Shown here: positions 1 through 40,462 of the stretch, in pieces
Layout: every line of letters begins with the position of its first letter
Position numbering within the stretch: position 1 is the first letter of the stretch
From: Acidobacteriota bacterium
GTDB lineage: Bacteria > Acidobacteriota > Terriglobia > Bryobacterales > Bryobacteraceae
Direction of reading: 5' to 3'
Assembly: GCA_026394015.1 (NCBI GenBank)
Contig: JAPKZA010000276.1
Span: 1 to 40,462, forward strand
Length of the DNA: 40,462 nt
Made by a program: the position numbers and the translations under genes
Notes under the pieces: model-generated
What the model saw: only the letters and a program-made list of their open reading frames with translations
Database searches by the model: none
Told to the model about the DNA's origin: nothing

Positions 1-157
1 CTCTTGCGTTGGCGCTGTCCAATGCTTACTTCGACTCGCTCGGGATTCCGAGCCTAACTGGCGGGCAATAGCTCAACCCGCCGAACCGCCGGATGCGGAC
101 CCGCATGTCCGGTGGTGTGGGAGGGGAGGAGCCGCGAGGCTCCTCCCTATCCCGATT
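1..157 (+). mobile_element. Group II intron, 3' end (ribozyme domains 5 and 6)
   Basis: The window opens inside a group II intron. Domain 5 can be folded from 85 to 116: a 9-bp stem (85-93 with 108-116), a two-base bulge (TG at 106-107), a 4-bp upper stem (94-97 with 102-105) and a four-base loop GACC (98-101). Domain 6 follows: GGGA 119-122 pairs with TCCC 150-153, and a 10-bp stem (124-133 with 138-147) is capped by GCGA. A bulged A at 149 is the likely branch point. The intron should end near 154-157 (GATT). The end of its reverse transcriptase gene lies just upstream. The element stops about 17 bases from the stop codon of the oppositely oriented TonB receptor gene. The 5' end lies outside the window, so intactness cannot be judged. 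The D5 loop is not a GNRA loop. Confidence 0.82.
3..71 (+). CDS. Group II intron reverse transcriptase/maturase, C-terminal end (partial)
   Basis: Only the last 22 codons are present, ending in TAG at 69-71; the 5' part is outside the window. The visible tail contains SNAYFDSLGIPSL, which matches the usual end of intron-encoded proteins (Ser-Asn, an aromatic residue, then a Gly-(Leu/Ile)-(Pro)-Ser-Leu motif). Ribozyme domains 5 and 6 begin 13 bases after the stop, which is the normal arrangement for an intron whose ORF sits in domain 4. The fragment alone would be too short to identify; the adjoining ribozyme structure makes the call. The full protein would have reverse-transcriptase and maturase domains and help the intron splice and retrohome. 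Confidence 0.7.
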   Translation, partial: LALALSNAYFDSLGIPSLTGGQ

Positions 158-173
158 GGAGTTGAAGTTTCGG

Positions 174-3100
174 TTAGAAGCTGTAGCGGAGGCTGAGCTG
201 AATGTTGCGTTCGCTGCTCTTGCCGGTGACTTTGCCGAAGGTGGCGGCGGTGGGGTTGGTATCCACGCCACCCCAGTTCGGGTGGTTGATCCAGTTGAAC
301 GCTTCGGCCTTGAAGGTCACAGACTGACGCTCGGCGAAGCGGAACACCTTCAACATTGCGAGGTTCCAGTTCTGGAATCCTGGATTGTTGAAGCCGATCG
401 AGTTGCGGTTCTGGTTGGGCAACGTGCCGTTGGCCGGTTGGGTGGCCAGCGCGGTGGTGCCGTTGGTAACAGGGAAGTAGAAGTTCGGTTCCCCTGTATA
501 GTTACCGGCGGCGGTAACGTTGCTGAACTGGCGGCCCGAGTTATCGGGCGTGAAGTTCAGGTTCCACGGCTTGAAGTTGCTTGAACCGGTTCCGAGGTAG
601 TCGTTCCCGTTGCCGATGGTGATCGGGGTGCCGGTCTGCCACTGGTTGACGGCATTGATCTGCCAGCCGCCAGCCAAAGCCTTGACGGCCTTGTTCACGC
701 TGGAACCATTGAAGAACGGGAGTTCGTACACAACGCTGGCCACGGCGATGTGCCGGGTGTCGTTGGCGGATTTGCCCCAGTTCAGGCTCTGGTTGAAGGT
801 GTCGTAGAAACCGTCGCGGGGGCCGGAGTTGTTGTCCATGGTCTTCGACAGCGTATAGGAGAAGCTGTAGAGGAGACCCTTCGCAAAACGCCGGTTGGCC
901 TCAATCTGCAAGCCGTTGTAGGTGCTGCGGCCCGAGTGCTCGAGCATCGGGATGTTGGCGAAGCCCTTGTAGGGGCGGAGGAAGTTGACGTTCGCGCCAG
1001 CGTTGGCAGCCTGGAACGTGGTGCCGGTGGGCAGTTGGTTCAGGTCGCGTTCGCGGGCGAGGAAGTTGGCAACCGTACCGACGTAGCCGACTTCGAGCGT
1101 GGTGCCGAAGCCAACTTCGCGCTGGTAGGTGGCGTTCCACTGGTAAGACAGCGGCACCTTGTAAGCGCGATCGATGGTCATGAAGAACTGCGGGAACGCC
1201 ACGCGGGCAGCGCCGCCGGGCTGATCGACGTTTCCGTTGGTGACGGACGCCATCGGCTGGAAGGGCGGGTTGCCGCCGAGGAACACGCTGTCATACACGC
1301 CAGGACGGGAGACGAAGCCGCCGAAGCCGACGCGGAGGACCTGCTTCGGGGTGATGGAATACGCCAAGCCGAGGCGCGGCATAAAGTTCTGCCGGTTCGG
1401 AGCGGGATAGCCGTTGCCGCCGTCGAGCAGGTTGTTGAACAAGCCCGAGTCGATGGCCGGAACGCGACCCTTGCCGGCGGCCGGGAAGGACGAACCGGGA
1501 ATACGGACGCCGTTGTAACGGTTGCCGCTCAGGACGTTGCCGGTGGCGCGGTCGAGGACAGCCGCCTGGGCGGGATCGTAGTTCTTCGGGTCGAAGTAGG
1601 CTTCATTGCCCCACAGCGACTTGTAATAGCCGTTCTGCCAGGTGCCGCGGAAGCCGAGTTCGAGCTTCAGCTTCTGATTGACGCGCCAGGAGTCCTGAGC
1701 GAAGTATTCGAACATGTGACCGCGATACGGGGTGAAGCTGCGCGGACCGATCTCGGCGTAGGTCGAGAAGAGGCCAAGCGCGGCGTTGGTGAGGCCGGTG
1801 CCGGTGCCCGGAGCGCCACCAGGGCGGACGTCGTTGAATTCAAAACGGCCGTTCTGGTTGTTGGTGCCGCCGGGGACGCCGGAGACGTTGATCTGGTCGA
1901 AGTCGTTCTGGCCGGACCGTTCGAAGGTGGCCCCGAACTTGAAGGTGTGGTTGCCAACGATCTTGGTCAGGTTGTCGGAGAAGGTGTAGATGGGACCGGC
2001 GGAGCTGGACGGGTACGGACCACCGTCGATCTGGCCGATGTTCGGGATAACCACCGTCGGGATCTTGTCCTGGATCTCTTTCGGATCGCTGAACAGATAG
2101 GGATAGGTGATGTTGTTGACCGAGCGCTGGTAGCGGCCCTGGCGCTGCACGGCGATGGTGACGCGGTCGTTGGAGCCGGTAATGGTCGCTTCGTTGATCA
2201 TGGTCGGGCTGATCGTCCACACGTGGGTCAGGCTGGCGGTTTTGTTCGGACGGTTCAGAGCCGAAGGCGCGAAGTCGAACCCGCTGGCGAACCCGTTGGC
2301 CACGTCAAAGGAGTAGTTCAGGTGGCGGAAGCGGATAGTCTGGTTCGAGGTCGGATTGAAGTCGACCGAGACCGTGTCCTTCCGCTGGTTCTGCGGCTGG
2401 GGCCGAACCTGGAAGAAATTGTTGTTACCGGGGAAGATGCCGTTGGGGGCGGGGAAGGTCCGGAGAAACGCCATGCCGTTCGGGCTCTGGCGGTTGGCCG
2501 GGATGATGTTGCCAGGGAAGGGTGCGCCGGTTTGCGGATCGTTGATGACGCGGGGGGCGCCATAGAAGAGATTGGTGCCGAGCAGTTCGCTGAAGTCACC
2601 GTTACGCATGGCGAGCGAAGGGACGCGTTGGCCGCCGTTGTTGACGTCCTGACGGAACTTGACCCACTCCTGAGCAAACAGGAAGAAGAGCTTCTGGCGT
2701 TCTTTGTTGAACACTTTCGGGATCATCACCGGGCCGGAGACGTTGTATCCGAACTGGTTGAACTTGAGCGGCGGCACGAAGTTGGTCGACGCGGAGCGGT
2801 TCCGGGTCCAGCTATTGGCATCGAGGACATTATTGCGGAAGTTCTCGTAGAAGCTGCCGTGGAAGTCCTTTTGGCCGGAGCGGGTGACCATGCGGATCTG
2901 GCCGTTGCTCGACCGGCCGTATTCGGCCGAGTAGTTAGCGGCGAGGATCTGCACTTCCTGAACCGTATCGGCGTCAGCGGTACCGATGGAGGTGCCGTTG
3001 GCGCGGGTACGCATGGCGACGGCGCCATCAACCGTGATGAGCGAATCCTGCGAGCGGCCACCGTTGATGGTGAAGCCACCGCTGGAGAGGCCGAAGCTGA

Positions 3101-3620
3101 AACCGGACAAGGCACCACCGCGAACACCGGGGCGGAGCAGGGCGGCGAACAGCGGGTTGCGGCCGTTCAGGGTCAGATTCTGGATCTGGGCCTGTTCGAC
3201 GGTCTTACCGACAGTCGACGATTCGGTGTTGATTTGCGCAGCGCTCGCTTCCACGGTGACCGATTCGGTCAACTGACCGACGGACATTTCCATGTTGACG
3301 GCGATGGGAAGACCGGCATCGAGCTTGTTGCGGCTAGACGCAGACTTCTTGAAGCCAGGGGCTTCGACCGTGACCGTGTAGTAGCCGGGCGAGATGTTAG
3401 TAACGGTGTAGAAACCGGAGCTGTTGGAGGTCGTGGTGCGTTCGAACCCGGTACCGTCGTTCTTCACGCTGACTTTGGCGTTGGCGATCACAGCACCGCT
3501 GGGATCTTTCACAACGCCCGAAATGCTTGCATTGTCCGATTGTGCGAAACCGGAAATCGCGAGAACGAACAGCGCCAAGGTGGCGATTGCTGCTCTGCGC
3601 AGAGCTTGTTGAAGCTTCAT
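174..3620 (-). CDS. TonB-dependent receptor, Oar-like, with carboxypeptidase-regulatory N-terminal domain
   Basis: This 1148-residue outer-membrane protein begins with a signal peptide (charged start, hydrophobic core, cleavage near SGFAQ). A carboxypeptidase-regulatory-like beta-sandwich of about 85 residues follows (SGVVKDPSGAVI through YYTVTVEAPGF), then a plug domain and a long beta-barrel ending in Phe (LSLRYSF), the usual barrel-assembly signal. This architecture is the acidobacterial/myxobacterial Oar type. Family members are thought to take up oligosaccharides, peptides or other large ligands with TonB energy, or to act in adhesion; the substrate cannot be read from sequence. The start is supported by AGGAG at 3626-3630, five bases before ATG. 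It is transcribed divergently from the ABC ATPase at 3702. No SusD-like partner is visible. A group II intron ends just past its stop codon. Confidence 0.93.
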   Translation of the reverse strand: MKLQQALRRAAIATLALFVLAISGFAQSDNASISGVVKDPSGAVIANAKVSVKNDGTGFERTTTSNSSGFYTVTNISPGYYTVTVEAPGFKKSASSRNKLDAGLPIAVNMEMSVGQLTESVTVEASAAQINTESSTVGKTVEQAQIQNLTLNGRNPLFAALLRPGVRGGALSGFSFGLSSGGFTINGGRSQDSLITVDGAVAMRTRANGTSIGTADADTVQEVQILAANYSAEYGRSSNGQIRMVTRSGQKDFHGSFYENFRNNVLDANSWTRNRSASTNFVPPLKFNQFGYNVSGPVMIPKVFNKERQKLFFLFAQEWVKFRQDVNNGGQRVPSLAMRNGDFSELLGTNLFYGAPRVINDPQTGAPFPGNIIPANRQSPNGMAFLRTFPAPNGIFPGNNNFFQVRPQPQNQRKDTVSVDFNPTSNQTIRFRHLNYSFDVANGFASGFDFAPSALNRPNKTASLTHVWTISPTMINEATITGSNDRVTIAVQRQGRYQRSVNNITYPYLFSDPKEIQDKIPTVVIPNIGQIDGGPYPSSSAGPIYTFSDNLTKIVGNHTFKFGATFERSGQNDFDQINVSGVPGGTNNQNGRFEFNDVRPGGAPGTGTGLTNAALGLFSTYAEIGPRSFTPYRGHMFEYFAQDSWRVNQKLKLELGFRGTWQNGYYKSLWGNEAYFDPKNYDPAQAAVLDRATGNVLSGNRYNGVRIPGSSFPAAGKGRVPAIDSGLFNNLLDGGNGYPAPNRQNFMPRLGLAYSITPKQVLRVGFGGFVSRPGVYDSVFLGGNPPFQPMASVTNGNVDQPGGAARVAFPQFFMTIDRAYKVPLSYQWNATYQREVGFGTTLEVGYVGTVANFLARERDLNQLPTGTTFQAANAGANVNFLRPYKGFANIPMLEHSGRSTYNGLQIEANRRFAKGLLYSFSYTLSKTMDNNSGPRDGFYDTFNQSLNWGKSANDTRHIAVASVVYELPFFNGSSVNKAVKALAGGWQINAVNQWQTGTPITIGNGNDYLGTGSSNFKPWNLNFTPDNSGRQFSNVTAAGNYTGEPNFYFPVTNGTTALATQPANGTLPNQNRNSIGFNNPGFQNWNLAMLKVFRFAERQSVTFKAEAFNWINHPNWGGVDTNPTAATFGKVTGKSSERNIQLSLRYSF

Positions 3621-3701
3621 AGATTCTCCTTACCAAAGAGGGGAGGAACTCCCCGGATCCAACCAGTTTATCCTATTCGGGGAGATAATAGAGGTCTGGA
3701 T

Positions 3702-4484
3702 ATGGTTACTCCTTTACTGCGGTGGGAAAATGTTACAGTGATGCACGACGAGGTGACCGCCCTCGACCAGTGCTCGCTTTCGATCAATGAGGGCGAACAC
3801 ATTGCGATTTTGGGCCCAAATGGCTCAGGAAAGTCGACTTTGATCAAGACGATTACGCGGGAGCTGTATCCGCGCTGGCCGGTGCCGCGGTGCCGGATGG
3901 AGGTTTACGGACAGCAGATCTGGAACGTCTGGGAGCTGCGGGCGTGGATGGGGATCGTGACGAACGACCTGGTTCACCAGTGCACGCAGCCGTATCCGGT
4001 GCTGGAGACGATTCTGTCGGGGTTCCATTCGAGCGTGGGGATTTGGCCGTACCACCCGATCACGCCGGAAATGGAAGCACGGGCGGAGGAGCTGCTCGAC
4101 CTGCTGGAGATTCGGCACTTGAAAGATCGGCTGCTGACGGAGATGTCGAGCGGCGAGGTGCGGCGGGCGGTGATCGGCCGGGCGCTGGCGCATCGGCCGA
4201 AGGCGCTGATTCTGGATGAGCCTTGCAACTCGCTGGACATTGCGGCGATGCGGGAGCTGCGGGAGGTGATGCGGACGCTGGCGGGGAGCGGGGTGACGGT
4301 GATTCTGGTGACGCACCACCTGCCGGATATCATTCCGGAGATTGGCCGCGTAGTGTGCATGCGACGGGGGCGGATCTATCGGGACGGGCCGAAGGCGGAG
4401 GTGCTGACGGAGGAGTGCTTGAGCGATGTTTTCGAGACGCCGGTGCGGGTGTTCGAGCACGACGGGTTTTATCACATGTGGTGA
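3702..4484 (+). CDS. ABC transporter ATP-binding protein
   Basis: A single-domain ABC ATPase of 260 residues. Walker A GPNGSGKST is at 38-46, the signature MSSGE at 148-152, Walker B LILDEP at 169-174 with the D-loop SLD after it, and the H-loop His at about 205-206 (VTHH). The signature has Met instead of Leu in first place, and the long insert between Walker A and the Q-loop (ELYPRWPVPRCRMEVYG) resembles ModF/YlmA-type ATPases. No permease or binding protein is adjacent, so the transported substrate is unknown, and a non-transport role is possible. The start ATG at 3702 has GAGG at 3691-3694. A much longer upstream reading frame exists only as antisense of the TonB receptor. Its stop lies 18 bases before a tRNA gene, so the two may share a transcript. 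Confidence 0.88.
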   Translation: MVTPLLRWENVTVMHDEVTALDQCSLSINEGEHIAILGPNGSGKSTLIKTITRELYPRWPVPRCRMEVYGQQIWNVWELRAWMGIVTNDLVHQCTQPYPVLETILSGFHSSVGIWPYHPITPEMEARAEELLDLLEIRHLKDRLLTEMSSGEVRRAVIGRALAHRPKALILDEPCNSLDIAAMRELREVMRTLAGSGVTVILVTHHLPDIIPEIGRVVCMRRGRIYRDGPKAEVLTEECLSDVFETPVRVFEHDGFYHMW

Positions 4485-4502
4485 TGGTAGGCTGTAAGAT
4501 CA

Positions 4503-4578
4503 GGGCCCTTAGCACAATGGTTAGTGCAGCGGACTCATAATCCGTTGGTTCCCGGTTCAAGTCCGGGAGGGCCCACCA
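4503..4578 (+). tRNA. tRNA with CAT anticodon (Ile2 type more likely than elongator Met)
   Basis: A complete 76-base cloverleaf with encoded CCA. The acceptor stem GGGCCCT (4503-4509) pairs with AGGGCCC (4568-4574), the discriminator is A4575 and CCA is 4576-4578. The anticodon loop CTCATAA carries CAT. The G-rich acceptor stem, the TGGTTAGTGC D-arm and the loop resemble bacterial tRNA-Ile2, in which C34 is changed to lysidine by TilS so that it reads AUA. Elongator tRNA-Met cannot be excluded without identity-element scoring. The gene starts 18 bases after the ABC ATPase stop and ends five bases before the start codon of the next CDS. Confidence 0.93.
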
Positions 4579-4583
4579 GCTTT

Positions 4584-7079
4584 ATGCGTTGGTTTTTACT
4601 GGCATTCAGCAGTTTGGCGTGGGCGGCGGAGCCGGCGGCGGTCATCGAGCAGCGCTGCCTGAAGTGCCACGGCGGCGAGAAGGTATCGGCGGGGCTGGAC
4701 CTGACGAAGGCCGGTTCGGCGAAGATCGTGGCTCGCGTCGAGAGCGGCGAGATGCCGCTGGGCGGGCCACGTTTGGGGCCGGACGAGGTGGCCGCCGTGA
4801 AGGCTTGGGTGGCGGCGGGGTCGAAGCCGTTGACCGCGACCGCGAAGAAAGTCTTTTGGGCGTTTCGGCCGGTTTTGAAGCCGGCGGTGCCGCCGGGGGC
4901 CGCGCACCCGATTGACGCGTTTTTGCTGCAGAAGTTGCAGGCCAAGGGGCTGGGGTTTGCGCCGAAGGCGGATGACCGAACGCTGCTGCGGCGGGTGGCT
5001 TTTGACTTGACGGGGATGCCGCCGGAGGGTACGCTGCCTTACGCCGATGCGGTGGAAGCGTTTTTGGCCTCGCCGCGCTACGGGGAGCGCTGGGGGCGGC
5101 ACTGGCTCGATGTGGTCCGCTTTGGCGAGACCGACGGCGGGGAGCATAATTTTGAACGGGCGTTGGCGTGGCCGTATCGGGATTACGTGATTGAGGCGTT
5201 GAACGCCGATAAGCCGTATCCGGAATTTTTGCGGGAGCAGATTGCGGGGGACCTGATCGCCCCGGGGGATCCGAAGATGGTGCGGGCGACGGGGTTTCTG
5301 GTGGCGGGGCCGTGGGACTCGGTGAGCGCGGAGCTGAATAAAGACGTCGCGATGAAGGCGACGGCTCGCATGGATGAACTCGACGATATGGTCACGACGA
5401 CCATGCATACGTTTCAGGCGATGACGGCCAACTGCGCCCGGTGCCACGACCATAAGTTCGACCCGATTCCGACGAAGGATTACTACAAGCTGACGGGCGT
5501 TTTTCAGTCGGTCGGGTTTGGGACTCGGGAGGTGGTTTCGGGAGAGGCAAAGGCCGCTTACGATCAGGCCACGAGCCCTTTGCGGGCGGAGTTGAAGGCG
5601 GTGGAGCAGCGGATCGCGGATGCCGAAGATCCGGTGCGGGCGACATATTTGCGGACGGCGATGCGGACGTTTGCGGCTGAGCGGGCCAAGGACCCGCGGC
5701 GGATTCCGCTGAACCCGGTTTTCAATACGAACCGGCTGCGGGGCGGGGGCGAGTTGCGGCTGGTGATTACGGGCCATGATGGGCCGCTGGCGAAACTGGC
5801 TTGGCTGACGGTGGGGGGACGGGAGATTCGGGATTGGACGGCTCCGCGGAAGGCGACTCCCGATGAACCGGTGATTTTGCCGTTATGGGCGGTGGAGGCG
5901 GGGGCCGAGATCACGTGGGCGACGGACGATACTTTGGCTCGGAAGCCGGGGCTGATTAACGTTTATCGGGTGGAGGCGAAGCGAGGCGAGCAGTGGGTGG
6001 AGGTGGCCAGTTCGCTGGACCACGTTCGATTGGTGGAGACCGAGATTCCGGTGGCGCCGGACCCGAAGCTGGTTCCGGAGTTGAAGGCCGAGCGGGATCG
6101 GTTGAAGGCGGCTTTGGCGAAGATCGCGGCTCCGCCGAAGCTGTACGCGGCGGTGCCGCATGCTCCGGACCAGGCTTACGTGCTGGAGCGCGGGAGCGTG
6201 GCGCGGAAAAAGGAACCGGTGGAGCCGGGGGCGTTGGGCGTGGTGCCGGCCCAGTTTCCGAGGGGCAAAGACCGGCGGTTGGCGCTGGCGGATTGGATGA
6301 CGGATCCGGCGAATCCGTTGACGGCGCGGGTGATTGTGAACCGGGTTTGGTACTTCCACTTCGGCAATGGACTGGTGAATACGCCGAGCGATTTCGGGCT
6401 GATGGGGGATCGACCGTCGCATCCGGAGCTGCTGGATTGGTTGGCGGCTTCGTTTGTCGAGAATGGCTGGAGCTTGAAGTGGTTGCATCGGCAGATTCTT
6501 TCGACGCAGGCGTATCAACAGGCGGCGACGCATAACGAGAAGGCGTTTGGGATTGACGCGGGCAATCGGTTGCTGTGGCATATGCCGCTGAAGCGGATGG
6601 ACGCCGAGACGCTGCGGGATACGATGCTGGCGGCGGCGGGGACGCTGCGGCTGGATATGGGCGGGCCGAGCTTTCCGCTGCACAAGATGGGGTCTGGCGG
6701 ATCGTACATTTTCAAGGCGATTGCGAAGCCGGGGCCGGAGACTTGGCGGCGGAGCGTGTATCGGTTCAATGTACGGGGCGGGGACCAACTGATGATGGAC
6801 AATTTCGATTGCCCGGACCCGAGCGTGGCGACGCCGCAGCGGACATCGTCGAACACGGCGCTGCAGGCGTTGACGCTGCTGAACGATGAGTTCGTTTGGG
6901 AGCAGGCGCAGAAGCTGGCGGGGCGGGCGGGTAGCGTGGAACGGGCTTATGAGCTGGTGCTGGGGCGGGGGCCGACGGCGCGGGAGTTGGCGCTGGGCAG
7001 GAAGTACGCGGGGGACCATTCGTTGGCTTTGTTCTGCCGGGTTTTGCTGAATACGAACGAGTTTCTATACATCCCATGA
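4584..7079 (+). CDS. PSD1-type protein: cytochrome c, DUF1549 and DUF1553 domains
   Basis: An 831-residue secreted protein with a short signal peptide (MRWFLLAFSSLAWAAE). An N-terminal planctomycete-type cytochrome c domain has CLKCH at 25-29 and a possible Met ligand in GEMPLGG. DUF1549 covers roughly 105-310 and holds a second CxxCH (CARCHDHK). A carbohydrate-binding-like stretch follows, then DUF1553 from about 560 (LALADWMTDPANPLTARV) to the end. Such proteins almost always occur next to a DUF1501 protein, as here (ATGA overlap at 7076-7079), and are thought to act together in the periplasm, perhaps in polysaccharide breakdown; biochemical proof is lacking. ATG 4584 is chosen because it starts the signal peptide. 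It lies five bases after the tRNA CCA, so the only purine-rich candidate ribosome site (GGAGG, 4566-4570) is inside the tRNA. Confidence 0.92.
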   Translation: MRWFLLAFSSLAWAAEPAAVIEQRCLKCHGGEKVSAGLDLTKAGSAKIVARVESGEMPLGGPRLGPDEVAAVKAWVAAGSKPLTATAKKVFWAFRPVLKPAVPPGAAHPIDAFLLQKLQAKGLGFAPKADDRTLLRRVAFDLTGMPPEGTLPYADAVEAFLASPRYGERWGRHWLDVVRFGETDGGEHNFERALAWPYRDYVIEALNADKPYPEFLREQIAGDLIAPGDPKMVRATGFLVAGPWDSVSAELNKDVAMKATARMDELDDMVTTTMHTFQAMTANCARCHDHKFDPIPTKDYYKLTGVFQSVGFGTREVVSGEAKAAYDQATSPLRAELKAVEQRIADAEDPVRATYLRTAMRTFAAERAKDPRRIPLNPVFNTNRLRGGGELRLVITGHDGPLAKLAWLTVGGREIRDWTAPRKATPDEPVILPLWAVEAGAEITWATDDTLARKPGLINVYRVEAKRGEQWVEVASSLDHVRLVETEIPVAPDPKLVPELKAERDRLKAALAKIAAPPKLYAAVPHAPDQAYVLERGSVARKKEPVEPGALGVVPAQFPRGKDRRLALADWMTDPANPLTARVIVNRVWYFHFGNGLVNTPSDFGLMGDRPSHPELLDWLAASFVENGWSLKWLHRQILSTQAYQQAATHNEKAFGIDAGNRLLWHMPLKRMDAETLRDTMLAAAGTLRLDMGGPSFPLHKMGSGGSYIFKAIAKPGPETWRRSVYRFNVRGGDQLMMDNFDCPDPSVATPQRTSSNTALQALTLLNDEFVWEQAQKLAGRAGSVERAYELVLGRGPTARELALGRKYAGDHSLALFCRVLLNTNEFLYIP

Positions 7080-8446
7080 CGAGACGCGACTTACTTTGGA
7101 ACGTGGGCGGCGGGGCCGCCGGGTTGGCGCTGGCTCAGCTTTTGCAGGGCAAGGGGACGCACTTTGCAGCGAAGGCGAAGCGCGTGATTATGATCTTTCT
7201 GCCGGGCGGGTTGAGCGCGGTGGATACCTACGACTACAAGCCGGAGCTCGTAAAGCACCACGGTAAGGAGACGCAGGGGGCGAATACGATTACGCCGTTT
7301 TTCGGCAAGCGGGGGACAGTGATGAAGTCGCCGTGGCAGTTTGCGCAGCACGGCAAAAGCGGGAAATGGGTGAGCGAGTTGCTGCCGCATTTGGCGGGCT
7401 GCGTGGACGATACGACGTTTCTGCATTCGATGGTGACGCGGTCGAACGCGCATGGTCCGGCGCTGTTTCAGATGTCGACGGGGTTCATTTTTCAGGGGTT
7501 CCCTTCGATTGGTTCGTGGGTGAGTTATGGGCTGGGGAGTGAGAACGAGAACCTGCCTTCGTTTGTGGTGCTGCCGGATCGGCGGGGGTTGCCGCCGTGT
7601 GGGGTAGCGAACTGGGGGAACGGGTTTTTGCCGGCGATGCACCAGGGGGTGGCGTTTGGGAACCAGGAGCAGCCGATTATGAATCTGCGTCCGCCGACGG
7701 CGGTGCCGGCGAAGGCGCAGGCGGCGAGTTACGATTTGCTGAGCCAGTTGAACGAGGAGCATGCGGCGGCGAACCCGGGGGAGGACGCCCTCGTGAGCCG
7801 GATTCGAGCGTATGAACTGGCGGCGAAGATGCAGTTGGCGGCTCCGGGGGTGACCGACATCAGCGGCGAGAGCGCGGCGACGCGGGAGAGCTATGGGTTG
7901 AACGACCCGGCGATGCGGGATTACGGCTATAACTGCTTGCTGGCCCGGCGGTTGATGGAGCGCGGGGTGCGGGTGATCCAGATGTACAATGGCGGGCACT
8001 TCGGGGCTCCGCGCGTGAACTGGGATGCGCATGAGGACTTGGTGGCCAACCACGGGAAGAACGCGCGGATATTGGATCAGCCGACGGCGACGCTGCTGAA
8101 GGACTTGAAGCAGCGGGGGATGTTGGACGATACGCTCGTCGTGTTTACGACGGAGTTCGGGCGTTTACCGATTAGCGAGGGGCTGGGGGAAGGCGGTCGG
8201 GATCATAACCCGGAGGGGTTCACGTCGTGGATGGTGGGGCCGGGACTGAAGAAGGGTTTCAGCTACGGGTCGACGGATGAGTTGGGGTATAAGGCGTCGG
8301 ATAATCCAGTGACGTTATACGATTTTCATGCGACGATTTTGCACCTGATGGGGCTGGATCATACGCGGCTGAGCTGGTATCACAACGGGCTGCAACGGCG
8401 GTTGACCGATGTGCACGGGAAGGTGCTTACGCCGCTTTTCGCTTAG
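7076..8446 (+). CDS. DUF1501 family secreted protein (sulfatase-like fold)
   Basis: A 456-residue protein starting with a TAT-like signal (TRRDLLWNVGGGAAGLAL). The family hallmark begins near residue 38 with IMIFLPGGLSAVDTYDYKP, and the C-terminal part carries VVFTTEFGRLP and GRDHNPEGF, the conserved DUF1501 motifs. The fold is related to alkaline phosphatase and sulfatases, but no sulfatase Cys/Ser formylglycine motif is present, so the enzymatic role is unknown. It is translationally coupled to the PSD1-type cytochrome upstream by a four-base overlap. It converges on the terC-like gene and overlaps it by 20 bases, with no room for an ordinary terminator. Confidence 0.93.
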   Translation: MTRRDLLWNVGGGAAGLALAQLLQGKGTHFAAKAKRVIMIFLPGGLSAVDTYDYKPELVKHHGKETQGANTITPFFGKRGTVMKSPWQFAQHGKSGKWVSELLPHLAGCVDDTTFLHSMVTRSNAHGPALFQMSTGFIFQGFPSIGSWVSYGLGSENENLPSFVVLPDRRGLPPCGVANWGNGFLPAMHQGVAFGNQEQPIMNLRPPTAVPAKAQAASYDLLSQLNEEHAAANPGEDALVSRIRAYELAAKMQLAAPGVTDISGESAATRESYGLNDPAMRDYGYNCLLARRLMERGVRVIQMYNGGHFGAPRVNWDAHEDLVANHGKNARILDQPTATLLKDLKQRGMLDDTLVVFTTEFGRLPISEGLGEGGRDHNPEGFTSWMVGPGLKKGFSYGSTDELGYKASDNPVTLYDFHATILHLMGLDHTRLSWYHNGLQRRLTDVHGKVLTPLFA

Positions 8447-9098
8447 AGAAGAACCAGCCGGCGGCGACGACGAGAAGAGCTCCTGCGACCTGGGCGGTGA
8501 TTTCGACGGCGAAGGACGGATGGAGATTCGTGTGGACGACGGGGTCGGTGACGATCATTTCCGCGCCGACGCGGCCGAGAATGGCGGCGCCGATCCAGAC
8601 GATGACCGGGTACTTGTCCATGATGGTGGAGAGCAGGTTGGAGCTGAGGACGACGAAGGGGATGGAGAGGCCGAGGCCGAAGATGAGCAGGGGCAGGCTG
8701 CCTTTGGAGGTGCCGGCAACGGCGAGAATGTTGTCGGTGGACATGGTCAGGTCGGCGATCAGGATGTACCAGATGGCCGACATGAGGGTGGTGGCGGGTT
8801 TGACGCCGGCGGCGTCGGCGGCGGCGTCGGTGAGTAGTTTGACGGCGATCCAGAAAATGAGGACTCCGCCGATGAGTTTAATCCAGGGGATTTGGAGCAG
8901 TTGGGCGGCGAAGAACGTGAGGCCGATGCGGAGGACGACGGCGAAACCGGCACCGATGCGGATGCCGAGTTTGCGTTCGCGTTCGGGGAGCGACTTGACG
9001 GCGAGCGCGATGACGACGGCGTTATCACCGGCCAGGAGCAGGTCGATAAGGACGATGGCCAGGATGTCGAGGAGGAGTTGAAGCGATAGTTCCGGCAT
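8427..9098 (-). CDS. TerC family integral membrane protein
   Basis: A 223-residue protein with about seven hydrophobic segments. The two TerC family motifs are visible: LLAGDNAVVIALAV near residue 20 and LTMSTDNILAVAG in the middle, each with a buried Asp-Asn pair thought to bind or pass a metal ion. Members of the family have been linked to tellurite resistance and to manganese efflux during metalation of exported proteins. The frame stays open for 62 codons upstream, but ATG at 9096-9098 (MPELSLQ) starts right before the first membrane segment and fits the family; the upstream extension has no membrane or signal character. Only a weak ribosome site is visible. It is divergent from the peroxiredoxin-like gene. 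Confidence 0.88.
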   Translation of the reverse strand: MPELSLQLLLDILAIVLIDLLLAGDNAVVIALAVKSLPERERKLGIRIGAGFAVVLRIGLTFFAAQLLQIPWIKLIGGVLIFWIAVKLLTDAAADAAGVKPATTLMSAIWYILIADLTMSTDNILAVAGTSKGSLPLLIFGLGLSIPFVVLSSNLLSTIMDKYPVIVWIGAAILGRVGAEMIVTDPVVHTNLHPSFAVEITAQVAGALLVVAAGWFFSKRKAA

Positions 9099-9162
9099 GC
9101 GGGAGGCTGGCTTTCCGAAGATAGCACGACGGTCCAGGGCGGATTCGCATCTACTAGACAAT

Positions 9163-9999
9163 ATGGCACCGAATTGGATGAAGCGATGGCTGTTGGCGGC
9201 GGGTGTGTACAACGTGGCTTGGGGGCTTCTCGTGGGGCTTTGGCCGAATCTGATGTTTGATTGGGCGGGCATGGCACGGCCCAATTATCCAGAGCTTTGG
9301 CAGTGCATCGCGATGATTGTGGGGGTTTACGGGGTGGGCTACGCGCTGGCTTCGCTGGACCCGTATCGGCATTGGCCGATTGTGTTGGTGGGCTTTCTGG
9401 GGAAGGTGTTTGGGCCGATCGGGTTCGTGCAGTCGGCGGTGGAGGGGCGGTTCAGCTGGTGGTTCGGGGTGAACAACATTACGAACGATTTGATCTGGCT
9501 GGTGCCGTTTTTTCTGATTTTGAAGGGGGCTTGGACGGATGCGGGGCCGGTGGGGGATTTGGGTTCGTTTTTAGCGGGGCGGAACTCGTTGGTCGTGTTT
9601 CTGCGTCATGCGGGGTGTACGTTTTGCCGGGAGACGCTGGCGGATTTGAGCCGGCAGAGGAAGCAGATCGAGGCGAACGGGACGAAGATTGTGCTGGTGC
9701 ACATGGGCGGGTCGGAGGAGTTTTTTGCGCAGTACGGGATGGCGGACGTGGAGCGGATTCATGATCCGGAGCGGGCGTTGTACAAGGCTTTTGGGTTGCG
9801 GCGGGGGAGCTTGTGGCAGTTGCTGGGGCCGGGAGTGTGGTCTCGGGGACTGGCTTCGTTTCGCAAACATGGGGTGGGCTTTTTGGAGGGCGATGGGTTT
9901 CAGATGCCGGGGGCGTTTCTCGTTAGAGGCGGCAAGATTGTGAAAGAGTATCGGCACGCGTCAGCGGGTGACCGGCCGGACTATTGCACCCTATCCTAG
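9163..9999 (+). CDS. Membrane-anchored peroxiredoxin-like protein (AhpC-TSA_2 / SelL-related)
   Basis: A 278-residue two-part protein. Residues 1-125 hold about four hydrophobic segments (around 8-28, 46-64, 72-90 and 108-122). From about 140 a thioredoxin-fold domain follows, with the redox motif CTFC at 152-155 after a beta strand (LVVFLRHAG) and later HMGGSEEFF and the PGAFLVRGG strand, typical of the AhpC/TSA family 2 that includes SelL. In SelL proteins this motif often carries selenocysteine (UxxU); here both positions are Cys codons. Likely role: a membrane-bound thiol peroxidase or disulfide reductase. ATG 9163 (MAPNW) is taken; ATG 9178 is possible. It heads a closely packed run into hemD, with the next start five bases after its stop. 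Confidence 0.82.
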   Translation: MAPNWMKRWLLAAGVYNVAWGLLVGLWPNLMFDWAGMARPNYPELWQCIAMIVGVYGVGYALASLDPYRHWPIVLVGFLGKVFGPIGFVQSAVEGRFSWWFGVNNITNDLIWLVPFFLILKGAWTDAGPVGDLGSFLAGRNSLVVFLRHAGCTFCRETLADLSRQRKQIEANGTKIVLVHMGGSEEFFAQYGMADVERIHDPERALYKAFGLRRGSLWQLLGPGVWSRGLASFRKHGVGFLEGDGFQMPGAFLVRGGKIVKEYRHASAGDRPDYCTLS

Positions 10000-10003
10000 A
10001 GAG

Positions 10004-10816
10004 ATGGGATTTGATGGATTGCGGGTGCTCTCGCTGGAGTCGCGGCGGGCGCCGGAGATGGCGGTATTGATCGAGAAGAACGGGGGGGTGGCGACGGTGG
10101 CACCTTCGATGCGGGAGGTGCCGCTGGCGGAGAACCCGGAGGCTTTCACGTTCTTTGATCGATTGCGGGCCGGCGAGTTTGAGTTGGTGATTTTGTTGAC
10201 GGGCGTGGGGACGCGGGCGCTGGACAAGATTCTGAGCACGGTGTGGCCGGAGGGGGCTTTGGCGGCGGAGTTAAAGAAGTTGGCGGTGGTGGCGCGGGGG
10301 CCGAAGCCGATGGCGGTGCTGCGGGAATGGGGCGTGCCGGCGGCGGCGATGGCACCGGAACCGAACACGTGGCGGGAGGTGATGGGGGTGATGGCGGGGC
10401 GGCCGGAGCGGCGGATTGCGGTGCAGGAGTACGGGAAATCGAATTTGCAATTGATGGGGGCGCTCGAGGCGTTTGGGGCGACGGTGACGGCGGTGCCGGT
10501 GTATCAGTGGGCGCTGCCGGAAGACACGGGTCCGCTGCGGGCGGCAGCGCGGGGAATTGCGGCCGGGGCGTTTGACGTGGTGATGCTGACGACGTCGATT
10601 CAGGTGACGCACTTGCTGAGTGTGGCGGAGGAAGAAGGCGTGGACGTGCTGGCGGGGTTGAGGAGGATGGTGGTGGCGTCGATTGGGCCGACCACATCGG
10701 AGGCGCTCGAAGAGATAGGATTAAAGGCCGATATGGAGCCGTCGCATCCGAAGATGGGCATCCTGGTCAAAGAGGCCGGGGAGCAGGCGGCGGCCATTCT
10801 GGAGGCGAAACGATGA
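10004..10816 (+). CDS. hemD: Uroporphyrinogen-III synthase
   Basis: A 270-residue protein of the HemD fold. It should close the linear tetrapyrrole hydroxymethylbilane to uroporphyrinogen III in heme and siroheme synthesis, in the cytoplasm. Typical features are the start GLRVLSLESRRAPEM, the LLTGVGTRAL strand-turn, PVYQWALPED in the middle, and the C-terminal MLTTSIQVTHLL and VASIGPTTSEAL motifs. Overall identity within the HemD family is always low, so the assignment rests on this pattern and on length. ATG 10004 follows AGAGAG and starts at the first beta strand. hemC and hemB are not adjacent. Instead it overlaps by ATGA with a flavin dehydrogenase that precedes a hexaheme cytochrome, which suggests heme supply for cytochrome maturation. 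Confidence 0.86.
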   Translation: MGFDGLRVLSLESRRAPEMAVLIEKNGGVATVAPSMREVPLAENPEAFTFFDRLRAGEFELVILLTGVGTRALDKILSTVWPEGALAAELKKLAVVARGPKPMAVLREWGVPAAAMAPEPNTWREVMGVMAGRPERRIAVQEYGKSNLQLMGALEAFGATVTAVPVYQWALPEDTGPLRAAARGIAAGAFDVVMLTTSIQVTHLLSVAEEEGVDVLAGLRRMVVASIGPTTSEALEEIGLKADMEPSHPKMGILVKEAGEQAAAILEAKR

Positions 10817-11955
10817 ATCGGCGTGAACTGGTAAGGAACCTGATGACTTTGGCGGCGGGGTCGCCGCTTTTGCAGGGGGAGGTGCCGGATGATTTGATGG
10901 GGCCGATCAACGTGCACGAGTTTGAGGAAGTGGCCAAGCGGAAGATGCACAAGCTGGCATACGACTTCATCGCGGGTGGGGTGGAGGACGAGTTGACGCT
11001 GCGGGCGAACCGGTCGGCGTATGAGCATGTGTTTTTGATGCCGCGGGTGATGACGGACGTGTCGACGGTTTCGCTGGAGACGGAGCTGTTGGGGATGAAA
11101 CTGGCGAGCCCGATCCTGATTGCTCCGACGGGCGGGAAGAGTTTGGTGATTCAGAACGCCGATGAGATTGTGGCGCGGGCGGCGTTGGCATCGAAGACGC
11201 TGATTTGCTCAGCGACCGGGGTGCAGAAGATTTTGGAGAAGGGCGATCCGCTGTTGTGGTGGTCGAACACGATTGGGGCGGCGAATAAGGCGCAGGCGCG
11301 GGGGTATGCGCGGCGGGTGGAAGACGGCGGCGGGAAGGCGATTACGCTGACGGTGGACAACCAGTACCAGTCGAACCGCGATCGCAACAATCGCAACCGT
11401 TTTGACTACGGCTACATGCAGAGCGGGGTGCCGAAGGAAGGCGCGCCGAAGCCTCCGCCGCGGTCTCCGGCGCTGCCGGCGATGTGGCAACCGCATACGC
11501 CGCAGATGACGTGGGAGCAGATTGCTTGGTTCAAAGACGGATCGAAAATGCCGTTGATTGTGAAGGGCATCGTGAACCCGGAGGACGCGGCGTTGGCGGT
11601 GAAGTACGGGGCGGATGCGATCGTCGTTTCCAACCACGGTGGGCGGCAGTTGGACGGGGTGATCGGGACGCTGGACGCGTTGCCGGATTGTGTGGACGCG
11701 GTGGGCGGCAGGGTGCCGGTGTTGATGGACGGCGGGTTGCGGCGAGGTACGGATATTTTGAAGGCGTTGGCGTTGGGGGCGAAGGCGGTGTTGGTGGGGC
11801 GGGCGCCGTTGTGGGGGTTGGGCGCGTTTGGACAGCCGGGGGTGGAGCGGGTGTTGTGGATGCTGAACGCGGAGTTGAAGCTGGCGATGGCGCTGGCGGG
11901 GATGGCGAAGATGAGCGATATTTCGCGGACGATCGTGAAGAGGCGTTTAGGATGA
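10813..11955 (+). CDS. FMN-dependent alpha-hydroxy-acid dehydrogenase, probably exported
   Basis: A 380-residue member of the lactate/glycolate oxidase family. Recognisable elements are AYDFIAGG (the flavin-contacting Tyr), the PILIAPTGGKSL strand, LIVKGI (catalytic-site Lys), SNHGGRQLD (base His and substrate Arg) and VLMDGGLRRGTDILKALALGAKAVLVGRA-type phosphate-binding end motifs. The stretch that normally reads WFQLY near the flavin is LLWWSNTIG here, so the usual Gln-Leu-Tyr is missing and the substrate may be unusual. The N terminus (NRRELVRNLMTLAAGSPLL) looks like a TAT signal, suggesting a periplasmic location. The next gene, overlapping by ATGA, is a hexaheme cytochrome c that could accept its electrons; this pairing is an inference from context. 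The upstream gene hemD also overlaps by four bases. Confidence 0.88.
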   Translation: MNRRELVRNLMTLAAGSPLLQGEVPDDLMGPINVHEFEEVAKRKMHKLAYDFIAGGVEDELTLRANRSAYEHVFLMPRVMTDVSTVSLETELLGMKLASPILIAPTGGKSLVIQNADEIVARAALASKTLICSATGVQKILEKGDPLLWWSNTIGAANKAQARGYARRVEDGGGKAITLTVDNQYQSNRDRNNRNRFDYGYMQSGVPKEGAPKPPPRSPALPAMWQPHTPQMTWEQIAWFKDGSKMPLIVKGIVNPEDAALAVKYGADAIVVSNHGGRQLDGVIGTLDALPDCVDAVGGRVPVLMDGGLRRGTDILKALALGAKAVLVGRAPLWGLGAFGQPGVERVLWMLNAELKLAMALAGMAKMSDISRTIVKRRLG

Positions 11956-12446
11956 TTTGGTGGTTGCTCATGCTCGCGGGTATGGCGCAGGGGCAGGCTC
12001 CGCATTCCTGCTCGCCGTGCCATACCGAGCAGATTGCGGACTTCGGCTCGCATAAGCATGCATCGAAGGCGGGCTTGGAGTGTGGGGTGTGCCACGGACC
12101 GAGCGATAAGCATCGGAAGAGCAATGGGGAGTCGGCACCGGATCGGGTGGCGGCCCCGGATGAGGTGGCGGCGATGTGCGGGAACTGCCATGCGCAGGAA
12201 AAGACGCAGTATATGCAGAGTAAGCATCAGGTGGCGATGGTGCAGCGGACGGCGAAATCGGCCAACTGCAGTACGTGCCATGGGCATCATGCGATGAAGG
12301 AATGGACGGTGACGCAGGCGGGCTGTGCGAAGTGCCATGCGACGACGCCGGCGGCTTGCAAAGGGAAACCGGCGGGATCGGCGGTAGCGAAGGTGAGTTG
12401 CATGAACTGCCATGCGCGGCATACGTTGGCGGTGGCGGGGCAGTGA
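11952..12446 (+). CDS. Hexaheme cytochrome c
   Basis: A 164-residue secreted protein with a short signal peptide (MIWWLLMLAGMAQGQA) and six CxxCH heme-c motifs at 20-24, 44-48, 76-80, 106-110, 125-129 and 150-154. Extra His residues (HKH, HGHH, HARH) can supply the second axial ligands, as in NapC/NrfH/DmsE-type and other small multiheme cytochromes. It is expected to shuttle electrons in the periplasm. The start ATG overlaps the stop of the flavin dehydrogenase (ATGA) and its own TGA overlaps the GTG start of the ATP synthase accessory gene, so it sits in a translationally coupled run. No membrane anchor beyond the signal peptide is seen. The redox partner is not proven; the neighbouring exported dehydrogenase is the best candidate. 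Confidence 0.87.
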   Translation: MIWWLLMLAGMAQGQAPHSCSPCHTEQIADFGSHKHASKAGLECGVCHGPSDKHRKSNGESAPDRVAAPDEVAAMCGNCHAQEKTQYMQSKHQVAMVQRTAKSANCSTCHGHHAMKEWTVTQAGCAKCHATTPAACKGKPAGSAVAKVSCMNCHARHTLAVAGQ

Positions 12447-12865
12447 AGCGGGAACGCAGCGTGGGCCGGCTGATGTCGGACTACATGAATCTGGCGCTGA
12501 TTCTGCCGGTGAGCCTGCTGGTGGGGTATGGGATCGGGCTGGGGCTCGATCATGTTTTCGGGACGCATTTTTGGTACATCGTGTGGTTGATTGCGGGGGT
12601 GGTGGCGGCGGCGAGGGGACCTGCACGGGTGGGGGCGGTGGCGGCGTGGGCGAATTTTCGGTGGTTGGAGCGGGTGTTTTCGCGGCCGACTCCGGCGCGG
12701 GCGGGGATGTTGGGGCTGCGTTTGGCTGTCTTGGGAGGGGTGGGCTATGTTATGCTCAAGATATTTGCCGTTAGCCCTGTCGCTTTCCTCGTTGGTCTGT
12801 TGACCGCCGTGATGGCTGCGATGAGCGAAACGGTCTATCAACTGATCTATGCACGAAACTCCTGA
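12443..12865 (+). CDS. Fused AtpZ/AtpI-like ATP synthase accessory protein
   Basis: A 140-residue membrane protein with four hydrophobic segments. The first half (SDYMNLALILPVSLLVGYGIG, FWYIVWLIAGVVAAA) matches the small two-helix AtpZ family. The second half (LRLAVLGGVGYVMLK, AFLVGLLTAVMAAMSETVYQ) resembles the C-terminal helices of AtpI. These proteins help assemble the c-ring or move Mg2+/Ca2+ next to the F0 sector. In many genomes atpZ and atpI are separate; here one frame covers both. GTG 12443 is the likely start, sharing bases with the upstream TGA; ATG at 12473 or 12485 is possible. Its end overlaps the start of atpB by 17 bases, as expected for an atp operon leader gene. Confidence 0.76.
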   Translation: MKRERSVGRLMSDYMNLALILPVSLLVGYGIGLGLDHVFGTHFWYIVWLIAGVVAAARGPARVGAVAAWANFRWLERVFSRPTPARAGMLGLRLAVLGGVGYVMLKIFAVSPVAFLVGLLTAVMAAMSETVYQLIYARNS

Positions 12866-13580
12866 GCTGTGGCTCACCGTACTTTTTAACGATCATCTTG
12901 CCGGGCTCGGCAACTCGGTACTGTCGATGGCCGGCATGCCGACCCACGCGCGGCCTTGGGCGAACTACATCACGATGGAACTGTTCGTGGCGCTGCTGAT
13001 TGTGATCGTTTTTGCAATCGGCAAGAGCAGCCTTTCGATGACGGCCCCGGGCAAGTTGCAGCACGTGCTGGAATCGATCTACGAGTTTTTGTCGGAACAG
13101 GCGCATGACAATGTGCACCACGACTATAAGAAGTACATCCCGATCGCGGGGACTTTCTTCATTTTCGTGCTGTTTTGTAATTTGATCGGAGTGGTGCCGA
13201 TGTTCGAATCGCCGACGATGTACCACTATGTTCCGGCCGGCATTGCGATGCTCGCGTTCCTGTACTACAACATTCAGGGGATCAAGGCGCAGGGCGGCGG
13301 TTACATTAAGCAGTTCACGGGTCCCATCTGGTGGTTGACCCCGTTGATGCTGCCGATTGAAATCGTTAGCCACGCGGCGCGGCCCGTTTCGCTCACCATT
13401 CGTCTGTTTGCGAACATGTTCGCCGGCGAGCAGGTGACGCTGGTTTTCTTGAGCTTGACCTACATCGTGGTGCCAGTGGCCTTCATGGGCCTGCACGTTT
13501 TCATTTCGGTGATTCAGGCTTATGTCTTCGCGTTGTTGACGCTGATCTACGTCGGCGCGGCGATCTCAGAAGAGCACTAA
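12849..13580 (+). CDS. atpB: ATP synthase F0 subunit a
   Basis: A 243-residue polytopic membrane protein, the stator subunit that carries the proton half-channels beside the c-ring. The essential Arg lies in RPVSLTIRLFANMFAGE near residue 180, the most conserved part of the family, and the C-terminal helix FALLTLIYVGAAISEEH is typical. The N-terminal part (HARPWANYITMELFVALLIV) and LPIEIVSHAARP also match bacterial subunit a. Length is normal. The ATG lies inside the end of the AtpZ/AtpI gene. atpE follows after 105 bases; the b, delta, alpha, gamma, beta and epsilon subunits are not in the window. Confidence 0.95.
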   Translation: MHETPELWLTVLFNDHLAGLGNSVLSMAGMPTHARPWANYITMELFVALLIVIVFAIGKSSLSMTAPGKLQHVLESIYEFLSEQAHDNVHHDYKKYIPIAGTFFIFVLFCNLIGVVPMFESPTMYHYVPAGIAMLAFLYYNIQGIKAQGGGYIKQFTGPIWWLTPLMLPIEIVSHAARPVSLTIRLFANMFAGEQVTLVFLSLTYIVVPVAFMGLHVFISVIQAYVFALLTLIYVGAAISEEH

Positions 13581-13645
13581 ATTTATTCGGTATTTTCGAT
13601 GGCGCCAGTGTGAGCCCTCCCCGTCCCAACGGCGGAACGGAACCA

Positions 13646-13677
13646 CCTCCTGAGCGCAGTTTATAAATCAAAAGGAG
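13646..13677 (+). promoter_or_regulatory. Possible SD-masking hairpin in the atpE leader
   Basis: In the 105-base space between atpB and atpE the leader contains CCTCCT (13646-13651), an anti-Shine-Dalgarno-like sequence. It can pair with the AGGAG (13673-13677) that serves as the atpE ribosome site, enclosing a 21-base loop. The stem is only five pairs, so it may be a weak translational control or chance. Confidence 0.25.
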
Positions 13678-13685
13678 CACTACCC

Positions 13686-13964
13686 ATGTTTGGAAAAATG
13701 TTTGTTCTCGCCATCGTTCTGATGGCCTTCGCGACGCCGATGATGGCCGCCGACCCGGCGATCGTGATCACCAGCGCGTTCTCTATGGCGATTGCCTCGG
13801 GCCTTTGCGCTCTTGGCCAGGGCAAGGCGATTGCCGGTGCCGTGGAAGCGATTGCTCGCAACCCTGGCGCGGCGACCGTGATTCGTGGTCTGGGCCTGCT
13901 GGGCCTCGTCTTCATCGAGTCCTTGGCGCTGTTCACGCTCGTGATCGTCTTCGTGAAAGGCTAG
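13686..13964 (+). CDS. atpE: ATP synthase F0 subunit c
   Basis: A 92-residue protein that forms the rotor ring. After an N-terminal stretch that looks like a cleavable signal peptide (MFGKMFVLAIVLMAFATPMMAA), two helices follow: the first with a glycine-rich segment and the polar-loop motif ARNPGA, the second with the ion-binding Glu in FIESLALFTLVIVF. Of the residues used by sodium-specific rings, the Gln (ALGQGKA), Glu and the following Ser are present, but the Thr and Tyr are replaced by Leu and Phe, so proton coupling is more likely. A good ribosome site AAGGAG lies nine bases upstream. The gene is followed at once by a strong intrinsic terminator, so the F0 genes form their own unit. Confidence 0.95.
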   Translation: MFGKMFVLAIVLMAFATPMMAADPAIVITSAFSMAIASGLCALGQGKAIAGAVEAIARNPGAATVIRGLGLLGLVFIESLALFTLVIVFVKG

Positions 13965-13971
13965 TTTTTTT

Positions 13972-14015
13972 AAAAGGGCGCGGGGCTTCGGCGACGAAGC
14001 TACCGCGCCCTTTTT
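13972..14015 (+). terminator. Rho-independent terminator after atpE
   Basis: AAAAGGGCGCGG (13972-13983) pairs perfectly with CCGCGCCCTTTT (14003-14014), with an inner GCTTCG/CGAAGC stem, followed by a T run. It closes the run that ends with atpE and lies only about 11 bases before the next start codon. Confidence 0.92.
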
Positions 14016-14025
14016 GTCTTTGCAT

Positions 14026-14760
14026 ATGCTGAAAATTCAAGGTATTCTCGTTCCGATCGCGACGCCGTACGACCATCGCGGCGATGTGTATAAAGTGAAG
14101 CTGGCGAGCAACATCGAGCGGCTAAACACCATTAGCCTGACCGGTTACGTGGTGGGGGATGAGTTGCTGACGGCGGAGGAGAAATCGCTGGTTTGGGAGT
14201 TGGCAGCGAAGGCCGCCAAGCCGGGCAAGTTGCTGGGGGCGGTGACGACGGCGCCGAGCGTTCGCGAGACGGTGGCGTTGACGAATCGGGCGGCGGAACT
14301 CGGTTTTCATTTCGCGATGGTGCGAGGGGCGGAGGCGACCAAGGCGCTCTATTACGAGGCGGTGGCGGACGCGGCGAAGATTCCGGTGCTGGTCGAAGCC
14401 GACTTTGGAACGACGCATCCGAACATTCTGCGCACGGAGCTATCGACGAATGCGGCGAGCCTTTTTACCGACTTGAAGGCGGGCGCCAAGGGTGGGGTGA
14501 TGGCGATTGCGAACGCGATTCCGTATTCGATGCAACTGATTTGGGAGGCGTATCGGCAGCGGGAAGAGGAAGCGGGCTTCGATTGGCAGGAGCGGATCAC
14601 GGCGTTGGCTCAGGTGGTGGCGAAGTATGGCCTGCCGGGTTTGAAGTGGGCGATGGATGTGAATAGTTACTACGGCGGTAAGCCGCGTTTGCCCGATGCC
14701 GCGGTCGACGACGAGGCCAAGGCGGAGATCGCCGGGGCGATCAAAGACCTGAAGAGTTGA
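14026..14760 (+). CDS. Divergent DapA/N-acetylneuraminate lyase superfamily protein
   Basis: A 244-residue TIM-barrel-like protein. The beginning (QGILVPIATPYDHRGDVYK) is the classic start of dihydrodipicolinate synthase family enzymes, and the SLTGYVVGDELLTAEEK stretch corresponds to the family's G-T-T-G-E segment with the Thr pair lost. The family's usual Tyr motif (YNxP) appears as VEADFGTTHPN, and no clear I-K-E/D Schiff-base Lys motif is seen; Lys in LKAGAKGG is the nearest candidate. The protein is about 50 residues shorter than typical members. It may be a specialised or inactive lyase; lysine synthesis is not implied. ATG 14026 follows directly on the atpE terminator with no clear ribosome site. 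Confidence 0.72.
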   Translation: MLKIQGILVPIATPYDHRGDVYKVKLASNIERLNTISLTGYVVGDELLTAEEKSLVWELAAKAAKPGKLLGAVTTAPSVRETVALTNRAAELGFHFAMVRGAEATKALYYEAVADAAKIPVLVEADFGTTHPNILRTELSTNAASLFTDLKAGAKGGVMAIANAIPYSMQLIWEAYRQREEEAGFDWQERITALAQVVAKYGLPGLKWAMDVNSYYGGKPRLPDAAVDDEAKAEIAGAIKDLKS

Positions 14761-14782
14761 AAACGCGATATGATCGGGGGCG

Positions 14783-15181
14783 ATGAAAACCCTACTAGCA
14801 GTAATGATTTTGTCCGTGGCTTGCTTCGGACAGGCGGAAGAACAGGTGAAAGCGGCCCACGCTGAGTTCGTGAAGGCAGCTAAGGCCGGAGACGAAGCGG
14901 CGTTGAAGCGGCTTTTTGCGGATGAGTTGCAGTATAGCCACTCGACGGCGAGTCTCGAGACGAAGGCCCAGGCGATCGCGGCCTTGGTGAAAACCAAGCC
15001 GACGTTCGAGGTTGGCGAGCAGATGGTTAAGGTCTATGGCAAGACGGCCACGATCCGCGCGAAGGTGGTTTCGAAGGCGACGCCGCCGATCAACATGACC
15101 GTCCTTCTCGTGTGGGTGAAGAACGGCAAGCAGTGGCAACTGGTGCAGCGGCAGACGACGCGGATTCCGGCTACGACCTAG
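14783..15181 (+). CDS. Secreted NTF2-like (DUF4440-type) protein
   Basis: A 132-residue protein with a signal peptide (MKTLLAVMILSVACFGQA) and a single cone-shaped SnoaL/DUF4440-type domain: a long helix (VKAAHAEFVKAAKAGDEAA), the LKRLFADELQYSHS segment, the AQAIAALVK helix and a final beta sheet (TVLLVWVKNGKQWQLVQRQ). Family members bind small ligands or catalyse simple isomerisations; no catalytic residues can be assigned here. GGGGG seven bases upstream supports ATG 14783. Its TAG overlaps by three bases the stop codon of the convergent enolase-superfamily gene. It lies 22 bases after the DapA-like gene and may be co-transcribed with it. Confidence 0.82.
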   Translation: MKTLLAVMILSVACFGQAEEQVKAAHAEFVKAAKAGDEAALKRLFADELQYSHSTASLETKAQAIAALVKTKPTFEVGEQMVKVYGKTATIRAKVVSKATPPINMTVLLVWVKNGKQWQLVQRQTTRIPATT

Positions 15182-16407
15182 ACGTAGGCGACTGAGCCAT
15201 CGACGCGGTAATCGAAGCCGCGTCGCCATGGCTTGGGCGGCATGCGGCGAAGGGCGTCCTCATTGAGCTCGACTCCCCAGCCGGGCTTGGTCGGCACCGG
15301 GATGTAGCCGTCCTTGACCATGAGGGGCTCCTTTAACAGGTCCTTGCGGGGCGACTCGTCATCGGGGTGATATTCGAGGACGAGGAAGTTCGGGGTGGCG
15401 GCGGCGAAGTGGACGTTGATGACGGTGGCGAGCGGCCCCATGGGGTTGTGGGGGGCGACCATGACGTAGTGGGCTTCGGCCATGGCGGCGATTTTGCGCA
15501 TCTCCCAGATGCCGCCGCAGACGCAGATATCGGGTTGGATGATATCGAGCGACTGGTTGGCGAGGATCTTGCGGAACTCGTGGCGGGTGTAGTTGCATTC
15601 GCCGCTGGCGAGCGGGATCTCGACGTGGTCGGCGAGTTTGGCCATGGCGTCTTCGTTTTCGCAGCGAATCGGTTCTTCGAGCCAGGCGGGGTGATACGGT
15701 TCGATGGCTTTGGCGAGGCGCACGGCGCGGCTGACTTCGAGGAAGCGGGCGTGGATATCGCAGCCGATGTCGATGTCCGGTCCGACGGCTTCGCGGACGG
15801 CGCGGACACGTTCGGCGGCACCGAGCGTGACTTTGTTGTAAGAAAGTTGATTGTCTTTCGGGGGCTGGGGCCGCATCTTCAGGCAGGTATATCCGTATTT
15901 AGCGACGAGGCGTTTGGCGTTGGCGGCCAGGGCTTCGGGCGTATCGCCGCTGACCGATTGATAGACGCGAATTTTCTCGCGGACCTTGCCGCCGAGGAGC
16001 ATGTAGACGGGTAGGCCGGCGGACTTTCCGGCGATGTCCCAGAGGGCGTGCTCGATGCCGGAGATGGCGGCGTTGACGACGAGTCCGCCCGGGAAGCGGG
16101 TGAAGTTCATCATCATGTTGTAGAGGTGTTCGATGTTGCGCGGGTCCTGGCCGATGAGCCAACTGCGAAAGTCCGTGACGACGGCGGCGGTGGCTTCGTC
16201 GGGGCCACAGGAGTAGGCTTCGCCGATGCCGGAGAGGCCTTGGTCGGTTTCGACTTTGACGAAGCACGTGTTACGCCCTCCGGTGCCGACGAGGATCGTC
16301 TTGATGTCGGTGATCTTGAGGTTGCCCCTGCCGCCGGGTTGGGCGGCTTGGAGGGCGGGCACGGCTCCGGCGAGGAGCGAGCGTTCGAAGAAATCGCGGC
16401 GCTTCAT
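15178..16407 (-). CDS. Enolase-superfamily sugar-acid dehydratase (D-galactonate dehydratase type), TAT-exported
   Basis: A 409-residue mandelate racemase/muconate lactonizing family protein. Metal and catalytic residues can be placed as D217 and H219 (CDIHAR), E244 (WLEEP), E270 (ASGE), H320 (APHNP) and E345 (LEYH). Their spacing matches D-galactonate dehydratase almost exactly, so dehydration of a sugar acid such as galactonate is the best guess. The N terminus MKRRDFFERSLLAGAVPAL is a TAT signal, so it should act outside the cytoplasm, which is unusual for this enzyme and common in acidobacterial gene sets. Its ATG overlaps the stop of the kinase gene upstream (16404-16407), suggesting co-transcription on the minus strand. 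It converges with the NTF2-like gene. Confidence 0.9.
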   Translation of the reverse strand: MKRRDFFERSLLAGAVPALQAAQPGGRGNLKITDIKTILVGTGGRNTCFVKVETDQGLSGIGEAYSCGPDEATAAVVTDFRSWLIGQDPRNIEHLYNMMMNFTRFPGGLVVNAAISGIEHALWDIAGKSAGLPVYMLLGGKVREKIRVYQSVSGDTPEALAANAKRLVAKYGYTCLKMRPQPPKDNQLSYNKVTLGAAERVRAVREAVGPDIDIGCDIHARFLEVSRAVRLAKAIEPYHPAWLEEPIRCENEDAMAKLADHVEIPLASGECNYTRHEFRKILANQSLDIIQPDICVCGGIWEMRKIAAMAEAHYVMVAPHNPMGPLATVINVHFAAATPNFLVLEYHPDDESPRKDLLKEPLMVKDGYIPVPTKPGWGVELNEDALRRMPPKPWRRGFDYRVDGSVAYV

Positions 16408-18800
16408 AGTGACGGGGATTTTATCAGACCGGCGAGGACTCGTTGCGATAGCTCGAGTTGGGCCTTCTCGGAGGCGTCGGATTTTTGCTCGGCGAGCAAG
16501 CGGGTTTGGGCGGCGATTGCCTCCTCGACGGCTTGGCGGGCGGCGGGTATTTGGCGGTTTCGCTGCAGAGCGTAGGCGAGATGGCGAAGGGCGCGGGCGC
16601 GGCGCGAATGGAGCAAGCGGCGGGGCGCGATGGCGAGTTCGGCATCCAGAATCGCGACGCCTTGGCGGGCCATGGAGAGGCCTTCTGAGGGGTCGAGCTT
16701 GGCGAGCGGATAAGAGAGTTTGTAGTGGGCGATGGCGAGGCTGAGGCGCGCTCCGGCGTTGCTTTTGTCGGCGTCGGCCTGGGCCTGAGCGAGGGCCAGA
16801 TAGCGGCGGTAGGCGGCCACCGAGGCGGCCGGTTGCTGGAGGGAAAGGTTTACTTCGTCGTCGTAGACGGCGCCCTCATAGTTGGCGAGGGTCATGCGAT
16901 GACGGGAGTAGAGCGGGTTGTTGGGAAACTCTACGAGGAGCCGGTCAATGATCGCGGTGCCTTCCCGCAAGGCGGCGAGGGATTCCGGGAAGCGCTTCTG
17001 CAGAGCGAGTTGCTGGGCCACCAAACTGAGCGTGAGCGAGATGCGGTAGGTGCCGTCGGGGCTGGGCTTGACCCTGGCATGTTCGACGCTGAGTCGATGG
17101 GCGAGTTCAAAGTAGGGCAGACCTTCGAGCGGGCGGCCTTCGTATTCGGTCAGGTCGCCCCGCGTAATCGCGACGCGGGAGGCGAGGCTGAGGACGTCGG
17201 CGTTGTCGGGGGTATCGCGCCGCATCTGCTCGAGAATGGCGCTGGCGGATTCGATGCTCTCGCGCGCTTCGGGCAGGCCGCCGTTGAGCATGGCGAGGTA
17301 GGCGAGGAGGTTCTGCGTTTTGGCGACCGAATAGCGGTAACTGGGTTGAATGGCGGCGGCTCGTTTTTCGAATTCGATGGCGCGCCGGAAGCTGGTGAGG
17401 CCGTCGGAGATCCGGCCGAGGTTTGGCTGTCCGGGGGCAGCCTGGGCCATGGCGACTCGTTCGTAGGCCTGGCCGATCTCATTGAGGAGTTCGGCGTCGC
17501 TGCCGGCGCGTAGGGAGAGGCGATCGAGATAGTCGACGGCGGTGGCGACCATCTTTTCGCGGACCTTCACGCTGCCGGGGATGCCGGCGATATCGTCGTG
17601 GATTTCCAGGAAGCGGGCGGCGAGTTGGCGGACATCGTTAAACCGTTGGCGGGCCAGTTGGGCTTGAACCAGCGACACTCCGACCGCCCCGGCGAGGGCG
17701 AAGAAGGCGACGGCCGTGATGCCGATGGGGAGTCGATTGCGGCGAATGAATTTCCGGGCGCGGTAGGCGAAGGTGTCGGGCCGGGCGAGAACGGGACGGT
17801 CGGCCAGGAATCGTTCGATGTCTTCGGCGAATTGGGCGACGGAGCGATAGCGGCGGTCGGCTTCCTTCCGCATGGCCATCAGGATGATGTTGTCGAGATC
17901 GGAGCCGAGGTTGGGTGGCGGCGGTGCGGTTTGGCAGACGACGCGATCGATTTCGAGCGGGGTGTTGGTATCGATCTGGTAGGGACGGCCGCCGGTGAGG
18001 AGTTCGTAGAGGATGACGCCGAGGGAGTAGACGTCGGAGGCGGTGGAGATCGCTCCGCCGCGCACCTGTTCTGGGGAGGCGTAGTTCGGCGTGAGGGCCT
18101 GCCAACTGGTCATGGTGCGGGCGGGATTGGAGTCGACGAGTTTGGCGATGCCAAAGTCGAGTAGCTTCGCGGTGCCGTCGGCGGTGACCAGGATGTTGGA
18201 CGGTTTGAGATCGCGATGGACGATGAGGTTGCGGTGGAGGTATTCGACGGCTTCGCAGACCTGGAGAAACAGTTTGAGGCGGGCCGGTTGGGTGAGCGGA
18301 GCGGCGTAGGCGGTGAGCGATTGGCCATCGACGAATTCCAGAACGAGATAGGGCACTTGATCGGCGGTTTCGCCACCATCGACGAGGCGGGCGATGTGGG
18401 GGTGTTCGAGGGCGGCCAGGATCTGGCGTTCCTGCCGGAAGCGTTCGAGCATGACGTCGGAATCGAGGCCGAGGTGCAAGATCTTCAGGGCGGCTGTTTT
18501 CGAGTAAGCGCCGTCGTCGCGGACGACTTTATAGACGGCCCCCATGCCGCCCTGACCGATTTTCCCGGTGACGTGCCACGGGCCGAACTGTTGGGCTGGC
18601 GAGGGGACAAGTTGGGCCTGGGCTCCATCGACGACAGCGTGGAGCAGCGCGGTGCTGTCGCTATCGGCCAGGACTAACTCGGCGACTTCGTCGCGAATGT
18701 CTAGCGGGAGCGTGGCAAAGAACGCGGGACGCTCGGCGTGCGGCAGGGCGATGGCCTTTTCAAATGCAGCTTCGATTGCGCTCCAGCGGGCTGGTTCCAT
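16404..18800 (-). CDS. Ser/Thr protein kinase with one membrane segment and a C-terminal TPR-like domain
   Basis: A 798-residue Pkn-type kinase. The Gly loop is GQGGMGAVY (82-90), the ATP-anchoring Lys is K106, the catalytic loop HRDLKPSN begins at H195 (D197), DFG has D215, and ASPEQ (241-245) marks the activation segment. A membrane helix lies at about 358-380. The C-terminal 400 residues are helical repeats of TPR type, expected outside the membrane. The short N-terminal part before the kinase (WSAIEAAFEKAIALP, then a stretch rich in acidic residues) is the helper segment often found in acidobacterial and planctomycete kinases. All catalytic residues are intact. Targets are unknown. No sigma factor gene is next to it. 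It is divergent from the triheme protein gene. Confidence 0.94.
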   Translation of the reverse strand: MEPARWSAIEAAFEKAIALPHAERPAFFATLPLDIRDEVAELVLADSDSTALLHAVVDGAQAQLVPSPAQQFGPWHVTGKIGQGGMGAVYKVVRDDGAYSKTAALKILHLGLDSDVMLERFRQERQILAALEHPHIARLVDGGETADQVPYLVLEFVDGQSLTAYAAPLTQPARLKLFLQVCEAVEYLHRNLIVHRDLKPSNILVTADGTAKLLDFGIAKLVDSNPARTMTSWQALTPNYASPEQVRGGAISTASDVYSLGVILYELLTGGRPYQIDTNTPLEIDRVVCQTAPPPPNLGSDLDNIILMAMRKEADRRYRSVAQFAEDIERFLADRPVLARPDTFAYRARKFIRRNRLPIGITAVAFFALAGAVGVSLVQAQLARQRFNDVRQLAARFLEIHDDIAGIPGSVKVREKMVATAVDYLDRLSLRAGSDAELLNEIGQAYERVAMAQAAPGQPNLGRISDGLTSFRRAIEFEKRAAAIQPSYRYSVAKTQNLLAYLAMLNGGLPEARESIESASAILEQMRRDTPDNADVLSLASRVAITRGDLTEYEGRPLEGLPYFELAHRLSVEHARVKPSPDGTYRISLTLSLVAQQLALQKRFPESLAALREGTAIIDRLLVEFPNNPLYSRHRMTLANYEGAVYDDEVNLSLQQPAASVAAYRRYLALAQAQADADKSNAGARLSLAIAHYKLSYPLAKLDPSEGLSMARQGVAILDAELAIAPRRLLHSRRARALRHLAYALQRNRQIPAARQAVEEAIAAQTRLLAEQKSDASEKAQLELSQRVLAGLIKSPSL

Positions 18801-18844
18801 CCTATCGAGGATAGTGCAGCCGGGCTCCGCAAAAAAAGTTTTTT

Positions 18845-18855
18845 CTGATGATCAG
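18845..18855. promoter_or_regulatory. Inverted repeat in divergent promoter region (candidate operator)
   Basis: CTGAT-G-ATCAG lies between the start codons of the kinase gene (-) and the triheme protein gene (+), next to an A7-G-T6 stretch at 18831-18844. This 84-base region must hold both promoters. A regulator site is plausible but the repeat is short. Confidence 0.25.
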
Positions 18856-18884
18856 ATTGGACCGCGCTTTGCGCTTAGTGGCCC

Positions 18885-20456
18885 ATGAGAGCCCAAACCA
18901 GACATGCCCTTGCGATCTCCCTCTCGATAGGCCTTTGTTGCGCCGTCGCGATTTCGCTTGCTCCGCCGGTCGCTGCCGACAACGCAGCTGACGCCGTCGG
19001 GCTGAGCCTATTTTTCCAGAACGGAGGGATGACGCCGCTCACCCTCTCCGGCTCCAACCCCCGCTACCTGCAAGAAATCGACATTGCGACGATTACGGAT
19101 CGAGTGACGTTCGACCAGGGAGCCACGCCGATCATCGGCCACCCCGACTTCGCCTCGCTCGACTGGCGCGGCTTGCGGCAAGTGGAAGAAGACTGGCGGC
19201 AGCCCGGCGGGGCGGGACCCTTCACCCGGCAGCGCTTTTATCGCGGGGCAAACTGGATGGAGCAGCCCAGCACGTTTCTCGTGTTCCCGACCAACAACAA
19301 CGGCTTACCGGTTGGCCTGCCGCTGTTGGCCTTGGCGGGAATCGACAACCAAGCGTTGCCCTCGGACGACGGCTTTATTCGGCGGTTCGTGGTTCGGCAG
19401 ATCGCGGAAAATTGCCCGGCGAAGGACAACTGTACGGGCGCGACGTATCGGACGCAGATCCTGGTGCAGTGGCGGGCGCAACTGAATCCGACGCAGCGGG
19501 CGATTGCGATTCCGGCGGCGGCGACGCAGTTGCGGCTTTTCTGGACGCAGCAGCCGAGTAAGATCCGGACGGTGAACGTGCAGCAGGCCGCAGCTTCGGC
19601 GTCGCCGTTTGGCTATGGGTTCCAGATGTCGCTCGACCGGATCAACGCGCCGGCGAACGCGCAGTTCTACACCGCTGGCGAGACGCTTCGGTATCGGGTG
19701 ACCTTCCGCGACGGGGCCGGGAACCGGTTGCATCCGCAGGGGTCACTGCCGACTTACAACCAGTTTCTGGCCAATCAGATCCCGAGTGGTCTGCGGTACT
19801 TCGATGGGTTTCGGCTGGAGCCGACGCTGTACTACGGCCTGAAGCATCGCGAATCGAACCTGATCGTGACGATGGTCGGCCCGACGGATCGCCTGAAAAT
19901 CCCGACCAAGGTCCTGCAGATTCCAGAGCTATTGAACCCGGCGGCGGAGAGTGTTTCGGCGTCGGTGGATGGCTATACGGCGCTGTTTGCAGGGATTCCG
20001 CCGTTCGGCGTGTCCTTTGGCGGCCCCCCGTTTTGGGACACGCCGATCACCGACATCGTGGAGTTCAAGCTGCCGGGAGATGTGAAGCCGGGGACGTATG
20101 CCTTGGCGATGAAGGCTCGACGGGAGTGGGGCGGGGAAGCGCTGAACCGGGCGGCCACCGCGGAGGTCCAAGTCGGCACCGCCGCCCCGACGCCGTTTGT
20201 CCAGACGACCGGGCCTTGCAATACCTGCCACACGGGCGAGTCGCAGCTCGGCAAAATCCTGCACGGGCTCTCGGATCGGCGGGCTTGCAACGGCTGCCAT
20301 GCGCCGCTATCGTTTGAACCGGATGGACCGATTGATATCCGGATCCATACAATCCACAGTCGGTCGCAGCGATACCCGGCCAACTTTCAGGAATGCAGCA
20401 AGTGCCATTTGACGACGCCGTCGGGTCCGGCGCGGGGATATTTGGCCCCGCAATAG
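18885..20456 (+). CDS. Secreted triheme cytochrome c with large heme-free N-terminal region
   Basis: A 523-residue protein with a signal peptide (hydrophobic core at about 9-30). Residues 31 to about 435 contain no heme motif and look like beta-rich domains, ending in an Ig-like strand pattern (VEFKLPGDVKPGTYALAMKA). The C-terminal 80 residues carry three heme-c motifs, CNTCH (445-449), CNGCH (468-472) and CSKCH (504-508), plus an H-x-x-H pair (H488, H491). That pattern is typical of the heme clusters of OmcA/MtrC-like decaheme proteins. I do not recognise the N-terminal region. It may place the heme cluster at the outer membrane or bind a substrate. No lipobox is evident. It converges with the porin gene on a shared terminator; the upstream region is shared with the kinase gene. 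Confidence 0.8.
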   Translation: MRAQTRHALAISLSIGLCCAVAISLAPPVAADNAADAVGLSLFFQNGGMTPLTLSGSNPRYLQEIDIATITDRVTFDQGATPIIGHPDFASLDWRGLRQVEEDWRQPGGAGPFTRQRFYRGANWMEQPSTFLVFPTNNNGLPVGLPLLALAGIDNQALPSDDGFIRRFVVRQIAENCPAKDNCTGATYRTQILVQWRAQLNPTQRAIAIPAAATQLRLFWTQQPSKIRTVNVQQAAASASPFGYGFQMSLDRINAPANAQFYTAGETLRYRVTFRDGAGNRLHPQGSLPTYNQFLANQIPSGLRYFDGFRLEPTLYYGLKHRESNLIVTMVGPTDRLKIPTKVLQIPELLNPAAESVSASVDGYTALFAGIPPFGVSFGGPPFWDTPITDIVEFKLPGDVKPGTYALAMKARREWGGEALNRAATAEVQVGTAAPTPFVQTTGPCNTCHTGESQLGKILHGLSDRRACNGCHAPLSFEPDGPIDIRIHTIHSRSQRYPANFQECSKCHLTTPSGPARGYLAPQ

Positions 20457-20471
20457 AACCAACAGACTCAG

Positions 20472-20497
20472 CCCGGCCGCGGAATTCCGCGGCCGGG
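20472..20497. terminator. Bidirectional intrinsic terminator
   Basis: A perfect 11-bp stem, CCCGGCCGCGG (20472-20482) with CCGCGGCCGGG (20487-20497) and an AATT loop, is followed by a T-rich tract on the + side. It sits between the stop codons of two convergent genes, the only convergent pair in the window with space for such a structure. Confidence 0.88.
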
Positions 20498-20505
20498 TTG
20501 TTGTG

Positions 20506-21621
20506 TTACTGCCCGAAGAACGCGACCATGCCGATCAGGATGGTGGACTGGGCTTTGGCGCTCGCGTTTTCGTTGCCGCGATCGAAGAAGGCCCGGTTAG
20601 ACCAGTCTCTGCGGTATTCCAAGCGGCTGAGGAGACCCTTCATCCACTTGTACTCGCCGGTCATCGTGAACGTGTTCAACTTCTGCGCGGTGCCGGTGAT
20701 GAACCCGTCGCGGTCGTTGTAGTGCTCATAGCGGGGGGTGATGGCGATCGTCTTGCTGACCTGGAACTTGGAAGCAAAGCCGATGGCGACCCAGGTGTTC
20801 TGGCCGCCCGTCAGGCGCTTGTCGGCCCCGTAGTCGAAATTGACGTACATGCTCGTCATGTCGTTCGGGTTGATGTTCAACACGGTGTCAAAGAAGTTTC
20901 GGAAGCCTTTGTTGGTGCCGGTCTTTTCGGGGCCGGTGTAGTAATTGTTGTACCAGGAGACCTTTTTGCCGGTCCAGGCGGTGGTGAAGCCGAGGGTCTT
21001 GCCGGTATTGTTGTCTTCGACGTTGTTCCAGCCGTTGACGAGTTGGAAGCCGGCGGTGAAGGACTTGGTGAGCGGCTTGGTGATGCGGAGGCCCATGTGG
21101 TAGTAGGGGCCGTTGGCGTATAGATAACCGCGGGAGTAGTTCCAGGCGAGGTGCGTTTCGGTAAGTTCAGCGCCGGCGGAGGTGTAGAATTTGCCGAAGT
21201 CGATCTGGAGGTCACCCGTGTTTTTCGGTTTGAAACTGACGTAGGCCTGGGGAACGTATTGAATTACGCTCTTGGCGGGGTCCGTGGCGTGGAAAACCTC
21301 CCAGGCGCGACCGAACCCGATGTCGAGCCTAAACCCGACCGGGTCCGCGTCGTGTTCGAAGGTAAGCTTCGTCATGTTCAGCGTCATCTGGTTCGCTTTC
21401 ACGTCGAAGTTGCGGAGGACGTTGTTGCCAGAGGCGGGATTATTAAAGTTTCTGCTGTAATAGCCGTCGATCAGGCCGCTCATTTTGATGCCGCCGATGG
21501 TCCACGGGGCGGGTGCGGCCGGCGCGGGGTCTGGGGCAGCGGCCGGCGGGGTGGTCTGCGCCATGAGGCCGAGAGTCGCCACAGACAACGCCACGATTGT
21601 GAAATGCAGGGGGATCTTCAT
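20506..21621 (-). CDS. Outer-membrane beta-barrel porin (BBP2/OmpL-like)
   Basis: A 371-residue protein with a signal peptide (MKIPLHFTIVALSVATLGLMAQ), a Pro/Ala-rich linker, and a barrel of alternating strands from IGGIKMSGLIDGYYSRN to the C terminus. The start motif GLIDGYYSRNFN and FDVKANQMTLN, FTFEHDADPVGFRLDIGFG-type strands match the putative beta-barrel porin-2 family. It is expected to form a passive outer-membrane pore. ATG 21619-21621 is preferred over the longer open frame because it begins the signal peptide and is preceded by GGAG. It is divergent from the ammonium transporter gene across a 227-base region, suggesting it may serve uptake of nitrogen compounds. Confidence 0.86.
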   Translation of the reverse strand: MKIPLHFTIVALSVATLGLMAQTTPPAAAPDPAPAAPAPWTIGGIKMSGLIDGYYSRNFNNPASGNNVLRNFDVKANQMTLNMTKLTFEHDADPVGFRLDIGFGRAWEVFHATDPAKSVIQYVPQAYVSFKPKNTGDLQIDFGKFYTSAGAELTETHLAWNYSRGYLYANGPYYHMGLRITKPLTKSFTAGFQLVNGWNNVEDNNTGKTLGFTTAWTGKKVSWYNNYYTGPEKTGTNKGFRNFFDTVLNINPNDMTSMYVNFDYGADKRLTGGQNTWVAIGFASKFQVSKTIAITPRYEHYNDRDGFITGTAQKLNTFTMTGEYKWMKGLLSRLEYRRDWSNRAFFDRGNENASAKAQSTILIGMVAFFGQ

Positions 21622-21749
21622 TCGAAGGATATCTCCAGTTGTGAAAGGGGTGAGTGTGGAACGACACGGTTCCATGGCAGAGTAACGAACACAGGATTCA
21701 GATAGCCAATAGATAATTTCAATCGGCTGAATAGAAATGTTCGAATTCC

Positions 21750-21765
21750 CATCGGGATACCGATG
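21750..21765. promoter_or_regulatory. Inverted repeat between porin and amt genes (candidate operator)
   Basis: CATCGG-GATA-CCGATG is a perfect 6-bp-arm inverted repeat about 85 bases before the amt start. It is the clearest dyad in the divergent 227-base control region between the porin and the nitrogen genes. No convincing sigma-54 promoter (GG-N10-GC) was found there. Confidence 0.3.
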
Positions 21766-21848
21766 TAGCATGATGACAAGCAAAGCATTGTCGCCAGTCT
21801 GCCCTGTTTGCATGACTGCTCACACTCTCCACTCCACCTGAGGTGTTT

Positions 21849-26020
<4,172 letters not shown>

Positions 26021-26036
<16 letters not shown>

Positions 26037-27355
26037 GTCGCCGGACGGTACTGGCCTCTTTCGCCGCGCCCCGTCGGCCGAACCTGTTGCTCCTGCTCCC
26101 GGACCAGTGGCGCCCGGACTGGATGCCCGGTCAGCCGGACGTTCCTTTGCGTCTGCCGAACCTCGAAAAGCTCATCGCCCGCGGCGTTCGGTTCTCCCGC
26201 GCGATCACCCCCTCGCCGCTGTGCGCTCCGGCCCGCGCCTGCCTCGCTTCCGGCTTCGATTACCGGCGTTGCGGTGTCGTCAACAATGGCGACAACTACC
26301 CGCTCGCCCAGGCGACCTACTATCAACTCCTGCGCGACTCCGGCTACCACGTCATGGGCTGCGGCAAGCTCGATCTGCATAAGAAGACCCAGGACTGGGG
26401 CCTCGACGGCCGCCGCCTCGTCCGCGAATGGGGCTTCTCGGACGCCATCGACAACGCGGGCAAAGGGGATGCCGTCAATAGCGGGATGCCGGTCCCGAAA
26501 GACCCGTACATGAAGTTGCTGCACGACCAGGGCCAGGCCGAAATCCACGTCAAGGATATGAAAGGCCGCAAGGGCTACGTCGGCACCTATCCCACTCCGC
26601 TCCCCGATTGGCTCTATTGCGATAACTTCATCACCCGCAACGCGCTGACCCTGCTCGACGCCGCGCCGACGGCTAAACCCTGGCATCTTGCCGTCAATTT
26701 TACCGGCCCCCACAGCCCCGTCGATATCACCGCCAGGATGGAGAAAACGGTGCGTGACCGCGCTTACCCCCAGCCCAATCGCAACACCCAATACGAAGCT
26801 CCGCATCATGTCGCCATCCGGCAGAACTACTCCGCCATGTGCGAGAACATCGATCGGGGGATCGGCGCGCTTCTCGCCGCGGTCGAGAAGCGCGGCGAAC
26901 TCGATAACACGATCGTCATCTTCTCGTCCGACCACGGCGAAATGCTGGGCGACCATAATCGCTGGGGGAAACACGTCCCCTATCAGGCCTCCGTCGGTAT
27001 TCCGATGGTTGCGGCCGGACCCGGGGTGAAAGCGCGGGGCGAGTCCAAGGCGCTCGTTTCGCTTCACGATCTGACCGCCACGTTCCTCGACTACGCTGAC
27101 GTCAAAAAACCGGTCGGCATGGATAGCCGATCGCTTCGCCCGCTGCTGGCCGGGCGCACGAAGGTCCACCGGTCCCACGTTGTCTCCGCGCTCGAAGAGT
27201 GGCGCATGGTTTGGGACGGTCGCCACAAATTGATCGAAGGCTACGAGAAGGAACCTCAATTGTTCGACCTGCAAGCCGATCCGCTCGAAAACGAGAACGT
27301 CTGGGCGCGGCAATCGAAGATCCGGACCCATTTGAAAACTCTTTTGCCCGGCTAG
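26021..27355 (+). CDS. Sulfatase (formylglycine-dependent)
   Basis: A 444-residue sulfatase. The active-site motif CAPARACLASG has the formylglycine precursor Cys at position 68 in C-x-P-x-R context, and metal ligands are visible in LLLPDQW (D28) and IFSSDHGEMLGDH. The form DQW rather than DD is seen in choline-sulfatase-like and phosphonate monoester hydrolase-like branches. It should hydrolyse a sulfate ester; the substrate is unknown. Conversion of Cys68 by a formylglycine-generating enzyme is required and no such gene is in the window. The N terminus (LSRRTVLASFAAP) resembles a short TAT signal but lacks a strong hydrophobic core, so export is uncertain. The ATG overlaps the end of glnD by 16 bases. 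Confidence 0.92.
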
Positions 27356-27394
27356 ATAATTCACAATCCGGTCAATCGAATCCGATTTATACTG

Positions 27395-27898
27395 ATGAGT
27401 ATGAAGTCGACTTCACCTTCGGAGCCGCGCCGCGGTTTTCTCGTCGCCTCGATTACCGGCTTGATGGGTATCATCTCCGCCGCCCTTGCCCTGCCCACGG
27501 CCGGCTATCTTCTCGGTGGCTCCAAGCATAAACGTCCGGCCGACTGGGTCGCCGCCGGCGACATCGCGAAATTGGAACCCAACGTCCCCGAACAGATCGT
27601 TTTTGAAAGGGTTCGGCGTGACGGTTGGAAAACCGTAAAGGAAAAAGCCAGCGCCTGGATGATCAAGACCGGCGAAAAAGAAGTGGTCGCCTACTCACCT
27701 GTCTGCACCCATCTCGGCTGCGCCGTCAGTTGGGACGGTGCCGCGAAGAATTTCGCCTGCCCTTGCCATACCTCCAGTTTCGGCACCGACGGCAAAGTGC
27801 TCGCCGGGCCCGCGCCCCGCGCGCTCGACCGGTTCGACATCAAGATCGACGGCACGACCATCCTCCTCGGCGAAATTCGCCAGTCTGACAAGGCCTAG
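27395..27898 (+). CDS. Rieske iron-sulfur protein of a cytochrome bc-type complex
   Basis: A 167-residue protein with a TAT-like N-terminal anchor (RRGFLVASITG, membrane helix at about 18-40). The Rieske cluster ligands are C104 and H106 in CTHLGC and C122 and H125 in CPCHTSSF; C109 and C124 form the usual disulfide pair. GPAPRALDRF is the family's proline loop. It passes electrons from quinol to a c-type heme. The cytochrome b gene begins three bases after its stop, so the two encode one complex. Two ATGs (27395 and 27401) are in frame; a TATACT box-like element directly before them hints at a short or absent leader, but this is weak. Confidence 0.93.
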   Translation: MSMKSTSPSEPRRGFLVASITGLMGIISAALALPTAGYLLGGSKHKRPADWVAAGDIAKLEPNVPEQIVFERVRRDGWKTVKEKASAWMIKTGEKEVVAYSPVCTHLGCAVSWDGAAKNFACPCHTSSFGTDGKVLAGPAPRALDRFDIKIDGTTILLGEIRQSDKA

Positions 27899-27900
27899 TC

Positions 27901-29478
27901 ATGATCAAATCCGCCCGAGCCTGGATTGAGGACCGCACCGGCCTCGAATCCGGCATCAACCACTTCCTGAATGAAGACATCCCCGCTTCCAGCGGTTGGC
28001 ACCAGGTCTTCGGCAGCATCGCGATGTTCCTGTTCATGGTCCAGGTGTTCACCGGCATCATGCTCGCGATGAACTATGCGCCGACGACGAGTGAGGCGCA
28101 TAGCAGCCTGCGGTACATTCTTACCGAACTCACGGCCGGACGGCTCATGCGCGGTCTCCATCATTGGGGCGCCAGCATGATGATCTGCATCGTCGTCCTC
28201 CACATGCTGCAGGTCTTTCTGTGGGGTGCTTACAAGAAGCCCCGCGAGGCCACGTGGATGCTGGGGGTGGTTCTGCTGCTGTTGACGCTCGGCTTCGGGC
28301 TCACGGGCTATTTACTGCCGTGGGACAACCGGGCGTATTGGGGCACCGTGGTGACCACCCAGATCGCCGCCAAAGCCCCCGGGATGGGCCCTTATATTCT
28401 GACGCTGCTCGGCAGTCAGGACGGCCAGATTGGGGCGGTCACGTTTGCCCGCTTCTACGGTGCCCACGTGCTGATTCTTCCCGCGGTCACCGCGCTACTG
28501 ATCTTCCTCCACGTCTACCTCGTGCGCCGCCACGGCGTCGCGCCCGCCCCGGTGGAAACGGCCCCGCCGATCAAGTTCTACCCCCGTCAGGTCTTTAAGG
28601 ACACGGTGGCCATTTTCGTTACCTTCGCGGTTCTGTTTTCGCTGGCCGTGGCGGTTCGCGTCCCACTGGGCAAACTTGCCGATCCGACCGACGTCTCCTT
28701 CATCCCGCGTCCCGAGTGGTACTTTCTTTTTCTGTTTGAGCTGTTGAAGTATTTCGAAGGTCCGCTGGAGATCGTCGGTAGCATGGTGCTGCCGGGCATC
28801 GCCGTGATGCTGCTTTTCCTGACGCCGTTTATCGACCGCGGCAAGGCGATTCGCCTTCGTCAGCGCACCGGGGCGATTGGCGTCCTGCTGCTGGCTGTGA
28901 TTGGCTGGGGAGGGCTCACCGCGGCGGCGCTGACGTCAACCCCGCATCGCGACGCCTGGAAGGGTTTTTCGGCTGAAGAGATGGCGGCCGTGGGCAATTT
29001 TCGCCGCGCCGATTGTTGGAAGTGCCACGCCTCGAGCCCCGGTGAATCCCGCCCCGGGCCGAACCTGGCGGATATCGCCGTCCTGCGAGATCGCGATTGG
29101 CTCGTGAAGCACTTCAAGGATTCCAGCGGCGAAGCAGGACGCGGAATTCGTGACATCCAATGGAAGCAACTCGCCACGTTTCTGCCCAAGTTGGATGACG
29201 ACAACGTCGCCAGCCTCCACGCCATTCCCCAGTCCCTCGTCGCCGGGGCGCTCGTCTATCAACAGAATAACTGCGGCGCCTGCCATTTCATCAATGGCGT
29301 CGGCATGAAGACCGGACCGCCGTTGAATGGCGTCGCCAAACGTTGGGACCGCAAGTGGATGGAAGAGCACTTCGTGGATCCTGATAGCAAATCGCCCGGC
29401 ACCATCATGCCGGCCTACAAATTCTCCCCTGCCGACATGACCGCGATCCTGGATTATATGATGTATCTCACTGAATGA
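27901..29478 (+). CDS. Cytochrome b fused to a C-terminal diheme cytochrome c domain
   Basis: A 525-residue quinol-oxidising subunit. The b-heme ligands are H87/H101 and H189/H204. The 13- and 14-residue spacings follow the b6 pattern, while the Qo motif is PEWY (271-274) as in bc1-type proteins. After the eighth helix an extra hydrophobic segment (GAIGVLLLAVIGWGGL) leads to a periplasmic part with two heme-c motifs, CWKCH (372-376) and CGACH (458-462). A likely Met ligand for the second heme lies in TIMPAYKF; none is obvious for the first. The fused domain probably replaces cytochrome c1, as no c1 gene is nearby. The Rieske gene is directly upstream and the ECF sigma gene overlaps by ATGA downstream. 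Confidence 0.93.
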   Translation: MIKSARAWIEDRTGLESGINHFLNEDIPASSGWHQVFGSIAMFLFMVQVFTGIMLAMNYAPTTSEAHSSLRYILTELTAGRLMRGLHHWGASMMICIVVLHMLQVFLWGAYKKPREATWMLGVVLLLLTLGFGLTGYLLPWDNRAYWGTVVTTQIAAKAPGMGPYILTLLGSQDGQIGAVTFARFYGAHVLILPAVTALLIFLHVYLVRRHGVAPAPVETAPPIKFYPRQVFKDTVAIFVTFAVLFSLAVAVRVPLGKLADPTDVSFIPRPEWYFLFLFELLKYFEGPLEIVGSMVLPGIAVMLLFLTPFIDRGKAIRLRQRTGAIGVLLLAVIGWGGLTAAALTSTPHRDAWKGFSAEEMAAVGNFRRADCWKCHASSPGESRPGPNLADIAVLRDRDWLVKHFKDSSGEAGRGIRDIQWKQLATFLPKLDDDNVASLHAIPQSLVAGALVYQQNNCGACHFINGVGMKTGPPLNGVAKRWDRKWMEEHFVDPDSKSPGTIMPAYKFSPADMTAILDYMMYLTE

Positions 29479-30104
29479 ATGCATCCGATCACCCAGTGAG
29501 CCGCGTAACCGGAAGTGACCTGACGCCCCATCGTGAATGGAATCCCCTGATCAGCCAGATCGCCACCGGGGACTCCACCGCGCTTTCTGAACTTCATGCG
29601 CAGGCGGAGCGTTTTGTGACAACGATTGTGGCCCGGGTGGTGCGCAATGAGGCGGAAACGGAAGAGGTCGTCAACGACGTCTTCCAACAGGTGTGGAAGT
29701 TGGCGAAACATTATGACCCTGTCCGCTGCAATGCGCACTCCTGGATCGCGATGATGGCGCGCAGTCGGGCCCTGGACCGCTGGCGGACGGTCGCCTCGCG
29801 CACGCGTCTCGTTGAAACCCAGGAGCACCTGCCCGAACATCCCACCGCCCCGGCCAGCAGCCCGGAGAATCTCGCGGTCGATCGGGAGAGGCGCCGCTCC
29901 ATCCGCTCCTCGCTGGAGCAGTTGCCGGCCGAGCAGCGCGAAGCCATCCAACTTACCTTCTTCGAAGGGCTGAGTCACGCCGATGTCGCTGAAAAGTCCG
30001 GCCTCCCGCTCGGCACCGTGAAAACCCGGATCCGCCTCGGCCTGCTAAAATTGCGCGAGCAGTTGCCGCAGCATGGCGCGATCGCCGAAGGAGCCGCGAA
30101 TTGA
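29475..30104 (+). CDS. ECF-type sigma-70 factor
   Basis: A 209-residue extracytoplasmic-function sigma factor. Region 2 is seen in ALSELHAQAERFVTTIVARVVRNEAETEEVVNDVF-like sequence (EEVVNDVFQQVWK, SWIAMMARSRALDRWR). Region 4 is near the end, with QLPAEQREAIQLTFFEGLSHADVA and the recognition helix GLPLGTVKTRIRLGL. It should direct RNA polymerase to a small stress regulon. The ATG overlaps the cytochrome b stop (ATGA), so it belongs to the respiratory operon, and its own TGA overlaps the TTG start of the cupin protein, its likely anti-sigma factor. This resembles the RpoE-ChrR pair that senses singlet oxygen or related stress. Confidence 0.94.
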   Translation: MNASDHPVSRVTGSDLTPHREWNPLISQIATGDSTALSELHAQAERFVTTIVARVVRNEAETEEVVNDVFQQVWKLAKHYDPVRCNAHSWIAMMARSRALDRWRTVASRTRLVETQEHLPEHPTAPASSPENLAVDRERRRSIRSSLEQLPAEQREAIQLTFFEGLSHADVAEKSGLPLGTVKTRIRLGLLKLREQLPQHGAIAEGAAN

Positions 30105-30604
30105 ACCCAGAATCCATCCGCGAACAGGCGCTGCTCTACGCCTCCGGGGAACTGAGCCCGGAAGAGCGCGACGCCTTTGAAGCGCTGCTGGCCGCCGGTG
30201 ACCCGATCGCCACGGCCGAAGCTGAGGCGTTTCTCGATATTGCCGAAGCGCTGCTGCCGCCCGCACCGCCGCCGCCCGGCTTCCGGGTCCTGCGCCAAAC
30301 CCAGAACCAAGCCCGCCCCACGCCTTACCCCGGGGTCACCGTCGAAGTGCTCCATCTCGATCGCAAGGCCCGCACCGTGACGACCATCCTCGCCCTCGAG
30401 CCAGGGGCTGAGTACCCATCCCATCGGCATTCGATTGCCGAACAATGTCTCGTGCTTTCGGGCGATGTATGGTCGGGCTCGCTCGAGCTTACCGCCGGGG
30501 ACTTTCAGGTCGCCGCTCCCGGGTCAACCCACAACGTCATCAGCACCCGCGGCGGATGCCGTCTCCTGATGATCTCCGGCATCCACGACGAAATTCTGGC
30601 CTAG
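30101..30604 (+). CDS. ChrR-like anti-sigma factor with C-terminal cupin
   Basis: A 167-residue protein beginning with TTG (30101) that shares bases with the sigma factor stop. The N-terminal 50 residues (REQALLYASGELSPEERDAFEALL) match the helical anti-sigma domain, but the zinc-binding H-x3-C-x2-C motif of ChrR is absent. The C-terminal half is a cupin with SHRHSIAEQCLVLSGDVW and GSTHNV, giving candidate metal ligands His, His, Glu and His. By analogy with ChrR it would hold the sigma factor inactive until the cupin senses oxidants. The TTG start is inferred from the coupling; no ATG fits. It converges on the DUF3179 gene with a four-base overlap. Confidence 0.82.
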   Translation: MNPESIREQALLYASGELSPEERDAFEALLAAGDPIATAEAEAFLDIAEALLPPAPPPPGFRVLRQTQNQARPTPYPGVTVEVLHLDRKARTVTTILALEPGAEYPSHRHSIAEQCLVLSGDVWSGSLELTAGDFQVAAPGSTHNVISTRGGCRLLMISGIHDEILA

Positions 30605-31728
30605 CGCTGGAAAACGGTCGTGTCGGGATGATACCGCTGCCAGTCGAACCAGTAGTCCTTCAGCATCGGAACCGGCTTCAAACAGCGACCTTCTGCCGTG
30701 CAGCCGCGGAAATTCCACGTCGACCCGGTTGCGGCATCGATCAGAACGCCCGTCTCCGGCTGGCGATAGAAGTCGGAGTCCACGGCGAACGCCCGCACCG
30801 AGCGGCCATCCGGCCCCACGACGAGCATCACGCCCTGGTCCAGCACCAGCTTTTCGGCGAGCACCCGGTCGACAGGATAGGCGCGGCTCCGGCCGCCGTG
30901 GGTCAGGCCGAAGAGCAACTCCCGCGGTGGGCGTCCGGTCGCGGTGGTGTCCACCACGGTCCGCATGCGGCCCATGGCCTTCTCCCAGTCTTTATCCTCG
31001 TACTGATTCGCGCTGGCGGCCACGGGCTTTAACACGGTCCCATCCGGGTGCTCCTGCCGCCACAGCCCAAAGCTTAACTCGTCGCTGTGGACGAGTTCCA
31101 ACTGCCGGCCCTTCAGCGGACCGGAGACGGCGAGGCCGCTGATCTGTTGCCAAAACGAACCCGTCTCTTCATCCCGCATCAGAAAATTCTGGTTGTTGAT
31201 GCCGGCCAGATGGAACGTTAGCGGGCGTCCATCCATCTCCCTTTTCCACACGAGACCCGTGTGACATAGCGTTCAATAAGTGACCACCACCGGCGACCCG
31301 GCCACCCAGTCATTGGCGATGTGATGGTAGCCCATCATGCGAATCGGGTAAGCGCGGGAGGTGGGCCCGAAGGTCACCGCCAGCACCATGTCGTCGGCGT
31401 CGACCTGCGCCTGGCTCGCCGGCAGGTTGCCGAGCGAGTCGATCGGCCGGAACATGCGTTCGAAAATGTTAATCTGCCCCGCGGCCGCGAACGCGGCGGT
31501 CAGCAGCGGCAACACGACCGCTGCCTTGTGGATCCGACTCCAAAAACGAACCAGCAGCGCGACGCTAGCCACGGCACAGGCAATGGCCAACATCGGCCCC
31601 CAGGCGCGGACGACCAGGGCGATGGCTAGCTCCGTCGCGCCCTGCGCCCGAAACGGTCGGATCACGTACATCGGATACGCCACGCAGCCGAAGGCCACCG
31701 CCGTCATCAGTGCCAACCACCGGATCAT
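30601..31728 (-). CDS. DUF3179 membrane protein, candidate selenoprotein (Sec152 encoded by in-frame TGA)
   Basis: Read through one TGA (31273-31275), this is a 375-residue protein. Three hydrophobic helices lie at about 4-24, 43-61 and 69-84. A DUF3179 domain follows: SRAYPIRMMGYHHIANDWVAGSP, then VVTY-U-TLCHTGLVW, later SGLAVSGPLKG and the C-terminal DTTVF. In DUF3179 proteins this site normally reads TYCxLC, so TGA stands exactly at the first Cys of a CxxC pair, giving U152-x-x-C155. The frame is identical on both sides and both halves are clearly one domain. A SECIS-like hairpin follows 15 bases after the TGA. DUF3179 has no established function; a redox role is inferred. The ATG overlaps the stop of the serine hydrolase gene (31725-31728). 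Confidence 0.8.
31241..31275 (-). promoter_or_regulatory. Bacterial SECIS element candidate following the in-frame UGA
   Basis: On the minus strand, 9 bases after the TGA (31273-31275), CACACG (31263-31258) pairs with CGTGTG (31252-31247). The five-base loop GGTCT (31257-31253) sits on this perfect 6-bp stem. A seventh G-T pair and further interrupted pairing extend the stem down to 31269/31241. The GGUCU loop is the same as in the E. coli fdhF SECIS, where the loop G and U are read by SelB. The distance from UGA to loop, 15 bases, is at the short end of the range known for bacterial SECIS elements. Confidence 0.75.
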
Positions 31729-32798
31729 TTGCCTACCGCCGCCTGCTGAAACGCCATCCGTACGGGCGAATCGTCGGAGTTCGCAAAGCCCGCTCGCTGC
31801 ACCATCAGCAAGAGCGTCACGCCCTTGGTCGGGTCGATCCAGGCCTGGGTTCCATACGCGCCGCCGTGGCCATGCGACCCCGGGCTGAGCATCGCGGTCA
31901 CGCCCTGGGGCTCGCGGACAATGCACCAGGTCAGTCCCCAGCCGTGCCCCGGGGTGAACCCGGTTTTCAGGTCGCCCGATTGCAGCGTGGTCATCTGCCG
32001 CACCGACTCCGGCTTCAAGTACCGCTTGCCGTCGAGCGTCCCTTGGTTCAAAATCATCCGCTGGAAGCGCACGTAGTCCGAGGCGGTGGAGAACAGTCCG
32101 CCATTGGCGGCCGGAAACGGCTCCGGGTCAAAGCCCACCGGCAGCTTGGCGGCCACCAGCTTGCCACTGCTCTTGTCGCGTTGCACGGGGGCGACCAACC
32201 GGGTCTTCTGTTTTGCCGACGGAAAAAATGTCGTATCTTTCATGCCGAGCGGCTTGAACAGGCGCTTGGCGAGGAACTTGTCGAAGGGCATGCCGGAGGC
32301 GACTTCGACCAGGTGCCCGAGGGTGTTGATGCCGGATTGGCAGTACTTCCACTGGCTGCCGGTGGGAAACTGCAACGGCTTGCTGAGGTAGGCCGGGATC
32401 AGGTCGCCGAGCTTGCGGGCGGCGGCCCACTCGGCGGGGGTGGCTTCGGCCAGCCCGGACGAATGCGTCATCAGGTGCTTGATCGTGATTGCGGGGTACT
32501 TCGAAAAGGCCGGGATGTGCTTGGCGACGGGGTCGTCGACGGAGAGCTTACCCGCTTCCTGCAGCATCAAAATCGCAGTGCCGGCGACCGGCTTGGTCAT
32601 CGAGGCGATCCAAAAAATTGAGTCGGTCTTGACGTTTCCGATGGCGGCAAGGTGGGTGACGCCGGTTCGGGTGGCGATGGCCGTGACGGCACCGGGAACC
32701 TCCTGCGCGTCGATCATCTTCTGCATGGCGGCGGCGATGGCCGCGTCCTGGCCGAGCAGCGTGAGCGGAGTGATGAGAAAAGCGAGCAAAAGGCGCAT
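31725..32798 (-). CDS. Serine hydrolase, class C beta-lactamase/esterase family
   Basis: A 357-residue secreted enzyme with a signal peptide (MRLLLAFLITPLTLLGQ). The nucleophile motif S-x-x-K is SMTK at 66-69. The second motif, usually Y-S-N, is YCQ at 152-154 in KYCQSGINTLG. The third, H-G-G, lies in SHGHGGAYGTQ. Such proteins include EstB-like esterases and D-aminopeptidases and are rarely true beta-lactamases. The Asn-to-Gln change in the second motif may alter specificity. The DUF3179 gene begins within its stop codon (ATGA), so both are translated from one minus-strand message. It is divergent from the deoxyhypusine-synthase-like gene, with only 25 bases between the two start codons. Confidence 0.88.
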   Translation of the reverse strand: MRLLLAFLITPLTLLGQDAAIAAAMQKMIDAQEVPGAVTAIATRTGVTHLAAIGNVKTDSIFWIASMTKPVAGTAILMLQEAGKLSVDDPVAKHIPAFSKYPAITIKHLMTHSSGLAEATPAEWAAARKLGDLIPAYLSKPLQFPTGSQWKYCQSGINTLGHLVEVASGMPFDKFLAKRLFKPLGMKDTTFFPSAKQKTRLVAPVQRDKSSGKLVAAKLPVGFDPEPFPAANGGLFSTASDYVRFQRMILNQGTLDGKRYLKPESVRQMTTLQSGDLKTGFTPGHGWGLTWCIVREPQGVTAMLSPGSHGHGGAYGTQAWIDPTKGVTLLLMVQRAGFANSDDSPVRMAFQQAAVGK

Positions 32799-32823
32799 GC
32801 GGCCAGCGTATCATGAAGACTGG

Positions 32824-33897
32824 ATGCAGCAAGATTGGACAAAATTGCGGGTGTTCCCGCTCGCCGAACGCAAGAGTTTAACCCGGGTCGAAGACATCCT
32901 GATCGACCCTTCCAGCACCCCAGCCCCAGCCGAGGCAACGGCGTGCGCCCGGGCGGTAGCCGCGGCGCGGGCGCGAGGCGCGGCCGTCGTCCTCTTCTAC
33001 GGTGCCCATCTGCTGCGCAACGGCGCGGCGCTGATCCTGGACGAAATGATGGCGAAGGGTTGGATCACGCACGTGGCGACCAACGGCGCCGGGACCATCC
33101 ACGACTGGGAGTACGCCTGGCTCGGCCGGTCCACCGAAAGCGTGGAGCAGAACGTCGCCACGGGAACGTTTGGATCCTGGGATGAAACCGGGCGGAATCT
33201 GCATTTGGCGCTGTACGCCGGGGCGCTCCGCGGCGAAGGCTACGGCGTAGCGTTGGGTCGGCTGATCGCCGAGGATGGGGTGACGTTGCCGTCGCCAGAG
33301 GAGTTGGCACGGCTGATTTGCGAAGAGCCGCGGCATCCTTTGACGGCGGCCCGCGCGGACCTACTCGCCGCCGGCATGCCGTCAGGCCGGGTGGTGGTCG
33401 ACCACCGTTGGAAGCAAGCGTCGATTCTGTATCACGCCTTCCGCCATGGCGTTCCGGCCACGGTGCATCCGGGCATCGGCTACGACATTATCGCCAACCA
33501 TCCGGCGTTCAACGGGGCGGTGGTGGGTCGCGCGGCGGGGCTCGACTTCCGTCTCCTCGGCGACTCCGTCGAAGGGCTCGATGGCGGCGTGGTGCTATCG
33601 GTGGGTTCGGCGATCATGGCGCCGCAGGTGTTTGAAAAGACGCTGAGCAACGTGAACAATCTCCGGCTCGGAGCGGGGCGGTCGATTGTGCAAAACCATT
33701 CGATCTACGTCGTCGACCTGCAGGACGGCGGCGGCTGGGACTGGACGCAAGGGGAGCCGCCGAAGACGAATGCGGCCTACTATCTCCGCTTCTGCAAGAG
33801 TTTTTCGCGCATGGGGGCGCCGATGCACTACGTCCAGTGCGACAACGTCGCCTTCGTGCACAACCTGTATCGCGAGCTAGGCCGGCTCGTCGCCTAA
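32824..33897 (+). CDS. Deoxyhypusine-synthase-like protein of unknown role
   Basis: A 357-residue cytoplasmic protein without a signal peptide. The stretch THVATNGAGTIHDWEYAW followed by STESVEQN resembles the NAD-binding region of deoxyhypusine synthase (T-x-G-x-x-x-H-D). Other conserved-looking parts are VVLFYGAHLLRNGAAL, HPGIGYDIIANHP and VLSVGSAIMAPQVFEK. Bacteria lack eIF5A, so true hypusine formation is unlikely; bacterial relatives make homospermidine or have unknown roles. I cannot find the active-site Lys motif with certainty, so the family call is tentative. ATG 32824 is used; the frame is open far upstream as antisense to the serine hydrolase gene. It converges on hldD with a 21-base overlap. 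Confidence 0.6.
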   Translation: MQQDWTKLRVFPLAERKSLTRVEDILIDPSSTPAPAEATACARAVAAARARGAAVVLFYGAHLLRNGAALILDEMMAKGWITHVATNGAGTIHDWEYAWLGRSTESVEQNVATGTFGSWDETGRNLHLALYAGALRGEGYGVALGRLIAEDGVTLPSPEELARLICEEPRHPLTAARADLLAAGMPSGRVVVDHRWKQASILYHAFRHGVPATVHPGIGYDIIANHPAFNGAVVGRAAGLDFRLLGDSVEGLDGGVVLSVGSAIMAPQVFEKTLSNVNNLRLGAGRSIVQNHSIYVVDLQDGGGWDWTQGEPPKTNAAYYLRFCKSFSRMGAPMHYVQCDNVAFVHNLYRELGRLVA

Positions 33898-34863
33898 GCG
33901 GCGGTCGTGGTTCAAGTAGTTGCGGATGTAGTCGGCCACCGAATCGGCCAGCGGCGTGATCGCGGCTTCGTAGCCGGTGGACCGCAGCCGGTCGATGGTG
34001 GCCAGGGTTCGATACTGATACTTTCCGCGCAGCTGCTCCGGCATCGGGATGAACTCGATGTTCGGTTCCAGGTTGAGAGCGGCGAAGATGGCGCGGCCAA
34101 GGTCGAGCCACGTGTGCGCCTGCCCCGAACCGAGGTTGTAGAGCCCGCCGGCTTGGGCTGTGCCGGCCAGATGGATCGTCATCGCGACGGCGTCTTTCAC
34201 ATAAAGGAAGTCGCGCTGCTGACAACCATCGGCAAAATCCGGCCGATGACTGCGAAAGAGCTCCAACTTCCCCGTCGACCGGATCTGGTTGAACGCCTTA
34301 TGGACGACGCTTCGCATGTCGCCCTTATGGTCTTCGTTCGGCCCGAAAACATTAAAGTATTTTAAACCGACTACTTTGTCTGCCCAGCCAGCGCGCAGGG
34401 CGTATTGATCGAAGAGGTGCTTCGAGTAGCCGTACATATTGAGGGGCCGAAGTGAGTCGATCGGGAGATCTTCGCGGAAGTCGTCCTCGCGGGCACCATA
34501 GGTAGCCGCCGAGGAGGCGTAAACGAAGCGGGCTCCGTTCTCGAGTGCCCAATGCGCCAGGGTCTTCGTGTACTCGAAGTTGTTCCGCATCAGAAACGCG
34601 GAATCTTTCTCGGTGGTCGCCGAACAAGCCCCGAGGTGGTACACGGTGCCGATGTCGTTCAGTTTCGGGAGCGCGGTGAGTAGATCCTCGGCGTCGATGT
34701 AATCGAGAAACCGGAGCGGCACCAAGTTGCGCCACTTCTCGGAGAGATCCAAGCGATCAGAAAGCAGGACCCGTTGGTAGCCGAGTCGATTCAGCTGCCA
34801 AACGATCGCGCTTCCAATCATGCCGGCTCCGCCGGTAACCAATATGCGGCGGGATAAATCCAT
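33877..34863 (-). CDS. hldD: ADP-L-glycero-D-manno-heptose 6-epimerase
   Basis: A 328-residue short-chain dehydrogenase fold epimerase that makes the L,D-heptose donor for the lipopolysaccharide inner core. The N-terminal NADP-binding loop is VTGGAGMIGS, and the catalytic Tyr-Lys pair lies in MYGYSKHLFDQY, a signature of this enzyme. YFNVFGPNEDHKGDM and RDFLYVKDAV are also characteristic. The ATG at 34861-34863 fits the family start; the frame remains open upstream only because it runs through the tRNA-Pro gene. It begins 10 bases after the tRNA CCA end on the same strand, so it is probably processed from a tRNA-mRNA transcript. No other heptose genes are adjacent. Confidence 0.95.
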   Translation of the reverse strand: MDLSRRILVTGGAGMIGSAIVWQLNRLGYQRVLLSDRLDLSEKWRNLVPLRFLDYIDAEDLLTALPKLNDIGTVYHLGACSATTEKDSAFLMRNNFEYTKTLAHWALENGARFVYASSAATYGAREDDFREDLPIDSLRPLNMYGYSKHLFDQYALRAGWADKVVGLKYFNVFGPNEDHKGDMRSVVHKAFNQIRSTGKLELFRSHRPDFADGCQQRDFLYVKDAVAMTIHLAGTAQAGGLYNLGSGQAHTWLDLGRAIFAALNLEPNIEFIPMPEQLRGKYQYRTLATIDRLRSTGYEAAITPLADSVADYIRNYLNHDRRLGDEPA

Positions 34864-34873
34864 AGCTATGCAA

Positions 34874-34950
34874 TGGTCGGGGCGAGAGGATTCGAACCTC
34901 CGGCCTCCTGGACCCGAACCAGGCGCTCTACCAGGCTGAGCCACGCCCCG
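34874..34950 (-). tRNA. tRNA-Pro (CGG)
   Basis: A complete 77-base cloverleaf on the minus strand with encoded CCA. The acceptor stem CGGGGCG (34950-34944) pairs with CGCCCCG (34884-34878), with discriminator A34877 and CCA at 34876-34874. The anticodon loop TTCGGGT gives anticodon CGG, reading CCG, the preferred Pro codon of a high-GC genome. The T-arm GGTTCGAATCC is normal. Confidence 0.95.
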
Positions 34951-35018
34951 AAGAACATAGGATAGCGCGGATTGGCATCAAACGGCAACAACCAGCCTGC
35001 GAGAATACAAGTTGAACC

Positions 35019-35996
35019 ATGAAAATCGCCTTTTTCAATACAAAGCGCTATGAAAAGCAAGCCTTCGAAGAGGCGAACCGGGAGGGTGGTCACGAGTTCG
35101 TTTGGATCGATCTGCCGTTGCGCGCTGGAACCGCGCCCTTGGCGCAGGGCTGTGCCGCGGCCTGTGTCTTTGTGAATGACCAAGCGGACGCCGCCGCCAT
35201 TGCGGCGCTCGCCGCCATTGGAGTGAAAATGATCGCCGCCCGGTCGGCTGGCTTTAATCACATCGACGTGGCGGCCGCCAAGGCGGCGGGCCTTGTCGTG
35301 GCTCGGGTGCCGGCTTACTCGCCCTATGCCGTGGCCGAGTACACCTTGGCGCTGATGCTCTCGCTGAACCGCCACGTGCATCGGGCGTACAACCGCGTTC
35401 GGGAAGGGAACTTCGCGCTGGATGGCCTGTTGGGCTTCGATATGCACGGTCGGACGGTGGGGCTGATCGGCTTGGGCAAGATTGGCGCCTGCACCGCGAA
35501 GATTCTGCAAGGGATGGGCTGTCGCGTGATCGGCCATGACCCGGTGAGTTCGGTACCGGGCGTGACCCCGGTCGCGCTGCCGGAGCTACTGGCGACGAGT
35601 GACATCGTATCCTTGCACTGCCCGCTGACGCCCGAGACCCGGCACCTGATCAACGCCCAATCGATTCAGCAGATGAAGCGCGGGGCGATGCTGATCAACA
35701 CCAGCCGAGGGGCGCTGGTGGACACGATGGCGGCGATTGAGGGGCTGAAATCCGGACAGCTTGGCTCGCTCGGCATCGACGTTTACGAAGAGGAGGCTGA
35801 TTTGTTCTTTAAAGATCTGTCGGAGACCGTCATTCAGGACGACGTCTTCGCGCGGCTGTTAACTTTCCCTAACGTGTTGGTGACCGGGCACCAAGCGTTT
35901 TTCACGGCGGATGCCCTGACGGGGATCGCGGTTACGACAATCGGCAACATAAGTGAATTTGCGGCGACGGGGCAGTGTCGGAATGCGATATCCTGA
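35019..35996 (+). CDS. ldhA: D-lactate dehydrogenase, D-2-hydroxyacid dehydrogenase family
   Basis: A 325-residue NAD-dependent enzyme. The dinucleotide-binding loop is GLIGLGKIG, and the catalytic residues can be placed as Arg in [10 protein letters not shown], Glu in DVYEEEAD and His in TGHQAFFT. The [15 protein letters not shown] and [13 protein letters not shown] stretches are characteristic of fermentative D-lactate dehydrogenases (LdhA) within the family. It should reduce pyruvate to D-lactate in the cytoplasm. ATG 35019 starts the first beta strand ([13 protein letters not shown]); the ribosome site is weak. The promoter must lie in the 68 bases between it and the divergent tRNA-Pro. 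The next gene begins eight bases after its stop. Confidence 0.92.
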
Positions 35997-36004
35997 GCCT
36001 CAAG

Positions 36005-36835
36005 ATGGGCGATCCGAACTCCATACCTCGTCGAGCGTTTCTCGGCGCGCTGGCCCTGCCAGCGTTTGCCGATTCCAGGGCTGACGAGAAAGCGGCCGGG
36101 TTTCGGCTGGGAGCGGCTACCTTTTCATTGAAGAACTTCTCGCGGGCTCGGGCCATCGAGATGCTGCAGTTGTGCAAGGTGGAAGCGGTGAGCGTGAAGG
36201 AAACGCACGCCAAGATCAAAGACGACCGGGCGGAATGGGCCAAGGCGCGGAAAGAGTTCGAAGCGGCGGGTTTGCGGATCGTTTCGGTGGGGAAGATCGA
36301 CTTCGCCGTCGATAGCGACGAAGACGTGGAGCGAAACTTCCAATACGCGCAAGCGTTGGGCGCGGCGGGAATCGTGATGGCTCCGAAACTGGCGGTGCTG
36401 GCGCGGATCGAACGGTTCGTGAAGCAGTACAACATTAAGGCGTTCATCCACTGCCACGGCCCGGAAGATAAAGTCTTCCCGACGCCCGAGAGCGTTTTGA
36501 GGGCAGTGAAAGGCATGGATGCGCGGATGGGTTTGTGCCTGGATTCCGGGCACACGCTCCGCGCCGGCGTGGACCTGATCGGGGCGATGAAGCAGGCGGG
36601 GCCTCGGCTGCTCGACTTCCACATCAAAGACCTGCGGAACTTGAAAGACCGGAGCACTTCGTGCCAGGTCGGCGACGGTGCGGTGCCGGTGTCGGCCATC
36701 TTTAGGACGTTAAAGCAGATGGGGTACCAGGGGGACGTGAATTTGGAATATGAAGTGCTGGCCGACAATCCGTTGCCGGGAATGCTGGGTTCCTTCGCAT
36801 ATATGCGTGGCGCACTGGCTGGAATGAACGTGTAG
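36005..36835 (+). CDS. Sugar phosphate isomerase/epimerase-like TIM-barrel protein, TAT-exported
   Basis: A 276-residue protein with a TAT-like signal (IPRRAFLGALALPAFA) and an AP-endonuclease-2/xylose-isomerase-like TIM barrel. Metal-ligand candidates are His in FIHCHGPED, Asp in LCLDSGHTLRAG, His in LDFHIKDL, and Glu in VNLEYEVLADN, the normal ligand set of this family. Relatives isomerise or epimerise keto sugars; the substrate is unknown. ATG 36005 starts the signal; a GTG at 35975 inside the lactate dehydrogenase gene is less likely. It lies eight bases after ldhA and eight bases before the ABC permease gene, so the three could share a transcript. Confidence 0.85.
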   Translation: MGDPNSIPRRAFLGALALPAFADSRADEKAAGFRLGAATFSLKNFSRARAIEMLQLCKVEAVSVKETHAKIKDDRAEWAKARKEFEAAGLRIVSVGKIDFAVDSDEDVERNFQYAQALGAAGIVMAPKLAVLARIERFVKQYNIKAFIHCHGPEDKVFPTPESVLRAVKGMDARMGLCLDSGHTLRAGVDLIGAMKQAGPRLLDFHIKDLRNLKDRSTSCQVGDGAVPVSAIFRTLKQMGYQGDVNLEYEVLADNPLPGMLGSFAYMRGALAGMNV

Positions 36836-36843
36836 GGCGAGTT

Positions 36844-39237
36844 TTGCAGGAATTAAAAGACGATCTCCGGTTCGCCTTTCGGCTGCTGCTCAAACAGCCG
36901 GGGTTTGCGATAGTAGCCTTACTCACGCTGGGGCTGGGGATTGGAGCCAACGTAACCATTTTCTCGATCGTCAACAGCTTGCTGCTGCGGCCGCTGCCGT
37001 ATGCGTCGCCGGAGGAGCTGTTGCATCTATCCGGTGCTCCGCCACGCGATAGCAACGAGGCGCAAGGGGTGTCGCTTCCGGACGTGGTCGACTATCGGCA
37101 AATGGCGAGCACGATGACCGGGATCGCGGCCTATTCTTACTATGCCAACCGGCTGGTGTTTGCCGGGGACGGCGACCCGGAGCAGGTGGAGGCGGCGATG
37201 GTGAGCGCGAACTTCTTTGCGCTTTTGGGGGTGCCGCCGCTGCACGGACGGACGTTTCGCGAAGGGGAGGATCGGCGGGGACAGAACGGGTTTGTCGTGT
37301 TGTCCTATGGGTGGTGGATGACGCGTTTTGGCGGGGACCTCAACGTGATTGGCCGGAAGCTGTCGCTGAACTCTTTGAACTATGAAGTGGTGGGGATTAT
37401 GCCCCCGGATTTCCAGTATCCGGAGCGGGTGACGGCCTGGATTCCGATTGCGAACGGTTCGCCAGTGACTTTGATGCGGGATGCGCATGCCTATATGGCG
37501 GTCGGTCGGCTGCGGCCGGGTGCGAGCGTTACGGCGGCTCGAGACGAAGTGCGGGCGCTGGGTGCGCGGCTGGAGCAGAGCTACCCGAAAACAAATAAAG
37601 ACTACCGGGCGCAGGTGAAGAGCTTGGCCGAGCACGTCACCGGCGATGTGCGGCCAACGCTCTACGTGCTGGTGGTGGCCGTGGGAGCGTTACTGTTGAT
37701 CGTCTGCGGTAATATCGCCAATCTGCTGCTGGCGCGAGCCACGGCGCGGCGGCGGGAGTTTGGCATTCGGGCCGCGGTGGGTGCACCGCACGGACGACTG
37801 ATTCGGCAGTTGCTGACCGAGAGTTTGGCGCTGGCGGGGATGGGTGGGGTGTTCGGGTTGGCGGTAAGTTGGTGGCTCGTGCGGACGCTCCGGGTGGCGA
37901 ATCTGCCGACGATGCCGCGGCTGAGCGAGTTGAGCGTGGATGGAACGTCGGTGCTATTCACGGTGGCGGTGGTGGTGGCGACGGCGCTGCTGTTCGGCAT
38001 CGCGCCGGCGCTGCAGGCGACCGACTTGAAAGAGGCCGGGGCGCGGGGTTCGACCGGCGGGTTGGCCCAAAACAAGTTGCGGAGCGTGCTGGTGATTGGG
38101 GAGGTAGCCTTGGCGACGTTCCTGCTGATCGGGGCGGGTTTGCTGATCGAAAGTATGCGTCGACTCATGGCGGTGGACGCCGGGTTCGCGGTGAGCGAGG
38201 TGACGATTCTGGACCTGTCGCTGCCCTCGCGGAAGTTTGCCGGGTTGGACGTCATGGCGCAGTTCGTCGAAAGCTATTTGCAGCGGGTGAGGGCGATACC
38301 GGGAGTGGAGTCGGCGGCGGCTACGATCTCGCCCCCGCTGGGCGGGCTGTATTCGTTTATGGATCTGACGCTGCCGGGCGAGGCACCGCAGGCGTTTAAG
38401 CCGTCGGTGGGCAACGTGTCGGTGAGTCCGGGATATTTCGAGACCTTTCGGATTCCCCTATTGAAAGGCCGTCTGTTCGAGGCGCGGGATACGAAGGAGG
38501 CGCCGCATGCGGTGATCATCTCCGAACCGATGGCGCGGCAATACTTTCCGGGGGTGACCCCGCTGGGGCGCCAAATCATGCTTTCGTACGGAAGCGACTG
38601 GACGGGCGAGGTGGTGGGGGTCGTGGCCGGGATTCGACGACGAGGGTTGGCCGAAGAGCCGCGGGCGGAGGTCTATCTGCCGTTTGCTCAAATGCCGTAC
38701 CCGACGTTAAACATTGTCGTACGGTCGACCTTGCCGGCGGGCAGTTTGGCGGGGGCGCTGAGGCAGGAGATGCGCCAGATGGACGCCAACATTCCTTTGA
38801 CGCGGATTCGGCCGATGCAGGAAGTGGTGCTGGAGTCGATTGCGGCGTCGCGGATCCGGAGCCTTGTGACCTCGTTCTTTGCCGGGGCGGCGCTGCTGCT
38901 GGCGAGTATTGGGATCTACGGGGTGATGGCTTACTCGGTTACGCGGCGGACGGCGGAGATTGGAATCCGCTTGGCGCTAGGGGCGAGTCCCGGGCAGATT
39001 CTGCGGCTGGTGATGCAGCAGAGCCTAACGCTGGTGGGGCTGGGGATATTGACGGGCATTGTGTTGGCGGCGGGGCTGGGGAGCGCTTTGGCGAGCTTGC
39101 TGTATGGGATCAGCGCCTGGAGCGCCGCGGTGTACCTGGCGGTGGCGGTGCTGCTGGCGCTGGTGGCCGGGGTGGCGACGTTGATTCCGGCGTGGCGGGC
39201 GACGCGGATCGACCCGGCGATTGCCCTTAGAGATTGA
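36844..39237 (+). CDS. ADOP-type ABC transporter permease (MacB/FtsX family)
   Basis: A 797-residue permease with the architecture of the acidobacterial duplicated-orphaned permeases. It begins ELKDDLRFAFRLLLKQPGF, then a first helix (LLTLGLGIGANVTIFSI), a MacB periplasmic core domain, three helices near 280-400, a second linker helix, a second core domain and the last FtsX unit (LLLASIGIYGVMAYSVTRR to the end). The family exports peptides or lipoproteins or acts in mechanotransmission with an ATPase, but no ATPase gene is adjacent, as is usual for this type. The start is TTG 36844 with AGGG upstream; no in-frame ATG precedes the first helix. It converges on a gene remnant with an 11-base overlap. 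Confidence 0.92.
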   Translation: MQELKDDLRFAFRLLLKQPGFAIVALLTLGLGIGANVTIFSIVNSLLLRPLPYASPEELLHLSGAPPRDSNEAQGVSLPDVVDYRQMASTMTGIAAYSYYANRLVFAGDGDPEQVEAAMVSANFFALLGVPPLHGRTFREGEDRRGQNGFVVLSYGWWMTRFGGDLNVIGRKLSLNSLNYEVVGIMPPDFQYPERVTAWIPIANGSPVTLMRDAHAYMAVGRLRPGASVTAARDEVRALGARLEQSYPKTNKDYRAQVKSLAEHVTGDVRPTLYVLVVAVGALLLIVCGNIANLLLARATARRREFGIRAAVGAPHGRLIRQLLTESLALAGMGGVFGLAVSWWLVRTLRVANLPTMPRLSELSVDGTSVLFTVAVVVATALLFGIAPALQATDLKEAGARGSTGGLAQNKLRSVLVIGEVALATFLLIGAGLLIESMRRLMAVDAGFAVSEVTILDLSLPSRKFAGLDVMAQFVESYLQRVRAIPGVESAAATISPPLGGLYSFMDLTLPGEAPQAFKPSVGNVSVSPGYFETFRIPLLKGRLFEARDTKEAPHAVIISEPMARQYFPGVTPLGRQIMLSYGSDWTGEVVGVVAGIRRRGLAEEPRAEVYLPFAQMPYPTLNIVVRSTLPAGSLAGALRQEMRQMDANIPLTRIRPMQEVVLESIAASRIRSLVTSFFAGAALLLASIGIYGVMAYSVTRRTAEIGIRLALGASPGQILRLVMQQSLTLVGLGILTGIVLAAGLGSALASLLYGISAWSAAVYLAVAVLLALVAGVATLIPAWRATRIDPAIALRD

Positions 39238-39504
39238 AGAGCTTTTCGAGGCGGCGAAGGGTTTGTTCGGCGACTTCGTAGTGCTGGCGGGCGCTTTCGA
39301 AATCGCCGGACTTGGCGGCGATGTCTCCTTCGCTGAGCTCGCCGGTCGCGTTTTGGAGCAGGATGCCCGTGTCGCCGCGGGGTTTCAGGCCCTGCGCGGC
39401 GAGGGTCTGGCGCAGGCTGGCGAGGGTTGCTTTGCAGGCTTCCAGGCGGGACTCGATGCGGACGCGTCGGGTGCGGAGTTCGGAGACGATGGCGGGGTCG
39501 GGGC
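39227..39504 (-). pseudogene. C-terminal remnant of an unidentified helical protein
   Basis: The minus strand holds an open frame ending in TAA at 39227-39229. Its sequence looks like real protein: IVSELRTRRVRIESRLEAC, LRQTLAAQGLKPRGD, then ELSEGDIAAKSGDFESAR and AEQTLRRLEKLFNL, a helical, TPR-like end. No ATG, GTG or TTG in frame exists before the palindrome that begins at 39505, and the frame closes inside that palindrome at 39554. The gene has therefore lost its 5' end at the boundary with the AT-rich segment. The strand, GC content and convergent overlap with the ABC permease gene are in keeping with the acidobacterial part. I do not recognise the family. Confidence 0.55.
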
Positions 39505-39571
39505 GGGGCGGAGCCCCCTTAAACCCCCAACTTCGTTCAGCATTGGTGGGGGTTTAAGGGGGCTCCGCCCC
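39505..39571. repeat. Perfect 25-bp inverted repeat with 17-base spacer
   Basis: GGGGCGGAGCCCCCTTAAAC begins the left arm (39505-39529), and its exact complement forms the right arm (39547-39571). The spacer is 39530-39546. The G/C-rich arms fold into a very stable hairpin. It resembles intergenic REP-like or small transposon-derived palindromes and sits at the edge between high-GC and AT-rich DNA. No other copy is seen in the window. Confidence 0.9.
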
Positions 39572-39587
39572 ATTACCCATTACCCAT
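39572..39587. repeat. Short heptamer direct repeats (ATTACCC)
   Basis: ATTACCC occurs twice in tandem with a partial third unit (ATTACCCATTACCCAT), directly next to the palindrome. The stop codon of the AT-rich membrane ORF lies inside this repeat. The junction between acidobacterial and foreign DNA appears to fall here or within a few bases to the right. Confidence 0.75.
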
Positions 39588-40119
39588 CAGTTGTGTAGTA
39601 TTTTAAAATCGTCTGTATAATGATGGAAATATACAACAAAACAATTCCAACCAAATAGCTAAAGCTTGTATATATACTCGGAAGTTTGTGATCTTGTTTA
39701 TACGACTTGGTTTTCATCCCACTATAAAAAATTGTCATTTGTATAAAAATCATAAAGATAGCTAAACGACTAAAGCTGTAATAAGAGTCTAATAAGTGCC
39801 CAGAGTTAATTCGGTCTTTGTAAATGATGTTGAGAGAAAGCAAGAACAAAACGATTCCAATATTTAATAAAAAAGGTCCAATATTGGTCAAAAACATGGG
39901 TAAGAAAGTGGACATTCTACCACCCGTCAGGCTAAGTGTGTTGTTGAATATATTTGCAATAATCAGTGAAAATGAGAGAACGATTAAACAATATCCAATA
40001 ATTGAAATGTAGACAATGGAATCATTCGCTATTGTGAGAGATAAAAGGAGAACAATGGAACCTACGATAACTAAAGAAGATGTTAATATATTGAACCAAT
40101 TTTCTTGAACGAGAGACAT
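39580..40119 (-). CDS. AT-rich multi-pass membrane protein of unknown family, C terminus probably truncated
   Basis: A 179-residue frame with five hydrophobic segments (about 10-30, 34-54, 70-98, 115-131 and 151-170) separated by short polar loops. Codon use is extremely A/T-rich (Ile, Asn, Lys and Tyr abundant), unlike every other gene here. It ends KYYTTDG followed by a stop supplied by the heptamer repeat at the junction, so its native end may lie elsewhere. Upstream of the ATG are TATATATA-type sequences instead of a Shine-Dalgarno site. Its style recalls proteins of algal giant viruses or other low-GC genomes, but I cannot assign a family. The source could be an integrated foreign segment or an assembly chimera. 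Confidence 0.6.
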   Translation of the reverse strand: MSLVQENWFNILTSSLVIVGSIVLLLSLTIANDSIVYISIIGYCLIVLSFSLIIANIFNNTLSLTGGRMSTFLPMFLTNIGPFLLNIGIVLFLLSLNIIYKDRINSGHLLDSYYSFSRLAIFMIFIQMTIFYSGMKTKSYKQDHKLPSIYTSFSYLVGIVLLYISIIIQTILKYYTTDG

Positions 40120-40155
40120 TATTATATATATACTTTTACAAAAAGTATGGCAAAA

Positions 40156-40183
40156 GGGGTGCCAACCCTTCGGGTCGGCACCG
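40156..40183. terminator. Stable hairpin in AT-rich DNA (possible transcript end signal)
   Basis: GGTGCC (40158-40163) pairs with GGCACC (40077 offset: 40177-40182), with an inner ACCC/GGGT stem around TTC. It is a GC-rich island in A/T-rich surroundings about 40 bases upstream of the membrane ORF start, so it may end transcription of a neighbouring gene. Orientation cannot be decided, and there is no clear T run. Confidence 0.4.
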
Positions 40184-40232
40184 ATTCACAATATTACCGC
40201 GAAGGTTTTACATTAGATTTACATTGGTTATG

Positions 40233-40296
40233 TTGATTTTGGTTTACATTGATTTTGGTTTATATTGATTTTGATGTATATTGATTTTACACCGTG
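40233..40296. repeat. Four imperfect 16-bp tandem repeats
   Basis: Units start at 40233, 40249, 40265 and 40281, each beginning TTGATTTT; the second half varies (GGTTTACA, GGTTTATA, GATGTATA, ACACCGTG). The exact 16-base period makes this a decayed tandem array. No spacers of independent sequence exist, so it is not a CRISPR. Confidence 0.8.
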
Positions 40297-40421
40297 ATTA
40301 GAAGCTGGTTTTGCGCGCTTTTTTTACACCTTTTCTCATTTCAAACGCCCATTATAAATGTGTTGAAATAACAATATAAATACATTAATAACTTATTATA
40401 CAAGCAATAACAATGAGAATA

Positions 40422-40445
40422 AATGAGGTTGCTTCGCATCTCATT
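40422..40445. repeat. Hairpin near the window end
   Basis: AATGAGGT (40422-40429) pairs with the complementary ATCTCATT (40438-40445, one G-T pair), enclosing TGCTTCGC. It is a second hairpin with a TTC-containing apex in the AT-rich segment. Confidence 0.4.
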
Positions 40446-40462
40446 AGAGAGCCCTAGCGTAA

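Follow-up and report, generated by a model that had tools for sequence, protein, structure and literature searches.

The window, a 40,462-nucleotide stretch of DNA from a Bryobacteraceae member of the Acidobacteriota, encodes on its minus strand (30601 to 31728) a DUF3179 protein of 375 residues in which the single in-frame TGA, codon 152 (31273 to 31275), very probably directs the incorporation of selenocysteine (Sec), as judged from comparative sequence evidence. We take the gene product to be a genuine selenoprotein from an already listed family, and the Sec-dominated clade described below is new relative to the literature that we found. Annotation would split this gene or label it a pseudogene; it now stands as a well-supported selenoprotein. 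The reading that we favour, and regard as likely, is that of a membrane-anchored, probably extracytoplasmic selenol/thiol redox protein. Added here are the Sec-dominated clade, AhpD-like neighbouring genes, an internal duplication and a Rieske-like structural model; the AhpD-like selenoprotein neighbours and the Rieske-like model provide testable ideas on the function of DUF3179. The selenoprotein is frequent in Bryobacteraceae-type Acidobacteria, which live mostly in soil, and isolates exist in which selenium could be tested for directly.

A DUF3179 gene with an in-frame TGA and its relatives

Read from 31728 down to 30601, the frame comprises 375 residues followed by a TAG stop (30601 to 30603), and its only internal stop is the TGA of codon 152, in the context VVVTY-TGA-TLCHTGLVW with Cys155 downstream. 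In the genome search, the PF11376 profile matched this frame at E 1.2e-52 with one TGA inside the match, and after read-through the score was 186.8 bits (cut-off 27) over residues 105 to 370, which places the protein in DUF3179. The sequence-only reading had taken two frames separated by a single TGA as one full DUF3179 gene; the frame reading and the profile match agree on this. NCBIfam gave no match to the protein at E up to 1. When the gene is compared with its sister L009, dN/dS is 0.10 before the TGA and 0.087 after it; by this measure, purifying selection persists downstream of the TGA. The gene immediately upstream on the same strand, encoding a serine hydrolase of the beta-lactamase family (31725 to 32798), stops in an ATGA overlap with the DUF3179 start. 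Because this neighbour terminates with TGA, the codon is also an ordinary stop in the source genome.

DUF3179 is present in 11 of the 19 genomes of the genus and in 73 of the 200 genomes of the taxonomic family. Among the 86 matches listed for these 200 genomes, 54 contain exactly one in-frame stop, a TGA, while one contains TAA, none contains TAG and 31 are stop-free, a pattern that goes beyond chance. We read 53 of the 54 single-TGA frames (nine of the 86 listed matches lie outside the set, among them G171:C52, which has a TGA). The TGA occupies an identical column in every DUF3179 frame read, directly before x-x-C. Locus L118, which has a run of N after the motif, was dropped from codon counts, and the alignments do not include L081, the locus with TAA.

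A further search of named records, using peptide patterns derived from the Sec-rich subfamily, yielded 80 loci from 86 confirmed. Sec is present at the column in 67 and Cys in 13 (11 recognised by pattern and 2 by eye), a split that describes the subfamily rather than all of DUF3179 because the search patterns came from the former. The named loci include four Edaphobacter isolates (Cys), six Nannocystis isolates of the Myxococcota (Sec) and Bryobacterales isolate F-183 (Sec), and on the tree the distribution of the two forms in the subfamily amounts to two changes of state. In total, 74 distinct Sec loci span two phyla and include isolates and a record titled as a complete genome. The placement of the TGA at the family's Cys column is therefore borne out by relatives, and the search for TGA-containing homologues at this column, proposed with the sequence-only reading, returned 74 of them. 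On these alignments, the Acidobacteria/Nannocystis subfamily of DUF3179 typically has Sec, and Cys occurs only exceptionally.

Two further DUF3179 subfamilies also have a TGA in the same column, within ATF-U-VVC (L011, L014; G005, G006) and TW-U-xYC (L076, L079), respectively; L011 and the window protein share 23% identity. Other DUF3179 copies do not have the full pair, with SxxS in L117 (G196), SxxC in L060 and L061, and RxxC in L012. Copies of this type are possibly non-catalytic paralogues.

The sequence-only reading had presented DUF3179 as a previously unrecognised selenoprotein family. This does not hold, since the selenoprotein tables of both PMC9312934 and PMC13188914 already list DUF3179 with UxxC/T. 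The former credits the DUF3179 selenoproteins to its reference 63, Zhang and Gladyshev 2007, the title of which, as entered there, names the deltaproteobacterial symbiont of Olavius. The reviewed proteins and the window protein have the Pfam family (PF11376) and the UxxC motif in common; they differ in that the clade described here comes from Acidobacteria and Nannocystis and has Sec at 67 of the 80 named loci, and in that the window protein has three membrane helices. Selenoproteins in Acidobacteria are reported in PMC1794560, and the passages of PMC12013277 that contain the DUF term use it three times, each for DUF523. Beyond the two selenoprotein reviews, the DUF3179 literature found comprises an Idiomarina genome paper.

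Decoding of the TGA codon

The source genome (G000) contains SelB (354 bits, above the cut-off), SelA (454 bits), SelD (353 bits, with one TGA of its own) and tRNA-Sec (74 bits; anticodon TCA according to ARAGORN), so that all four of the components for which the sequence-only reading had proposed a search, selA, selB, selC and selD, were found. SelB scores above the cut-off in 15 of the 19 genus genomes and is found at E 1e-70 in 166 of the 200 family genomes. Across 50 genomes covering 50 of the 80 named loci, SelB is above the cut-off in 36 of 37 Sec-form genomes versus 2 of 13 Cys-form genomes. The sole Sec-form genome with SelB below this threshold (G247) does have tRNA-Sec, and SelA and SelD are present in G029, apparently the same genome given the identical place of the tRNA. 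For the Cys-form genomes, tRNA-Sec was detected at E 1e-8 in 3 of 13, one of them a weak match at 50.2 bits. As far as these genomes indicate, the association between SelB and Sec rests mostly on one Cys clade of 13. Genome G153 (genus code g24) combines a full-length SelB with a Cys-type DUF3179 and gave no tRNA-Sec match at E 1e-8.

A putative SECIS element follows the TGA immediately. It is a hairpin at 31246 to 31264 (minus strand) with a 7-bp stem and the apical loop GGUCU, which has G in its first two positions and starts 15 nt after the TGA; the 45 nt following the TGA fold with an MFE of -11.1 kcal/mol. Compared with the bacterial SECIS model as given in PMC13188914, the element agrees in its position just after the UGA, its 7-bp stem, its 5-nt loop beginning with GG and an MFE below -7.5. 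It differs in that the loop lies at 15 nt, one short of the 16 to 37 nt given there for the UGA-to-loop spacing, and in that the DUF3179 loop GGTCT is invariant over 74 loci.

Indications for this element come from codon usage and base pairing. The loop letters GGTCT are found in all 74 distinct Sec loci and in none of the 14 Cys loci, and the codons GGT (74/74), CAC (73/74) and GTG (72/74) are nearly fixed in the Sec loci. Effective codon numbers in the Sec loci are 1.0 to 1.6 at codons -1, +1 and +4 to +8, with 2.1 at +2 and 1.8 at +3, and range from 1.4 to 4.9 at other near-invariant residues; in the 14 Cys loci, codon use is relaxed across the stretch that is frozen in the Sec loci. The pair that closes the loop is C-G in 65 Sec loci, U-A in 4, G-C in 3 and G-G in 2. 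Compensatory synonymous double changes account for ACC..CTG becoming ACG..CTC in the window's clade (G-C, 3 loci) and for ACT..CTA in four of the six Nannocystis (U-A), and in the two G-G exceptions, L173 and L197, the hairpin is shifted by 5 nt with the GGUCU loop retained. Folding energies relative to synonymous shuffles give a weak signal (mean z of -0.87 for the 74 Sec loci and +0.26 for the 14 Cys loci), so the SECIS argument is based on the codons and pairs. Directly around the TGA (31270 to 31278), the preceding codon is TAT in 73 of the 74 Sec loci, while the following one is ACG in 70 of them; both lie outside the upper stem.

Since a SECIS-type hairpin directly follows the UGA and SelA, SelB, SelD and tRNA-Sec are present, SelB would bring Sec-tRNA to codon 152. 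The proposal of Sec at this codon within a UxxC motif thus comes out strongly supported at the level of sequence, by the machinery, the SECIS element, the synonymous freeze, the covariation and the Cys relatives.

Other readings of the TGA have to be weighed against this. One is that the gene is a pseudogene or an assembly error, with the TGA due to nonsense mutation or to misreading of the codon. This could draw on the near relative L008, from a genome that is 58% complete, where a TAG is present besides the TGA. However, the same TGA occurs in 74 distinct loci of two phyla, isolates included, with purifying selection after it, and we consider this reading refuted by conservation, with a probability that is close to nil as far as the alignments tell. 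Decoding of TGA as another amino acid through a changed code merits just as little weight: no supporting evidence was found for it, the adjacent gene terminates with TGA, and the TGAs at the Cys column come with a SECIS-type hairpin and, in the genome, Sec machinery. When selenium is scarce, Sec is inserted inefficiently, which would fit a programmed termination in which the TGA mainly ends translation, giving a membrane protein of 151 residues with Sec read-through as a minor or selenium-regulated event. We hold this to be improbable given the purifying selection after the TGA and the fact that Cys forms produce the region in full, and Sec incorporation at codon 152 remains the preferred reading.

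Domain architecture and predicted fold

An AlphaFold2 model built from 59 sequences (mean pLDDT 96.8, pTM 0.92) has three long N-terminal helices (residues 2 to 22, 31 to 61 and 68 to 83) followed by two similar beta-domains. Model, hydropathy and loop charge together point to three membrane helices over residues 2 to 83 or so (31480 to 31725, minus strand), and the earlier assignment of the protein to the membrane is in line with the model and hydropathy. Averaged over 37 rows, the second loop contains 4.1 K+R and the first loop 1.7, which suggests that the N-terminus is inside and the C-terminus outside. The DUF3179 domain is thus likely to lie outside the cytoplasm, and some other DUF3179 subfamilies start with stretches that by eye resemble signal peptides. 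The three helices would hold the protein in the inner membrane with the DUF3179 region on the outer side.

The two beta-domains correspond to residues 96 to 235 (copy 1; 31024 to 31443) and 262 to 375 (copy 2; 30604 to 30945), both on the minus strand. Because the profiles of the two copies match each other (hhalign Prob 99.65, E 3.6e-25), the DUF3179 region represents an internal tandem duplication. In the alignment of 59 rows, Cys/Sec152, Cys155 and His135 each reach at least 90% conservation, and copy 2, although homologous, has no counterpart of the UxxC pair. Copy 1 alone would therefore carry the near-invariant His135 and Sec152-x-x-Cys155, and the latter two would most likely form and break a selenenylsulfide. 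The protein would in that case be a selenol/thiol oxidoreductase anchored in the membrane. On sequence grounds, a redox role of the UxxC pair is reasonably probable.

When the full-length model was compared with the PDB, the highest probabilities were obtained for Rieske domains (2qpz, 0.93; 5cxm, 0.90). With copy 1 modelled alone (pLDDT 94.8), the best 31 of the 50 matches listed are Rieske ferredoxins, Rieske oxygenases and NirD-type proteins, among them 3gce (probability 1.00, 3.2 Å over 78 columns) and 5cxm (3.0 Å, TM 0.61 to the target), all with Foldseek E-values of 0.05 or worse. Carbazole dioxygenase, IadD/E and the NirD-type proteins among the matches carry Rieske folds.

Profile comparison with 24 Rieske sequences gave Prob 0.2 for copy 1 and 3.4 for copy 2, the PF00355 profile did not match the window protein, and a search of solved structures by sequence returned two matches for the whole protein (E 0.22 and 0.59) and none for the domain profile. 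Homology to Rieske proteins is thus not supported at the sequence level, as the profile comparisons fail. A weak local alignment of copy 1 sets UxxC on the first Rieske motif, in a register different from the one based on spacing, by which the window protein and L206, a Rieske protein encoded in the source genome, share by eye the pattern Y-x7-H-x16-C-x2-(H or C). The Rieske ligand motifs CxH and CxxH are absent from the window protein, which at best offers His135, Sec152 and Cys155. DUF3179 thus resembles Rieske iron-sulfur domains (PF00355) in predicted fold but differs from them in having neither the CxH/CxxH ligand set nor profile similarity, and we treat the modelled Rieske-like fold as a lead, not as membership. 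No paper linking DUF3179 with Rieske proteins was found in a literature search that was limited for the combination of selenoprotein and Rieske.

The fold matches raise the question of whether UxxC and His135 could bind metal within a scaffold of Rieske type, as a mononuclear site or an altered cluster, with selenium tuning the metal centre rather than entering a selenenylsulfide. Rieske-type proteins as the best 31 of 50 listed fold matches, full-length model probabilities of up to 0.93 and the spacing shared with L206 are compatible with this; the Foldseek E-values of 0.05 or worse, the Rieske profile Prob of 0.2 and 3.4, the different register of the copy 1 alignment and the absence of one Cys ligand of CxH argue against it, and we consider such a site unlikely. 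A broader scenario sees DUF3179 as a tandem protein of Rieske fold whose iron-sulfur ligands have been lost, with one ligand Cys now part of the CxxC/UxxC pair and Sec at the old cluster site, positioned on the outer membrane face and tied to AhpD-like selenoproteins. We regard this as speculative and rather doubtful; if true, an electron-transfer fold would have become a thiol/selenol (or single-metal) enzyme. The selenol/thiol redox protein is the reading we retain.

Gene neighbourhood

The sequence-only reading had the DUF3179 protein translated together with the secreted serine hydrolase. The ATGA overlap fits this, but tblastn found the hydrolase neighbour in just 5 of 160 loci (L120 among them), from three genomes that are all of the window's clade, so the partnership is not a general link. 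Clustering of conserved neighbours with a codon-position score identified none in more than 9 of 80 loci, besides two clusters formed by the DUF3179 gene.

A targeted search detected an AhpD-like gene (PF02627) within 1.3 kb in 11 of the 74 distinct Sec loci, 60 of which have full 1.3 kb flanks on both sides, and no match in this range in the other 63. The encoded protein has CxxUxxxH in ten cases (L071, L082, L100, L108, L121, L130 and the Nannocystis loci L183, L188, L189 and L194) and CxxC in one (L077); in L082 and L121 the gene runs in the other direction, and a TAG is additionally present in the copy of L082. Only L088 among the 14 Cys loci has AhpD-like genes nearby, all of the CxxC type. 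Genome-wide, the AhpD-like query gives 0 to 8 matches per genome (22 genome handles, some being duplicate entries for one genome), so chance nearness should be rare. In the source genome, the sole AhpD-like match, with a TGA, lies on another contig (C530).

The selenoprotein listing in PMC13188914 includes AhpD-like/CMD proteins with CxxU; what is seen here, relative to those, is the location of CxxU genes within 1.3 kb of 10 of 74 DUF3179 Sec loci. AhpD-like PF02627 is a Pfam family different from DUF3179 and hence a possible partner, not a relative. By eye, the AhpD-like proteins inspected lack a signal peptide; this fits poorly with a DUF3179 domain outside the cytoplasm. A link of DUF3179 to AhpD-like chemistry is proposed only tentatively; if it exists, the protein might act in peroxide or thiol stress alongside the AhpD-like selenoproteins whose genes are nearby in some relatives. 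The earlier designation of DUF3179 as a thiol/selenol redox protein is plausible from sequence, with the nearby CxxU genes in its favour and the copies that miss one or both positions against it.

On the other side of the DUF3179 gene, and convergent with it, an ECF sigma factor is followed by a ChrR-type cupin (29475 to 30604); within the 160 loci this pair is confined to the window's clade, barring one weak sigma match in L129. Beyond it lie a Rieske protein and then a cytochrome b to which a cytochrome c domain is fused (27395 to 29478), and near the start of the window (84 to 156) there is a group II intron match of 45.9 bits.
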